Positions 1 through 60,008 of a DNA stretch of 60,008 nucleotides are shown here, piece by piece. Position numbers and translations under genes: made by a program. Origin of the DNA: Planctomycetota bacterium (GTDB lineage: Bacteria > Planctomycetota > Planctomycetia > Planctomycetales > Planctomycetaceae); contig JAURQH010000026.1 in NCBI GenBank assembly GCA_030836185.1, forward strand, positions 1 to 60,008, given 5' to 3'. Each line of letters starts with the position of its first letter. The stretch's first letter is position 1. The notes under the pieces are model-generated. The model did no database searches, was not told where the DNA came from, and saw only the letters and a program-made list of their open reading frames with translations.

Positions 1-137
1 AAGTGGAACGCACCTTCGCCTGGTTGAAGTATCTGCGGCGATTGGGGATGCGTTGGGAGTATCATGCTTTTTTGTTTGAAGGGTTCTGGCAACTCGGCTG
101 CGTGTTCACTATTCTCAAAGGGTTATAGGACAAGCTC
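1..137 (+). mobile_element. Right end of an IS5-family element (transposase C-terminus)
   Basis: Bases 3-128 encode the last 41 residues of a transposase cut by the window edge. The peptide begins VERTFAWL, continues with LRRLGMRWEY, and stops at TAG. This is the C-terminal signature of IS5-family DDE transposases; the E of VERTF matches the third catalytic acid. Just past the stop the bases GGACAAGCTC end at 137 and are followed by TA, which would fit a terminal inverted repeat with a TA target duplication, but the left end lies outside the window. The element abuts the 3' end of the convergent receiver-protein gene, leaving about 30 bp between them. Confidence 0.7.
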
Positions 138-168
138 TAGTCTCGCAAATCGTCAACAGCGACAAGGT

Positions 169-1878
169 TTACCGTTCTGTGGGGACAGCTTTCTCGACTT
201 CTTCCAACAGCAAATCGAGTCGGAACGGCTTGAATACGACTCCCTGGAGGCCTTCCTGACGAGCTTTTACAATTGAGTGTTCAGCGTCGTACCCAAAACC
301 AGTCATTAACAGTACGGGGAGATTTTCGTCAATTGACTTCAGTCTTCGGTAGCATTCGTAACCAGTGTGATCGGGAAGCCTAATGTCAGTGATCACAAGG
401 TCGTAGTCGAAGCTACGAGCCATCAGAAACGATTCTTCAGCATTATGGGCAGTCTCGACAACACATCCATACCGTTCGAGAAGTTCATGAGCCGATTGCA
501 AAGTTTCTTCGTCCTGATCGGCAACCAAGATTCGTCGACCGGATAACGCGGGACGGGTTTCTTTTTGGCCGATAAGCTGAGTTTTTGTTTCGGACGGAGC
601 CATCGTGGCGCCCGCTTGATGAATGAGTTGCCGAATCTGGCGAGCATCTTTCAGCAGTCTTTGTACTCGCTGAGTCAGTTCATCGTCTTGCCCATACAGC
701 TTTTCCAGAAGCCAGGTGGCATCAATCAATATTTCATCAACCGGGTTGGCAACCTTTCGCAGAATTAATTGAGTTCCTTCGGCGGCCGTCGATTGACGTT
801 CGGCCATCAATAGATTGAGTGTGTTCAGAGCGGCTGCGATTTCTCGGCTGAACAGTTCCAGAAACTTGAGGTCTTGCTCATCGAATGCTTTCGTGACGGG
901 GGACTCCACATTAAATGTTCCCAATACCTGATCATGTAAGATCAAAGGGACCGTCAACGAGCTTCGTGCGTTCTGAGCACCGGGAAGATACAGAGAATCT
1001 TGTTCGATATCGGGACAGAGATAACTTCGTCCAGATTCTGCAACATAGCCGGTCACTCCATTATCTTCTGTCGCCGCATACAGAGTTCTTCCTGCCGCCA
1101 AAGGTTGCATGCCAACCTGTAACAGTTGGTTAAGTTGCCCTGTTTTTTGATCCAGTATTCGAATCTCGACAGTTTCGTATTTGAGAATGTCGGAAGTGTA
1201 ATACAGGATTTTTGACTTCAGCAGATCAATTCGTTCGCGTTCAGACATCTCGGCGATATCTTGGGGTGCCAAATCGCCGAGGTCGAGTCCCGCTTGTGAG
1301 ATTGCATCAAACTTCTGACGATTCACTTCTCGTTCGGAAACATCCCGCACGGTCACAAACAGAAGAGTAGGGTCGTCGTCGGAATGAGATTCTCGAATGG
1401 CTCGGGAATCTATCTCAAAATAACGATCATCATGAATCCTGATCGTTTCCCGAATCGTGCCTGACTCGGTGAGTGTCAACGCGAGCGGGCAGTCGACGGG
1501 AGCGGGAGGTTCCTGGATTCCTAGAATATCGTAAAACGAGCGGGTTGCCGGATGTTCCTCGTTGACAAGTCGACAAAACTCTTGATTGGCCCAAACAATC
1601 TCAAAATCATCAGTCAATAAGGCAACCCCAACAGGCAATGAGGGCAGGAACTCACTGGCCAATAGGAGAGATTCTTGTCCCGCATTCTCGTGTGGGAGGA
1701 AAAAGACTCCCGAAATTTCGGGGGATTGTAGTAAACTCAGTGATTCCGATAACGACTCAGGAAGTATGAATTCGCAAGGCGATTCCCATTGCTGCTGCAA
1801 TTCATGGACAATTTCAGGTTTCGGTTGGCCCAAGATGACAAACCGGGGAGGTGAGGGTGAATTCAGTGGATTTCTCAA
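169..1878 (-). CDS. PAS-GAF-receiver signalling protein lacking a kinase domain
   Basis: A 569-residue cytoplasmic signalling protein. A PAS-like domain lies at about residues 75-180 and a GAF domain at 205-355. A helical segment follows at 370-425, then a CheY-like receiver at 448-565 with phosphoacceptor D498 (VITDIRLPD) and K550 (VVFKPF). The helical segment looks like a histidine-kinase dimerisation helix, with LRKVANPVDEIL in the place of the H-box, but arginine R374 replaces the phosphoacceptor histidine. No ATPase domain follows. It therefore probably receives phosphate from a kinase elsewhere and integrates a small-molecule or redox signal through PAS/GAF. The start is TTG without a clear ribosome site, so the N-terminus is uncertain. 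It stands alone on its strand. Confidence 0.85.
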   Translation of the reverse strand: MRNPLNSPSPPRFVILGQPKPEIVHELQQQWESPCEFILPESLSESLSLLQSPEISGVFFLPHENAGQESLLLASEFLPSLPVGVALLTDDFEIVWANQEFCRLVNEEHPATRSFYDILGIQEPPAPVDCPLALTLTESGTIRETIRIHDDRYFEIDSRAIRESHSDDDPTLLFVTVRDVSEREVNRQKFDAISQAGLDLGDLAPQDIAEMSERERIDLLKSKILYYTSDILKYETVEIRILDQKTGQLNQLLQVGMQPLAAGRTLYAATEDNGVTGYVAESGRSYLCPDIEQDSLYLPGAQNARSSLTVPLILHDQVLGTFNVESPVTKAFDEQDLKFLELFSREIAAALNTLNLLMAERQSTAAEGTQLILRKVANPVDEILIDATWLLEKLYGQDDELTQRVQRLLKDARQIRQLIHQAGATMAPSETKTQLIGQKETRPALSGRRILVADQDEETLQSAHELLERYGCVVETAHNAEESFLMARSFDYDLVITDIRLPDHTGYECYRRLKSIDENLPVLLMTGFGYDAEHSIVKARQEGLQGVVFKPFRLDLLLEEVEKAVPTER

Positions 1879-2043
1879 AAAAATGGCGGGAAACAGGCTC
1901 TGGAGGCTCCGGGTAACTTTTTGCCGATTATGTTATTTTAACCATGGCTTGATTTAGGGAAAGTCCATCTCTCTCCGCATTCGGTCCTTTTTCATAATCG
2001 TGAGTAATTATTCCGATCATGACTCGCAACGAACCACTACCAG

Positions 2044-3330
2044 ATGAATCCAGAACCAAATCGATTTTCAAAGATAACAGGTCGGCTGGCATTGTTCGGC
2101 CCGGGAATTCTGGTTGCGGCAACCGGGGTAGGGGCTGGCGACCTTGCTACCGGGGCGTTTACCGGGGATAAGCTGGGGACCATGATCCTGTGGTCGGTTG
2201 TTTTGGGGGCTTTTTTCAAATACGTGTTGAATGAAGGTTTGACTCGCTGGCAACTGGCGACAGGGACCACCTTACTGGAAGGGTGCCTGAATCATTTTGG
2301 TCACTTCTTTCGCTGGACGTTTATCGCCTATCTACTCTGTTGGAGTTTTCTGGTGGCGTTGGCGTTGATGAGTGCCTGTGGAGCGACGATGCACGCCATC
2401 ATCCCCTGGAACTCACCCAGTCAGGACAAGATCATTTACGGAATCATCCAGAGCTTGCTGGCCGTCATTTTGGTCAGGCAGGGTGGTTTTCGACTTTTTG
2501 AGCGACTGATGTCGGTGGCAGTTGGGATGATGTTCGTGACGGTCATGCTGACGGTCATTGCATTACGACCTGACCCACAAGACTTACTAACCGGTTTATT
2601 TCTCCCGGAGATATCGAGTCTGCTCGAAAACTCGGCGGAAGGGCTCACCTGGACAATCGCGCTCTTGGGAGGAGTGGGCGGGACGCTGACGATTGTATGT
2701 TATGGGTATTGGATACGTGAACTGGGGCGGGAAGGACGTGAGTCACTCAAAATCTGTCGGCTCGACCTAGCGTTAGGGTACGCGATGACGGCATTGTTCG
2801 GCATGGCGATGGTCATTATTGGTCAACACGCAGGCCCATTTAGTGCCAAGGGCTCGGCGTTACTCGTTGAGTTGAGTCAGGATTTGGGGGAAACCATTGG
2901 TCCGGTGGCTCGTTGGGTCTTTCTGTTTGGCGCCTGGGGAGCCGTATTCACAAGCTTGTTTGGAGTCTGGCAGAGTGTTCCCTATCTGTTTGCTGATTTC
3001 ATGACCTTAAGTCAACAGTCAGAAAGCTCCGCTCCTCGACGAGCAGTAGACAGCGAATCCTGGGAGTATCGGGGATATCTTTATGGTCTTGCGATAATTC
3101 CCGCGTTGGGAATGTTGGTCATGGACTTCAAACAGGCCCAAAAGGTTTATGCCGTCGTGGGAGCACTTAGTATCCCATTGATTGCGATTCTGCTGTTAAT
3201 TCTGTGTGGTCGGGAAAAGTTCATCGGTCGGGAGTTCAAAAACCGCACCTCGACAAACCTCTTATTACTCTTCATTCTCTTGTTTTTTGGGGCTGCAGGA
3301 GGAATGAGCGTTTGGGCCAAGTTTCAATGA
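2044..3330 (+). CDS. Nramp-like divalent metal transporter, atypical
   Basis: A 428-residue polytopic membrane protein with about 11 hydrophobic segments and the Nramp fold signature GPGILVAATGVGAGD near residues 19-33. In canonical Mn/Fe transporters the first helix carries DPGN and the sixth MPH, where Asp, Asn and Met bind the metal. Here the first motif reads GAGD, and the corresponding later helix (GTLTIVCYGYWIRELG) has no MPH. The protein thus belongs to a divergent Nramp-related branch. The metal may differ (some relatives carry Mg2+), or the substrate may not be a transition metal. ATG start; no strong ribosome site. No Mur/Fur-like site was recognised upstream. Confidence 0.8.
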   Translation: MNPEPNRFSKITGRLALFGPGILVAATGVGAGDLATGAFTGDKLGTMILWSVVLGAFFKYVLNEGLTRWQLATGTTLLEGCLNHFGHFFRWTFIAYLLCWSFLVALALMSACGATMHAIIPWNSPSQDKIIYGIIQSLLAVILVRQGGFRLFERLMSVAVGMMFVTVMLTVIALRPDPQDLLTGLFLPEISSLLENSAEGLTWTIALLGGVGGTLTIVCYGYWIRELGREGRESLKICRLDLALGYAMTALFGMAMVIIGQHAGPFSAKGSALLVELSQDLGETIGPVARWVFLFGAWGAVFTSLFGVWQSVPYLFADFMTLSQQSESSAPRRAVDSESWEYRGYLYGLAIIPALGMLVMDFKQAQKVYAVVGALSIPLIAILLLILCGREKFIGREFKNRTSTNLLLLFILLFFGAAGGMSVWAKFQ

Positions 3331-3510
3331 GGAGAGTCCCCGGATCGATTTGAATTCCCGCTTTCAACCCGCTAGGATTCATAAAGCCATAAATTCGGTT
3401 GATACATGATTTTACCAAGTGTCGGCCGGTTGTTTGAAGCCGCGAGAAGGACTCGCTGGCTAGCTAAGTGTGAAATGATCACAAGTCGAACCCACGATTA
3501 AGGACCCACC

Positions 3511-4620
3511 ATGACTTCACGCCGTTTTCTGACTGCTGTGTTCACACTGTTGACGGTTACCGTCATCAGCCTGCCTGCCACCGCAACCGCTCAGGATGAA
3601 GAGAAGAAAGAATCTGCTGCTCCAGAAGTAAAGACATTGATTGTCGATCTGGAAAGTCCTTCTGGAGTTGCCGTTGATCCCGAGACCGGACACGTTTTTG
3701 TGGCCAGTCGTTGGGGTGTCTATCGCTACGACCCAGTCAAGCACACACAAGATGTTCCCAAAGGAGAAAAACTGGTTCTGGCCATCGCTTCCTACCCGAC
3801 AGATATTTACGGCAAAGGCCCGAAGTACAACATCGGACCACTTGGTGTAGCCGTCTGGAAGGATTGGTTGGTTGTCGGTGACGGTAGTCGTCCCGATGGC
3901 GAAGAATTGGTTCGCGTTTACAAAATTGATAAAGAGATGCCCAAGGACACCGCGAAAGAAGACACCGCGGCATTCACTTTGGGACCGATTAAAGCCGGAG
4001 AAGCTTCTGCCAAAGGTGAAGGCAACTTCTATGGAGTGACCACCATTGGTGACTCCATCGTTGTGACTGCTAATGGAGACGATACTAAAGGCTGGATTTT
4101 GAAATCGGATATCGCCGAAGGTAAGCCGGGCGATCTCTCGACGTTCATTGCTTCCAAAGAGAACCTGGAAGTGGATGCTCCAGCCGCAGCAACGGCGACT
4201 CCCGATGGAAAAGAAATCGTTGTGTCGCAAATGGGAGAGGTGAATGTCGCCGGTGACAGCCTGTTGACCTTCTACAATCCCGCAGATGGCAAATTGATCC
4301 GCAGCTTGGAAACAGGACTCTCAGATATTGTAGGTCTTGCTTACAGCCCGAAGACCAAAAGCCTGTATGCGACTGAGTTCTCTTGGGTGGATACCACCAA
4401 AGGGGCTCTCTATCGACTCGATATTGAGGGCGAGACAGTGACACCTGTCAAAATTGTTGATTTGGAAAAGCCGGCAGGCTTAGCCTTCGACAAAGACGGC
4501 ACTCGGCTTTACATCACAACATTTGGTGCTGATTCTGGAACTGCCGGAGAAGAGCCCAAAGAAGGAGACGAAAAGAAAATGTCAGCCGGGAAACTGGTTG
4601 TCATCGAAGCCGGTCTCTGA
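3511..4620 (+). CDS. Secreted beta-propeller protein (SMP-30/NHL-like)
   Basis: A 369-residue exported protein. A Sec signal peptide occupies about residues 1-28 (hydrophobic core AVFTLLTVTVISLPATA, cleavage near TAQD). The mature part has repeats of the type SPSGVAVDPETGHVFVAS and KPAGLAFDKDGTRLYITTF, typical of six-bladed SMP-30/NHL propellers. No catalytic residues can be assigned with confidence. A ribosome site AAGGA lies 6 bp before the ATG. A strong intrinsic terminator follows 26 bp after the stop, so it is probably monocistronic. Its function is unknown; related proteins are common in planctomycete periplasm as sugar- or ligand-binding propellers. Confidence 0.75.
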   Translation: MTSRRFLTAVFTLLTVTVISLPATATAQDEEKKESAAPEVKTLIVDLESPSGVAVDPETGHVFVASRWGVYRYDPVKHTQDVPKGEKLVLAIASYPTDIYGKGPKYNIGPLGVAVWKDWLVVGDGSRPDGEELVRVYKIDKEMPKDTAKEDTAAFTLGPIKAGEASAKGEGNFYGVTTIGDSIVVTANGDDTKGWILKSDIAEGKPGDLSTFIASKENLEVDAPAAATATPDGKEIVVSQMGEVNVAGDSLLTFYNPADGKLIRSLETGLSDIVGLAYSPKTKSLYATEFSWVDTTKGALYRLDIEGETVTPVKIVDLEKPAGLAFDKDGTRLYITTFGADSGTAGEEPKEGDEKKMSAGKLVVIEAGL

Positions 4621-4645
4621 TAGCAGGAGTCGCTGAGAATTTTCC

Positions 4646-4681
4646 ACGGTGAACGGTCATATGATCGTTCACCGTTTTTTT
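4646..4681 (+). terminator. Rho-independent terminator of the beta-propeller gene
   Basis: A perfect 10-bp stem, ACGGTGAACG at 4646-4655 pairing with CGTTCACCGT at 4666-4675, with a 10-nt loop followed by seven T. It lies between convergent genes. The minus strand lacks a clear T run, so it acts mainly on plus-strand transcripts. Confidence 0.9.
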
Positions 4682-4731
4682 GTTTGGGGTTCGTGTTTAG
4701 AGGGAGGAAGCGGACCCCACTTTGAGTTATC

Positions 4732-6474
4732 TCACTTTTCTGGATTATTCTGACTCCACTCTTGCATCAGGCTTTCTGCAAACGGAAGCAGACTGGGAAT
4801 ACGCTCGCTGCGATAGATTGACCAGCCGACGTTTCTTGCGGGGGGGCTGGCCACTTTGACTTCCCAGACAAGCTCCGGTGATTTTTCGTGTGTGATCTCT
4901 AATAACCGCGCCCATTGATAATCTGAAGGAATTTTGTCTGAAGGGATTCCTCCTTCGAGTTCAATGTGCCCGCCATCGGTGATCAAGATATTGCCTGTTT
5001 TTGGCAACTCATCGGCTTCACCATAGAAGGGAGCATAGAATGTCGGATGGTTTTTCTGTCCACCGCGATATTCCCAGACGTTCTTAACGGTCATTGCCTC
5101 TTCATCAATTTCTAGTTCCAGGACGCGACTGAAGTTGTCTTTGGCTGATGTTTTTTCGGCAGGAGGAATGGACCGATAATTCCCGTTGTCATACATCAAC
5201 AATGTGCCACGAGATGTGAGTTGTGGTCCATGTTGATGATAGGGCCACCGCCAATCGCCAACTTTTTGAAGCAGTTTTTCTTTCCAGGGACTTTCCCACT
5301 CCGAGGGGTCTCCCAGAATCCAGCGAATCTCTCCCGTCGCAAAATTCATTTTGATGAGACAATCCTGATGACGCAGAGAAAGAATGATCCAATCTTTCTC
5401 GGCGGTTCTGACAATGGCATTCGCGTGAGACCAATCTTCCGTGTTTTTCACTCCGGTCTCTTCGTATTTGTTATTCCAGAAGTTTCCAAAGGCACCATTG
5501 CTAAGGCGCGTGGTGTCGAGATGATCGAAGAGATTTAATTTGCGAGTCACTTTGCCATCAGCCCCGAATTCGACGATTTCGTCACCCACAACATCGGCTT
5601 CCGCACGCTTTTGTAAGTTTGTTGGCTCGGGATAGTAATTCTTTAATCGGCGCATCCGAGTCGATAACGCCATAAATCGATCATCTTCGAGAGGCAGCAC
5701 TTCATGGTGGAGTGTGTCGCAATCGACCGGGATCGAGTCTTTGTTAGGAGACGGGCCAATATTGGCGGCATGCCATTGTCTGATAATTTTGCCGGCGAGA
5801 TTCACTTCAATCATACGTCGATATCGAGCATGGTTATACAGCAGATGTCCATTCTCCATGACCTCAATACTGGCGGTACGATGACCGGTGTCGAGATACC
5901 AAACAACGCGCCCCTCTACATCCAGCATAATCATGTAGCCGTAATCCATGCGGTCGACGTTTTTGTCCCAAACATTGACGGGAAAGAGAGTGTAGCCGGG
6001 TTCCATCTGCTCGGGTTTGCTAATGATTGTTTCTAGCGGAGGGAAATATTTGGGCAGTGGGGGCGTTATGAATTTGAGTGGTTCGCTACGATCAAACCGT
6101 TGATTCTCGGAATCTTCCACGCGAACAACGATTTGGTGTGTCTGATCGGGATGCATTCCCAGCAGTGCCACCTTCTGGTGGATGGCTGGAGACATTTTGG
6201 GTCTCCAAACCCATTCACGTTCGCCGTCATTGACTTCCAACGCCACGACAACAGGGACCGCTGCGCTCACTTCAACGACGGCCATCAAGGGAGCGAGCGG
6301 GTTGGGACTTTCACTAATTGTGGGCGGAGATTCCAAGAGCTTGGCTGATTCCAAGCCGTCCACTGATTTTTGAGCGGGAATTGGCTTGGAAATCTCGGAG
6401 TTGGAAGAGCATCCCGGACAGCATAAGCTGAACACAGAAAACGCAACTAAGCAATAGGGAGTGAGTTGATTCAT
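4732..6474 (-). CDS. Arylsulfotransferase (ASST)-family lipoprotein
   Basis: A 580-residue protein from the chosen ATG at 6474; an in-frame ATG 11 codons upstream would put charged residues before the leader. The N-terminus is a lipoprotein-type signal with a probable lipid cysteine at C22 (CCPGC). The rest matches ASST-family six-bladed propellers: CDTLHHEVLPL, WSHANAIVRT, LRHQDCLIKMNFATGEIRWILGD and YHQHGPQL supply the histidines and arginine that in the family carry the covalent sulfate and bind the substrate. Family members transfer sulfate between phenolic compounds in the periplasm. Here the physiological donor is unknown, and no DsbL/DsbI-like partner is adjacent. It is convergent with the beta-propeller gene. 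Confidence 0.75.
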   Translation of the reverse strand: MNQLTPYCLVAFSVFSLCCPGCSSNSEISKPIPAQKSVDGLESAKLLESPPTISESPNPLAPLMAVVEVSAAVPVVVALEVNDGEREWVWRPKMSPAIHQKVALLGMHPDQTHQIVVRVEDSENQRFDRSEPLKFITPPLPKYFPPLETIISKPEQMEPGYTLFPVNVWDKNVDRMDYGYMIMLDVEGRVVWYLDTGHRTASIEVMENGHLLYNHARYRRMIEVNLAGKIIRQWHAANIGPSPNKDSIPVDCDTLHHEVLPLEDDRFMALSTRMRRLKNYYPEPTNLQKRAEADVVGDEIVEFGADGKVTRKLNLFDHLDTTRLSNGAFGNFWNNKYEETGVKNTEDWSHANAIVRTAEKDWIILSLRHQDCLIKMNFATGEIRWILGDPSEWESPWKEKLLQKVGDWRWPYHQHGPQLTSRGTLLMYDNGNYRSIPPAEKTSAKDNFSRVLELEIDEEAMTVKNVWEYRGGQKNHPTFYAPFYGEADELPKTGNILITDGGHIELEGGIPSDKIPSDYQWARLLEITHEKSPELVWEVKVASPPARNVGWSIYRSERIPSLLPFAESLMQEWSQNNPEK

Positions 6475-6682
6475 TGTGTATGTGAAAGAGTGATCCCATC
6501 GAATCATTGATGTCTGTGAGTTTTGTTCCGTCTTGACAACATATTAACTCCATAAAACGGCAAACTCCACTACTGAGTTTTGCTATCCACTCGGCAAATA
6601 AAGTCCTATGATGCTCGGACTGCGGATGAGTCGATGCTTGTCTATTCTGTCAATCCAGAGTTTCGTTAGCCGATTTGAGGAC

Positions 6683-6704
6683 GGCAGGCAGGAGCCTGCC
6701 CTAC
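6683..6704 (-). repeat. REP-like GTAG hairpin element (family A)
   Basis: On the minus strand the 22 bases read GTAG, then a perfect 7-bp hairpin GGCAGGC-TCCT-GCCTGCC. A GTAG tetranucleotide directly before a short hairpin is the architecture of REP elements mobilised by RAYT (TnpA-REP) transposases. It sits immediately upstream of mutY and would be translated if a more upstream start were used, which supports the start at 6716. The second element at 41720-41790 shares the architecture but not the stem sequence. Confidence 0.6.
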
Positions 6705-6715
6705 ACTGCATGTTT

Positions 6716-7843
6716 ATGAGCACTGATCTTCTCGCCGAACAATTCGATTTTTCCGCGATGCGCAGGAAGCTGAAGTCGTGGTATCAAAAGCACGGCCGAG
6801 AGTTACCCTGGCGCAATCTCGAAGATCCGTACCGCGTCTGGATCAGCGAGATCATGCTGCAACAGACGACCGTCACCGCCGTCATTCCGTATTACGAACG
6901 ATTTTTCAAACGGTTTCCCGATGTAAGATCGCTGGCAAAGTCCGATCAACAAGACGTTCTCGCGTTATGGGAAGGACTCGGCTATTACAGTCGAGCACGA
7001 AATCTACACAAAGCCGCCCGTGTGATTGTTGATGTGCATGATGGAGTGTTTCCTCGATCAGCAGTCGCATTGCAGACATTGCCGGGCATTGGGCGTTACA
7101 CCGCCGGAGCGATTGCCTCGTTCGCAATGGGGCAATCGGCACCCATCGTCGAGGCCAACACACTTCGGCTTTACGCCCGACTCTTAGGAATGACCTATGA
7201 TCCCCGTACGACTGCCGGACAGAAACTACTGTGGGACTTCGCCGAAGCCATCCTTCCAAAGAAGAATGCAGGAGACGTCAATCAAGCGTTGATGGATCTC
7301 GGCTCGCTCGTCTGTACTCCCCAAGAACCCGACTGCCCGAACTGCCCATTGCTCAACTTCTGCGATGCAGCCGAACTGGGGAAACAGGCCGAGATACCAA
7401 TACCGAAACAGAAAACAAAAATCACCGAGTTACAAGACATCTGCGTGGCCATCAGGGATGGAAACAAGGTACTGTTACGACAACGTCAACCCAACGAACG
7501 CTGGGCCGGATTGTGGGATTTTCCTCGATGGACGAGTCAGAAAACCTTGCCGAAGCTGGCGGTCAATCTGTTACCCAAGGCGTCATTGGAACAATCGATC
7601 ATTGCCGAGATCCGCGAACGCACCGGCTACGAAATCGATCATGGTCCCTTGGCCGAGGTCATTAAGCATTCGGTCACGCGATATCGGATTGAGCTTTTCT
7701 GTTTCACGGCGAAGAAGGTCTCGGGACGAAAGAAATCGAACGAACCTTTGGAATGGGTACCATTGAAAGAACTGGATGACCGACCGCTTTCGGTAACCGG
7801 TCGCAAGTTTGCGAAGAGACTGCAATCGGGCGGGTTGTTTTGA
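6716..7843 (+). CDS. mutY: A/G-specific adenine glycosylase MutY
   Basis: A 375-residue base-excision repair enzyme that removes adenine mispaired with 8-oxoguanine. From the N-terminus it has SEIMLQQT (the Glu of the active-site pocket), the helix-hairpin-helix LPGIGRYTAGAIASFA, and a 4Fe-4S cluster C-x6-C-x2-C-x5-C (CTPQEPDCPNCPLLNFC). A Nudix-like C-terminal domain runs from about residue 230. Two departures stand out: the catalytic Asp of the usual LDGN motif is Glu (IVEANTLRL), and the 8-oxoguanine-reading FSH loop reads VTR. The start at 6716 is preferred because the upstream extension runs through a hairpin repeat. No operon partner. Confidence 0.88.
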   Translation: MSTDLLAEQFDFSAMRRKLKSWYQKHGRELPWRNLEDPYRVWISEIMLQQTTVTAVIPYYERFFKRFPDVRSLAKSDQQDVLALWEGLGYYSRARNLHKAARVIVDVHDGVFPRSAVALQTLPGIGRYTAGAIASFAMGQSAPIVEANTLRLYARLLGMTYDPRTTAGQKLLWDFAEAILPKKNAGDVNQALMDLGSLVCTPQEPDCPNCPLLNFCDAAELGKQAEIPIPKQKTKITELQDICVAIRDGNKVLLRQRQPNERWAGLWDFPRWTSQKTLPKLAVNLLPKASLEQSIIAEIRERTGYEIDHGPLAEVIKHSVTRYRIELFCFTAKKVSGRKKSNEPLEWVPLKELDDRPLSVTGRKFAKRLQSGGLF

Positions 7844-7874
7844 GGGTTTATTGCTGTAATCCTCCCGCCTAATT

Positions 7875-8147
7875 TCAGTTGTCATTATCTGACGAGGTGA
7901 CGCCAAGCTTTTCCTCAAGGTATTCGATACGTTCTAGAAGCCGATTAACGAGCGTGCATAAATTAATGCAGACAATAGCTGCCAACGTCGTCCAAGCACC
8001 AATCGAAGAGGACAAGTCTGATATTTCCGGATGCTCGGGACGAGCATGCATCCAGTTGAAAACTAATAAACTGAGAAAAAGCAAGCTGAACGAGAGGAAA
8101 ATGATCAATAAAATGTGATAGCTGATTTTCGGCATAAACTGTTTCAT
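7875..8147 (-). CDS. Small two-helix membrane protein, unknown
   Basis: A 90-residue hypothetical protein with two transmembrane segments (about residues 9-31 and 49-68) and a charged C-terminal helix, LLERIEYLEEKLGV, that could form a coiled coil. The overlapping plus-strand frame shows no such organisation, so the minus strand is preferred. It is convergent with mutY. I do not recognise a family. There is no clear ribosome site before the ATG. Confidence 0.45.
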   Translation of the reverse strand: MKQFMPKISYHILLIIFLSFSLLFLSLLVFNWMHARPEHPEISDLSSSIGAWTTLAAIVCINLCTLVNRLLERIEYLEEKLGVTSSDNDN

Positions 8148-8280
8148 TGGGGCGTTTTCTATTCACTATTATTGCTGTTCGGTGAGCCTGATTTCTTGGT
8201 GCTTCTACGTTATCTGATTGGTACACTACGAAGCAATGATAGTCTCTACAACATCCATCATATCACCTCAATAATCCCCC

Positions 8281-9759
8281 ATGCACCCAACACAAACACG
8301 ACGAGATTTTCTCTGGCAATCGGGTGGCGGTCTCGGCGGCATCGCTCTGGCGGCCATGTTGCAGGAACAAGGTTTGCTGGCTGCGGAAACCGGTTCCATC
8401 GGTGCGGGGGGAGTTCTCTCTGAACCCCATCATCGGCCCAAAGCCAAGCGAGTCATTCAGCTTTTCATGGCGGGAGCCGCCAGCCATATCGACCTGTTCG
8501 ATCACAAACCGATGTTGGAGAAACATCACGGCGAACCATCTGACTTTGGTGAGCATGTGGAAGCGTTTCAAAATGGTCTCGGGCCGTGGATGAAATCACC
8601 GTTTGACTTTCAGCCTTACGGCAAATCGGGCAAACATCTGAGTGAAGTCGTGAACGATTTTGGCCCGGTCGTCGATGATATGGCGTTTGTTCATAATATG
8701 GTCGGGACGACCGGCGTCCACAGCGCGGCGACCTATCTGCAAGCGACCGGATTTCAAACACCCGGTTTTCCCGGTGCAGGATGTTGGGTCAGTTACGGCT
8801 TGGGGAGCATGAATCAGAATTTGCCGACGTTCGTGGTTTTACCCGATCAACGTGGCTATGCCTCCAACGGTCCCAAAAATTGGTCGGCGGCATTTTTGCC
8901 GGCATCACATCAGGGAACGGCCATCTTTCCGGGCCGCAAAAATCCGATTGCCGATCTCTTTCCACCAGCGAACTCGACTGTCTCAGCGAAGAGTGAAAAA
9001 CAAACGCTCGATCTTCTGAACCATCTCAACCGCAAACATGCCGAGCAACGCGAAGGAGATTCTCGTCTCGATGCCCGCATTCAAAGTTACGAACTCGCCG
9101 CGCGTATGCAATTGGCGGCTCCCGAAGCACTTGATATCAACGGTGAGACCAAAGAAACATTACAAATGTACGGTCTCGATGATGTTCCTTCCTCGTTCAG
9201 TAACTCAATCAATCCGCGTGAAGAGAGCATTTACTTCGGACGAAAGTGTCTCGTTGCCCGACGTCTGATTGAACGCGGCGTTCGTTTCGTGCAAATCTGG
9301 TCAGGGAACGATAACGGCTTCCCAAGACGAAACTGGGACTCGCATGAAGATATCAAACGCGATCACGGACCACTCGCGAAGGGAATGGCAGTTGGGGCAT
9401 CGGCATTGATCCGCGATCTCAAACAGCGCGGCCTGTTGGAAGACACCATCATATTATGGACGACCGAGTTTGGTCGAATGCCTTCGACTCAAGGTTCGAA
9501 AGGTCGCGATCATAATCCCTACTGCTTCACCAATTGGTTGTGTGGAGGTGGCATCAAAGGTGGGACGACATATGGGCCGAGCGACCAATGGGGCTATAAG
9601 CCTTTGGATCGCGATCAGCCGACCAAAGTTTATGATATTCACGCGACGATGCTGCATCTGCTGGGCATCGAACACGAACGGTTGACTGTTCGCAACAACG
9701 GCATCGACCGGCGTCTGACCGACGTACACGGCCACGTCATTCACGACATCATTGCGTGA
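8281..9759 (+). CDS. DUF1501 family exported protein
   Basis: A 492-residue protein of the alkaline-phosphatase/sulfatase-like fold that is expanded in planctomycetes. A Tat leader (TRRDFLWQSGGGLGGIALAAML) occupies the first 25 or so residues. Family landmarks include VIQLFMAGAASHIDLFDHKP, VSYGLGSMNQNLPTFVVLP, the metal-site-like stretches IWSGNDNGF..WDSHEDIKRDHGPLA and TTEFGRMPSTQGSKGRDHNP, and the C-terminal LLGIEHERLTVR. Usually such a gene follows a PSD1/DUF1553 cytochrome gene, but here it has none next to it. It may act with the downstream DUF6807 and sialidase genes on the same strand (gap 100 bp). The biochemical activity of the family is unproven. Confidence 0.88.
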   Translation: MHPTQTRRDFLWQSGGGLGGIALAAMLQEQGLLAAETGSIGAGGVLSEPHHRPKAKRVIQLFMAGAASHIDLFDHKPMLEKHHGEPSDFGEHVEAFQNGLGPWMKSPFDFQPYGKSGKHLSEVVNDFGPVVDDMAFVHNMVGTTGVHSAATYLQATGFQTPGFPGAGCWVSYGLGSMNQNLPTFVVLPDQRGYASNGPKNWSAAFLPASHQGTAIFPGRKNPIADLFPPANSTVSAKSEKQTLDLLNHLNRKHAEQREGDSRLDARIQSYELAARMQLAAPEALDINGETKETLQMYGLDDVPSSFSNSINPREESIYFGRKCLVARRLIERGVRFVQIWSGNDNGFPRRNWDSHEDIKRDHGPLAKGMAVGASALIRDLKQRGLLEDTIILWTTEFGRMPSTQGSKGRDHNPYCFTNWLCGGGIKGGTTYGPSDQWGYKPLDRDQPTKVYDIHATMLHLLGIEHERLTVRNNGIDRRLTDVHGHVIHDIIA

Positions 9760-9859
9760 TGACTTTTTTCCAGTCACTTCTCGCAACGGCATCTTCCAGT
9801 CGTTACAGTAAACTGATCGATTATACTACGATTCTCACCACCCGCAGAGAGGTCCTGCC

Positions 9860-10759
9860 ATGATCCGTTTTCTCGCCTTTGTATTGACTCTGACTCCCTT
9901 CAGTTTGCTAAATGCAGGTGATGTTGCTTTTGAAAAATTGGCGGACGACATTATCGTGACGATTGGTGGAGAAGAATTTTCTCGCTACCACACCTCTTCT
10001 GAGTGGAAAAAACCTTTCTTTGATCCGGTCGTGATGAGCGGCACCAAAATCACTCGCCCCATCGATCCGAATGAAAAAGAACATCCGCATCACAAAGGGA
10101 TCTGGGTCTCGGTTGATGAAGTCAATGAGATCGATTATTGGGGCGAACATGGAGTCATCAAGAATGTTTCTACGAAGTGGAGCACTGCGGCCTGTGGTGA
10201 TGAAGTGGGCGGCACATTGATGGTCGTCAATCATTGGCTCGATGATGCAGGGAAAACCGTTGTGATCGAAGAAACCTCCATCCACATCGCTCCCAACAAA
10301 CTGCTGACATACGACATCACTTTCAAAGCTCCGGGACACAAGGTCGAGTTTCTGGACACCAAAGAAGGTCTGCTTGGTTTCCGCATGGCACATACGATGC
10401 GGGAAAGTGAAGGAGGGCGAGTTCTTGGTGCCAATGGTAAAAAGGGAACCAAAGAAAATTGGGGCCAACCAAACAAGTGGATTGATTATATCGGCGAAGT
10501 CGACGGCAAAACATTCGGCGTGACGTTGATGGATCATCCCGATAACTTCCGACCATCACGCTATCATGTCCGCAACTATGGTTTGTTTTCGATCAGTCCT
10601 CTGGGTGACAAGGCTTATACCCAAGGGAAAGAACCTGCCAAGCCGGTCCACCTCAAGCCTGGTGAGAAATTCACGTTGCGATACGGAATCTATTTCCATG
10701 AAGGCGATACTAACGCCGGGGAAGTCGAAAAAACATATCAGCAGTTCTTGGCGCAGTGA
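9860..10759 (+). CDS. DUF6807 (PmoA-like) secreted protein
   Basis: A 299-residue protein with a Sec signal peptide (FLAFVLTLTPFSLLNAG, cleavage about residue 20). The body matches DUF6807, often labelled PmoA family: HPHHKGIWVSVDEVNEIDYWGEHG, GLLGFRMAHTM and GVTLMDHPDNFRPSRYHVRNYGLFSISPLG. The histidine-rich HPHHKG could be catalytic or metal-binding, but that is inference. In planctomycetes such genes accompany glycoside-degrading and oxidoreductase genes. The label should not be taken as methane monooxygenase. Ribosome site GAGAGG 7 bp before ATG. It lies 36 bp upstream of the sialidase gene, so the two probably form an operon. Confidence 0.75.
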   Translation: MIRFLAFVLTLTPFSLLNAGDVAFEKLADDIIVTIGGEEFSRYHTSSEWKKPFFDPVVMSGTKITRPIDPNEKEHPHHKGIWVSVDEVNEIDYWGEHGVIKNVSTKWSTAACGDEVGGTLMVVNHWLDDAGKTVVIEETSIHIAPNKLLTYDITFKAPGHKVEFLDTKEGLLGFRMAHTMRESEGGRVLGANGKKGTKENWGQPNKWIDYIGEVDGKTFGVTLMDHPDNFRPSRYHVRNYGLFSISPLGDKAYTQGKEPAKPVHLKPGEKFTLRYGIYFHEGDTNAGEVEKTYQQFLAQ

Positions 10760-10795
10760 ATCCCAGTGCATAAATATGAATACGAGGTATGATCG

Positions 10796-11956
10796 ATGAC
10801 GACCACGACACGCCGTTCGTTTTTGCAGGTTTCATCCAGCTTGGCCGCCGGGATATTTGTCGGATCAGCGAGTCTCTTTGCCGAGACGCCGGGTTACAAA
10901 GTGCATGATCTCAAAGTCATTAGTCTGGATGATTATTATCACGGTTGGCCAACCGTCACACGGCGCAAAAACGGAGATTTAGTTTGTGCTTGGTCGGGAG
11001 GACGCGAGTCACACATTTGCCCATTTGGTCGGGTGGAAATGATTGTCTCTCATGATGAGGGAGAGACCTGGTCGTTCCCGCAAGTCATTTTGGATGGTCC
11101 CAGCGACGACCGTGATGCGGGGATTCTGGAAACGTCACAAGGAACTCTTCTCGCGACGACATTTACTTCTTTGGCTTATGTTCCCAGTCTCGAAAAAGCG
11201 AACGCCAAACCCGACTCGTGGGATGCTGTACGCCTCGCTCGCTGGAATGGGGCCCACAACCGAATCAGCGAGCAAGAACGCCAACGACACCTCGGCTGCT
11301 GGATGATTCGTTCCGAAGATGGTGGCGCGACTTGGTCAGAGCGGTATCGCTCGGTCGTGAATTCACCGCATGGACCGATTCAACTCTCTGACGGACGATT
11401 GCTCTATCCGGGCAAAGTTCTCTGGCAGGGAGAGACTAAAAAGATTGGGGTCGCCGAGTCCTTCGATGACGGTCGGAATTGGCACTGGTTGTCTGAAATC
11501 ACTCCCCGAGAAGGCGACACCAGTGACAACTATCACGAATTGCACGGCGTCAAGACCAAAAGCGGAAAACTTGTCATCCAGATTCGCAATCATAATGCAA
11601 AAAACAAAGGGGAGACTCTGCAGACAGAGTCGACGGATGGCGGAAAAACATGGTCATCACCTCACAGTATCGGCGTCTGGGGGCTACCATCCTTTCTGAC
11701 GCGACTCAATGACGACCGACTGTTAATGTCTTATGGCCATCGGCGGCCACCCTACGGTAATCAAGCCCGTCTCAGCAGCGACGAGGGAGTGACCTGGTCC
11801 GAACCGATGATCATCTCGGGAGATGGTGCAGGGGGCGACTTGGGCTATCCATCGACCGTCCAACTAAAAGATGGTTCGCTGCTGACAATCTGGTACGAAA
11901 AGCTGAAGGGCTCTTCGAAAGCCGTGCTCAGGCAAGCTCGTTGGCAACTGACATAG
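10796..11956 (+). CDS. Exo-sialidase-like BNR-repeat protein, Tat-exported
   Basis: A 386-residue six-bladed propeller with a Tat-type leader (TTRRSFLQVSSSLAAGIFVGSASLFA). Five Asp-boxes (S-x-D-x-G-x-x-W) are visible: SHDEGETW, SEDGGATW, SFDDGRNW, STDGGKTW and SSDEGVTW. Sialidases cleave terminal sialic acids, but planctomycete members may act on other acidic sugars. The arginine triad cannot be assigned confidently here. It is the last gene of the DUF1501-DUF6807-sialidase group. The ribosome site is GAGG about 9 bp upstream. The sialate O-acetylesterase at 49.9 kb is a functionally related gene, though distant. Confidence 0.78.
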   Translation: MTTTTRRSFLQVSSSLAAGIFVGSASLFAETPGYKVHDLKVISLDDYYHGWPTVTRRKNGDLVCAWSGGRESHICPFGRVEMIVSHDEGETWSFPQVILDGPSDDRDAGILETSQGTLLATTFTSLAYVPSLEKANAKPDSWDAVRLARWNGAHNRISEQERQRHLGCWMIRSEDGGATWSERYRSVVNSPHGPIQLSDGRLLYPGKVLWQGETKKIGVAESFDDGRNWHWLSEITPREGDTSDNYHELHGVKTKSGKLVIQIRNHNAKNKGETLQTESTDGGKTWSSPHSIGVWGLPSFLTRLNDDRLLMSYGHRRPPYGNQARLSSDEGVTWSEPMIISGDGAGGDLGYPSTVQLKDGSLLTIWYEKLKGSSKAVLRQARWQLT

Positions 11957-12013
11957 CAAATCCCTACGAGCCTAATCCAAGAAGAGACTCTCCTGAAGGG
12001 CTCTAATTCAGGT

Positions 12014-12160
12014 TCACCCGACGAATGCGTATTCAGTCTGACGGAGCGATAGAATTCTCGGTTCGAATTCTCTTTCCTTTCGATATCCATCAACAGTTCG
12101 CTTCAATGTCTTGATTTTATTGTTGCTCCGTTCCAGCGGTCCCGCTGAGGTCGGTTGTTT
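12014..12160 (-). pseudogene. Remnant of an ISL3-like transposase C-terminus
   Basis: About 48 codons read KQPTSAGPLERSNNKIKTLKR, then a YGYR-like stretch and end LSLRQTEYAFVG before a stop. The GPLE..NNKIKTLKR motif and the terminal YAFVG resemble the C-termini of ISL3-type DDE transposases. Upstream sequence in this frame loses similarity, and no terminal repeats were found. It is the only recognisable content of the 434-bp gap 11957-12390; the rest of that gap shows no gene. Confidence 0.5.
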
Positions 12161-12390
12161 GTACCTCCTCCGTAGCTGAACTCGCAAGAGTTCAGAAGGA
12201 CCACGCTGTCCTCGCATTTTCGTCTGAATTCTTGCGAATCCAGCTACCTGTTCGTTGCTGCATCGTGCGGTTGACGAATTTGCCAACATGTTTAATTTCC
12301 CGGTGAGGGATCGTTGAACAATTCAGCGTGAGAAAGACATGTCCGCTTTATGTCAATCTGCAGGATGAATACGTAAATCCCGGATGAACC

Positions 12391-14442
12391 CTAATTCACA
12401 CCCAATGACATGATGCGAGCGGCTGTCCCCTTACTTTCAGCATGTGACTCTTTGGAGAGAGTCACTTTGAGAGTATGTTTTCCGGGTGTTAATTCGGTAG
12501 CCAGCTCTACTGATCGAGGATAATGTAATCCTTTGCTATAGCGATGATAAAGATTTACTTTCTGTGTCTCTCCCCCATCCACCGAAACTTCCAGTACGCC
12601 CGCATCGGGACCGGCAGATATATAGGCGATTGCTGTCGTTCCTTCGAACGTGAACTCAAAGGATGAACCCGGCTCGGTGGTATGCAACATCGGAATTCTG
12701 GTGAATCGATCCCGTTTACTGCCTTGCAGTGATTTCCAATCAGGAACAGAGACATCCCAGCCTTGTCGTTTGACGGCTTGATCGAACTTTACAAAACCCG
12801 CGTTCACATAACTGAATGGATCAACCAGTTGCTCGGGAATCGTGTGAGAGGCTGGCTCAACAGCATGCTTCCTGTCATTGGTCAGCAGGTAGTCAATCAA
12901 ATCAGCGGCGATCCGATTACCGTGCGGAGCCGGATGCGTCCCCCCAAATTGTTTCCAAGTCAGATCACCTTCTGTAATTTGATCGGCTACTTCACGAGCG
13001 AGATGGATCGTGGAAACTCCATAATGCTGGGCAACCTTCTCGTGCTGGGCCATCGGTAATGGCATTTTGCCCGACTGTAATTGTTCCAACATGCCTGGGT
13101 TCACAAAGTAAGTCATCACAATGTCGGACATCGGGTTATGTTTGAGAACTTGACGAATAATCCCTTCAACGCCACGCACACATTCTTCGGGTGAGTGCAT
13201 TGCATCCTGATCGTCGTTGACAGCGTATTCGACAAAAAACAAATCAACCGGTCCCTGAGAAAGGACGTCTCTATGCAAGCGAAATGCACCTGTTGTTGAA
13301 CAGGTGGAAGAAATCCCCGCGTTCGTGAATGTGAATTGTGTGTCGGGAAACTGTTTCTGAAGAAGTTCCATCACCATCGGACGATAGCCATTCATCTCGG
13401 TGATTGAACCACCAAGAAACGCGACATGTCCGGTTTTCTTGTTTGAGAACTGATGCAGGGAATTCGCAAAGTTTCTTCGCGATGCAGTATTCTTGTATCC
13501 ATTCACTGATTGTTGCAGCGGTTCGAGGTAATCGAGCGAAACCAGAAACTCATCCAGTTGCTGCATCGTTTTGAAATAACTTTTCAGCTCGCGTTGTTGA
13601 GTTTCTACCGTGCGAAAACGGGGATTGAAGAAACCATGGGGTTCCCCTTTGAAGGCTTTCAATTCGCAACGATTTCCGTTCGCTGTCATTCGTTCTGTAA
13701 ACGCTTGCACGGTTTTGAAAGGAACTGCATCATCTTCTGTTCCATGAAAAATGATGGTCGGTGGCAACCCTTTGCGGACGTGGTGAATGGGAGAAATCAA
13801 TGTGGGATCTCCAGGGATGCGGTCTGTAATCGATTTTAACTTTTCAGCAGTGAGTAGATCACTGTTGTCGAGTGGAGCCACCATCACGGCCGGATTAAAA
13901 AGTGCCATCGCATTCGGCATCGAGCTGATTGAGAGATTTTCACCTTCTTCGTCCTGTCCGGGAACAACGCCCGTGCAACAGGCCGTATGCCCTCCGGCAG
14001 AACCTCCCGAAGCGACGATTTTGTCGGGATTAACATTCAACTTGTTTGCGTTGGCTCGAACCCACCGGATTGCTGATTTCGCGTCGGCCACGCAATCAAA
14101 TGGAGAGGCTTGATGTCGAGAAAGAACGCGATAATCAACTGTGATTGCGACCATTCCTCGACTCGACAGATAGCGACATTGGTTTTGAAATTGCGAGGGA
14201 CTTCCTGCTTTCCATCCACCTCCAAAGAAAAAAACAATGGCCGGTCTTGGGCCTGAGAACTCTTTGCCATCTGGTTGATAAATCCAGGCAGAAAGATCAG
14301 CACCATTGACTCTCTTGTAAACTTCTTTTGACGCTTGGGGAAGTTCAGGGGGATAGGATCCCCTCATTGGAATCAGCTCTTCTGCAGAGACAAGCGATGA
14401 AGTCAAAAAGACAAATATCAAGAGCGACAATGTTAAACGCAT
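12391..14442 (-). CDS. Two-domain esterase: alpha/beta hydrolase fused to SGNH hydrolase
   Basis: A 683-residue exported protein. A Sec signal peptide (LTLSLLIFVFLTSSLVSA) comes first. An alpha/beta hydrolase of the carbohydrate-esterase/BD-FAE kind follows at about residues 40-300: oxyanion FFFGGGWKAGS, nucleophile SGGSAGGH, acid HGTEDDAVPF, histidine GEPHGFF. An SGNH hydrolase lies at about 335-525: block I FLGGSITE, block III VEYAVND, block V GGTHPAPHGN. A C-terminal beta-rich module (about 555-683) resembles the jelly-roll domain that accompanies such esterases. It probably deacylates plant or algal polysaccharides in the periplasm. Start chosen at 14442, where AGAGGA lies 7 bp upstream and the signal peptide begins at once. 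Confidence 0.82.
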   Translation of the reverse strand: MRLTLSLLIFVFLTSSLVSAEELIPMRGSYPPELPQASKEVYKRVNGADLSAWIYQPDGKEFSGPRPAIVFFFGGGWKAGSPSQFQNQCRYLSSRGMVAITVDYRVLSRHQASPFDCVADAKSAIRWVRANANKLNVNPDKIVASGGSAGGHTACCTGVVPGQDEEGENLSISSMPNAMALFNPAVMVAPLDNSDLLTAEKLKSITDRIPGDPTLISPIHHVRKGLPPTIIFHGTEDDAVPFKTVQAFTERMTANGNRCELKAFKGEPHGFFNPRFRTVETQQRELKSYFKTMQQLDEFLVSLDYLEPLQQSVNGYKNTASRRNFANSLHQFSNKKTGHVAFLGGSITEMNGYRPMVMELLQKQFPDTQFTFTNAGISSTCSTTGAFRLHRDVLSQGPVDLFFVEYAVNDDQDAMHSPEECVRGVEGIIRQVLKHNPMSDIVMTYFVNPGMLEQLQSGKMPLPMAQHEKVAQHYGVSTIHLAREVADQITEGDLTWKQFGGTHPAPHGNRIAADLIDYLLTNDRKHAVEPASHTIPEQLVDPFSYVNAGFVKFDQAVKRQGWDVSVPDWKSLQGSKRDRFTRIPMLHTTEPGSSFEFTFEGTTAIAYISAGPDAGVLEVSVDGGETQKVNLYHRYSKGLHYPRSVELATELTPGKHTLKVTLSKESHAESKGTAARIMSLGVN

Positions 14443-14565
14443 GGTGTTCCTCTGCAAAATGTGAATCTGCGAGCGAGTCGCTTGATTCATCAAAGAATTG
14501 GATTATCCGATACTGTCCCACCGGACGCCTAAAAGCAAAGACCGATCCGGTAAACTGCAAAATAA

Positions 14566-15975
14566 TTAGTTTGCAAACTTTTTGCCGGCAATGATGTAGA
14601 CGGCGAAGAGAGCAACGCCAAGTAGCGTAAGAAGCATAAATTGCATGATTGTCGAGCGACTTGAAACATTTTCCTCAAAGGCATCGATTGTTTGTTTTGC
14701 CTGATATCGAACTTCAGGCTCGGGAGAGTTTTGAAGTAAGTCGTAGACATCCTTTTTATGTTCGACCGCATATCCGCCTGCTGCTTCGAGACCAACGAGC
14801 ACCATTTCGAGTTGTGCTGGATCAGTGCTATTCAAATCTTTGGTGAGAACATCAAGGACCTCACTCCGTACACGCCCGATTTTCCCCAACGCGATTGCTG
14901 CTTCGCGCTGTATTTTTTCATCAGGACTGTTCCAAGCGACTTTCCACGATTCCAGGGCCACATCAGCCGCATATGATTTCTGTTGAAGCTGCAAACTCCA
15001 TCCGATCAACAGCAGAGGCACTGCGATGAGTGTCGCAATCACCCAATTTGGTGTTTTCCAGATCGTAAAATCAGTCAGTCGTTCTTTTCGAGTCTCCATC
15101 GCTGGAGTTGTTTGGACATCGCGAGTGGCTTCCGTCTGATTAACACTCACCATCTTTACGGGAGAAACTGTTTCCAGCCGTTGTTGGATCTGCTCAGCGC
15201 TGGCTGGACGTTTCTCGGGGCTTTTCTCCAAGAGTGAAGAGATCAATAAGTCGAGCTCGGCGGGACAGTCGAAAACAGTCAGAGAGACTCGGGGTGCCTT
15301 TTTATTCAAATGTTGATCGAGAATTTCTGCTGCCGAAGTTCCATCAAAAGGTGGTTCCCCAGTGAGGACTTCGTACATCACACAACCCAGTGAATACAAA
15401 TCGGCCCGGGCACCGATGTTCTTCCCTCGGATTTGTTCGGGGGACATATAGCGAAATGTTCCCATGGTCTTGCCAGCCGCTGTCAAATTCTGAGCGGCTG
15501 CAAAAGTCGCCAACCCAAAGTCGCTGAGTTTTAATTGCCCGTTTGAAGAAATCAGGAAGTTTCCCGGTTTCACATCGCGATGAGTCACATCGTGCGAATG
15601 AGCATACTGCAATGCGGCAGTTATTTGCTGGAAATATTTCACCGCTAATTCCCAGGGAAGCGCGCCTCGATGTTCGAGTAGTTTGTCGAAGCTTCCCCCT
15701 TCCACAATTTCCATGGCATAAAAGCGGTGAGATCCCTCAGTTGTTCCTCCGAACGAATGGACAATGTTTGGATGCCGCAACTTGCGTAGAATTTCTAACT
15801 CTCGATCAAAACGTCCGAGCACAATTTCGTCGGTGACTTCCTCGGGAAGAATTTTGACCGCGACCTGTTTGTCATTTTTGACATAGCGAGCGCGGTAGAC
15901 CACCCCCATACCTCCCTCGCCGATTTTCTCAAGCAGCTCGAAAGGCCAAATCCATTTTTTGTTGATTTTAGACAC
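14566..15975 (-). CDS. Membrane Ser/Thr protein kinase with HEAT-like repeats
   Basis: A Hanks-type kinase. The glycine loop is IGEGGMGVVYRA, the catalytic loop HRDVKPGN (about residue 130), then DFGLA and MSPEQIRG. A first transmembrane helix lies near residues 310-330, followed by about 100 residues of alpha-helical HEAT/PBS-like repeats (QREAAIALGKIG, EVRYQAKQTIDAF) and a second transmembrane helix near 443-465. The helical repeats therefore seem to sit in the outer compartment between the two helices. The start is taken as GTG at 15975, just before SKINKKW, the usual beginning of planctomycete homologues; the open frame continues to 16068 through a low-complexity Phe-rich stretch. No ribosome site is obvious for either. 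Confidence 0.82.
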   Translation of the reverse strand: MSKINKKWIWPFELLEKIGEGGMGVVYRARYVKNDKQVAVKILPEEVTDEIVLGRFDRELEILRKLRHPNIVHSFGGTTEGSHRFYAMEIVEGGSFDKLLEHRGALPWELAVKYFQQITAALQYAHSHDVTHRDVKPGNFLISSNGQLKLSDFGLATFAAAQNLTAAGKTMGTFRYMSPEQIRGKNIGARADLYSLGCVMYEVLTGEPPFDGTSAAEILDQHLNKKAPRVSLTVFDCPAELDLLISSLLEKSPEKRPASAEQIQQRLETVSPVKMVSVNQTEATRDVQTTPAMETRKERLTDFTIWKTPNWVIATLIAVPLLLIGWSLQLQQKSYAADVALESWKVAWNSPDEKIQREAAIALGKIGRVRSEVLDVLTKDLNSTDPAQLEMVLVGLEAAGGYAVEHKKDVYDLLQNSPEPEVRYQAKQTIDAFEENVSSRSTIMQFMLLTLLGVALFAVYIIAGKKFAN

Positions 15976-16203
15976 GTCGATAATCTGGAACTTAAAAAAA
16001 AATTCTAAAGTGATCATAAATGACAGAGTACTGTAAAATGACCGACCTGTTCTACAAATTTTCATCACGAGTGTTTCTCACTAAAATCATAGGGGAAACA
16101 GATTCAAATACCTAATATTTTAGCATAGCACACATGGACATTGGGGTTGAATGTGATGAGCACAAGCGTTGCGCCTTGTCGAACAGCGAGACTCTTGCTG
16201 TGG

Positions 16204-17820
16204 TTATGATTGTTCTACCGGTTCTAACGATTGGAACTTTCTGACAATTTCTCGCGCAGAGCGTAATCCATCGACAGCCGCACTCACAATGCCTCCCGCA
16301 TAACCTGCTCCCTCTCCCATGGGATACAAACCAACAATTCCTGGACAAACAAATGTCTCGCGTTCACGAGCAATCCTCACAGGAGAACTGCCTCGCATTT
16401 CAGGGCCAGCCAAAACGGCGTCCTTCAAATACTTTCCCTTCCATTTATGATCGAGCACCGGTAAGCCTCGCTTGATGGCCATGGTGACGACAGGTGGCAG
16501 CACTTCGCCCAATGCTGCCGAAACGCTTCCTCTTTCGTAAGATGTTCTCAGCCTTAACCCAGAATCAGAGGGGCGATCATTCAGGAAATCATCAGCCGAT
16601 TGTAATGGGCAAAGGTAATCTCCTTTCCCCAAACCAAACGCGATTGATTCATATTGTCGCTGAAGCTCAACGCCTGCCAGGGGATGATCGCTACCAAACT
16701 GTTCCGGTTCCAAGGTGATCATCAAGCCGCTATTGGCATATGGGGAATCATGCCGGGAGTTACTCATTCCGTTGGTGCAGAACCGTTCCGGCTCGGACAC
16801 ACTGGGCATCACAATTCCACCAGCACACATGCAGAAGGTGTAGAGGTCTCTTTCTCCGTTAGCAACCATTGAGTAGTCCGCAGCGCCGAGGATATCGAGA
16901 TACTCTTTCTTTCCGTACTTATGCTGATTCACGTTTTCTTGTGGTTGCTCAATTCGTAGTCCCAATTGAAACGCCTTTCGTTCCATGGGAACTCCTTGTT
17001 CGTACAAAGTCTGGTAGGTGTCTCGAGCGCTATGACCGATCCCCAATAACACTTGTTTTGTAGGAAGATAACCGCTGGAAGTGTGGACCCCACGAATCTG
17101 GCCCTCTTGCAAGTCGAGCGATTCGAGACGGCATCCGAATTGGTATTCTCCCCCCATTGCTTCGATCTTGCGGCGAAAGTTACGGCAGATCATTGGCAGC
17201 TTGTTGCTTCCCAAATGAGGCCGATTCTCATACGCAATTGAAGATCGACCACCACATTCGATAAATCGTTCGATGACCCAATCCACGTCGGCACCAGTCA
17301 TACGACAGGTGAGCTTCCCATCGCTGAAGCAGCCTGCTCCTCCCTCGCCGAACAGGTAGTTGTTTTCACAATCGAAATTGCCTCCCCGATCGAACTTACG
17401 GTTGACGGCAACTCTCTCTTTGACTGGCTGACCACGCTCCAAAATGATCGGGCGGTATCCCTTCCACGCCAGATAGTATCCCGCCAACAAACCGGCAGGC
17501 CCCGAGCCAACAATTACAGGCCGTTCGTCAAGAGGTTCCGTGCCACTTGCGGGATTGTCGAACTGCGATGCGGTGTATTGGTTGATGTTCGAGTCATTTT
17601 CGAATCGAGTCAGTCGCTGTTCGGGATCATTGAGCGATACGACAACCGTATAGACAAACTTGAGGTTGTGACGAGATCGGGCATCGAGACTTTTGCGAAG
17701 GATTTTCCACTGTTGAACTTCGTTGACCGACAGTTTCAGTCGATTTGCGATCCGCTTAGGAAGTTCCGCTTCCGGGAATTCGACGGGAGTTTCAAGGTTG
17801 GTGAGGCGTATCGACATCAA
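16204..17820 (-). CDS. NAD(P)/FAD-dependent oxidoreductase (COG2509)
   Basis: A 538-residue cytoplasmic flavoprotein of the uncharacterised FAD-dependent dehydrogenase family. A small N-terminal domain (residues 1-90) is followed by the Rossmann FAD motif VIVGSGPAGLLAGYYLAWKGYRPIILERG and the family signature FDRGGNFDCENNYLFGEGGAGCFSDGKLTCR. C-terminal elements include GLYPMGEGAGYAGGIVSAAVDGLRSA, which contacts FAD. Length matches the family. The substrate is unknown. A 135-bp gap separates it from the kinase gene on the same strand. Confidence 0.9.
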   Translation of the reverse strand: MMSIRLTNLETPVEFPEAELPKRIANRLKLSVNEVQQWKILRKSLDARSRHNLKFVYTVVVSLNDPEQRLTRFENDSNINQYTASQFDNPASGTEPLDERPVIVGSGPAGLLAGYYLAWKGYRPIILERGQPVKERVAVNRKFDRGGNFDCENNYLFGEGGAGCFSDGKLTCRMTGADVDWVIERFIECGGRSSIAYENRPHLGSNKLPMICRNFRRKIEAMGGEYQFGCRLESLDLQEGQIRGVHTSSGYLPTKQVLLGIGHSARDTYQTLYEQGVPMERKAFQLGLRIEQPQENVNQHKYGKKEYLDILGAADYSMVANGERDLYTFCMCAGGIVMPSVSEPERFCTNGMSNSRHDSPYANSGLMITLEPEQFGSDHPLAGVELQRQYESIAFGLGKGDYLCPLQSADDFLNDRPSDSGLRLRTSYERGSVSAALGEVLPPVVTMAIKRGLPVLDHKWKGKYLKDAVLAGPEMRGSSPVRIARERETFVCPGIVGLYPMGEGAGYAGGIVSAAVDGLRSAREIVRKFQSLEPVEQS

Positions 17821-18108
17821 TGGGGTTCCGGTCCGCAGTTATCGGACGAGGAAAATGGCTTTGTTGATCAACTCAATCGTATGCCAAACCTCCAGAAAGT
17901 GCGAGGTATGCCCTGCCGATTCAGCCTTTCTCCATGCACATAACTTGTTCATAAAAACGATTTTGAGGTAATTTCGGTGATGTTCAAATAACACAAGTCT
18001 CATCAATACCACATATTGTTGAAAGATTGCTTCGTTAATTTCTTCAGATGGGGGATTGATACTCTGCAATCGCAGAGATGAAGTCAAAATCAGCTAAGAA
18101 AGGCAACT

Positions 18109-18300
18109 ATGTACTCTCCACGTAAATCAAATCAGAAGTCTCTTCTTCGCCATGATGATCGACATGTCCGTCTCTATGATCCCAACTCGGATTCCGTTGA
18201 TCCTTTCGAGCAAACTGACCGAGAACTGGATGAAATTCAACTGCTTAATATGGTGAAGTTTCTTGAAGACATGGTTCGACCGTCCGTCATAATTGACTAG
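18109..18300 (+). CDS. Small acidic hypothetical protein
   Basis: A 63-residue protein beginning MYSPRKSNQK and ending MVRPSVIID. It is basic at the N-terminus, then acidic (DPNSDSVDPFEQTDRELDE), with a short amphipathic C-terminal helix and no membrane segment. AAGAAAGG lies about 5 bp before the ATG, which is why it is reported despite its size. A hairpin terminator follows 114 bp downstream. The family is not recognised. It lies divergent from the flavoprotein gene. Confidence 0.5.
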   Translation: MYSPRKSNQKSLLRHDDRHVRLYDPNSDSVDPFEQTDRELDEIQLLNMVKFLEDMVRPSVIID

Positions 18301-18346
18301 AGTCTTTCAATTGATTGGACACATCTGCATTTCTTCATCCCTCAAT

Positions 18347-18380
18347 ATTTATCAGTGAAATACATTTATCAGTGAAATAC
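18347..18380. repeat. Perfect tandem 2 x 17-bp repeat
   Basis: ATTTATCAGTGAAATAC is repeated head to tail at 18347-18363 and 18364-18380, in the gap between the small acidic gene and its terminator. It may be slippage or a paired binding site. Confidence 0.85.
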
Positions 18381-18413
18381 TGAAATCCCGAATAATCTCG
18401 GCGTGCGAAAGCC

Positions 18414-18446
18414 AGGCTCACCACTTTGTTGTGGTGGGCCTTTTTT
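18414..18446 (+). terminator. Rho-independent terminator
   Basis: AGGCTCACCAC pairs with GTGGTGGGCCT (11 bp with one G-T wobble) around a 6-nt loop, followed by six T. It ends transcription of the small acidic gene and insulates the sigma gene. Confidence 0.9.
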
Positions 18447-18726
18447 GATGCGCAAACCAATGTTGGAGAGAAGCTTCAATCCAAAGTGAGAATCGAAATC
18501 ATGTTTCCCGAATCAGACAGATTGATCAACAGGTCTCACATCCCCTACATGCGACATGATCATACGTTGAGAATCGTCAACCAAGCCTTACAACCAGAGT
18601 GATAAGTAAATACGTTGAGAAAACCCCGACACATTCCAGATTGCCTAATTTACCCAGGGTGTAATTTTTACACAATTAGACTTTGCAGACCCGAGGAATG
18701 TGACCTAGGTATAGAGGATGAGCTCG

Positions 18727-19323
18727 ATGATCGAATCATTTACGAATCGCAGTTGGAATTCCAGCTTTACCTCGATGACGTTGTTGGACAAAGCACGACA
18801 AAACGACGAGGCTGCTTGGGAGATGATTGTCAAATTGTATGCACCTCTTGTGTATCGTTGGTGCAAGCGCGCTGGAATGAGCTACCACGATATTGAAAAT
18901 CTCTCTCAGGATGTGTTCACAGTGGCGTATCGCAAACTGGATCGCTTTCAGAAAAAGACCGATTCCGACTCTTTCCGTGGTTGGCTTTATACGCTTGTTC
19001 GTAATAAACGAATCGATTGGCTACGCAAGCATAAGAATGATTTCGATGCGATCGGTGGAAGTCAGGTTTTGCTTATGCAACAACAGATCCCTGATGCTGC
19101 TTGGGAAGACTCTGAGGAACTGGATCAATCCGAACAGGAAGATGTGTTTTTGTTTAATCAAGCCATCCAATTGATTCGACAGGAGTTTGGACCACGCGAT
19201 CAAAAAATCATCGAAGCACTGCTCTGTGAAAATCAGGACCCGCGTGAAATTGCAGTTCAGCTCGGGATCTCTCGGAATTCTATCTACATTGTGAAATCGC
19301 GAGTGATGCGTCGATTACGCTAA
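18727..19323 (+). CDS. ECF-type sigma-70 family RNA polymerase sigma factor
   Basis: A 198-residue sigma factor. Region 2 runs over LLDKARQNDEAAWEMIVKLYAPLVYRWCKRAG and DIENLSQDVFTVAYRKLDRF, including the core-binding and -10-reading helices. Region 4 runs over IIEALLCENQDPREIAVQLGISRNSIYIVKSRVMRRLR. There is no region 3. The start at 18727 is preferred over 18718 because AGAGGA lies 8 bp before it. The next gene, 62 bp downstream, is a kinase with an N-terminal anti-sigma-like zinc finger. This is the pairing known for planctomycete ECF-STK groups, so the kinase protein is its likely regulator. Confidence 0.9.
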   Translation: MIESFTNRSWNSSFTSMTLLDKARQNDEAAWEMIVKLYAPLVYRWCKRAGMSYHDIENLSQDVFTVAYRKLDRFQKKTDSDSFRGWLYTLVRNKRIDWLRKHKNDFDAIGGSQVLLMQQQIPDAAWEDSEELDQSEQEDVFLFNQAIQLIRQEFGPRDQKIIEALLCENQDPREIAVQLGISRNSIYIVKSRVMRRLR

Positions 19324-19385
19324 GAGTTTGCCGGATTGTTTGGCGAATCAGTGAATCCCGTTCAGGCGAAGTTGGGGTGATTCGA

Positions 19386-21608
19386 ATGGAGTGCCCAACT
19401 TCACAGGAACTCACTTCTTTTCTTGGCGGAGATCTGACGGAGAGCCGGTTTGAAAAACTTGCCGAGCATCTCGAAGAATGCGAACGCTGCGGAGATAATC
19501 TGGAAACACTGGAGCCGGGCCAGCCACTTGATCAGCAAATTTCCCCGGTTATTATCGAGGAACAAAGTTGGGCCGAAAGCTTGGGTGCTCGCCAACTGAC
19601 TCAACGACTACTTGATCGCAATTCACTTTCCGACGACCAGCTTGGTCCCGATGCCATTGGTCGCATCAAAATCGTCCGTTATCTCGCCAGCGGCTCTTTT
19701 GGTCGTGTGTTTATTGGCTGGGACGATGAGCTTCAAAGGCATGTTGCCGTCAAACTTCCCCGTGCGGGAATGTTTATCGATGATCAGTCACGGGAAGAAA
19801 TTCGTCGTGAAGCGCGACAGGCGGCTCGTGTCGAGCATCCGGGCATTGTCCCCATCTATGATATCGGGACTGACGAGAATCATGATATCTATATTATTTC
19901 AGGATTCGTTGATGGATTCGACCTGAAACAGTGGCAAGTTATCAATCAACCGACGATTGATGAGTCATTAAAGTTGATCATCAAGATTGCTGAAATTATC
20001 GAATATGCTCACCAACATCAGTTGGTCCATCGTGACATCAAGCCCGGCAATATTCTGATCGACAAAGAAGGGAAACCTCATCTGGTTGATTTTGGATTGT
20101 CGATTAATTGTGACGATCCGGGAAGTCAATCATCACAAGGATTGGTGGGAACTCCAGCGTATCTCCCCCCCGATTATCTCGACTATGTTCACCCTCCCAT
20201 TGATCCCAGAGGCGACCTTTACTCGTTAGGTGTCGTCCTGTTCGAACTTTTAGCCGGTGCTCGACCCTACGAACTGGAACCGGCGACTTGGCAACAGACA
20301 CTCAAGACTGCTGATCCAATTCGGCCTCGAAAGTTGAATCCACGGATCTCTCGTAAGCTTGAGCGAATCTGCCTCAAGGCCATTGACCGAGATCCCCGCA
20401 AGCGATTTCAATCAGCAAGCGAACTCTCGCGCAAGCTTCAACAAGTTCTGGACAAGACGCAGGAAACGGTTCGTGCTCCCAAACGTGTTTCTCTGAAAAA
20501 GGTGGGAAAGTTAACCGCAATTTCCACCGTTCTGCTTTTGATTGTCGCCGTCGCATGGGCGACCTCTTTTCGAATTGGAGAAGGACAACGAAATCAATAC
20601 TTAATCCCCGTCTTTCAGACCGCTCCTGAAAAGGCACAGATCACCGCTTTGAAGCCGGTCACTGTTCGAATCACAACCGAACCACCCGGCGCTCTTGCGG
20701 CCATCGTCCCATTGGCCAGACATGACTGGTCCCCCGTAATCTCTGCAGAAATCCAACCACAAAAACAGACACCGTTTGAAATTGAACTACCGCCCGGCGA
20801 TTATCACGTGGAAGTCATGATTCCCGGTTACGGCTTCCATCAGGTTGTTCGAAGAATCTCCGGTTCGGAATCCATTGATTCGCAAGTCTATGCGTCACCA
20901 ACGATCGTCATTCCTTCTCACGATATGAACTCTCACGATCTCGTCCACATTCACGGGGGAGAGTTCCTCTGCGGCTTACCACACGCTCGGGAAAAACGTA
21001 AGCTCGGCGACTTTATGATTCAGCGACACGAACCCACTTTTTCTGATTACAAGAGGGTCATGGGAGGTCTCACACCTGCGATGATTAAGGGCTTGCAGTC
21101 CGAAGGGGAGACCAACTACGATCGATCGCTGGGCTATTTGACATTTGCGGAAGCCTTGGCGTTTGCGGAGGCGTCGGGGTTAAGGATGCTCACCGAAACC
21201 GAGTGGATGTATGTGGCCTCTAATTCAGGGGAGACAATCTATCCTTGGGGAAACGATTTTCCAGAAGTCTCAACGTGGGAAAGTCTGATCCCTCTCGATC
21301 AAACCAGCAATGCTCAACACGATCCGATTTATGGTTTATATTCTGGATCTACGGAATGGCTGGCGACACCCGCATCCTCCCTGACTGTGAAGGGGGAATA
21401 TTTCTTGGTTGCTGGCGGTATCTTCTCACTGAAGCAAGGGTTGCCTTTATCTGATGTCTTGAAAACGGAAGACAATAAAATGCTCAATTATGGCGTGGCA
21501 TTCAGACATTCCAGCGAGAGTCATTTTGTCTATCCAGGATTGGGCGTAAGGCTGGGCCGTGACATGGGGCCACGTTATCTCTCGACCGTCAAGCTCACTT
21601 CGCAATGA
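19386..21608 (+). CDS. Anti-sigma-like zinc finger / Ser-Thr kinase / PEGA / FGE-like membrane protein
   Basis: A 740-residue multidomain protein. An N-terminal zf-HC2-like motif HLEECERC (H-x3-C-x2-C, with an earlier Cys in MECPTSQEL) resembles anti-sigma domains. A kinase domain spans about residues 90-355: SGSFGRVFIG, AVKLP, HRDIKPGN near 217, DFGLS, GTPAYLPPDYL. A transmembrane helix lies near 375-395, a PEGA-like segment at about 425-490 (TTEPPGALA, PPGDYHVEVMIPGYG), and a formylglycine-generating-enzyme-like lectin fold at about 520-735 (TETEWMYVASNSGETIYPWGND). The catalytic cysteines of true FGE are absent, so it is probably a sensor. Proposed role: transmembrane control of the upstream sigma factor. 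Start at 19386, with GGGGTG about 7 bp upstream. Confidence 0.88.
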   Translation: MECPTSQELTSFLGGDLTESRFEKLAEHLEECERCGDNLETLEPGQPLDQQISPVIIEEQSWAESLGARQLTQRLLDRNSLSDDQLGPDAIGRIKIVRYLASGSFGRVFIGWDDELQRHVAVKLPRAGMFIDDQSREEIRREARQAARVEHPGIVPIYDIGTDENHDIYIISGFVDGFDLKQWQVINQPTIDESLKLIIKIAEIIEYAHQHQLVHRDIKPGNILIDKEGKPHLVDFGLSINCDDPGSQSSQGLVGTPAYLPPDYLDYVHPPIDPRGDLYSLGVVLFELLAGARPYELEPATWQQTLKTADPIRPRKLNPRISRKLERICLKAIDRDPRKRFQSASELSRKLQQVLDKTQETVRAPKRVSLKKVGKLTAISTVLLLIVAVAWATSFRIGEGQRNQYLIPVFQTAPEKAQITALKPVTVRITTEPPGALAAIVPLARHDWSPVISAEIQPQKQTPFEIELPPGDYHVEVMIPGYGFHQVVRRISGSESIDSQVYASPTIVIPSHDMNSHDLVHIHGGEFLCGLPHAREKRKLGDFMIQRHEPTFSDYKRVMGGLTPAMIKGLQSEGETNYDRSLGYLTFAEALAFAEASGLRMLTETEWMYVASNSGETIYPWGNDFPEVSTWESLIPLDQTSNAQHDPIYGLYSGSTEWLATPASSLTVKGEYFLVAGGIFSLKQGLPLSDVLKTEDNKMLNYGVAFRHSSESHFVYPGLGVRLGRDMGPRYLSTVKLTSQ

Positions 21609-21644
21609 GATCGGTATATTCAGCGCCGGTTGTCTCAGCGCATG

Positions 21645-21675
21645 AAAAACCCGCCTGTTCCCAAACAAGCGGGTT
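21645..21675 (-). terminator. Terminator of the interrupted secreted-protein gene
   Basis: AACCCGCCTGTT at 21648-21659 pairs with AACAAGCGGGTT at 21664-21675, with one mismatch and a 4-nt loop. A run of A at 21645-21649 gives T on the minus strand. It also sits 3' of the convergent kinase gene. Confidence 0.75.
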
Positions 21676-21707
21676 AGTATCAATCAAAAGTGAACGAATG
21701 ATTGTCT

Positions 21708-22508
21708 TTACCGAGTGACAACAGGTGTGACGGTCGTCGCAAGGAATTTTCGTTCATCCCGGTCATTGAGCAGTTGCAGTACATGCGTTTGGTCATTTGC
21801 TTTCAGCACTTTGGCAGAAAATGTCGTGACAGTATTTGCTTCAACTGTTGGGTCGAGCTCTTTTCCAATTCGAACGATTTCGCTATCAGCCGAATTGTCT
21901 GATTTCAATTTGAGTTCGAACACTCGGAAATATCGAACATCGTCGTTTCCAAAATCGGCTTTCACAATGAAGTCAGCATTGCCCACAAAACTAACTCGAT
22001 TTGAGGCGGCGACGAATTGTCCTGATTGTTCTTGGGACTCTCCGGGAGCACCTGATCGAGGTGAGATGTAGTCTTGTTGAACCGTCTTGGCAATCAGACG
22101 ACTTTGAACAGGTAGCTTCTGTGTTTCAGGAATTGGTTTCAATCCGACAATGGCATTGTCGGCATCGGCATTGTTGACTTCATTAAGGACCAAGGCTTGT
22201 CCGAACTGATCGACAAAGATGGGATCGAGGCAGTCAACCGGCCATCCACAATTTGCCGCACCGAATGTGACATCGGCCCAAGCATTCGTCCAAACGTAGT
22301 CGCTTCCACAATGACTAGAGTTTTGGGTCATGAACAGAAGATCGCTACCAAGATTACCGAAGTAATAGATCGGGCAGTGCTTGGTTTAACCGGCGATTTG
22401 TGTATCGGCTTCCGCTTGTGGGGTTTCAGAAGTAATTGACAAACTGGCAATTCCCAAAGAACAGACGACCATTCCGGTCAGACAATAATTCTTCAATGCT
22501 GTTTTCAT
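21708..22508 (-). pseudogene. Secreted protein gene interrupted by an in-frame TAA
   Basis: Reading from ATG 22508 (AGGTG about 6 bp upstream) gives a good Sec signal peptide: MKTALKNYCLTGMVVCSLG and a further 21 residues. TAA then occurs at codon 41 (22388-22386). The same frame continues without any other stop for 225 codons to 21708, first as TKHCPIYYFGNLGSDLLF and then from ATG 22331 for 207 residues. The downstream part has paired cysteines (SSHCGSDY, AANCGWPVDCLDP) and beta-rich character, as expected of an exported protein. The simplest reading is a recent nonsense mutation or a sequencing error. Separate translation from 22331 would leave the protein without a leader. Its terminator is intact. 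The family is not recognised. Confidence 0.7.
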
Positions 22509-22931
22509 AGTGACACCTGATACTTTTGATTGATGAGGGAACTAACTTCTCCGTAGTAAGACAACTCTCTCCTTATCGTCCGGCATCTCCGAAAGAGGGG
22601 AGTCTCTGAGAGCACTATGCTCACAATCAGAAAGCCAGTCATAGCCACCATCGCCGTTAGGGACGGTAAAACCAGATGAGGTGGTCCTTTGTGGACAACT
22701 GGAAACCAGAAACTTGCTGACTGCCAGAAAAGAGAACCTGAAGCCCCCATCGTCTACATATTCCCTATTCTTACATTTACCACCATTCTTATTGATGATG
22801 GGGGGGAATAAGAGGAATAGGACTGAGGGGCGTTAGACAATCGTCACGAGACAATGATGGTGACGAAGACTGTGCGATTGACGTAAGTTAGAGAGAATCG
22901 GTCTCAAGCCATCAATTGAGTTCAGGAAGAT
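22509..22931. other. 423-bp intergenic region, no supported gene
   Basis: A purine/pyrimidine-skewed stretch with a G7 run near 22800. It carries the promoter side of the interrupted gene and the downstream side of the esterase gene. A short hydrophobic minus-strand frame at 22505-22750 lacks a ribosome site and is not accepted as a gene. Confidence 0.5.
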
Positions 22932-23990
22932 TCAGTTTGACAGAGACGTTCGCAGAAATTCGTAGGCAACTTTGCGAGCGTCAATCGGAAAGTCGTGCTC
23001 GCAGTCAGGGTAGATGGCCTGCAAGTGGTCATTCGCATTGAACAAGCCGTAGACAGCCCCCGCTGCGGTCATCGATTCTTTAACTCCCAATACATCAAAG
23101 TTGTGATCGTGGAGAGGTGAGACCGTCAAAAATCTGCGAGGAGCAAATGTGCCAATGATCTCGGGGAAATCAAAAGGCACTTGATCGGGATTGTTCTCAT
23201 ACGCTGTTGCAATCCTCGGCATATACCGACTGCTCGTCCAGCCTTTCAAGTTGCCGCCATAATATTTATGAAACCGGGTGAATCCACAACAAGATACGAT
23301 TGCCTTAATACGAGGCTCGAATGCCGCAGTAAACATCGCGTTGTGCCCGCCGAGAGAATGGCCAATGCAACCAATCTGATTTTTGGTGACCTGTGGTAAA
23401 CTTTGTAGCAGATCGACTGCTCTTGTATTGTCGTAGATCGCCTTCATCGTTCCAGACACGTAAGTGTCATTGCCGAAATCATAATCGAGGCTTTCACCGA
23501 ATGAAGGATAGTCGGGAGCGAGGGTTACAAAGCCTTCTTCTGCCAATTCATAGGCATAGTGCAAATTATTCTTCCCTCCACGACCAGCGGGTTCGTCCTT
23601 TCCAATCATTGTCGTTTGATGCAGGCACAAAACTGCCGGCGAAGTCTTTGATTCGACGGTGGGTAGAAATAGCCAGGCGTATACCCAGAATTTCGCATCG
23701 TCCGTGTGATAGCGAACTTTCCAACGTTGGGCGAAGGGCAACCGTTTGCGTTCGAGCACTTCCAAGCCAAGTGGGACGGGGTGCTCTGGAGTTGGCAATG
23801 GCCCCATGACTATTTGCATCTTCTCCAGAATATCTGCTTTTCGAGTCTCCCAGTCTTGGACAGATTTGACGGCAGGGAGTTTGTTTCTTGCGGCGAGCAA
23901 ATTCAAGGTTGGAGAAGGGCTCTCTTGAACACTCGCGTTGACCACAAAACATGATAACAACAGGGGGATGCATGCAATTCGTTTCGGCAT
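22932..23990 (-). CDS. Secreted alpha/beta hydrolase (acetyl xylan esterase-like)
   Basis: A 352-residue exported serine hydrolase with a signal peptide (RIACIPLLLSCFVVNASV). Catalytic elements are the nucleophile elbow GHSLGGHN, an Asp in SPLHDHNFDV, and the histidine in DCEHDFP. The fold resembles dienelactone hydrolase/acetyl xylan esterase proteins. It probably removes acyl groups from polysaccharides or related esters in the periplasm. It is the last gene of the aroB-Tsr3-like-esterase run: gaps are 4 bp and 18 bp, so co-transcription is likely although the functions seem unrelated. Confidence 0.82.
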   Translation of the reverse strand: MPKRIACIPLLLSCFVVNASVQESPSPTLNLLAARNKLPAVKSVQDWETRKADILEKMQIVMGPLPTPEHPVPLGLEVLERKRLPFAQRWKVRYHTDDAKFWVYAWLFLPTVESKTSPAVLCLHQTTMIGKDEPAGRGGKNNLHYAYELAEEGFVTLAPDYPSFGESLDYDFGNDTYVSGTMKAIYDNTRAVDLLQSLPQVTKNQIGCIGHSLGGHNAMFTAAFEPRIKAIVSCCGFTRFHKYYGGNLKGWTSSRYMPRIATAYENNPDQVPFDFPEIIGTFAPRRFLTVSPLHDHNFDVLGVKESMTAAGAVYGLFNANDHLQAIYPDCEHDFPIDARKVAYEFLRTSLSN

Positions 23991-24008
23991 CGAGTGCCTC
24001 CAGTCAGT

Positions 24009-24461
24009 TTATGATTTCGGGAACTCATTCATTTCTAAAAACTGATCGGCCCATTGATACTCATCGAGTAAACCTGCCGTCGAAAATCCCAAATGACAAT
24101 AAGCGGCGTAGACCGCCTCAATCGTTGCTAAGCCAGCAGAAGGGTCTTCATGGACCTTCGAAACTCGGGGATAAGCCGTTTGATAAACGGGAATCGAACG
24201 CACCGGGACTTCCGAGTAGCGTTTTTCCATTTTCTGGACTAATCGCCAAGTGGCATCGAGTACCAGCAGGCCGGAGTCGGCATCCGCCTCTGAAAGCATT
24301 GGACCACCAATCCCGAGACGCACGTAATTCTTGGGGACAGGCTTTTCATCCTGAGGATAGGTCAAAAACTCGAAGCCGGGATTTTGGCGTAATGGTTCGA
24401 CACTACACTTACTGCGGCGTTCGCGACGATGGACGACAATGATGGTCGGGGGATGACTCAC
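24009..24461 (-). CDS. Tsr3-like (DUF367-type) protein
   Basis: A 150-residue protein from a GTG at 24461. Its layout recalls Tsr3, the SPOUT-class aminocarboxypropyltransferase that modifies small-subunit rRNA in archaea and eukaryotes. An N-terminal RRSKCSVEPL resembles DPKKCT, a central LLVLDATWRLVQKM resembles VIDCSW, and RSIPVYQTAYPRVSKVHEDPSAGLATIEAVYAAYCHLG resembles the substrate-binding C-terminus. Function in bacteria is not established to my knowledge, so this is a family-level suggestion. It begins 4 bp after the aroB stop, and the open frame extends into aroB, but the upstream part has no family similarity. Translational coupling with aroB is likely. Confidence 0.6.
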   Translation of the reverse strand: MSHPPTIIVVHRRERRSKCSVEPLRQNPGFEFLTYPQDEKPVPKNYVRLGIGGPMLSEADADSGLLVLDATWRLVQKMEKRYSEVPVRSIPVYQTAYPRVSKVHEDPSAGLATIEAVYAAYCHLGFSTAGLLDEYQWADQFLEMNEFPKS

Positions 24462-24465
24462 GACG

Positions 24466-25590
24466 TTAAAGTACCTCGCGGACAGTCTTTTCGGAGACGC
24501 CTTTGACCATCTCGACATTTCCGATTTCGGTTGGGAGAACAAATCTCAACTGGCCTCCCACCGTTTTCTTATCGAGTAACATTTTCTGCAGAATGTTATC
24601 TGCGGAAAACTCACAACCGACAGGTAATTCAACGGGCAGCCCGACTGCTTTCAACAGATTCACCTGTCGTTCAGTCTCTTCACCCGTAATACGCCCCAGC
24701 TTCTCGGCCAAACGGCTGGCGTAAACCATCCCGATAGAGACGGCTTCGCCGTGCAGAAGTTCGCCGTATCCGGCAAGGGCCTCGAAGGCATGTGCAAAGG
24801 TGTGTCCGTAGTTGAGGACGGCTCGCAGTCCGGTTCGCTCGAACTCATCCTGCTCAACAACATCGGCTTTCAAACGACAACTGCGAGCAATGACCTGCTT
24901 CATGACAGTAGGCTCCCGGCTGTTGAGCCCTTCGATATTTTCTTCCAAATATTTGAAGAAACTGTCATCGAGAATGACGCCATATTTGATGACTTCTGCC
25001 AAGCCACTGATATATTCTCGCGCGGGCAGAGTATTCAGTGTGTCGGTATCGATCAGCACGCCGAGTGGTTGATAAAAGGAGCCCACCAAATTTTTGGCCT
25101 GAGGCAGGTTCACGCCCACCTTGCCACCCACCGAACTATCGACCATTGCCAAGAGAGTGGTCGGAATTTGGATAAATGGAATACCTCGGGCGTAAGTCGC
25201 CGCGAGAAAACCGGCAGAGTCGCCAATCACTCCACCTCCGACAGCAACAACAAGAGTTTGTCGATCAGCCTGCAGCTTGACCAGATCGTCGTACATTCCG
25301 GTCACGACATTAATGTTTTTTGAAGACTCTCCCGGTTCAAGAGTGATGACTTCTGCCTGCCAACCAGCATCGATGAGTGATTTATAGACTGTCTCAGCAT
25401 GGGGTGACTGGACATTTTGATCAGTCACGATAAGTGCTCTGCCTGTGGTTTTTTCTACGGAATTCAGCTTTTCGTCCCAAGAGGCCAGATATCGCTCGGC
25501 CTCAATTAGCAAAGAATCGCCAATCGCAATTTCGTAGGTACGCAGGCCGAGATAAACTTGAATGGTTATAAATGGAATCGTGGAGGACAC
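24466..25590 (-). CDS. aroB: 3-dehydroquinate synthase
   Basis: A 374-residue cytoplasmic enzyme converting DAHP to 3-dehydroquinate, the second step of the shikimate pathway, using NAD+ and a divalent metal. Seen: the NAD-binding VVAVGGGVIGDSAGFLAATYARGI, IPTTLLAMVDSSVGGKVGVNLPQAKNLVG, and metal ligands in the GLAEVIKYG and LNYGHTFAHAFE motifs. The start is taken as GTG at 25590, which has AGAGG 7 bp upstream. The frame stays open 72 codons further to 25806, but that stretch is unlike AroB. It is first in a three-gene run with the Tsr3-like and esterase genes. Confidence 0.95.
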   Translation of the reverse strand: MSSTIPFITIQVYLGLRTYEIAIGDSLLIEAERYLASWDEKLNSVEKTTGRALIVTDQNVQSPHAETVYKSLIDAGWQAEVITLEPGESSKNINVVTGMYDDLVKLQADRQTLVVAVGGGVIGDSAGFLAATYARGIPFIQIPTTLLAMVDSSVGGKVGVNLPQAKNLVGSFYQPLGVLIDTDTLNTLPAREYISGLAEVIKYGVILDDSFFKYLEENIEGLNSREPTVMKQVIARSCRLKADVVEQDEFERTGLRAVLNYGHTFAHAFEALAGYGELLHGEAVSIGMVYASRLAEKLGRITGEETERQVNLLKAVGLPVELPVGCEFSADNILQKMLLDKKTVGGQLRFVLPTEIGNVEMVKGVSEKTVREVL

Positions 25591-25857
25591 GCGTTGCCTC
25601 TTCAGTGATCGAGATCTGCATGAGATGGAAATAAGATGAACCAAGTTCCAGTGTATCGTATTCGGAAAACGGAACTCCAGCCCGGATAACGTATCACCAC
25701 GCAGGAAGGATGAAAAATTCGTCGAAAAACTGACGATTCCGTCCATATCGGGGATTTCGGGCCGCTTGACGCCGACTCGGGGGTTTCCTATCGTCTGTCT
25801 GATCAAGGCTTACACAACTTACCTGGAATACCAACCAAACCACGAGGAAAACGAACG

Positions 25858-27114
25858 ATGGCAGATTTGATCGCCCCCCATGGAGGGCTCGATGCTCCCG
25901 TGAACTGTACTGTTCCCGCCGATCAGGTGGATGCTTTTAAGCAAGAAGCCGAAGGGCTGACAAAGGTTCCTGTCTCAGCCGCTGACCTTTCCTCAGTCTA
26001 TCGTTGGGGTGATGGGACATTAAGTCCACTCGAAGGCCCAATGACCAGCGAAGTTTACAACAAAGTTCTCGATGAATCTGTCATTGAAGTGAACGGCGAA
26101 AAGTACGCTTGGACAATCCCACTTTCTCTTCCGGTGACAGCCGAACTCGCAGGGAGCCTGAGTGCCGGTCAAAAAGTGGCACTTGTTTGCTCCGAAGGAA
26201 ATGTGGTCGGGACATTGGAAATTGAAGATGTCTTTGAATGGGATAAACCGCGATATCTCAAATCGGTTTACCTGACAGACCGGACCGATCACCCCGGTGC
26301 CGACATGGTTCTTAAAAACGATGCCGATATGACCCACTTGCTTGGTGGTAAAATTCAGGCATTGCCACAACCGAAGAATTCTGCCTTTGGCAAGTACGTC
26401 CTCACTCCTGCCGAAGTGCGTGAAGCACTCGCTGCAAAAGGCTGGGATGCTGCTGTCGCATTCCAAACTCGCAACCCGTTGCACCGCGCACACGAGTATG
26501 CACTCGTGTACGGATTAGAAACTTTGATCCGCGAAGGAAAAAATGCGGGGGCGGTTTTGAATCCGCTGATTGGTGAAACCAAAGGCGACGATGTCTCGGC
26601 TGAAATCCGTATGGAAACTTACGAGAAATTGATTGCCGACCGCGGTATGGGTGAAGGTGACAGCGATGCCGAACTGTGGGGACCACGTAATGAATCAGTT
26701 CCCGATCGTGTCTTGCTATTAGGACTCGACATCAAGATGTTCTACGGTGGACCAAAAGAAGCCGTCATGCACGGCATCTACCGTCAGAACATGGGTTACA
26801 CTCACATCGTGATTGGTCGTAAACACGCCGATGCACCGTTTGCAGACGGAACTGCGATCTGGGGCGATTTCGATGCTCAGGAAATCTTCGAGAAGCTGAA
26901 CGGCGATTTGAAGATCAAGAATGTGAACGTCGGCTTTGCCGCGTTTTACGAGTCTCTGGGCCGAGTTGATTTGATGGAAAATCACTCCGAAGAGAAGCCC
27001 GTCTTCATCTCGGGGAAAGATGTTCGCGCAACTTTGCAAAAAGGCGAAATGGTCGATCCTCGAATTATGCGAGAAAGCACATCGCAAATTCTTGCTGCTG
27101 CCATGAAACAGTGA
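25858..27114 (+). CDS. sat: Sulfate adenylyltransferase (ATP sulfurylase)
   Basis: A 418-residue enzyme of the single-chain Sat type, forming APS and pyrophosphate from sulfate and ATP (or the reverse). The PUA-like N-terminal domain covers about residues 1-175. The nucleotide-binding [11 protein letters not shown] and a later [14 protein letters not shown] (the usual GRDHAG position) mark the catalytic domain, and a C-terminal [23 protein letters not shown] helps bind sulfate. No APS kinase or reductase lies nearby, so this window cannot show whether it serves cysteine synthesis or PAPS formation. It is divergent from aroB, with a strong terminator downstream. Confidence 0.95.
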
Positions 27115-27184
27115 TCTCAAATCTCAATTCTGGAGCCGTTAGTGCAAGCTGGCCGGGCTTTGGGAATTCGAGTTCAGTCACTTT

Positions 27185-27215
27185 AAACGGCTCTCATTTT
27201 GAGAGCCGTTTTTTT
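27185..27215 (+). terminator. Rho-independent terminator of sat
   Basis: AACGGCTCTCA pairs perfectly with TGAGAGCCGTT around a TTT loop and is followed by a T run to 27215. It lies 70 bp after the sat stop, between convergent genes. Confidence 0.93.
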
Positions 27216-27300
27216 ATTTGATGACGTTCGAATGACTTGGCTGAAACTGCCTCTCGTGACGCCACATGATCTCGTCATTGATTACCCGATGGAGGACGGA

Positions 27301-28425
27301 TCATTCAGAAGCAGCTGAGACAGATTTCTGCGTCTGTGTTTCGGGCTTGAGAAGTTCTCGATAGAGCGTTGCTGTTTGTTCCAACATGCGAGTGACGCTG
27401 TATTCTTTGCGCACATGCTCGCGTCCCGCCTCGCCAAGTTCGCGCGCGCGTTCGGGCCGAGTTAGTAAATCAATCATTCGTTGAGCCAAATTATCGACAT
27501 CGCCAGCGGGAACAATCAATCCATTTTGCTGATCTTTGACCACACTATAAACACCACCTGTTTTCGTGGCAATTACCGGACGACCTCGGGCCATTGCTTC
27601 GAGCATGATCGAGCCGAGTCCTTGCTTGAGAGAAGGCAGGCAGAAGATGTCCATTGCTTCGATTGCCGCAGAAAAATCGTTCAGGCTGGGAACGAAAGTG
27701 ACTGATCGTTCGACCTCGAGTGAGCGGGCGAGTTCTCTCAACCGCATTTCTTCTGGTCCCGAACCGGAAATGAGAAACTGAGTTTTCGGATATTGTTCCA
27801 AAACTTTTTTCGCGGCACCCAAAAAAAAGTGGACACCTTTAATCAATTCTAACGCACCGGCTGTCCCAATTACGGGCGGGCGGTCATCAGGAAGAATTTC
27901 TGCACCGCCTGCGTCGTTATCGAGGTCAACACCGCTACGTATCACCTGAACAATATCTGGATTGAGGCCGGTCCGCGCCAAGAGATCGTTGCGAACTGAA
28001 TCGCTCACGGCGATCACACGTCGACAGATATTTGGCTGAATACGAAGAGACTCTCGCTCGCCGAGGTAATCGTGCATCGTCACGATACATGGAATGTTCC
28101 ATAGCGAGGCCAGCATCATGCCCGGCTTTATCATGCGGCGAGATTGGACATGGATCAGTCGAGGATGCGGCTTGTGTTCAAATTCGGCAGCAAACAATCG
28201 GAGGACAGCTCGATTCAGTAGCGGCGTCGACATATGTGTCACTTCACGCACTTTGAGTTTGTGACACAACTCCCGTGAGAGTTGCCCCAGGTTCTCGGCA
28301 ATCAGGGAGACATCAAACCCGTAATCGGCGAGACCTCGTTTCAGTCGCAGAGTGTACGCCGTCCCCCCACGCATACGGAGTTCTCCGGCAAGCAACAGGA
28401 TCAGAGGGCGTTCTTCAGCAGACAT
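27301..28425 (-). CDS. GT4 family glycosyltransferase
   Basis: A 374-residue GT-B glycosyltransferase. The N-terminal half has the acceptor-side GGTAYTLRLKRGLADYGFDVSLIAENL. The C-terminal half has the donor-binding VIGTAGALELIKGVHFFLGAAKKV, FLISGSGPEEMRLRELA, and the EX7E-like FCLPSLKQGLGSIMLEAMARGRPVIATKTGG. It probably transfers a sugar from a nucleotide donor to a cell-envelope glycan or lipid. It is last in the minus-strand series NfeD-FloA-membrane protein-GT4 (gap 56 bp), so it may be co-expressed with membrane-microdomain genes. ATG start. Confidence 0.9.
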   Translation of the reverse strand: MSAEERPLILLLAGELRMRGGTAYTLRLKRGLADYGFDVSLIAENLGQLSRELCHKLKVREVTHMSTPLLNRAVLRLFAAEFEHKPHPRLIHVQSRRMIKPGMMLASLWNIPCIVTMHDYLGERESLRIQPNICRRVIAVSDSVRNDLLARTGLNPDIVQVIRSGVDLDNDAGGAEILPDDRPPVIGTAGALELIKGVHFFLGAAKKVLEQYPKTQFLISGSGPEEMRLRELARSLEVERSVTFVPSLNDFSAAIEAMDIFCLPSLKQGLGSIMLEAMARGRPVIATKTGGVYSVVKDQQNGLIVPAGDVDNLAQRMIDLLTRPERARELGEAGREHVRKEYSVTRMLEQTATLYRELLKPETQTQKSVSAASE

Positions 28426-28481
28426 AATAACCGTTCAGGCAAAGACTCAACCAGATGAAACGATAAGACAGTCACTATATT

Positions 28482-29225
28482 CTACCGAAGCGATTTCGGC
28501 TTGGAAAGAATCTCATTGGCAACAATCATCTGACGCATTCCTGAAGGAGAGGCGAGAAGATGTCGCAATTCAGCCGCGAAGTTCGCATCCTGTTGATGCT
28601 CATCAAGCTCTCCATCCAGTAATGAGCTAGCGACAATTGGTGAATCTTGACTCGTCAACACTCCTTCGTCTCGGTTTTCATCGAGATGAGATTGCATGTA
28701 GCGATCAACATGAGAGTCGACCGTCGATTTGATATGACGATCTTTTAACGATTTATTTTTTGTCTCTTCATCAAAAACAGGGCTGGCCGCTTTGGTCGCT
28801 GGTCGTCTTTGCGTCTTTTGTAGTTTACGACGCTGAGTAGATTGGGATCGAGGTTGTTGCCGTCTTTCGGGGGGCGCTTCAACACTCGCTTGCGATTCCT
28901 CGAAGCGTCGTCGTTCGGGAACCTTGTCGGCTTCATGTTCTCCCCGAATCTGCTGTTTTCGTTGAGGTCGGGGACGAGGTTTCTTTTTTACTTCCTGAGG
29001 TGCTTTACCGCCCAGAACTTCTTTCAGGAAGTCATCGATCTCACCTTGAAGTTCCCCCTGTTGTCGACGAGGTTGCCTGCCGCGGACTTGCGGTTGATCA
29101 TCACCGCCCAATTTTTTGAGCAAATTGCTGATAAAGCCAAATACCGAAAACAGCACAAAGAATATTGCCATTAACGACGTAAAGTCGAGTGCCAGGATCG
29201 GCTTGATTGGGATGTCCAACAGCAT
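28482..29225 (-). CDS. Single-pass membrane protein with basic, disordered tail
   Basis: A 247-residue protein of unknown function. One transmembrane helix (about residues 16-36, SLMAIFFVLFSVFGFISNLL) is followed by a long Arg/Gln/Pro/Lys-rich low-complexity region (RGRQPRRQQGELQGE, KKPRPRPQRKQQ) and a more ordered C-terminal helix (DANFAAELRHLLASPSGMRQMIVANEILSKP). It lies 56 bp downstream of floA and 56 bp upstream of the GT4 gene, all on one strand. The tail's charge would suit binding to nucleic acid or acidic lipids, but that is conjecture. Confidence 0.7.
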   Translation of the reverse strand: MLLDIPIKPILALDFTSLMAIFFVLFSVFGFISNLLKKLGGDDQPQVRGRQPRRQQGELQGEIDDFLKEVLGGKAPQEVKKKPRPRPQRKQQIRGEHEADKVPERRRFEESQASVEAPPERRQQPRSQSTQRRKLQKTQRRPATKAASPVFDEETKNKSLKDRHIKSTVDSHVDRYMQSHLDENRDEGVLTSQDSPIVASSLLDGELDEHQQDANFAAELRHLLASPSGMRQMIVANEILSKPKSLR

Positions 29226-29281
29226 AATGAAGTCCGAAAAGAATCGTACGCAAAAAGTTCGACTCGGCTGTCAAGGTTTCG

Positions 29282-30355
29282 TTAAGCTCCGGTTTTCGTC
29301 GATGTCTGTTTTCCGGTGCCGGCAATTGAAGCACGCATGTCTGTATCGGCTTGGACATTTTTGAGTTCGTAATAGTCGAGTAGTCCAAGTTGCCCACTGC
29401 GGAAAGATTCTGCAATGGCTTGAGGGACCAACGCTTCGGCATCGACAACCTTTGCGCGGTTCGCTTGAATTTTGGCACGCATTTCCTGTTCTTGAGCCAT
29501 GGCAGAGGCGCGACGTTCTTCGGCCTTGGCTTGAGCAACCTGCATATCGGCTTCAGCTTGATCGGCCTGCAGTCGAGCGCCAATATTTTCACCCACATCG
29601 ATATCGGCAATATCAATGGAAACAATCTCGTAAGAAGTTTGGGCTTCGAGGCCGAGATTCAGTACTGTCCGCGAAATGTTATCGGGGTTTTCCAAAACGG
29701 TGGCATAGCTGGACGTCGATCCGATGGCTTGGACAATGCCTTGCCCCACGCGGGCAATCACGGTTTCTTCGGTGGCACCACCAATCAGTTGGGCAATGTT
29801 GGTCCGTACGGTCACGCGAGCGCGAGCTTTCAACTGAATTCCGTCACCGGCGACTGCATCCAAAGTGCCCGCAGTTTGTGAGGGGTCGGGGCAATCGATT
29901 ACTTTCGGGTAAACACTCGTCCGAACTGCTTCCAGAATATCACGACCAGCCAGGTCAATGGCTGCGGCAGTGTCCCAATCGAGATCGATTTTGGCTCGAT
30001 GAGCGGCGACCAGACTGCGGACCACGCGTTCGACATTTCCTCCCGCCATGTAATGAGCTTCGAGAGCATTGGTTGAGATCGGGTAGTAATCAGTCAACCC
30101 GGCTTGTACGGCAATAATTTTGCTTTTGACGATCACCGCAGGATTGATCTTCTTGATTGTCATCATCACCAAGGTGATTGGTCCGATGGCGGCTCCTGCG
30201 AAGACGGATTGAATCCAGAGGGAGAGGTAACGGGCAAACATGCCGAACAGAACCAGCGTCGCGATAAAGGCGAAAACACCAATCGCGGCGAGAGTTCCCG
30301 GTTGGAGAGCCAGAACCGAGAAATTTGAGAGGTTCGTTGCGAATACTGAATTCAT
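29282..30355 (-). CDS. floA: Flotillin-like protein FloA
   Basis: A 357-residue SPFH/flotillin-like scaffold of membrane microdomains, of the FloA (YqfA/UPF0365) type. An N-terminal hydrophobic anchor (about residues 20-60) is followed by [24 protein letters not shown], then [23 protein letters not shown] and a C-terminal coiled coil rich in [22 protein letters not shown]. It ends in the usual [23 protein letters not shown]. The nfeD gene lies 67 bp upstream on the same strand, the classic NfeD-flotillin pairing. A second floA-like gene starts divergently 250 bp beyond nfeD. Confidence 0.92.
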
Positions 30356-30422
30356 GAGGTTTGATCCGGTAAAATGAAGTGTGAAAACCTCAAAGTGAGA
30401 GGCTCACTATAGTTTGTCTGTG

Positions 30423-31031
30423 TTACTCCTCGGGGAAAGGAAAGTCAAGTTTTTCCTCACCGAGTCGTTCAGAGGCATCAGAATTTGTTTCGACAGATAC
30501 GGATTGATTGTTCGATTGGTCGGTCATATTCTCATCCGCAGGACTGATCACAATACGAGTTCCGCTCACACGAACAACTTTGACTTTTGTGGAAGGCTCC
30601 AGCATTAACCCGTCACTTTCGCTGTGGTATCGGCGTCCCTCAATGAGAGTCATTCCTCCCGGAGCGTGTAACGTGGCAGTTTCTCCAATGGATCCTACTA
30701 ATTCCAAAAGTTTTTCTCTTTCTTTGGAATAGGGACGACTTTCCTCACCAGACGGAGGATCGGGGAGTAATCGCCGGCCAAAACTGGTTTTAGGTAAGAC
30801 GACAACAGCTCCGGCAATCGTGGTAGGGACGGACAAAACGAAACTGATGATGTAAATCCACCAAACCACAGGCGAATTGTCCCACCAGGCATGATATCCC
30901 GACCAAATCGAGATCACGGCACTAATCACAGAAAATATTGTCAGCATTCCCGCTGAAGGAATGAAGAATTCCGCAACCAACAGGCCGAGAGTCAAGATTG
31001 CTAACCAGATTGCCAGCGAAGAATAATCCAT
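30423..31031 (-). CDS. NfeD-family membrane protein
   Basis: A 202-residue protein with three to four transmembrane helices (WLAILTLGLLVAEFFIPSAGMLTIFSVISAVISIWSG, WWIYIISFVLSVPTTIAGAVVVLP) and a C-terminal OB-fold NfeD domain: LLELVGSIGETATLHAPGGMTLIEGRRYH, VKVVRVSGTRIVI. It lacks the ClpP-like protease domain of long NfeD proteins, so it is the short form. NfeD proteins accompany flotillins and are thought to stabilise or localise them. It leads the minus-strand operon with floA next. Confidence 0.88.
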   Translation of the reverse strand: MDYSSLAIWLAILTLGLLVAEFFIPSAGMLTIFSVISAVISIWSGYHAWWDNSPVVWWIYIISFVLSVPTTIAGAVVVLPKTSFGRRLLPDPPSGEESRPYSKEREKLLELVGSIGETATLHAPGGMTLIEGRRYHSESDGLMLEPSTKVKVVRVSGTRIVISPADENMTDQSNNQSVSVETNSDASERLGEEKLDFPFPEE

Positions 31032-31280
31032 AAACGTAATCTCATATCAAAGCGACGTTGTTATCAGATCATTATACCCGGAACGAATTGATTGCGGGTA
31101 AGGATTCACGAAACGTTCGACATTCTGAGAGGGATTTTGTTTTTCTTTTTGAATTTACAGATCCAGCACTTAAGATGTGACGTTCAACACTTCATATTGA
31201 AAGAGATTGCAAATCTGCGTGAGATTCGATTCTCAGCAGAAACCAGAGGTCGAGAGATCTTCCTGATTAAGGATACTGAG

Positions 31281-32210
31281 ATGGGCGATATTGTGATGTA
31301 CGTGGCGATCGGGTTTGTGGGCCTGTTCTCCCTCATCTTTCTGTACTTCTTTGCAAGGTACTTCAAACTGTGGGTGCAGTGCGTTTTCTCAAAGGCAAAC
31401 ATAAATCCTTTCCGATTGATGATGATGTCTTTGAAGGGGATAAACCCCTCGACGATCGTACAATCCAAAATTATGGCCGTTCAGGCTGGCTTACAATCTT
31501 CCACCAATGCTTTGGAAGCCCATTATTTGGCGGGCGGAAACGTGGATCGTGTTGTCCGTGCGTTAATTGCCTCACATCGAGCCAACATCGAACTTGACTG
31601 GAATACAGCGTCTGCCATCGACCTGGCCGGTCGTAATGTGTTGGAAGCGGTGCGAACCAGTGTTGATCCTAAGGTGATTGATTGCCCCGATCCAAATCGT
31701 GGAGCCAGTAATCGTCGTACGCTCGATGGAGTTGCCAAAGATGGAATTCAACTGAAAGCGCGTGCCCGCGTGACGGTCAGAACCAACTTACAGCAATTGG
31801 TCGGGGGTGCGACGGAAGACACGATTATTGCCCGCGTAGGTGAAGGGATCGTTTCGGCCATTGGATCATGTAAAAACCACAAAGAAGTGCTCGCGAATCC
31901 CATGTTGATCGCCAAGGCGGTACTCGATAAAGGACTCGATTCGCAGACGGCTTACGAGATTGTTTCGATTGATATTGCCGACATTGATGTGGGTGATAAC
32001 GTCGGAGCTCGTCTTCAGGCCGATCAAGCCGAAGCCGACATGAGAATTGCCAGGGCCCGAGCCGAAGAACGCCGTGCGCGAGCGGTTGCCGAAGAACAAG
32101 AGTTCAAAGCTGAGACCGAGGAAAACCGCGCGAAAGTGATTCTGGCGGAAGCAGAAGTTCCAACGGCTATGGCCGATTCTTACAGAGCCGGTAATTTAAG
32201 AGCTAAATAA
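31281..32210 (+). CDS. Second FloA-like protein, C-terminally short
   Basis: A 309-residue paralogue of the FloA at 29282-30355, with the same landmarks ([70 protein letters not shown]). It stops at [11 protein letters not shown] and lacks the final [20 protein letters not shown] region. The start at 31281 is chosen because AAGGA stands about 8 bp upstream and the anchor helix follows immediately. It is divergent from nfeD, with a 249-bp shared upstream region. It could form mixed oligomers with FloA or a distinct microdomain. Confidence 0.88.
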
Positions 32211-32629
32211 TAGGGGCATCGAGGCAGGCAAGCGATTAAGGTTGATTTTTCCCAACCACAATGGCCACAATGATTTGTAGGAAGTCATCGATTCTAAGGA
32301 TTGGATAACTCTGTGATCGGCACGCCGCATGCATTGTTTTCCAGACCGTTACAGATTCACCGACGGTCGGTGAAAGAAGACCGGTCATAAGGAGTCTTTG
32401 GATCACGTTTCCCTGGACAATTGCAATGGAAGTGCAGTGTCCTTCAAGAAACTGAAAGGTGACTGGTTTAACAGCCGATGATACACCCTGAGTACGGATG
32501 ATTCCGCATCGATGAAGGAGTGTCTGTAGGTTGGAATTGTTCTGATAATCAAAATGTCGCGCAGCAGCAGGATGCCACTGTGACGGACGTCATTCTCACC
32601 AGGGTGGGAAATGTACGGAGTCTGTTTTA
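32211..32629 (+). other. 419-bp intergenic region with an operator-like palindrome
   Basis: No gene is supported here. The region contains the perfect palindrome at 32356-32374 and presumably the promoter of the small protein gene at 32630. No terminator for the FloA paralogue was found. Confidence 0.6.
32356..32374. promoter_or_regulatory. Perfect 9-1-9 palindrome, TetR-like operator
   Basis: TTCACCGAC, a central G, and GTCGGTGAA. The size and symmetry resemble operators of dimeric repressors such as TetR/AcrR proteins. No regulator gene of that kind is in the window. It lies 256 bp upstream of the next start codon. Confidence 0.5.
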
Positions 32630-32836
32630 ATGAGTAATGCTATTTCAGTGGATCTGGACAACCAAGAACGTGATATTCTCTTGCGAGGACTGCGACATGT
32701 TCGTAGCTCTATCGCATTGGCAGTCTGTGACCCAACTCTCGAGAGCGAAGTTCAAAGGGATGAGGATTTGCAGAATGTCGAGGATTTAATTTCTCGCTTA
32801 AGTGGATCACAAACTCAATCTGTTGCGAAAGTCTGA
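32630..32836 (+). CDS. Small hypothetical protein
   Basis: A 68-residue, probably all-alpha cytoplasmic protein (MSNAISVDLDNQERDILLRGLRHVRSS..VEDLISRLSG). GGAG stands 9 bp before the ATG. Its end overlaps the open frame of the thiolase-like gene by about 35 bp, which suggests translational coupling if that gene uses its most upstream GTG. No recognised family. Confidence 0.55.
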   Translation: MSNAISVDLDNQERDILLRGLRHVRSSIALAVCDPTLESEVQRDEDLQNVEDLISRLSGSQTQSVAKV

Positions 32837-33914
32837 TGCTATCTCGCAACCGAACGTAAACTCCGGTTCGCGCTACCAGCATGTTTGTCTGGAGACCGCA
32901 ACCTGTACGATCCCTCCCCATGTGTTGACCTCGGAGGAGATCGAAGCTCGCCTCGCGCCGGTTTATGATCGACTGAGTTTACCTGCGGGTCGTCTCGAAA
33001 TGATGACCGGCATCCAGGAACGACGTTTTTTTGATCCCGGCACAAAACCGGGATCAATTTCTGCGCAAACTGTCCGTAAAGCGGTCGAAAAATCTCAGCT
33101 CGATCCGAACTTATTCGGGGCTCTGATCCACGGGTCAGTTTGTCGTGACCAGATGGAGCCAGCGACCGCGACGGGAGTTCATGCAGCCAGCGGATTACCG
33201 CAATCAGCGCTTGTTTTCGATGTCAGCAACGCCTGTCTGGGTATTCTCAACGGCGTGCAGATTATTGCTGAAATGATCGAAGCCGGGCGTATCGAAGTGG
33301 GTGTGGTTGTCGGCACTGAAGTCGGACGCACTCTTGTGGAAGGGACGATTGATTCCCTGCTTCACGACTCGGACGTTGATCGCAAACGGGTCAAAAGTGA
33401 TTTTGCCTCGTTGACGATTGGTTCGGGCTCCGCAGCGATTGTGCTCTGCCACGAACGCCATTCACAGTTTGGGCATAAGTTGCTGGGAGGTTCTTGGTTG
33501 GCCGATACGACGAACAATCATCTTTGCCAAGGAGGTGATAATTCGGACTGGAGTCGGGATAGCCGACCGCGCATGAATACCGATTCAGAAGGTTTGCTGA
33601 ACGCGGGCGTTGCACTGGCAGAAAAAACCTGGACGATCTTTCGACGATTAATGGAGTGGACGAACAGTGATATCCAGCGCGTCTTCACACACCAGGTTGG
33701 GAAAGCCCATCGTTCGTTGTTAATGAAATCACTGGGGTTAGAACCCGATCTCGATTTCCCGACTGTCGAGCGTTTCGGAAACACCGGAGCCGCAGCGTTA
33801 CCGATGGCTCTTGCACTCGGCATGGAGTCGGGCTTTCTGAACAAGGGAGATCGCGCAGCCTTGCTGGGCATCGGGAGCGGTTTGAATTCATTGATGTACG
33901 GACTCGAATGGTAG
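32802..33914 (+). CDS. 3-oxoacyl-ACP synthase III family (KAS III-like) enzyme
   Basis: A thiolase-fold condensing enzyme with a complete Cys-His-Asn triad: C145 in FDVSNACLGILNG, H297 in FTHQVGKAH and N327 in ERFGNTGAAALPMALA. FabH-like proteins condense acyl-CoA with malonyl-ACP or perform other head-to-head or decarboxylative condensations. The sequence RLSLPAGRLEMMTGIQERRFFDPGTKPG is characteristic of a planctomycete subgroup distinct from housekeeping FabH. The start is uncertain: GTG 32802 gives 370 residues, but homology seems to begin near SRYQHVCLE (about residue 23), where no good start codon exists. A zinc-ribbon gene follows 6 bp downstream. Confidence 0.85.
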   Translation: MDHKLNLLRKSDAISQPNVNSGSRYQHVCLETATCTIPPHVLTSEEIEARLAPVYDRLSLPAGRLEMMTGIQERRFFDPGTKPGSISAQTVRKAVEKSQLDPNLFGALIHGSVCRDQMEPATATGVHAASGLPQSALVFDVSNACLGILNGVQIIAEMIEAGRIEVGVVVGTEVGRTLVEGTIDSLLHDSDVDRKRVKSDFASLTIGSGSAAIVLCHERHSQFGHKLLGGSWLADTTNNHLCQGGDNSDWSRDSRPRMNTDSEGLLNAGVALAEKTWTIFRRLMEWTNSDIQRVFTHQVGKAHRSLLMKSLGLEPDLDFPTVERFGNTGAAALPMALALGMESGFLNKGDRAALLGIGSGLNSLMYGLEW

Positions 33915-33920
33915 ATCATC

Positions 33921-34178
33921 ATGACAGACGACTGGGATGATGAGTATGACGACGATCTGGAAGACTTCGATGACGATGATCCCTCTGCCTGGTACGAATG
34001 CCCGCTGTGCGGTGAAGAAGTCTACGACGACGCGAACCTTTGTCCAAGCTGTGATCAATACATGGTACCTCAACTTGTCACTCGCTCCGATTCGAGGCCG
34101 ATGTGGTATCTCTTCTTGGTGACCGCGGGGATTCTTGCCGTGATTGTGACAGTCAGTGGATTAATCAGCTTATTGTGA
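33921..34178 (+). CDS. Small zinc-ribbon membrane protein
   Basis: An 85-residue protein with a very acidic N-terminus (DDWDDEYDDDLEDFDDDD), a zinc ribbon built from CPLCGEEVYDDANLCPSC and a C-terminal transmembrane helix (WYLFLVTAGILAVIVTVSGLISLL). Topology suggests a cytoplasmic zinc ribbon anchored by its tail. It follows the KAS III-like gene by 6 bp, so it is co-transcribed. No function is known. Confidence 0.75.
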   Translation: MTDDWDDEYDDDLEDFDDDDPSAWYECPLCGEEVYDDANLCPSCDQYMVPQLVTRSDSRPMWYLFLVTAGILAVIVTVSGLISLL

Positions 34179-34181
34179 ATT

Positions 34182-34781
34182 TCATGTCTTTCGAGCGATT
34201 TTGAATCGATCAACATCACGCTTCAAGTCGTTGAGCAGATCAGCGATATCGGGTAACTGGAAATGAGCATTCAAACCGCTCGGGTTAGGTAACACCCAGA
34301 CGACCGCATCGCCAATGGTCGGCTCTTGTAGCCCGACTTTTCCTCCTTTGATTCCGAACGCCGTCCGATAAGACGTGATCCCGAGAAACGCGACAAATCG
34401 GGGTCGATACTTTTTGACCTTACGAGTCAAGGTGCAGGCTCCGCGTTCCAGTTCTTCTTTGGAGAGTTCATCAGCACGAGCCGAAGCACGCGGACAAAGA
34501 TTGGTGATCCCCATGCCGAAGTCTGGCAAGCGGCAATCATCAAACGCCAGTAACTCTTCTCCCTCGGGGACGAAATCACTCATATTGAGAGCCGGCCAGA
34601 AGCGGTTTCCCGGCCGGCCAAAATGATGTCGCACGGCTGCGGAATACAAACCCGGATTGATGCCGACAAACAAAACATCCAAGCCATAATCGATGACATC
34701 ATTGACACGGTTTTTTGTCGCCGCAGCGACTTGTTCTTTCGTTGGTTTCCAAACGGGTTCCTGTTTTGTTCGTCTTGGCAT
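34182..34781 (-). CDS. mug: G/U mismatch-specific uracil-DNA glycosylase Mug
   Basis: A 199-residue member of the Mug/TDG branch of uracil-DNA glycosylases, removing uracil or ethenocytosine opposite guanine. Motif 1 is FVGINPGLYSA, followed by HHFGRPGNRFWPAL; motif 2 is WVLPNPSGLNAHF. The catalytic Asn is the N of GINPG. An N-terminal basic tail (PRRTKQEPVWKPTKEQVAAA) may aid DNA binding. Start at 34781; the frame stays open 12 codons more. It is convergent with the zinc-ribbon gene, 3 bp apart. Confidence 0.9.
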   Translation of the reverse strand: MPRRTKQEPVWKPTKEQVAAATKNRVNDVIDYGLDVLFVGINPGLYSAAVRHHFGRPGNRFWPALNMSDFVPEGEELLAFDDCRLPDFGMGITNLCPRASARADELSKEELERGACTLTRKVKKYRPRFVAFLGITSYRTAFGIKGGKVGLQEPTIGDAVVWVLPNPSGLNAHFQLPDIADLLNDLKRDVDRFKIARKT

Positions 34782-34882
34782 GTCTTCTAACCTAGCAAAG
34801 ACAATCCTGTCTTGCATTAACGAATCAGAGCGGCGAACATGTGGGCTTAAATACTTTCACAACACACTGCGGACTTCCACAC

Positions 34883-37800
34883 ATGTACCGTCCAGTCAAA
34901 TTGCTCGCCTTGCTACTACTCGGTCTGCCCTGTCTGTTACAGGCCGATGATTTCATTCCTCGTCGTCAGGATAAACCTCCCGGCCCGGCTCTCTCACCGA
35001 TGGATGCCATCGCCAAGATGGACGTGCCGGAAGGGTTCTCGGTTGAGTTAGTGGCAGCAGAACCACAAATTTTCAATCCGGTCGGTATGGCCATCGATGA
35101 AAAAGGCCGATTCTGGATCACCGAATCCTTTGAGTATCCTCGAAAAGAGCCCGGTCCGGGACGTGATCGAATCAAGGTTCTCGAAGATACCACGGGAGAC
35201 GGACGAGTCGATAAAGTGACCGTCTTTGCTGAGGGGCTCAATATCCCGTCGGGTATCGCGGTTGGTTATGGCGGTGTATGGGTTGCCAATGCTCCCGATA
35301 TTCTCTTCATGCAGGATCTCGATGGTGATTTGAAAGTCGACAAAATCGAGAAAGTAGTCACCGGTTTCGGACGCACCGACACTCACGAACTACCAAACTC
35401 GTTGACTTGGGGACCAGATGGCTGGCTCTACGGCCTCAACGGAGTTTTCAACTATTGCGATGTCAAATACACGCCCAACAATCCGAACTTCGATGAGAAA
35501 CATTCCGGTTGGAAGTTTACCTGTGCGCTGTTTCGCATTCATCCTCGCACGCGTGAGTTTGAACTATTCGCCGAAGGGACCAGTAACCCGTGGGGAGTCG
35601 CCTGGAACAAGGATGGTGAAGCGTTTCTGTCTGCGTGTGTGATTGACCATCTCTGGCACTTGACGCAATCCGGTTACTATCATCGACAAGGGGGGCCGTA
35701 TCCGCCCCATACCTGGAAACTGGAATCCATCGTCAAACATAAACATCAAAAAGCCGCCTATTGTGGAATTCATTACTACGACTCAGATGCCTACCCCGAA
35801 GAGTATCGCGAAAAACTTTACATGGGGAACATCCACGGCAATTGCCTGAATGCTGATGCGCTTGAGCGTGATGGTTCGACCTATTTTGGAACGCCGCGTC
35901 CTGACTTTCTGACGGCCAATGATGTCTGGTTCATGCCTGTGGTTCAGAAGACAGGGCCAGACGGCTGCATTTATGTGCTGGACTGGTACGACCGCTATCA
36001 CTGTTATCAGGATGCGAATCGTGACCCGGAAGGCGTTGACCGCGGGCATGGGCGTCTCTATCGGATTAGATATAAAGAATCGCCCCATACGCCGGCGGAT
36101 TTTAATCTTGCTGCTGAAACCGATGATCAACTGATCGAACGACTCTCACAGCACAATGATTTTATCCGCTGGACGGCACAGCGATTGTTGTCTGAACGTA
36201 GCATCCAAGAGTCGCGACAAAAACTGAAAGCCATTGCCACCAATAATTCAGCCGATCAAAAGACACGTCTGCATGCGTTCTGGTCGGTAATTGGAATGAA
36301 ACCCGATCCAGAAGATTTGTTGATCTATGATGATTTTATGGAACAGTTGATGTCTCAACCCGATCCAACATTGCGTGCGTGGGCAATTCGGGCTGCGGGA
36401 CACCAGTTTCTGCATTCAAAATCACACAATGGATTCAATGAATCCGAGGAAGGCAATATTTTCGAATTAGTTGACACTGCCATTCATGACGAATCGGAAG
36501 ACGTACGATTGCAGGGAGTGATTCTTGCCGGTGCGCACGCCAAGAAAATGCAGCCACACGGTTCTTATCCCGTTTACACAGAGTTGTTCGCAGAAGCTCT
36601 TAAACTTTCCTCAGAAGATGAAGTGCTGCCGAAAATTGTTTGGCGGAATTTGCTTTACTATCTGGAAAGCTTTCCGAATCAAGCCGCTGACTTTGCCACG
36701 ATCAATGAGATCGCCGCCGGGTCGGGGGGACGAGAACTCATTCCTCGGTTGGTTGCGTGGATGCTCGATCACACGGACTACAAGGCGACCAACGTCGCCA
36801 AAGTGATCTCCTACCATTCACATTCTACAGGCGGAAATCCGCAAACGGCTGCCATCTGTCTCTCCATGATCAGTCAGCGTGTTCAAAATCGAACTCTCGC
36901 CGGAGAGAAGCTGAAGCAAACGAAAGAAGCACTCGGGACGGTTGTATCGAGTATCGCAGCGGGAGACAAAGACTCAGCCCCGTTTTTCTCAGCGGCCATG
37001 TTAGGCGCAAGCTGGGGAGATCCCGTTGCTCTCAAGGAAGCGGAAAAAATCCTGGCAAATAGCAAATCGCCGGAAGCACAACGATTGCAGGCATTGAATG
37101 CCTTGGTGGCCGCCGGTGAGGAAATGCACGTTCTGATTGCCATGGATCAAATCTTGGCGGATAAGAAATCTAATCCGGCTCCCTTTCGGGGCAAGATGAT
37201 TAGCGCATTAGGACGACTTCGCAACGAGCATGTCGCATCTTTATTGGTCCTCAACTATTACGAGTTGGAACCGGAACTCAAGCCGCGTGTGATCGATATT
37301 CTCACACAGAGAAAAGCCTGGAGCATCAGTCTGCTCAACGCCATTGCCGAAGAAGAGATCCCGACGAGCGCACTCAATTTGAATCAAGTGAAAAGAATGC
37401 TGGCAACCGGTGACAAAGAACTCACCAAACTGGTCGGGCAACATTGGGGGCAAATTCGCGAAGGACGCGATCCTAAACGAGATCAGGTGATTGGAGAAAT
37501 GAAACAGTTGATTCGTTCTTCGGAAGGAGACCCGTTTGCGGGCGAACTTGTCTTCAACAAAGTCTGCGGACAATGTCATAAGATTTACGGCAAGGGACAG
37601 GAAGTCGGTCCCGAAATTACACTCAACGGTCGCAATTCGTTCGAACAACTTTTGTCGAACGTCTTCGATCCTTCACTGGTGATCGGAGCTTCTTATCAGT
37701 CGTACACTGTCGTGACGGACGAAGGCCGTGTGCTCAACGGCTTGCTGGTTGAAGACACGGAGTCCAAAATTACGCTGAAAATCCAGGGCGGGAAGCGGGA

Positions 37801-38425
37801 AACGATTCCCCGCGCAGAGATTGAAATCCTGAAGAAAAGCCCCGTTTCCTTGATGCCCGAAAAGCTGGAAGAACAAATCAAACCACAGGAACTGGTTGAC
37901 TTGTTCGCATTTATCACGCTCGACAAACATCCTTCCGATAGAACGGCTCGGCAGTTGCCGGGTGTGAAAGAAGTGGTCCCTCGCATTGCGACCAACCCGC
38001 AGCAGTTTGCGGAAGTGATCGGCGAAGTGGCTCCCGGATTTACGACCAAAAAGTCGGGCGTGGGAGATGTTGCATTACAAACCGGACACATGAATCGCTC
38101 GACAGTGGTAAGAACCCATCCCGTGAATCAAAACGAGCCGTGTGTCTTGTCCGGTTCGTTTGAAATTCCCTCAGGACAAAAAACGTGGCTGCTCGTTGAT
38201 GTGGCCCATCACCCGGAAGGAGACTGGCGGCTGGAAGTCAAAGGGAATGGCAAACGGCTGTTGTCGGAAGATGTGGGTGGTCCAGCGTCGCGCGGTTGGC
38301 AATCATTCCGCATCGACCTGTCACAGTTTGCCGGTCAAAAAGTGAAGCTGGAACTCAAAAATCACGCGACCGGCTGGCGGAATGAATTCGGCTATTGGGG
38401 CGGTGCGCGGGTCGTGAGTGAATGA
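34883..38425 (+). CDS. PVC-type heme-binding CxxCH protein (membrane-bound dehydrogenase-like)
   Basis: A 1180-residue exported protein with a signal peptide (KLLALLLLGLPCLLQA). An N-terminal beta-propeller of the glucose-dehydrogenase/NHL kind covers about residues 30-400 (PVGMAIDEKGRFWITESFEYP, LPNSLTWGPDGWLYGLNGVF, DGCIYVLDWYDRYHC). Armadillo/HEAT-like helices span roughly 415-860. A c-type heme domain starts with CGQCH near residue 895 and contains VGPEIT and DPSLVIG. A C-terminal beta-sandwich (about 1030-1180) ends WRNEFGYWGGARVV. Such multidomain cytochromes are abundant in planctomycetes and probably oxidise carbohydrates or alcohols at the outer face. The start at 34883 places the signal peptide at the N-terminus. 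Confidence 0.88.
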   Translation: MYRPVKLLALLLLGLPCLLQADDFIPRRQDKPPGPALSPMDAIAKMDVPEGFSVELVAAEPQIFNPVGMAIDEKGRFWITESFEYPRKEPGPGRDRIKVLEDTTGDGRVDKVTVFAEGLNIPSGIAVGYGGVWVANAPDILFMQDLDGDLKVDKIEKVVTGFGRTDTHELPNSLTWGPDGWLYGLNGVFNYCDVKYTPNNPNFDEKHSGWKFTCALFRIHPRTREFELFAEGTSNPWGVAWNKDGEAFLSACVIDHLWHLTQSGYYHRQGGPYPPHTWKLESIVKHKHQKAAYCGIHYYDSDAYPEEYREKLYMGNIHGNCLNADALERDGSTYFGTPRPDFLTANDVWFMPVVQKTGPDGCIYVLDWYDRYHCYQDANRDPEGVDRGHGRLYRIRYKESPHTPADFNLAAETDDQLIERLSQHNDFIRWTAQRLLSERSIQESRQKLKAIATNNSADQKTRLHAFWSVIGMKPDPEDLLIYDDFMEQLMSQPDPTLRAWAIRAAGHQFLHSKSHNGFNESEEGNIFELVDTAIHDESEDVRLQGVILAGAHAKKMQPHGSYPVYTELFAEALKLSSEDEVLPKIVWRNLLYYLESFPNQAADFATINEIAAGSGGRELIPRLVAWMLDHTDYKATNVAKVISYHSHSTGGNPQTAAICLSMISQRVQNRTLAGEKLKQTKEALGTVVSSIAAGDKDSAPFFSAAMLGASWGDPVALKEAEKILANSKSPEAQRLQALNALVAAGEEMHVLIAMDQILADKKSNPAPFRGKMISALGRLRNEHVASLLVLNYYELEPELKPRVIDILTQRKAWSISLLNAIAEEEIPTSALNLNQVKRMLATGDKELTKLVGQHWGQIREGRDPKRDQVIGEMKQLIRSSEGDPFAGELVFNKVCGQCHKIYGKGQEVGPEITLNGRNSFEQLLSNVFDPSLVIGASYQSYTVVTDEGRVLNGLLVEDTESKITLKIQGGKRETIPRAEIEILKKSPVSLMPEKLEEQIKPQELVDLFAFITLDKHPSDRTARQLPGVKEVVPRIATNPQQFAEVIGEVAPGFTTKKSGVGDVALQTGHMNRSTVVRTHPVNQNEPCVLSGSFEIPSGQKTWLLVDVAHHPEGDWRLEVKGNGKRLLSEDVGGPASRGWQSFRIDLSQFAGQKVKLELKNHATGWRNEFGYWGGARVVSE

Positions 38426-38450
38426 GAGTTACTCAATTGTGAGAAACAGG

Positions 38451-39338
38451 TCATTCCTCTTTATCGATGCTTTTTTGTAACCCTCGGCGAATCAATGCTT
38501 TGATTTTCGGACGACTGGACGAAGATGCCTTCTTCGAAACTGTTTTCGGGGTGATCTTCTCAATGGTTTCCAGAATGACTGCCGAGCTTTCGATAATGGC
38601 CAGACCGAGTCGCTTGCGTGTCATTCCTTCGGAATAGATGTTTTTGAACCGTTCATCGATGAAATGTTGGCCATGAACGAGGCCGATGATTTTGATTTCG
38701 TCTCCCAGTTGATCGGAATAAATCGGTCCGCCGCTGTTGCCTTCGAAGATATTGAAATCGACCAGATATTTTGGGTGGTCGTCAATCGGCGTTAATGGGT
38801 AATCAGCAATGCATCCCAAACGAGTGGTGGCAAATCCCGCTCTGCTCGGTTTGAAGATGGGAGCATGTGGATAGCCAACGCAACGAATGAACGAACCCGG
38901 TTCGGGAGCATGTGTGTTCCAGTCTTCGGCTGTTGCCAAAACGCTGATTGGTAATGAATCAATTGGTTTTTCTGAGGGAAAATCCAGGAAGATCACGGCC
39001 ACATCTTCCTTCGGATGTTGTACCCAGAGTGGCTTCTGCCCCTTTCTGATGCGGATTTTTTCCGATTTGGCAGCCCACTTTCCTCCCTCATTCTGTTCTC
39101 GTAACACTAGTGTCGCGGTTTCACCCTTCATTCCTTCGAAGACATGGGCGGCAGTCACTAAGAGTAACTGCTGCCGTTCCGGTTCATTGGGATCAGGGCG
39201 GTCTAACACAAATCCGGTTCCCGTGGTGTTGGGATGCTCGACCCGATACGACGCCAACACGATTTGCGAAGGTGTTACCTCGGCATATGCAGGAACCGCG
39301 AGTTCCAATACGAGAACGGCGAATATAAAAAGTCGCAT
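38451..39338 (-). CDS. Secreted trypsin-like serine protease
   Basis: A 295-residue protein with a Sec signal (RLFIFAVLVLELAVPAYA) and an S1-type chymotrypsin fold. The catalytic triad appears as His in VTAAHVFEGMKG, Asp in KEDVAVIFLDFP and Ser in FEGNSGGPIYSDQ. No PDZ domain follows; the C-terminus is basic (KTVSKKASSSSRPKIKALIRRGLQKS). The start at 39338 begins directly with the signal peptide. Substrate unknown. It is convergent with the heme-protein gene. Confidence 0.82.
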   Translation of the reverse strand: MRLFIFAVLVLELAVPAYAEVTPSQIVLASYRVEHPNTTGTGFVLDRPDPNEPERQQLLLVTAAHVFEGMKGETATLVLREQNEGGKWAAKSEKIRIRKGQKPLWVQHPKEDVAVIFLDFPSEKPIDSLPISVLATAEDWNTHAPEPGSFIRCVGYPHAPIFKPSRAGFATTRLGCIADYPLTPIDDHPKYLVDFNIFEGNSGGPIYSDQLGDEIKIIGLVHGQHFIDERFKNIYSEGMTRKRLGLAIIESSAVILETIEKITPKTVSKKASSSSRPKIKALIRRGLQKSIDKEE

Positions 39339-39468
39339 AAACTGACCTTCAAAAAGCATTCAGAAAATATTTCGCTGCCGACAATAATATCGCATCGAGG
39401 GGAGCGAAGGACATTTAATCTCTGAAATCTCTTAGAACGATCTTTACTGATGACAATGGACAAAATAA

Positions 39469-40164
39469 TCAGCTCAAATCGAACAACATGATCTCCGCGT
39501 CGTTGGTTGCCGTGATGGTCAATGACGTTTCATCACTCACTGCGGCACCATCACTCGTGGACAATTTGATGTCATTGAGTGTGACTGATCCTCGCAACAC
39601 CTGTAGCCAGGCATGCCGACCATCGGCCAGATCAACATCAACCAACTTTCCGGCATCCAATCGTGAGAGGTAGATTCTGGCATCTTGATAAATTTTCAGG
39701 GAACCTTCTTCGCCATCTGGTGAGGCCACGAGCCTTAGTTCGTTTTGTAGCCGATCATCAAAACGCTTTTGTTCATAACTTGGTTCGATTCCTTTCTCTG
39801 TCGGTAATAACCAAATTTGATACAAATGAGTCGGTTCATCGGAGGACGGATTGAACTCACTGTGCTCGATGCCGGTCCCTGCCGACATACGCTGAAATTC
39901 GCCCGGCGTGAGAACTTCTCCATTGCCCATGGAGTCTTTATGCTCGAGTGCTCCTTCCAAGACATAAGTGACAATTTCCATGTCTCGATGCGGATGTGTG
40001 CCGAACCCTTTGTCGGGAGCGACGCGATCTTCATTCATGACACGCAGCGAGCGAAACCCCATATGATCGGGGTCGTGATACGATGCGAACGAAAAAGTAT
40101 GAGCTGCTTTTAGCCAGCCGTGATCGGCATGACCTCGATCAGACGCTTTGCGAACGGTGATCAT
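39469..40164 (-). CDS. Pirin family bicupin protein
   Basis: A 231-residue cupin protein. The metal-binding N-terminal motif HPHRDMEIVTYVLEGALEHKDSMGNG supplies the histidines, with a Glu in TGIEHSEFNPS. Start region MITVRKASDRGHADHGWLKAAHTFSFASYHDPDHMGF is typical of the YhhW/quercetin dioxygenase-like pirins. These proteins may oxidise flavonols such as quercetin or act in redox sensing. It stands alone, with a probable ATG at 40164. Confidence 0.9.
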   Translation of the reverse strand: MITVRKASDRGHADHGWLKAAHTFSFASYHDPDHMGFRSLRVMNEDRVAPDKGFGTHPHRDMEIVTYVLEGALEHKDSMGNGEVLTPGEFQRMSAGTGIEHSEFNPSSDEPTHLYQIWLLPTEKGIEPSYEQKRFDDRLQNELRLVASPDGEEGSLKIYQDARIYLSRLDAGKLVDVDLADGRHAWLQVLRGSVTLNDIKLSTSDGAAVSDETSLTITATNDAEIMLFDLS

Positions 40165-40208
40165 TAAGGAGTCCAACTTATCTTTTGATGAGAGAAAAAA
40201 TCATAAAT

Positions 40209-41687
40209 TTAACTCAGAACACCTTTCACCACTTTTCCATGAACGTCGGTCAGTCGATAATCGCGACCTTGAAAACGATATGTTAAGCGTTCGTGATTCA
40301 TGCCCAACAGGTGCATGATGGTGGCGTTCAAATCGTGGACGTGAACACCACGAGTTTCGCGGTCAACGATATTGTAAGAGAAATCATCGGTCTCGCCGTA
40401 ACTGGTTCCCCCTTTGATGCCCCCCCCCGCCATCCAGATCGAGAAACATCGTGGGTGATGGTCTCGTCCGTAGTTCTTGCTATTCCCTTGTTTGTAGACA
40501 GTACGGCCGAACTCGCCTCCCCAGATAACGAGCGTATCTTTGAGTAAACCACGCTGTTTGAGATCCTGAATGAGAGCCGACGATCCTTGATCGACTTCTT
40601 TGGCAATTTTTGGATGACGAGTTGGTAGGCCGCCATGATGATCCCACCCACGATGATAAATCTGCACGAATCGCACACCACGCTCGCTCAATCGCCTTGC
40701 CAGTAAACAGTTGGCGGCGTGAGTGCCGGGAACTTTCGCATCTTCACCGTATAGATCAAATGTGCTTTCTGGTTCGTCCGAGGTGTCAGTCAACTCAGGA
40801 ACCGACATTTGCATTCGATACGACATCTCGTAAGCCGCGATACGAGTTTGTATCTCTGGATCACCCACTTCTGTTTGGCGAAGTTCGTTCAATTGTGAAA
40901 GTGAATCGAGGAGTTGTCGTTTGTCGTCGAGTGACGCATTCGTGGGGTCATTCAAATACAACACCGGGTCACCAACCGAACGGAGTTTGACTCCTTGATG
41001 ATTGGACGGCAGAAAGCCGCTTCCCCACAATCGCGAATAGAGTGGTTGTGCTTGAGTATCAGAGTTTTTATCGAGTAGGACGGCATAAGCGGGCAGATTT
41101 TCGCTTTCACTCCCCAAGCCGTAACTGACCCACGATCCGAGACTCGGGCGTCCGGGTTGTTGATGTCCCGTTTGGAAAAAAGTGATCGCCGGATCGTGGT
41201 TAATCGCTTCGGTGTGCATTGATTTGACGATGCAAATATCGTCGGCAATTTTCCCATGATGAGGCATCAAATCGCTAATCCACTGTCCCGATTCTCCATG
41301 TTGCTGGAACGGCATAAAAGATTTCGCCACTGCAAAAGACTTCTGCCCGGCCGTCATTCCGGTGAGTCTTTGTCCCATACGGACCGAGGCGGGCAACTCT
41401 TGTCCGTCCAGCTTTTCTAATGATGGCTTATAATCGAAAGTGTCAATGTGAGACGGTGCCCCGGACTGACACAGGTAGATTACCCGTTTCACTTTAGGAG
41501 CGAAATGTGTCGGGCCGGTTAAGCCGGGATCGTAACCGGGGCCGTTACTGGTCGCCAACGACTTCTGTTGCCCGTTAGCCTCTTTAGCAAGCAGTGATGC
41601 GAGTGCTGCCACGCCAATCCCGGTTGCAGACTTTCCAAAAAAGTAACGACGATTGATGGCCAGGTCGTGGTCGGTGATCGGCTTCAT
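40209..41687 (-). CDS. DUF1501 family exported protein (PSD1 partner)
   Basis: A 492-residue DUF1501 protein, similar in plan to the one at 8281 but with a different leader: NRRYFFGKSATGIGVAALASLLA, Tat-like. Landmarks are KVKRVIYLCQSGAPSHIDTFDYKP, WVSYGLGSESENLPAYAVLLD, YHRGWDHHGGLPTRHPKIA, WGGEFGRTVYKQGNSKNYGRDHHPRCF and LLGMNHERLTYRFQGRDYRLTDVHG. It follows a PSD1 gene with a 138-bp gap that contains a REP-like pair. This is the standard planctomycete pairing, which implies that the two exported proteins act together, although the reaction is unknown. Confidence 0.9.
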   Translation of the reverse strand: MKPITDHDLAINRRYFFGKSATGIGVAALASLLAKEANGQQKSLATSNGPGYDPGLTGPTHFAPKVKRVIYLCQSGAPSHIDTFDYKPSLEKLDGQELPASVRMGQRLTGMTAGQKSFAVAKSFMPFQQHGESGQWISDLMPHHGKIADDICIVKSMHTEAINHDPAITFFQTGHQQPGRPSLGSWVSYGLGSESENLPAYAVLLDKNSDTQAQPLYSRLWGSGFLPSNHQGVKLRSVGDPVLYLNDPTNASLDDKRQLLDSLSQLNELRQTEVGDPEIQTRIAAYEMSYRMQMSVPELTDTSDEPESTFDLYGEDAKVPGTHAANCLLARRLSERGVRFVQIYHRGWDHHGGLPTRHPKIAKEVDQGSSALIQDLKQRGLLKDTLVIWGGEFGRTVYKQGNSKNYGRDHHPRCFSIWMAGGGIKGGTSYGETDDFSYNIVDRETRGVHVHDLNATIMHLLGMNHERLTYRFQGRDYRLTDVHGKVVKGVLS

Positions 41688-41719
41688 GGTTAGGTCTCGG
41701 AATCTGTTTGATAAATACT

Positions 41720-41790
41720 GTAGGGTCCGCTGTGCAGACCGAATTCATGAACGACTGTTTTCTCATAATGGTCCGCACAGCGGACCCTAC
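41720..41790. repeat. Inverted pair of GTAG-headed REP-like hairpins (family B, BIME-like)
   Basis: The first unit at 41720-41740 reads GTAG then GGTCCGC-TGT-GCAGACC. The second, at 41770-41790 on the other strand, reads GTAG then GGTCCGC-TGT-GCGGACC. They differ at one base, and the second is a perfect 7-bp hairpin. The two units face each other across a 29-bp spacer, as in bacterial interspersed mosaic elements. The pair lies in the PSD1-DUF1501 gap, where it could form a large stem in the mRNA. Confidence 0.75.
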
Positions 41791-41825
41791 GTCTGGCTTG
41801 CCGGATAGTGTTAGATTCAAAAATA

Positions 41826-44800
41826 TTAATTCAACGTCATAAACTCACTCAAGTTCATCAATAGACGAGCAATACTCGTCAGGGCGGCGTGTTGAGATAA
41901 TTCGAGTGATTCATCACGCGGAGAGTCTCCGACAGACAACAAAGCGGACGCTTCATCAGGATGCTGTTGATATTGCAGTAGTCGTTTTTGATAAGTCTCT
42001 TTGAGAAGTCTCAGTTCTTGCTTGGTCGGTTGACGAGAGGTTACAAGTTCGAATCCATGATTGATCTGCGTCTCAACCGAGTTGCCACCCTCATTCAGCA
42101 TTCGTTCGGCCAGTTTGCGTGCCGCTTCGACAAATTGGGGGTCGTGCAACATCACAAAGGCTTGAAGGGGTGTATTGGTGCTTGAACGTCGAACGACACA
42201 GAATTCTCGTTCTGGGGCGTCAAATGTTGCCATGGAGGGAGGAGGGACCGTTCGTTTCCAGAATGTGTACAGGCTGCGTCGATAAAGGTTCTCACCGGTA
42301 TCTTGTTTATAAGTTCGTGAATAGCCGGGGCGATTGTTGATTTCCTGCCAAAGCCCCTTGGGGTGATAAGGAAAGACACTTGGACCACCCATTTTCTCGA
42401 CGAGCAATCCACTGGCGAGCAAAGCCGAATCACGAACGACCTCGGCATCGAGCCGACGGCGAGGACCGCGAGAGAGTAGTCGATTTTCAGGGTCGTTGGC
42501 TTGTTGTTCGGGTGTGACGACCGACGACTGTCGATAAGTACCCGACGTCACAATCAATTTATGCAGAGCCTTAATATCCCAATTCATTTCAACAAACTCG
42601 ACCGCCAGCCAATCGAGCAGCTCGGGATGACTGGGCCAGTCTCCTTGAGAGCCAAAGTCCTCACTCGTTTTGACAATTCCCACTCCAAACAATCGTTGCC
42701 AGATGCGGTTGACGAATACTCTCGATGTCAGAGGGTGATCGGGTTTCACCAGCCACTCGGCCAAGGCAAGACGATTATTTGGCACGCCTTCTGGTAGTGC
42801 CGGCAATGCCGCCGGGACACCCGAATCGACAACATCCCGTTTTTGATCGTACTCTCCACGATACAAAACATGTGTCGTTCGTGGTTTTGTCTGTTCTGCC
42901 ATGATCATCGTGGATGGAATGGAATTGATGATATTTTGACGTTCTTTTTCGACCATCGTCACAGTTTGCGCTGCCTGTCGGATTTCGGGAGAGGCAAACT
43001 TTCGCAACAGCCAATCTTCGACTTGTTGTTTTTGTTGTGGATTCCGTTTTTCTTGAGGTGTCTCGATAATCTTCTGAATTGCCAGTGTCAGCGGGGCGGC
43101 TTCTCCCTTCATGACCGCTAAGCGGAATCGGGCAATCTGATGCGACAGACCAAATTGAAAACTCATTTTGACTCGAATAATCTTCTGATCGGCGTTTTTG
43201 ATCGGTTCGACCATGATGAAGACAGCCGTGCGACTGTCTGTGATTGTATTGCCATCCACTGCCCAGCCAGATCGATCCACTTTTCCGTCAATAGCTTTGC
43301 CGATCTCATAATTCTTCTGCGAGTAGTCGGCTTCCGCAGCAGAGATGACCACCTGTTCAAACTGGTCCGGCTTTGCGAGAGAGGTTGTTTCCACGATGAA
43401 TTCGGTCATGACAAAGTTCCCGTTAGAACCTCGACCCGTTCCGCCGTTGACGGTTGAGGGATCTTTGATTGCTTCCAAGCGGATGGCACTGATCGCATTA
43501 TCATCTGTTTTAAGATCAACAATATATTCTTCGGTGACCGGGTTTTTTCCGCTGGCCAACACCGATTGATCATCCTGGACCGTCAACGTCGCGCCGCCCG
43601 CTGAATTCATCTCTGTCGGAACAATGACTTGCCAGTTCGCCTGTTTGCCAGCCTTGACGAGGGATTCCCACTTCGCAAACGGCAACCCTTCCGCTCCGGC
43701 GACCTGCTTTAACTGCTGTTTTGCGCGGGCCAACCGGGTGTCGATTTCGTGCAATCGAGCATCTTGTAAAGGAGATTCGATTTTACGTCTTGGATCAACA
43801 CCATTGAGCCCTCGTTCGGGTACACGATTAAAGAACGCAGAGAACTCATAAAACTCTTTTTGAGAAATCGGATCGTACTTATGATCGTGACAACGGCTAC
43901 ACAACATCGTCATTCCCATCCAGACGGTAGAAGTGGTGACAACCCTGTCAACGACATACTCGGTTCGGTATTCTTCATCAATGACACCACCTTCAATCGT
44001 GATCGGATGATTGCGATGAAATCCGGTTGCCAGACGAGTTAAGTCATTTGCATCAGGTAACAGGTCACCGGCGATTTGCTGACGAGTAAATTCGTCGAAC
44101 GGTATATTTTGATTGAAAGCCCAAATCACCCAATCCCGCCAGACCCATTGCTCGCGTTCGAGATCGTATTGATAACCGTTGGTGTCGGCGTAACGTGCCG
44201 CATCGAGCCAAGGCTTCGCCATGTGTTCGCCATAGCGATCTGAAGACAACAAGCGGTCAACCAGTTTCTCATAGGCATTGTTTGATTGATCTGCCAGGAA
44301 TGTTTCGATCTCAGCGGGTGTCGGTGGCAAACCGGTCAAGTCGAGAGATACGCGACGAATCAGAGTGCGCGGGTCAGCTTGCGGGGATGGTTTCAGCCCT
44401 TGCTGTTCGAGTTTCTTCAAAACAAAGGAATCGATTGGATTCCGTACGTGCTCTTGATGCTCAACAATGGGTGCTTCTACTTGTTTCGGTGAGATGAACG
44501 CCCAGTGGTCTTCGTACTCCGCACCGTTTTTGATCCACGTTTCCAGTAATTGAATCTGCTTTTCTGTGAGTGGTGCTTTGCCTGAATCGGGTGGCGGCAT
44601 CTGCGTGAATTCGTCTGTGCTGCGAATTCGCTTGAGCAATTCGCTTGCTGTCGGCTTACCGGGAACAATGGCAGGCGTCTCGCTATTCGCAATGGCAATG
44701 TCACGTTTGTCGAGCCGCAAGTCGGCTTCACGTGATGCCGAGTCGGGGCCGTGACAGGTATAGCATCGATCCGAAAGAATCGCTCGAATGTCACGATTGA

Positions 44801-44891
44801 ATTGTGGTTCATCCTCTGCGAGCAGGTCGCAGACAGGCAATAACAACACGGCGAATATGGTGAGCTGGTAGCGCGAGATCATAACGGGCAT
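41826..44891 (-). CDS. PSD1 protein: PSCyt1 cytochrome, DUF1549 and DUF1553
   Basis: A 1021-residue exported protein with a signal peptide (QLTIFAVLLLPVCDLLAED). PSCyt1 (about residues 30-120) carries the heme motif CYTCH in SDRCYTCHGPDSASREADLRLD. DUF1549 (about 150-360) has PIDSFVLKKLEQQGLKPSP and RRVSLDLTGLPPTPAEI. A central beta-rich region follows, and DUF1553 (about 690-960) has HPLTSRVFVNRIWQRLFG and GPRRRLDAEVVRDSALLASG. These c-type cytochromes are thought to take part in extracellular or periplasmic oxidation of complex substrates, but no substrate is known for this one. It leads the operon with the DUF1501 gene. Confidence 0.93.
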   Translation of the reverse strand: MPVMISRYQLTIFAVLLLPVCDLLAEDEPQFNRDIRAILSDRCYTCHGPDSASREADLRLDKRDIAIANSETPAIVPGKPTASELLKRIRSTDEFTQMPPPDSGKAPLTEKQIQLLETWIKNGAEYEDHWAFISPKQVEAPIVEHQEHVRNPIDSFVLKKLEQQGLKPSPQADPRTLIRRVSLDLTGLPPTPAEIETFLADQSNNAYEKLVDRLLSSDRYGEHMAKPWLDAARYADTNGYQYDLEREQWVWRDWVIWAFNQNIPFDEFTRQQIAGDLLPDANDLTRLATGFHRNHPITIEGGVIDEEYRTEYVVDRVVTTSTVWMGMTMLCSRCHDHKYDPISQKEFYEFSAFFNRVPERGLNGVDPRRKIESPLQDARLHEIDTRLARAKQQLKQVAGAEGLPFAKWESLVKAGKQANWQVIVPTEMNSAGGATLTVQDDQSVLASGKNPVTEEYIVDLKTDDNAISAIRLEAIKDPSTVNGGTGRGSNGNFVMTEFIVETTSLAKPDQFEQVVISAAEADYSQKNYEIGKAIDGKVDRSGWAVDGNTITDSRTAVFIMVEPIKNADQKIIRVKMSFQFGLSHQIARFRLAVMKGEAAPLTLAIQKIIETPQEKRNPQQKQQVEDWLLRKFASPEIRQAAQTVTMVEKERQNIINSIPSTMIMAEQTKPRTTHVLYRGEYDQKRDVVDSGVPAALPALPEGVPNNRLALAEWLVKPDHPLTSRVFVNRIWQRLFGVGIVKTSEDFGSQGDWPSHPELLDWLAVEFVEMNWDIKALHKLIVTSGTYRQSSVVTPEQQANDPENRLLSRGPRRRLDAEVVRDSALLASGLLVEKMGGPSVFPYHPKGLWQEINNRPGYSRTYKQDTGENLYRRSLYTFWKRTVPPPSMATFDAPEREFCVVRRSSTNTPLQAFVMLHDPQFVEAARKLAERMLNEGGNSVETQINHGFELVTSRQPTKQELRLLKETYQKRLLQYQQHPDEASALLSVGDSPRDESLELSQHAALTSIARLLMNLSEFMTLN

Positions 44892-45123
44892 CTTCAGGTG
44901 GGAGAGTTAAACGTGAAATTCTATTCTAGCTGAGTCACTAAAGATCATGAACCACAAATCTCACGTTATTTGTTCAATCATCACACAGAGCGTCTCAACC
45001 AGAGTGACAAATGTGTCCCTTTGAATCATGAATCGATGAGGTAATTGATTCTTGACCCACTTATACTAATTAGACGAGTATGAAAGGGCCTCGAATCAAT
45101 ATGACCTTCAGAGGAATCGGTTG

Positions 45124-47436
45124 ATGAACCATTCTCGTCGTGATTTTACGAAGTCTTTATTAGCCAGTTCACTTGTCGTTTCGACTGGCTCTGCCTCCCG
45201 ATTGTTAGCGTGGGCTTCGGAGACGGCTCCTACTTCGGTTTCCGTCGAATCGATTCGACCACAAGAAGACCTCCTCCAATACATTCAGCGACTGAGAGGC
45301 AAATTTGACATCCAACTTTTTCGTCAAATTCTGGGAGCTGCCAATGAGTTCAAAGAAGGTGATCAGACGATTGGCGTCTCTGCGAAAAATGAACAGTCAC
45401 GACAAAATGCACGTACATTAATTGCTCGAACACGCATCCTAGATATCGACGCACATCCAGTTCTGAATGATGATCTGTATCAATTGATTGAAGCTCGCAA
45501 TCTTGATCCACAGGCAAAGCTTTCGAACAGTATGAGTCTTGGGGAACTGAGAGAGTACTTGTTGTCTGAAAACGAACAATCGATCAAGACAATTACAAAG
45601 AGTCTTTCAAGTGATGTGATTTCTTGCCTTGTCAAATTGATGACCAACGAAGATTTGATCACTGTGGGAGCGAAGGTCTTTAACTCTCTTCCCGGAAGTA
45701 AGATCGGAGAGAAAGGTTATTTGGGAGCAAGATTACAGCCTAACTCTCCCACCGACAATCTCGACGATATTCGCTGGCAGGTCTTTGACGGCTGGTCCTA
45801 TGGTGTCGGTGATGTTTTACTGGGAACAAACCCGGTTTCCAGTGATCCTGGTTCGGTCAAGGCCATTGAACTGGCTCTCAAAGATCTGTTGGTCACCTTC
45901 GATATCGAGGATCTCCTGCCGCATTGCGTCCTCTCACATATCGATGTACAGGCGGAAGTCGAGCATTCTGCCCCTCAAAGTACGGCACTCTGGTTTCAGA
46001 GTATTGCAGGTACTGACACCGCAAATCAGACCTTTGATGTGAGTGTTGAAAAGATGAGTCGCTATGCACTTCAACGCCCCGGCAAATATGGTTTGTATTT
46101 TGAAACGGGACAAGGCGCCGATTTCACCAACGGGCATAGTCACGGATTCGATATGGTGATGCATGAGTCGCGAAAGTATGGTTTCGCACGCGCACTTTCC
46201 AGAAATGTGGCGGAGGCCCAACAGGCCGCCGGGAATAACGTCGCACCGTGGGTTCATCTGAATGATGTTGCAGGTTTCATTGGCCCGGAAGTCTTTCGAA
46301 CAAGAGAACAACTCGTGCGTTGTTGTCTCGAAGATATTGTGATGGGGAAACTACATGGCCTCACAATTGGTCTCGATGTCTGCTCAACACTTCATATGGA
46401 TGTCACTCTGGATGATCTCGATTGGTGCCTCGATCAAATCATGCCCGCCAATCCAGCCTATCTGATGGCGTTACCGACGAAAATTGACCCTATGCTGGGT
46501 TATCTGACGACGGGATTCCAAGACCATGTTCGGCTTCGTGAAAAATTTGGCTATCGAGTGAATGATGCCATGTGGACCTTCTTTCAGGATTTGGGAATCT
46601 TTGATCAAGACGGTCATCCGACAGAGCATTTTGGGGACCCCTTGTGGGTTTATCTGCAATATCGCCACCGTTTGGGTGACACACGTTCGGACCAGCAAAT
46701 TTTGTTGGAGGGCCGAACTCAACTGAAACAAGTTCAAGACCGCGGCGTTTTCATTGCAGAAGGATATGGAAGCACGCCTTCAGAACTGGAACCTTCTCTC
46801 AAAAATAATATCCAGCAGATTTATCAAGATGCCAAATCCAGCATCTGGGCCGAACTTCCCGGCAGTTTCATTTCTGAAGTTCCCAATTCAGTTCCCATCA
46901 CCACACAATCGAGTGATCGTGAAGATTACATTTTGCATCCCAGCACGGGAGAGAAATTGTCTTCAACCGCGGAGACACAGATCCTCAATCTTCGTCGACA
47001 ACACCAGGAACAGTTCGATGTTCAGATTGTCATCTCAGACGGTTTGAATTCTCTATCCATTACTGATGAGAATCATCTGATACCATTTCTCGATTCGGTT
47101 CGTTCGGAGCTCGCCACCGCAGGATATCGTACTGCACCCGAAAATTTGGTCATCACATCTGGACGAGTCAGAGCCGGGTACCGTATTGGCGAACTCTTAT
47201 TTGGAAATATCTCGGGACGCCGTTGCGTTCTGCATGTGATTGGCGAACGCCCCGGTACCGGTCATCATACGTTTTCCGTCTATCTCACAGCTCCTACGGG
47301 CACGGATTGGGGAGAAGCTGGGCAAGTTGACCACAACATTACAAAAGTCGTCGCTGGAATTGCCAGCACAGCTCTTCTTCCCAAAAAAGGAGCCATTGAA
47401 GCGGTCCATATTTTGAAAAACATGAGCGAATCGTAG
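45124..47436 (+). CDS. Single-chain ethanolamine ammonia-lyase (EutB-EutC fusion) with Tat leader
   Basis: A 770-residue protein. Residues 1-32 form a classic Tat leader: SRRDFTK, then SLLASSLVVSTGSASRLLAWA. Residues about 45-510 match EutB, the catalytic TIM barrel of the adenosylcobalamin-dependent lyase that splits ethanolamine into acetaldehyde and ammonia. Active-site counterparts are Arg and Gln in GARLQPN (about 203 and 205), Asn in GTNPVSS, Glu in YFETGQG (about 327), and Asp in LDVCSTLHMD. Residues about 610-770 match EutC (ITSGRVRAGYRIGELLF, VIGERPGTGHHTFSVYLT). Normally these are two cytosolic chains. AGAGGA lies 8 bp before ATG 45124. No other eut, microcompartment or reactivase gene is near. 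Confidence 0.88.
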   Translation: MNHSRRDFTKSLLASSLVVSTGSASRLLAWASETAPTSVSVESIRPQEDLLQYIQRLRGKFDIQLFRQILGAANEFKEGDQTIGVSAKNEQSRQNARTLIARTRILDIDAHPVLNDDLYQLIEARNLDPQAKLSNSMSLGELREYLLSENEQSIKTITKSLSSDVISCLVKLMTNEDLITVGAKVFNSLPGSKIGEKGYLGARLQPNSPTDNLDDIRWQVFDGWSYGVGDVLLGTNPVSSDPGSVKAIELALKDLLVTFDIEDLLPHCVLSHIDVQAEVEHSAPQSTALWFQSIAGTDTANQTFDVSVEKMSRYALQRPGKYGLYFETGQGADFTNGHSHGFDMVMHESRKYGFARALSRNVAEAQQAAGNNVAPWVHLNDVAGFIGPEVFRTREQLVRCCLEDIVMGKLHGLTIGLDVCSTLHMDVTLDDLDWCLDQIMPANPAYLMALPTKIDPMLGYLTTGFQDHVRLREKFGYRVNDAMWTFFQDLGIFDQDGHPTEHFGDPLWVYLQYRHRLGDTRSDQQILLEGRTQLKQVQDRGVFIAEGYGSTPSELEPSLKNNIQQIYQDAKSSIWAELPGSFISEVPNSVPITTQSSDREDYILHPSTGEKLSSTAETQILNLRRQHQEQFDVQIVISDGLNSLSITDENHLIPFLDSVRSELATAGYRTAPENLVITSGRVRAGYRIGELLFGNISGRRCVLHVIGERPGTGHHTFSVYLTAPTGTDWGEAGQVDHNITKVVAGIASTALLPKKGAIEAVHILKNMSES

Positions 47437-47654
47437 AGAGAGAAATTGGATCTCAGAACCTATCACCACCAAGCGTAGGTCATCAAAACAATTTGCAACT
47501 GGTATCTGAAGACGAAGAACTTAGTCGCCAATCTTCCGTCGCCAGTACTCAAGAAGAGATCAGGCAAAACTGACGCGCAGCACATACGATACATCTCGGG
47601 CGGCTTTAATCAGCATTCGATGTCACCAGATGACACAACGAACCCGCACTCTAC

Positions 47655-47684
47655 AAACAAAAACCCTCGCAATGGCAAGGGTTT
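47655..47684 (-). terminator. Terminator downstream of tRNA-Ser
   Basis: AAACCCTCGC and GCAAGGGTTT form a 10-bp stem with one mismatch around AATG. The A-rich flank at 47655-47663 gives a T run on the minus strand. It lies 38 bp past the tRNA 3' end. Confidence 0.75.
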
Positions 47685-47718
47685 AGGCGTCAGTTGTCAT
47701 CCGTTGGCAACGAATGAC

Positions 47719-47811
<93 letters not shown>

Positions 47812-47899
47812 GAAACTTCAAAGCGTTATCTGACGACTTAATTCTACTGACACTTGGATCAGAAGGTTAGTTCTCGTCAAATTTACTTGGAGAGTTCAA

Positions 47900-48127
47900 C
47901 TACTCTTTAGCTTCTGCCGCTAACGATGCTGTCAAGGCTTCGTTTTCGGTCACAACGACCAGGCGGCGTTTCACCGTGCGCATATCGCCGTGGGCGTCGC
48001 GATAAGCGGGCTGCTTTTTCAATTCACTTTCAGAAATCCCCTTCTCCAAGAGACTTTTTTTGATCTCTTCCAGAACTTCCTGAGCAACAACTAGCTGACG
48101 TTCGAGCGATTCACGCTTCAATGGCAT
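47900..48127 (-). CDS. Small coiled-coil hypothetical protein
   Basis: A 75-residue highly charged protein, mostly helical (LKRESLERQLVVAQEVLEEIKKSLLEKG, AHGDMRTVKRRLVVVTENEALTASLAAEAKE). It has no membrane segment. The ATG at 48127 follows AAGGA by 8 bp. The family is not recognised. It sits between tRNA-Ser and the cold-shock gene, transcribed on the same strand as both. Confidence 0.6.
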   Translation of the reverse strand: MPLKRESLERQLVVAQEVLEEIKKSLLEKGISESELKKQPAYRDAHGDMRTVKRRLVVVTENEALTASLAAEAKE

Positions 48128-48268
48128 CGTCAAATTCCTTGATTTTGTGTTTGATGAATGTCCCTATTCTGATAAATCATCCGCATTTTGGCAAGGATCT
48201 GGGCAATTCTCATATTTCCAAGATCAATTAAGGTTCATTTCAGCGGACTCAACATTAAGAATTCAACG

Positions 48269-48302
48269 AAAAAACGCCTGCAAATCGTAAGCTCGCAGGC
48301 GT
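48269..48302 (-). terminator. Terminator of the cold-shock gene
   Basis: ACGCCTGC at 48274-48281 pairs with GCAGGCGT at 48295-48302. Six A at 48269-48274 give a T run on the minus strand. It begins 72 bp past the csp stop codon. Confidence 0.85.
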
Positions 48303-48374
48303 CTTTACGTGTTTTCTAAGCGCTAAAACAGCCGGTTCGCGGTGAATGAGACTGTTTCGGTCTGACCTCAAAAT

Positions 48375-48569
48375 TCAGGCGGGACGAACATTTTCAGCTC
48401 GTTTGCCTTTCGGCCCCATTCCCTCATTGAATTCGACATCCTGGCCTTCTTGCAGATCTTCGAAGTTACAACCTTCCACGGCTGAGAGATGGAAGAACAG
48501 ATCTTCTGATCCCGTGTCGATAAAGCCAAACCCTTTGTCCATCAACTTCTTGATTTTTCCTTGCGGCAT
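48375..48569 (-). CDS. Cold-shock domain protein
   Basis: A 64-residue CspA-type nucleic-acid chaperone. It forms a five-stranded beta barrel with RNP1-like GFGFIDTG and RNP2-like DLFFHLS, then GQDVEFNEGMGPKGKRAENVRP. GGAG lies about 9 bp before ATG 48569. The preceding 5' region is long enough for a thermosensor leader, but no structure was resolved. Single gene with its own terminator. Confidence 0.92.
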   Translation of the reverse strand: MPQGKIKKLMDKGFGFIDTGSEDLFFHLSAVEGCNFEDLQEGQDVEFNEGMGPKGKRAENVRPA

Positions 48570-48578
48570 CTCAAGCAA

Positions 48579-48945
48579 CTCCCAAACTAGACATTGTCAA
48601 CAACATTCGGGGCGACATGCTCCGCCGCAGGACTTACTCTTCCGCCAACTCAGCTCGACATCTGGATCGTCTTCCCACAGGGAAGGTTCTCTCATTCGTT
48701 CTCAGTTCAGTGGTCAGCAATAACTCTGCGTCGAGATCAAGCGAACCTCGATTCGATCGGCAACTGCAAATCTCATCCAGGAGACGTCGAATCCGTCCTG
48801 AGTACATCTCCCCGAAACTCTCCTTAGTATATCTGAGGAAATTCCACCCACTCAAGCAGAAAATTTGAGAACTCCATATTTTGACGATCTCTTCTCTCAT
48901 TCCCGATTTTCCGTATGTCGAGCATTCGCACGGCAATTAATGCAA
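48579..48945. other. 367-bp intergenic region, no supported gene
   Basis: Frames on both strands lack ribosome sites and have Arg/Ser-rich, shadow-like composition. It must contain the csp promoter and 5' leader. Nothing further is recognised. Confidence 0.5.
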
Positions 48946-49865
48946 TTACCCTAATTCCTCGTCCTGAAATGTCTCTTCACCGAGATCATCATCCATGACA
49001 GAAGACTCGTCTGATGAGATATTTGTGGAATCGGGCATCAGAGTTAATAACGCATCTGCATACTGGCGGGAAATCGCCAGATGTTTGATCACCGTATTTT
49101 TAGAGCTTTGGGCTTCACCTTTGTCATTAAGCCACGTACTTACCTGTTCCAATTCTAACCAAGTGCTTCCATCACATTTTGGACAGCGATGAATTTTGGC
49201 GTGAAGACAGACATCTTCTGGAGACATCAACGCATTTTCGAATAAGGGAGAATAGTTCTCATCTTCGAGAGACTGACGAAGTTGATCGATCTCCTCGGGG
49301 ACTCGAAATGTCACAGAGCAATCCATTTCTTCACTCCATTGATTGCAGGGTTCGCGGAACGGTGTGTCTGCCGAAAACGCGATCAAAATTGCTGGTATCA
49401 GAACGATGAATGCTTCAATCACCCATATTGTGTAGAGAATACCGCCAGTCGGGGTTGCTCCACCAATTTCCCACATGCCGTTGGCGGCAATCAATTGCAT
49501 GAAAGAGAACATCGCCGTGGTGTCGAAAAAAAAGAGGCCTTGCCCGAACGCAGTGCGTGCAGCAAGAAACAAATACCACACCCACGCCAGATACAGTGAT
49601 GCGAAGCCGATGATGAAGCCGGCAAAGGCGTTAGTCAGTCGCCCCCGAACTTTTCCCAACGACAGCCCCATTACCGCACACCCACCACACCCTGCTCCAA
49701 AGATTCCCGTTGCGATCACGGTGAAATAGATGAATGGGTTGTAGTAATTGACGAGCGCATAAATGATCGAGAGTACCGCTCCACCGAGCGTTCCTACAAT
49801 CATGGTGATCATCAGTCCGAAAATGGCGCACCGCCTGAAGGCTTGTAGTAGAGTTCTTCGCGCAT
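48946..49865 (-). CDS. Multi-pass membrane protein, gene apparently frameshifted near its start
   Basis: ATG 49865, with AGGAAAGG just upstream, opens a 17-codon frame MREELYYKPSGGAPFSD that stops at TGA 49814-49812. The main frame, shifted by one base, begins at ATG 49812 (TGATG overlap) and runs 288 residues. It has about four transmembrane helices (IVGTLGGAVLSIIYALVNYY, FIYFTVIATGIFGAGCGGCAVMG) and a cytoplasmic tail with RCPKCDGSTW. The PSGGAP segment just before the first helix is what I would expect as the contiguous N-terminus in related planctomycete proteins, so a single-base deletion is likely. A coupled leader peptide is the alternative. Function unknown. Confidence 0.65.
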
Positions 49866-49915
49866 AGAACCTTTCCTAAATTTCAGCGGAATCATTACTA
49901 ACCTGGACTATGAAA

Positions 49916-51313
49916 CTACTTCTCAGCAAGAGGCCCATCGGTACGAAAAGGCGAAGTCGGTAATCCTGCTCCATTCACAAAATTCGATTCGGCTTCTTGA
50001 TGCCAACCAAAGCGAACGGTTGTTGGGTCGGCAACATCGTTACTGGAAACGAGAATCGTATCTCCATCAACATTTGCGGTGGCATCGACAAATTTCCCGT
50101 CTTCACCCGCAATCGTAAACCAGGTCAACGGTTTGCCATCACTTGATTTCAGCCCCTTTGCATGATCGAAGAACAACCGAATTTTGTTGCCTTCAACCTT
50201 CATCGATTTGTACAACGGACCTGAATAGACAATTTTTTGTCCATAATCTTTGGCAAGTGCCCACAATGCCAATCTCAAGCCGACATCCTGTTTGTTTTTA
50301 GGATGGATGTCTTTCAAATTGGCAATGTCAGTCGTGACAGCCATGCCGGTATGAGGAACGGCAAGAGTCGCGACCTGACTTTCCCACAGCTTCGCCAGAA
50401 TTTCTGGATCACTATTCCCATAAATATAGGGAGCAAGTTGAACGTAATAAAAGGGCAGCTCGGGTTGCTGAAACACGCTTCTCCAACCAGCAATCAACGC
50501 TTTCATTTTTTCGTAGTACAGCATGCCATCATTGCGATTGGATTCGCCCTGATACCAAATCGCTCCTTTGATGCCAAAGGGAACCAGCCCATGAACCATG
50601 CCGTTGTAGAGTGTCGTGGGAGTCCCATGATTAAAGTTCTTGCGATTGATGCTCTCAGGGATTTTTTTCACCGCTTCAACGGCTTCAAACCCAACAGGTG
50701 GTGTCCAAGGTTCGATGCGAGTTCCTCCCCAATTCGTGCTGATCAAACCGATGGGAATGTCGAGTTCTTGATGAAGTTTTCGACCGAAGAAATAGCCCAC
50801 AGCAGAAAAGCGAGGAATGGACTCGGAAGTACAAGCGAGCCAAGGTGCGTCCAATTCGACATCATCAGTCGGGTCGATCTTGGGTGTCTTCTTGACATCA
50901 AACAGCCGGATGTTCGGAAAGTTGGCATTCCCAATTTCTTCCTTGGAATTTGTCGATGCGGCGACTGACCATTCCATATTAGATTGACCACTGCAAACCC
51001 AAACATCTCCAACCAGTACATCCTTCAGAACAATTTCGTTGGTTCCTTTGAGCTTTAGCTCAATCGGTCCTCCTGCTTCCATCGGCTTTAAGCGAGTCAT
51101 CCACTTTCCATTTTCCTTAGTCTTCAATTTTTGGGATTCAAATGGCGTGATGATTTCGATGGTTTCTCCCGGTTCAGCCCATCCCCAGATGGCGACGTTT
51201 TGATCGCGTTGCAAAACCATATGATCGTTAAAAACTTGCGGTAACTTGATTTCTGCAGAAGCAGAAATCGTCAGCAATGCCACAAACAGAAAAGCAATTC
51301 CCGGACGTCTCAT
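49916..51313 (-). CDS. Sialate O-acetylesterase-like SGNH/SASA hydrolase
   Basis: A 465-residue exported esterase with a signal peptide (GIAFLFVALLTISASA). An N-terminal beta domain (LPQVFNDHMVLQRDQNVAIWGWAEPGE) precedes the SASA/DUF303 catalytic core. The serine lies in VCSGQSNMEWSV, with ISTNWGGTRIEPW, GAIWYQGESN and a C-terminal ATTDIANLKDIHPKNKQDVG supplying the Asp and His. Family members remove O-acetyl groups from sialic acid or related sugars. This activity would complement the sialidase at 10.8 kb. Single gene. Confidence 0.88.
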   Translation of the reverse strand: MRRPGIAFLFVALLTISASAEIKLPQVFNDHMVLQRDQNVAIWGWAEPGETIEIITPFESQKLKTKENGKWMTRLKPMEAGGPIELKLKGTNEIVLKDVLVGDVWVCSGQSNMEWSVAASTNSKEEIGNANFPNIRLFDVKKTPKIDPTDDVELDAPWLACTSESIPRFSAVGYFFGRKLHQELDIPIGLISTNWGGTRIEPWTPPVGFEAVEAVKKIPESINRKNFNHGTPTTLYNGMVHGLVPFGIKGAIWYQGESNRNDGMLYYEKMKALIAGWRSVFQQPELPFYYVQLAPYIYGNSDPEILAKLWESQVATLAVPHTGMAVTTDIANLKDIHPKNKQDVGLRLALWALAKDYGQKIVYSGPLYKSMKVEGNKIRLFFDHAKGLKSSDGKPLTWFTIAGEDGKFVDATANVDGDTILVSSNDVADPTTVRFGWHQEAESNFVNGAGLPTSPFRTDGPLAEK

Positions 51314-51700
51314 GGTGACCCTCGAAGTTTAATATTGTGATGAACTTTGAAGGTTCATTGGAATGCGGTGATTTCTGACAGTCAATCAAAAGTTTGGATT
51401 GACCCAAAAATCGATCCTGATTTCGGCTACAAGGTCGCAAAATCTTTTTTTCTGATCGTTTGTAAACGCAACGATCAACTAATGAGCCCGAAGATCAACT
51501 TTCCTTGATCATTCTGAAAATCATCTGTATTTACACTTTCATTTTCTTGAGAATCTCCAATAATACCCATTGGTACAAGTTGTTTCTAGCATCTGTCGAC
51601 ACCTCAGGGCCAACGAGGAAGACTTTGCAGCAACGCGATCCGTTTTGCTCCCTTTTTTGGGAGTCCTTCCACATCACTTTTTTATAAGAAGAGGTTTTCT
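51314..51700 (+). promoter_or_regulatory. 387-bp upstream region of the DUF1559 gene with clustered GATCAA inverted repeats
   Basis: AT-rich, with no gene. TGATCGTT at 51453-51460 pairs with AACGATCA at 51470-51477. GATCAA at 51493-51498 pairs with TTGATC at 51505-51510. The cluster lies about 190-250 bp before the start codon and may be a regulator-binding area. Function is unproven. Confidence 0.35.
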
Positions 51701-52699
51701 ATGTCATCTTCTGCGCATGGAACTCGCGCACGTCGCGGGTTCACTTTGATCGAGTTGCTGGTTGTGATTGCCATCATTGCCGTTTTAGTGGCTTTACTCC
51801 TTCCTGCCGTTCAACAAGCTCGCGAAGCCGCTCGCCGTTCTAGTTGCAAAAATAATTTGAAGCAACTTGGACTAGCACTGCACAACTATCACGATACCTA
51901 TACGAAATTCCCACAGGGCCAGTTTCAAATTCAGGGCGCGAATAGCTGGGACGGTAACGGAATTATGGTGCCGCTCCTCCCTTATCTCGATCAGGCACCT
52001 CTTTATAATCAGTGGAATTTCAACGCAACATATATCTCCGGCACAAACCAGGTTGCCGCACGAACCAAGATTGCTGCGTTTCGCTGCCCGTCAGACCGCG
52101 ATTACCTTGGCCCTGAGCCCGGCGTAAACTATGCGGGTTGTGGTGGAGCCTCGATCAACATCTGGTCCAGCAACAGCAACGGCGTATTTCCCCGCCTTGT
52201 CTCTTCCGATATGGCTGCTGTCCAAGATGGGACATCAAACGTGATTGCGTTTTCGGAAATGCTCACAGGCGATAATTCACAAGGGAGCGCCTCAGACTCG
52301 GACATCGTTCAGAATGGAAGTCCACCTGCATTCGCAGACCAAAACTTTCCCACCTCTGCAGAAATAGCAACCGCCGAAACGGCTTGCAATGCCCTCTCAA
52401 CAACCGGGGCTGCCTCGTTGAGCCAGAACGGTCGTCATTGGTCCTCGCCACATCCTTCGCAAGCTCGATTTAACACCTCGGCCCCTCCTAACTGGAACGG
52501 ACGAAGTTGTGCATTCGGCGGTGGATTCGGCCAAGCCGCCGACCGAAACGGTATTTGGGCCGCACGCAGTCGTCACACCGGTGGCGTACATGTCACACTG
52601 GTTGATGGATCGGTTCGATTCGTTTCTGAGAATATCGACTTGCTGACTTGGCAACGACTGGGAGCTAAGGATGACGGAAACCCCGTCGGCGAGTTCTGA
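51701..52699 (+). CDS. DUF1559 protein with prepilin-type N-terminus
   Basis: A 332-residue protein of the type IV pilin-like superfamily expanded in planctomycetes. The prepilin peptidase motif [39 protein letters not shown] appears in parts at residues 11-50, with cleavage after G in RRG and a Glu at +5. The DUF1559 globular domain includes [27 protein letters not shown] and the C-terminal [20 protein letters not shown]. It is probably a pseudopilin or surface fibre subunit. A lipoprotein gene follows after a terminator, an arrangement often seen in these organisms. AGAAGAGG lies before the ATG. Confidence 0.93.
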
Positions 52700-52728
52700 T
52701 TTTCGTTTCGGGTTATTTTGGCTATTAC

Positions 52729-52766
52729 ACAACAGAGGCATGTCCCATCATGTCTCTGTTGTTTTT
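52729..52766 (+). terminator. Terminator between DUF1559 and lipoprotein genes
   Basis: ACAACAGAGGCATG pairs with CATGTCTCTGTTGT (14 bp, one wobble) around TCCCAT, followed by five T. Its position over an in-frame ATG at 52750 argues that the lipoprotein starts at 52798. Confidence 0.85.
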
Positions 52767-52797
52767 CTACACACAAATACGTTCAGGATTCTTTCCC

Positions 52798-53163
52798 ATG
52801 ATTCTCAATATCAAATTTCTGGCGACTCTCTTCAGTTCCATGTTACTTTTGAATGCTGTTGGTTGTACGGGAGGCGGCTCTGTAGAGTATGAATTCCCTG
52901 AGGCGACTCAGGAAGTCTCTAAAGTTCAGTTATTCCGTGACACATTGAAACCTTACGCAGAAAATGGTCGTCTCGACAGCGGAGCAGAACTTCTCGTCGA
53001 GCAGGCGGGACAACTCTCGGATGAGGGCGTATCAAACGTCTCTGACATTCAGGCCAAGTTGGCTGAACTATTGAAAGCGAAATCTCCTGCCTCGGTCAAA
53101 AAATTGGCCGCAGAAACGCTGGACATGCTGCCAGAGTCTGCGACCGCACCAGCCACGGAATAG
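52798..53163 (+). CDS. Small lipoprotein downstream of DUF1559
   Basis: A 121-residue protein with a lipoprotein signal ([20 protein letters not shown], then VGC as the lipid site). The mature part is acidic, Ala/Glu-rich and mainly helical ([47 protein letters not shown]). AGGA lies 9 bp before the ATG. It has no enzymatic motif. The terminator upstream may be only partly effective, so it could still be co-expressed with the DUF1559 gene. Confidence 0.75.
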
Positions 53164-53200
53164 TCCTTCAGTGCAGTGACTTCCGCGACCTTTGCGTCCA

Positions 53201-53287
53201 GAGAACGCTCACGGTACACTCGTTCTCACGACGCGCAAACGACACCAACTCAAGTCATCTGCGCGTCGTGATATCATTTCGAGAACG
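53201..53287 (+). promoter_or_regulatory. Candidate structured leader upstream of xylA
   Basis: A perfect 12-bp stem, TCACGACGCGCA (53226-53237) with TGCGCGTCGTGA (53260-53271), has a 22-nt loop. In addition, CGTTCTC at 53221-53227 can pair either with GAGAACG at 53201-53207 or with GAGAACG at 53281-53287. The second partner ends 3 nt before the GAGGA of the xylA ribosome site. Mutually exclusive pairings suggest a regulatory leader. No known riboswitch class is recognised. Confidence 0.45.
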
Positions 53288-53303
53288 ACAGAGGACACAC
53301 ACC

Positions 53304-54617
53304 ATGAGCGAGTATTTTCCTGAAGTCAGCAAGATTGAATATGAGGGGCCCGAAAGCAAGAACCAGCTGGCCTACAAATATTACAACCCCGATGAACAAA
53401 TCGAGGGACAGCGAATGGAAGACCTCCTCCGCTTCTCGGTTGCCTACTGGCATACATTCCGGGGGACTGGCTCTGACCCGTTTGGTGCACCGACTCTCCT
53501 TCGCTCTTGGGATGATGGCAGCGATTCGGTAGAAAATGCACTCAAACGAGTCGATGTTGCGTTTGAATTCATCTCAAAACTAGGCGCTCCCTATTACTGT
53601 TTCCATGACCGTGATGTGTCTCCCGAAGGAAACAGCCTCGCTGAATCGAACGACATTTTTGACAAGATTGCGGCCAAACTCAAAGAGAAGCAGGACGAAA
53701 CCGGCATCAAATTACTTTGGGGAACGGCCAATCTGTTTTCCAATCCCCGATTCATGCACGGAGCTGCCACCAGTTGCAATGCTGACGTCTTTGCTTATGC
53801 AGCCGCTCAGGTCAAAAAAGCGATCGAAGTGACTCACCAACTGGGTGGTGAGAACTACGTTTTCTGGGGTGGTCGTGAAGGCTATATGAACCTTTACAAC
53901 ACCGATATGAAACGGGAACTCGATCACTTGGCTCGATTCATGCACTTGGCTCACGATCACGCCAAGAGCATTGGTTTTGAGGGACAGTTTCTGTTTGAGC
54001 CAAAACCCAAAGAACCGACCAAACATCAGTACGACTTTGATGCCGCCGCCTGCATGAACTTCATTCGGGCCAACAATCTCGAAGGGATCGTGAAACTCAA
54101 CATCGAAACCAACCACGCAACGCTGGCCGGTCATACGATGATGCACGAACTCGAGTACGCTCGCATTCAAGATTCGCTCGGGTCAATCGACGCCAATACG
54201 GGTGACTTGTTACTCGGTTGGGACACGGATCAGTTCCCCACAGATATTTATCTAACCACACAATGTATGTTGGTGATCCTCGAACAGGGAGGACTCACTC
54301 CCGGTGGCATCAATTTCGACGCCAAAGTTCGTCGTGAGTCAATCGACCCGATTGACTTGTTCCACGCTCATATTGGTGGAATGGATGCTTTTGCTCGCGG
54401 CACAAAAATCGCTGCTGCGATGCGGGCCGATAACGTCTTGAAAGACTTTGTCAAAGAACGATACAGCAGCTTTGATAGTGGTATTGGTACCAAAATCGAA
54501 AATGGTTCCGCATCGTTTGCTGATCTCGAAACATACATGTTAGAGAAAGGTGAAGCCGACGCGAACAAATCAGGACGGCAGGAAATGCTGGAAAATATCG
54601 TGAATCAGTATCTGTGA
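53304..54617 (+). CDS. xylA: Xylose isomerase
   Basis: A 437-residue class II xylose isomerase converting D-xylose to D-xylulose (also glucose to fructose) with two divalent metals. Active-site motifs are the His of [20 protein letters not shown], metal-binding [18 protein letters not shown] and [10 protein letters not shown], and [11 protein letters not shown]. Full-length for the family. Start at ATG 53304, with AGAGGA about 9 bp upstream; the 12 upstream codons lie inside the leader hairpin region. No xylulokinase is adjacent, so the pathway is scattered. A strong terminator follows. Confidence 0.97.
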
Positions 54618-54642
54618 TTGCAGCAATGCGACATGAACTACC

Positions 54643-54673
54643 AAGCCCCGTTCCTTCGAGCGGGGCTTTTTTT
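54643..54673 (+). terminator. Rho-independent terminator of xylA
   Basis: AAGCCCCG pairs with CGGGGCTT around a 10-nt loop, followed by a T run to 54673. It begins 25 bp after the stop codon. Confidence 0.92.
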
Positions 54674-54763
54674 ATCACTGGCAAGATTTCGGGTGTGATG
54701 AATCACGATCAATCACGCCTTTGTTCGATATGGTAATATTGATTCTTGTTAAAGGTGGATTCA

Positions 54764-55636
54764 TTGAACCGGACACAACAATACCTTGCTCATTCAACGG
54801 GACCAGTTGAATATTTGATTGCCGGTGAAGGGGAGCCTGTGTTGTGTGTCCATGGAACCGGTGTCTCGAACGAAGTTGTTGTGCAGATCGAAGGCCGTTT
54901 GCTGAATGAAGGTTTTCAACTCATTGTGCCACATCGTCCCGGCTATTACGGCACACCGCTACGAAATCGAAAGACTCCCCAAGCAGCCGCTGAACTCTAT
55001 GCGGCGTTGCTCGATCATCTTGGCCACGAAAAAGTGAATGCCGTGGGAACTTCGGGAGGCGGCCCCTCTTCGATCTGTTTCGCTCAAATGTTTCCCGAGA
55101 AGGTCAAACGATTGGTGCTTCAGTGTCCGGTCGCACATCACTGGAGCGATCCCGAGTGGATGCCGGCACCGGATCGCTGGTCTTTTCCGTACATCAAACG
55201 AAGTTGGTTACGTCAAATGATGTTTCCTCTGTACCGTTATCTGGCACGTAAGAATGGAGGGAATCGCGAACGCTGGTTACCCAGAATTGCCGGCGAACGA
55301 CTCTCAGAAGCGCAAGACGATCTCGAAACGCTCTCGCTGGCAAAAATTTTGATGGCGGCCAGTCTCGATGCATTACAACATCCCGCGGGGATGCAGAACG
55401 ATATCGATTTGTTCTGTCGCAATGCCTGGGCAGAACCGGAAAAAATTGAGTCCCCCCTTTTACTGTTACACGATCCGGGTGACACATTTGTCCCATTTTG
55501 CCACTCCCGTTGGCTCCATCAAAAATGCCCTGATGCTGAGTTGATCGAGTTGCACTGTGCCGGGCATCTTCTCTGGTCGGGCCCAGAAGTTCAAAAATTT
55601 GGCGATCTTCGTCGGGATTTTCTGCAGAGCGACTGA
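54764..55636 (+). CDS. Alpha/beta hydrolase
   Basis: A 290-residue cytoplasmic alpha/beta hydrolase. It has an oxyanion-region CVHGTGVS, nucleophile elbow GTSGGGPSS, Asp in LLHDPGDTFVPF and His in CAGHLLWSG. A four-helix cap lies between about residues 130 and 225. The start is taken as TTG 54764, preceded by AAGGTGG at 5-6 bp; six more codons are open upstream. The substrate is unknown (esterase, lactonase or haloperoxidase-like are possible). Confidence 0.82.
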   Translation: MNRTQQYLAHSTGPVEYLIAGEGEPVLCVHGTGVSNEVVVQIEGRLLNEGFQLIVPHRPGYYGTPLRNRKTPQAAAELYAALLDHLGHEKVNAVGTSGGGPSSICFAQMFPEKVKRLVLQCPVAHHWSDPEWMPAPDRWSFPYIKRSWLRQMMFPLYRYLARKNGGNRERWLPRIAGERLSEAQDDLETLSLAKILMAASLDALQHPAGMQNDIDLFCRNAWAEPEKIESPLLLLHDPGDTFVPFCHSRWLHQKCPDAELIELHCAGHLLWSGPEVQKFGDLRRDFLQSD

Positions 55637-55786
55637 TCAAACACCCGTTGTGAGAGATTCACCCCGTGAAAAAAGGTGTTGCTCAACAAAAGACTCTCAA
55701 CGAGCCTCTAGAGAGTGTCCTTCAGTCACGTTATAATTTCGATGAGTATCATTTGCTTCAATGACTGAGCCGACAAGGATGTGCCA

Positions 55787-56452
55787 ATGTCTCGCGGAAA
55801 ATTCGAGAATGACCTATGTGTTTACTGTGCGGGACCATTGTTCTGTCAGTCCGAGCGCGAAGAGATGATGTCCATCGCCGATTTGCTGGTGGATCATGGT
55901 TATCGTGTTTATCTTCCTCATCGCGATGGCATGGAATTTCGTTTGATTCACGAGATTCTTGTCGAACGAGGCTGGGAACCACCAGAAGCGGCTCAGTTTC
56001 TGCACGCGGCGATCTTTGCCTTGGATGTCTATCAATTGGCTGTGGAATGCGATGGCATGGTCTGGAATTTGAACGGTCGCGTTCCCGACGAAGGTGCTGT
56101 TTCCGAAGCCGCTATGGCTTGGACATTAGGAAAGCCTCTCGTCGCTTACAAAGACGATGTTCGCAGTTTGATTGCCGGTCGAGTGAATCCATTGCTGGTC
56201 GGGATGACAGACTTCCAAACGGTCGACGACATCGAAGAAATCCCTCACGCGCTTTCCCTCGCACGGGCTCGACAACTTCAACCTGCGATGAACCCCGTCA
56301 ATTTCGCAGAACGAATGAAAATTGCTATTACCGAAGGTGGAGAGTTATGGGATGCACTCTGTGATGAACATTCTGGTGACGACAATGAATTTATCACCGA
56401 TGTCGTGGCTCGATTATTCTCACCCGAAAAAACACCAACGCTGCAAGCCTGA
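55787..56452 (+). CDS. Nucleoside 2-deoxyribosyltransferase family protein
   Basis: A 221-residue protein with the PF05014-type signature: CVYCAGPLFCQSEREEM at the N-terminus, the acidic DVYQLAVECDGMVWNLNGRVPDEGAVSEAAMAWTLGKPLVAYKDD around the active-site Asp/Glu, and a helical C-terminus. Family members exchange bases between deoxyribonucleosides, or hydrolyse nucleotides to base and sugar phosphate. The ATG at 55787 is chosen because AAGGA lies 7 bp upstream. The HD-domain gene begins 11 bp after its stop, so the two form an operon in nucleotide metabolism. Confidence 0.82.
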   Translation: MSRGKFENDLCVYCAGPLFCQSEREEMMSIADLLVDHGYRVYLPHRDGMEFRLIHEILVERGWEPPEAAQFLHAAIFALDVYQLAVECDGMVWNLNGRVPDEGAVSEAAMAWTLGKPLVAYKDDVRSLIAGRVNPLLVGMTDFQTVDDIEEIPHALSLARARQLQPAMNPVNFAERMKIAITEGGELWDALCDEHSGDDNEFITDVVARLFSPEKTPTLQA

Positions 56453-56463
56453 TCGAGACTTTG

Positions 56464-57822
56464 ATGACTGATGTATTTCGTGATATTCCCGAACTGGCAG
56501 CGCTCGAACACGCCGAGAGCCTGGTTCGAATTCCGATGGAACAGGACGTCCCTCTGACTTCTCGCGTCAGAGCCTTAATGGATACGCCCGCGTTTCAACG
56601 CTTATCAAGAATTACACAACTCGGTTTGGCCGCCAAAGTTTATCCGGGAGCGACACATACACGCTTCGAACATTCGTTGGGCGTGTATCACAATGCGTTG
56701 CTCTACCTTCAACAATTGATGCAGGATCCACGGTTTACGCAAACAGTCACTATACACGAAGCGGAAGTGCTGATCGCCACGGCTTTACTTCACGACATCG
56801 GACATTGGCCGTTCTGTCACCCAATTGAAGATATGGGGCTGCCAAATCTTCCCGATCATGAAGAATTCGCAGCCGAATATCTTGCAGTCGACGGGATTCT
56901 GGCTGACATCCTGAAAGATCAGTGGAAGATCGAACCTCAAGAAGTTCTCAACCTGCTTTCCGGCATCACGAAAACGCCGGGCCAAAAATTGGTGAAATCA
57001 ATTCTCTCGGGGCCCATCGACATCGATAAGATGGATTACCTGCATCGCGACAGTCTTCATGCAGGTGTTCCCTACGGACGCAATTTTGATCGCAATCGAT
57101 TGATTCGCTCATTGGTTGTCAACGAACAATCGGATGGTTTGGCAATCAGTTCCAAAGGCAGAACGGCGGCCGAACTAATGGTCTTCGCTCGCTACGTCAT
57201 GTTTGGAGAAGTCTACTGGCATCATGCCGTGCGGTCGGCGACCAGTATGTTTACACGGTCTTTCCAAAAAGCTTACAGCAATCTCGACCTGCGATTACTA
57301 TTTCGACTCGATGAACGCGACTTTGTGCAACAGCTTTCCGAACAGATGGAGGATGAGGTAGAGGCTCCAATGTTCAATGGTGTCTTCGGAGAATCTCGCC
57401 AGCTTTATAAACGGGTTGCCGAGTACAGTTATTTTCAATCACCCGATATCTATCAGAAACTCGCGCGAAAATCTTATGATTTTCTCATCCGTTGTGCAGG
57501 TTTTTTGGCCGAACAATTGACTCACGAAACTGGACATAACGTGGAACCTTGGCAGGTCATTATTGACGCACCACCACCGCGTCGCGAAGTCGAATTCAAA
57601 GTGCAAATCTATTTTGTCAAGGAACAACGTTTTCGACCTTTAACAGAAGTTTCACCCGTCGTGGAATCGATGGCACAGACGCAATTTGATGATTCCGTGA
57701 AACGTGTTCGTGTTTTTGTTCATCCAGATATTCGTAGTCTTATTGACCAAAACATAAAGATAAGCCAATGCCTCGAATCGGCTTATCTGCTGACACAGGG
57801 AAACCTTTTTCCGGCAAGTTGA
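56464..57822 (+). CDS. HD-domain phosphohydrolase (COG1078)
   Basis: A 452-residue metal-dependent phosphohydrolase of the dNTPase/SAMHD1-like family. Metal ligands appear in THTRFEHSLG (His) and LLHDIGHWPFCHPIED (HD pair), followed by GPIDIDKMDYLHRDSLHAGVPYG. Relatives cleave triphosphate from dNTPs or act on other nucleotides. Here coupling with a deoxyribosyltransferase suggests deoxynucleotide salvage or control. An N-terminal PLTSRVRALMDTPAFQRLSRITQLG is also typical. ATG at 56464; a TTG lies one codon before. Confidence 0.88.
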   Translation: MTDVFRDIPELAALEHAESLVRIPMEQDVPLTSRVRALMDTPAFQRLSRITQLGLAAKVYPGATHTRFEHSLGVYHNALLYLQQLMQDPRFTQTVTIHEAEVLIATALLHDIGHWPFCHPIEDMGLPNLPDHEEFAAEYLAVDGILADILKDQWKIEPQEVLNLLSGITKTPGQKLVKSILSGPIDIDKMDYLHRDSLHAGVPYGRNFDRNRLIRSLVVNEQSDGLAISSKGRTAAELMVFARYVMFGEVYWHHAVRSATSMFTRSFQKAYSNLDLRLLFRLDERDFVQQLSEQMEDEVEAPMFNGVFGESRQLYKRVAEYSYFQSPDIYQKLARKSYDFLIRCAGFLAEQLTHETGHNVEPWQVIIDAPPPRREVEFKVQIYFVKEQRFRPLTEVSPVVESMAQTQFDDSVKRVRVFVHPDIRSLIDQNIKISQCLESAYLLTQGNLFPAS

Positions 57823-57930
57823 CTGCCCAGCAATTTGAACATTCGATGAAGATCAATCAGTTATCCTTGTTCTCAACCCCCATTCGGGACACCATGGAGT
57901 AAAGCATTCTCCACTTACCTTGAGGCTTGC

Positions 57931-59226
57931 ATGATGAAATCCCTTCCTCAAATGATGTGTCTGTTGATGAGTCTCTCCTTCTTGATCGGATGCGGAGGCG
58001 ATGATCCGGCTGCTCCCACAGGAGGAGCCACATCAACTCCCACAACGACGCAAATTCAACCCAAAGCAGTCGGCATCACACCAACTCCGGCTGGTGGTGG
58101 AAAAACATCCGCTCCCTCGAAAAAAAATACGGCAAAGTCAGCAGAGCCGACGGAAAGCGATTTGCCCCCGGGGGTCTCTCCCGACGATGTTTTTGAACTG
58201 AGCGCGGCAGCGAATACCGTTGACATTGCAGCCACCTCTCGGGAATATTCCACTTTTGTTGTTGTCTCTAAACCGCTACCGGGAACCGATTCCAACACAT
58301 TTGCTAACCCCAATGGCTCCTCATCGAACGGAACCACTCTGCAAACTGTGCAAAGACCAACACGACAGTCAGTCGGAGATGGACGCACTGCAGATGATGC
58401 CGAGCTTCCTGAAGATCTGAAGCCGGTCATTGGTAGTGGCACTCACGAAGAAACAGGTTTATCGATTCGTATGAAGAATGAGAAAGACGACACGGAACTG
58501 ATTTTAATTCCTGCCGGTAATACCATTCGAGGCAGTAACACAGGGCCGGATAACACTCATCCCGAGCATTATGTTTATCTGGATAGTTACTACATCTGCG
58601 AACATGAAGTGACATTGGCTCAATATCAGAAATATCGTGATGTCGCTTCGAAAGTCGCCCGCTCGCGAGCAGTCCCCGTCCCTTTGAATGATGGTCAGGC
58701 TCCCAACATGCCAGCATTAGGGATTCCCCAACAGGAAGCACGTCGATATGCAGAATGGGCGGGAGGAATATTGCCGACCGAAGCACAATGGGAGAAGGCC
58801 GCCCGTGGGCCCTCTGGATATAAGTATCCTTGGGGGAATGGTCGTCCAATTTGGCCAGACCGTCGAAAACCGGAAGACATTAAGCCGGTCAAATCCTATC
58901 GAATCGATGTCAGCATGTATGGAGTTTACGATTTATCGGGAAACGCACGTGAATGGACATTGGATGTTTACACGCCGGACGCCTACCAGGAAGCCGGGGA
59001 AAATGGTCAAATTTTACTCAAAAACCCTACCGGACCTCGTGCACGCTCTGGCTCCTATGAGCGTGTGATCAAGGGAGGAGACGACTGGAAGGCATGGAGT
59101 CGATCTGGGGGGCGAATCTCTGAGGAAATTCCCACGGTCGGCTTCCGATATGTTGTTCCGGTAAAAAAAGTGGAACCGGAGGAGTCTGAGGACGAAAATG
59201 CCCCTCGAAGGTCAACTCGTCCCTAA
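57931..59226 (+). CDS. FGE/SUMF1-domain lipoprotein
   Basis: A 431-residue exported lipoprotein. The lipobox is FLIGC (lipid Cys at residue 22), followed by a long Thr/Pro/Ser-rich linker to about residue 170. A formylglycine-generating-enzyme-like domain spans about 180-415: LILIPAGNTIRGSN, YYICEHEVTLAQYQKYRDVAS, GILPTEAQWEKAARGPSGYKYPWGNGRP, MYGVYDLSGNAREWTLDVY and GGDDWKAWSRSGGR. The two catalytic cysteines of true FGE are not at the usual C-terminal place, so a binding or structural role is more likely than sulfatase activation. GAGG lies 5-8 bp before the ATG pair. Confidence 0.85.
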   Translation: MMKSLPQMMCLLMSLSFLIGCGGDDPAAPTGGATSTPTTTQIQPKAVGITPTPAGGGKTSAPSKKNTAKSAEPTESDLPPGVSPDDVFELSAAANTVDIAATSREYSTFVVVSKPLPGTDSNTFANPNGSSSNGTTLQTVQRPTRQSVGDGRTADDAELPEDLKPVIGSGTHEETGLSIRMKNEKDDTELILIPAGNTIRGSNTGPDNTHPEHYVYLDSYYICEHEVTLAQYQKYRDVASKVARSRAVPVPLNDGQAPNMPALGIPQQEARRYAEWAGGILPTEAQWEKAARGPSGYKYPWGNGRPIWPDRRKPEDIKPVKSYRIDVSMYGVYDLSGNAREWTLDVYTPDAYQEAGENGQILLKNPTGPRARSGSYERVIKGGDDWKAWSRSGGRISEEIPTVGFRYVVPVKKVEPEESEDENAPRRSTRP

Positions 59227-59357
59227 CCGCAAAATTGCTCAATTGATTTCTCTCTGTTCTCTGGAAACCTCGGCAAATCGCTGATATTCTATCCTCCACG
59301 CTGCAAGTCAGGCAGCGACCAGATACGAGACCAAGACAAAGGTTGAGGACAGAAAAC

Positions 59358-59870
59358 ATGTCGAACGCCACAGCCATTGCCGGCGTCAGTCCCCATAAAG
59401 AGAGCGTTATTCTCTCAATTTGGCCCTCCGTCGGTTCCACAGGCATTGGTCGAGGAATCGGCCTGTTATGTGATTGTATTCCCATCAGAATCAATGGGAT
59501 TTCAGTCTCAGCCGCAATCTTTGCACTCCCCTTGGCACCGTTGGCGGCTCTGATCTACCTTCTGTTAAAAGCAGGAGGCAAAAAATACACTTTAACCCGC
59601 AAATCGATCCAATGTTGGAGCTCCATCGGTCAGCAGTTGATCAAGTCAGTCCCATTGTCAGAGATCAGCGAAATTCGACTGGAACAACAAACAGGTCAGG
59701 CATTTTACAAAGCGGCAGATATTGTGTTACTGGGAGCAGATGGAGGAATTCGGATGAGGATACCCGGTGTCACCTCTCCACTCACTTTTCAACAGAATCT
59801 TCAGGAAACACAGCAAGCAATGTCAGAGACAGCAGCGTCTCTTGAAGTCATCAAAAAACGTAACAGTTGA
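59358..59870 (+). CDS. Membrane protein with bacterial PH-like domain
   Basis: A 170-residue protein. A membrane hairpin or single helix (ISVSAAIFALPLAPLAALIYLLLKAGG, about residues 55-80) precedes a PH-like beta domain: KKYTLTRKSIQCWSSIGQQLIKSVPLSEISEIRLEQQ and ADIVLLGADGGIRMRIPGV. bPH2 domains of this type are of unknown function in bacteria. ATG 59358 follows GAGGA by about 8 bp. It lies between the FGE lipoprotein gene and tRNA-Leu on the same strand. Confidence 0.72.
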   Translation: MSNATAIAGVSPHKESVILSIWPSVGSTGIGRGIGLLCDCIPIRINGISVSAAIFALPLAPLAALIYLLLKAGGKKYTLTRKSIQCWSSIGQQLIKSVPLSEISEIRLEQQTGQAFYKAADIVLLGADGGIRMRIPGVTSPLTFQQNLQETQQAMSETAASLEVIKKRNS

Positions 59871-59923
59871 ATCAGATAAGCGATCCTTGACCCGGTGTTC
59901 CGTGTCAAAATAATCGCACCGTT

Positions 59924-60006
59924 GCCGGAGTGGCGGAATGGCAGACGCGCTGGATTCAAAATCCAGTGAGGTAACACTCGTGCGGGTTCGAGTCCCGCCT
60001 CCGGTA
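59924..60006 (+). tRNA. tRNA-Leu (CAA)
   Basis: An 83-nt class II tRNA. The acceptor GCCGGAG pairs with CTCCGGT (first pair a G-T wobble), with discriminator A. The anticodon stem CTGGA/TCCAG encloses TTCAAAA with anticodon CAA. A short variable arm precedes the T arm GCGGGTTCGAGTCCCGC. CCA is not encoded. It reads UUG leucine codons. Confidence 0.96.
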
Positions 60007-60008
60007 CT

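Follow-up and report, generated by a model that had tools for sequence, protein, structure and literature searches.

A deep single-chain EutB-EutC lineage with conserved export-type leaders: candidate exported adenosylcobalamin-dependent ammonia-lyases in bacteria

Because their cofactor is sensitive to oxygen and light and needs reactivation, adenosylcobalamin (AdoCbl) radical enzymes are regarded as cytosolic. The diol and glycerol dehydratases are cytosolic, multi-subunit enzymes. Reductive dehalogenases of the RdhA/PceA type are unrelated to ethanolamine lyase in fold and chemistry and involve no adenosyl radical, and we know of no precedent for a Tat-exported AdoCbl radical enzyme. The closest described relative of the gene analyzed here is the two-chain ethanolamine ammonia-lyase EutBC of E. 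coli (structures 3abo, 5ysr, and 7xrm). A Tat route for a cobalamin protein is described in PMC6095959, according to which RdhA/PceA, a cobalamin enzyme, reaches the periplasm pre-folded by means of a Tat leader. In that account it resembles the route proposed below in the export of a folded cobalamin enzyme and differs from it in its Fe-S clusters. Among the matches listed in a title and abstract search of the open literature, with subscription papers mostly outside its reach, we found no description of a fused or exported ethanolamine ammonia-lyase. In PMC3542024, Myxococcus xanthus DK 1622 is named in the organism list, and the words "fusion" and "fused" are absent from the main text.

The window (the whole planctomycete DNA stretch analyzed, 60,008 nt) contains one unbroken open reading frame on the plus strand, from the ATG at 45124 to the stop codon ending at 47436, that encodes 770 amino acids. 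The initial annotation described it as a EutB-EutC fusion in a single frame of 770 residues, and its coordinates, strand, and length proved exact. Both Pfam domains lie in this frame: EutB (PF06751, 454.5 bits against a cut-off of 25, residues 66-501) and EutC (PF05985, 104.1 bits against 25.8, residues 563-768). The protein also exceeds the cut-off of the NCBIfam EutB subfamily NF011649 (587 vs. 554 bits), while its EutC half stays below that of the EutC equivalog NF003971 (81.8 vs. 230 bits). The features of the locus are as follows.

45110..45115, plus strand: ribosome-binding-site-like AGAGGA, 8 nt upstream of the ATG (sequence)
45124..47436, plus strand: single-chain EutB-EutC with export leader, 770 aa, stop codon counted in (open reading frame and profile matches)
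45124..45216, plus strand: predicted Tat leader, residues 1-31, with A-W-A ahead of residue 32 (sequence, leader rule)
45133..45153, plus strand: twin-arginine motif SRRDFTK, residues 4-10 (sequence)
45319..46626, plus strand: EutB barrel, residues 66-501 (Pfam; structure match 3abo_A)
46201..46242, plus strand: insertion of about 14 residues relative to E. coli EutB, approximately residues 360-373 (alignment)
46810..47427, plus strand: EutC domain, residues 563-768, with R681 and GERPG 707-711, which correspond to E. coli EutC R206 and 227-231 (Pfam; structure match 7xrm_B)
41826..44891, minus strand: divergent upstream neighbour with PSCyt1/PSCyt2/PSD1 domains, outside the system (Pfam scan)
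48946..49812, minus strand: convergent downstream neighbour without a Pfam family, outside the system (Pfam scan)

The gene stands alone, flanked by divergent and convergent genes. The absence of a eut operon, noted in the initial annotation, is borne out: a Pfam scan of the ten neighbouring open reading frames found no eut gene, hence no linked EutA or permease, and a profile search gave zero EutA matches in the genome carrying the gene. Elsewhere in the window, 34841-38425 encodes a DUF7133/HEAT protein, and at 40209-44891 a DUF1501 gene adjoins the PSCyt1-PSCyt2-PSD1 gene, an arrangement often seen in planctomycetes.

An AlphaFold2 model built on 70 aligned sequences (the query and 69 of the 80 loci described below) has a mean pLDDT of 89.7, and runs of at least three residues with pLDDT below 50 are confined to residues 1-3 and 13-34, all in the leader. 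Both subunit folds of ethanolamine ammonia-lyase are present in this predicted model. The best PDB match of the barrel half is E. coli EutB (3abo_A; Z 41.7, rmsd 3.1, 438 residues), and that of the C-terminal part is EutC (7xrm_B; Z 24.5, 229 residues). Over the structural alignments, identity to the two-chain enzymes is 30-32% in EutB and 21-22% in EutC. Diol dehydratase is the next structural match of the model (Z ~20); the diol and glycerol dehydratases share the AdoCbl radical barrel fold (Z 19-20) at 11-13% identity. In contrast to two-chain EutBC, the planctomycete protein is one chain, carries an export leader, and is encoded outside any eut operon.

Relatives were sought with patterns taken from the mature protein, the leader being excluded; of the 94 detected, 80 were retained. 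Their record titles place them in Planctomycetota, Bacteroidota, Myxococcota, Pseudomonadota, Acidobacteriota, Verrucomicrobiota, Gemmatimonadota, and Thermodesulfobacteriota and leave four without a phylum. Several of these phyla are represented by no more than one or two metagenome bins, which may be mislabelled. Thus, the close relatives L041 and L049 are titled Desulfobacterales and Deltaproteobacteria, respectively, and fall in different phyla of the taxonomy table, so that the organism labels of metagenome bins are unsafe. In a survey of 392 planctomycete genomes, EutB occurs in 30, being of the two-chain type in 12 (652-741 bits) and fused in 18 (432-470 bits, the window's genome included); 16 of the fused cases are of the window's kind, and two genomes (G061 and G081) have a different, leaderless fusion. 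Among 395 Bacteroidota genomes, EutB is found in 13 and is fused in two, one of them the centre genome of the sample. Among 195 Myxococcota genomes, EutB is found in 95, and 68 places have fused-type scores (400-470 bits); 20 of these places were fetched, and four more were known otherwise (L056, L104, L060, and L073).

In the phylogenetic tree (built without L077, L105, and L076), two-chain EutB, the EutA-linked fusion, and the lineage of the window form three separate branches with SH-aLRT support of 98, 99, and 100. The last of these, clade III, is a deep separate clade (SH-aLRT 100) with a very long stem of 5.3 changes per column, and by its position in the tree the window's gene is a member of this single-chain lineage. 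The leaderless planctomycete fusion, clade II, likewise has EutB followed by EutC in one chain. It differs from clade III in the absence of a leader, the presence of EutA in the genome (3/3), and the replacement of E. coli EutB D362 by alanine (3/3), and its substrate or mechanism may also be different. Two clade II loci (L086:462-4106 and L087:3228-6872) lie directly beside EutA, and in the third (L088:3665-5938) EutA is on another contig. The next gene in line in L086 (4119-5747) encodes a membrane protein that is permease-like by eye. One planctomycete genome, G400, holds both a leadered fusion (L026) and the leaderless EutA-linked fusion L086.

Clade III also includes a plasmid copy from Sinorhizobium meliloti, which has a TRRDLL leader and lies on pSymA in the record examined; 16 records have it at 99% identity or more, among 25 matching records (megablast), and GR4 and SM11 are among the strains with the gene on a plasmid. 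We considered whether work on S. meliloti Rm1021 (PMC6759758) had overlooked this enzyme and rejected the idea, as pSymA of strain 1021, the only replicon of that strain considered, was among the sequences searched and is absent from the 25 megablast records.

The reading that we favour, with a probability of roughly 0.6, is that clade III proteins are AdoCbl lyases that would be exported by Tat and act outside the inner membrane on ethanolamine or a similar amino alcohol. Such a protein would belong to the ethanolamine ammonia-lyase superfamily as an adenosylcobalamin-dependent ammonia-lyase, and its single-chain form would allow joint folding of the barrel and the EutC half, which holds the cobalamin. 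Folding and cofactor loading would take place in the cytoplasm and be followed by Tat export to the periplasmic side of the inner membrane, where many of the Bacteroidota and myxobacterial proteins would probably be anchored as lipoproteins. The substrate, either ethanolamine (released, for example, from phosphatidylethanolamine or glycerophosphoethanolamine) or a vicinal amino alcohol close to it, would be converted to ammonia and acetaldehyde, and the aldehyde would thus arise outside the cytoplasm. There AdoCbl, which is sensitive to oxygen and light, would meet both, and ATP-driven reactivation is not expected.

Conservation of the active site was assessed in an alignment comprising 14 two-chain, three clade II, and 101 clade III sequences (118 in all). 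The residues that we take to hold ethanolamine in E. coli EutB, namely R160, Q162, N193, E287, and D362, correspond to R203, Q205, N236, E327, and D418 of the 770-residue chain. In the clade III rows with a letter at these positions they are invariant (99/99, 99/99, 100/100, 101/101, and 101/101, respectively), and they are intact in 20 extra myxobacterial members and in the leaderless members of the clade. Two other EutB positions vary: M392 is isoleucine in 11 of the 101 rows and Y404 is isoleucine in one. In EutC, R206 and GERPG (E. coli numbering) are retained in 100/100 rows. Judged from these residues, the clade III enzyme looks catalytically complete in EutB, with the core EutC motifs kept.

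The same alignment bears on the identity of the substrate. It is unlikely, although several observations point that way, that clade III is an exported AdoCbl lyase whose substrate is some other small amino alcohol, or a derivative of a phospholipid head group, in place of ethanolamine itself. On both sides of E. coli EutB V326, clade III has fixed substitutions (T325 to D and V327 to A, each in 101/101 rows), and the insertion of about 14 residues, which in the alignment directly precedes invariant columns of the conserved segment around N380-D381-V382, lies immediately ahead of the V326 segment. No linked ethanolamine genes were seen among the scanned neighbours. Against such a shift, all five residues that hold ethanolamine in E. 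coli are unchanged.

Further changes lie in the EutC half. At 33 EutC positions where at least 85% of the 13 two-chain sequences compared agree, clade III has the same majority letter in 18, including R206, V207, GERPG, and Y241, and differs in 15, including R136 (H), S170 (N), N261 (G), and the lost L232; E. coli EutC R141 is replaced by glutamate in 101/101 rows. The claim that the active-site motifs of both halves are kept thus stands for the five EutB residues and for EutC R206 and GERPG. Loss of cobalamin contacts in EutC, which the initial annotation had named as counting against its proposal, is not seen in this core, but 15 of the 33 conserved positions, some of which may touch cobalamin, have changed. 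The cofactor or substrate pocket of clade III may have shifted, as far as the alignment can indicate.

The second question is export. The leader of the 770-residue chain, MNHSRRDFTKSLLASSLVVSTGSASRLLAWA followed by SE, has the RR pair, a moderately hydrophobic core, and A-W-A before residue 32. The consensus Tat motif is S/T-R-R-x-F-L-K, so that SRRDFTK, called perfect in the initial annotation, is a Tat-type motif with T in place of the consensus L, and the wording was slightly overstated. We scored leaders with our own motif and hydropathy rule, which requires R[RK]x[FLIVMWY] or RRxA and, after it, a hydrophobic stretch. Among 118 clade III members, the rule finds a Tat-like leader in 99 (87 with RR and 12 with RK); these counts leave out L027 and L077 (both cut by the contig), L105 (partial), L083 (which duplicates L082), and all three loci of clade II, and count each of three sequences with identical rows from two collections twice (L007/L103, L019/L099, and L079/L093). 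Shuffling the same N-terminal residues in 500 rounds gave 8.0 leaders on average and never more than 17, and the observed number is therefore not due to chance. By set, leaders occur in 73/78 relatives from the pattern search, 13/15 genes of the planctomycete survey besides that of the window (14/16 with it), and 9/20 fetched myxobacterial places. In an alignment of the relatives, R5 is nearly invariant and R6 is the majority letter. A lipobox pattern is present in 21 leadered members (10 Bacteroidota, 10 Myxococcota, and one planctomycete), and four clade III members (L040, L041, L049, and L074) have signals that are Sec-like by eye.

The remaining 15 of the 118 members are leaderless, 13 being myxobacterial and two coming from planctomycete assemblies less than 90% complete. 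They form one group in the tree (SH-aLRT 87, or 53 in a tree with only four of them). Two fused-type places occur in 14 surveyed Myxococcota genomes, and both copies were read in seven. Overall, seven of the eight two-copy myxobacterial genomes read (G413, G879, G916, G919, G939, G944, and G955) have one leadered and one leaderless copy; in the eighth, an Anaeromyxobacter bin (L037 and L048), both copies are leadered. The pairs of leadered (lipobox-type) and leaderless genes are L158/L159, L160/L161, L156/L157, L153/L152, L154/L155, L166/L167, and L056/L104. Given the 99 leaders and this division between myxobacterial copies, export of clade III looks conserved, and the comparison of leaders among orthologues proposed in the initial annotation comes out in its favour. 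Orthologues without any leader, which it had taken as contrary evidence, do exist, but they belong to one group and seven of them stand beside a leadered copy. Branch support at the base of clade III is 70 and 0, and export may have been either gained or lost within it. From the leaders, the lineage is predicted to be mostly, not wholly, exported, by a route that can change.

These data also bear on a cytoplasmic role, in which the leader would be unused or would pin the enzyme to the inner membrane face while the work is done in the cytoplasm. The leaderless group, with its five substrate residues kept, can evidently work inside, and AdoCbl chemistry favours a reducing compartment. Nevertheless, we regard this scenario as improbable: the leader is kept in most members, is Sec-like in four, has a lipobox in 21, and is paired with a leaderless copy in most two-copy myxobacterial genomes. 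The suggestion that the leader may only tether the enzyme is in particular hard to square with the Sec-like and lipobox signals. The exported lyase that we prefer has a difficulty of its own, as the four Sec-like and 15 leaderless members fit poorly with cofactor loading before export; Sec-like members such as L041, L049, and L074 would have to load the cofactor outside the cytoplasm.

Substitution rates indicate that the mature parts are under strong purifying selection (dN/dS ~0.03-0.15 in 12 of 13 pairs, those with a computable dS). In 10 of 11 pairs with a leader value, dN is higher in the leader than in the mature part, as expected of signal peptides. A non-catalytic periplasmic protein derived from the lyase that binds or scavenges cobamides would account for the kept EutC core motifs, the export-type leader, and the lack of a reactivase, but it is very improbable, because a mere binder would have no need of the substrate residues that are invariant across a very divergent family and because of the strong purifying selection.

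For the predicted exported lyase, host genes were searched in 35 genomes: besides that of the window, a widely spread selection representing 34 of the 80 loci. TatC is found in 34 of them (the genome without a match is G397), with one match in the genome of the window, and in 11 of 14 control genomes. A corrinoid adenosyltransferase (PF01923 or PF02572) is likewise found in 34 host genomes, G393 having neither kind, and in 12 of 14 controls. Both functions are common in bacteria, and their presence is permissive only. As a candidate line of evidence, the adenosyltransferase was rejected: PF01923 is found in 16/16 clade III planctomycete genomes vs. 259/376 others, but also in 28/28 genomes of family f1, so that kinship confounds the comparison.

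For the reactivase EutA, we drew our own line for a strong match at above 100 bits. Strong EutA occurs in two of the 35 clade III hosts, G400, where it adjoins the clade II copy, and G417, in two of 23 genomes with two-chain-type EutB from the same surveys, and in all three clade II fusion genomes. Over the curated cut-off, EutA is matched in 21/35 and 10/28 genomes, mostly by partial matches of 25-35 bits, which we take to be other actin-fold proteins. In G417 (Ensifer sp. IC4062), contig C100 has two EutA-family hits (384 and 356 bits) and is not the contig of the EutBC fusion. The initial annotation was right that no reactivase gene lies here, but its lack is not distinctive: 21 of the 23 two-chain-type genomes also do without strong EutA, and we rejected EutA absence as a mark of clade III.

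Gene neighbourhoods gave no conserved partner: the best-spread neighbour cluster is limited to 8 of 83 loci. A list of neighbours that run in the same direction within 120 bp, from which 14 loci (mostly near-copies) are left out, has 37 entries, and among the 36 plus one of L082 that were Pfam-scanned no family occurs in more than two. A search for the B12 riboswitch box string GCCACTG found it in none of 76 scannable upstream stretches, nor in the window. With neither a conserved neighbour nor a B12 box, nothing independent ties clade III to ethanolamine or B12.

Clade III is thus a real and conserved lineage, surprising in its predicted location, and its function is likewise a prediction. 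It occurs in workable organisms, including S. meliloti (on plasmids), myxobacteria, Algoriphagus, and Echinicola, and the myxobacterial genomes with a leadered and a leaderless copy provide a built-in comparison. The broader proposal of a widespread AdoCbl radical enzyme family outside the cytoplasm, in which a Tat-delivered, cofactor-loaded lyase would make acetaldehyde beyond the inner membrane as an alternative to the microcompartment, seems to us evenly balanced. If a conserved exported lineage is confirmed, AdoCbl radical chemistry would run in another compartment, raising the question of how the cofactor gets loaded and renewed outside the cytoplasm, a puzzle that the Sec-like members sharpen. 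It would also mean an overlooked recycling route for a common bacterial phospholipid head group.
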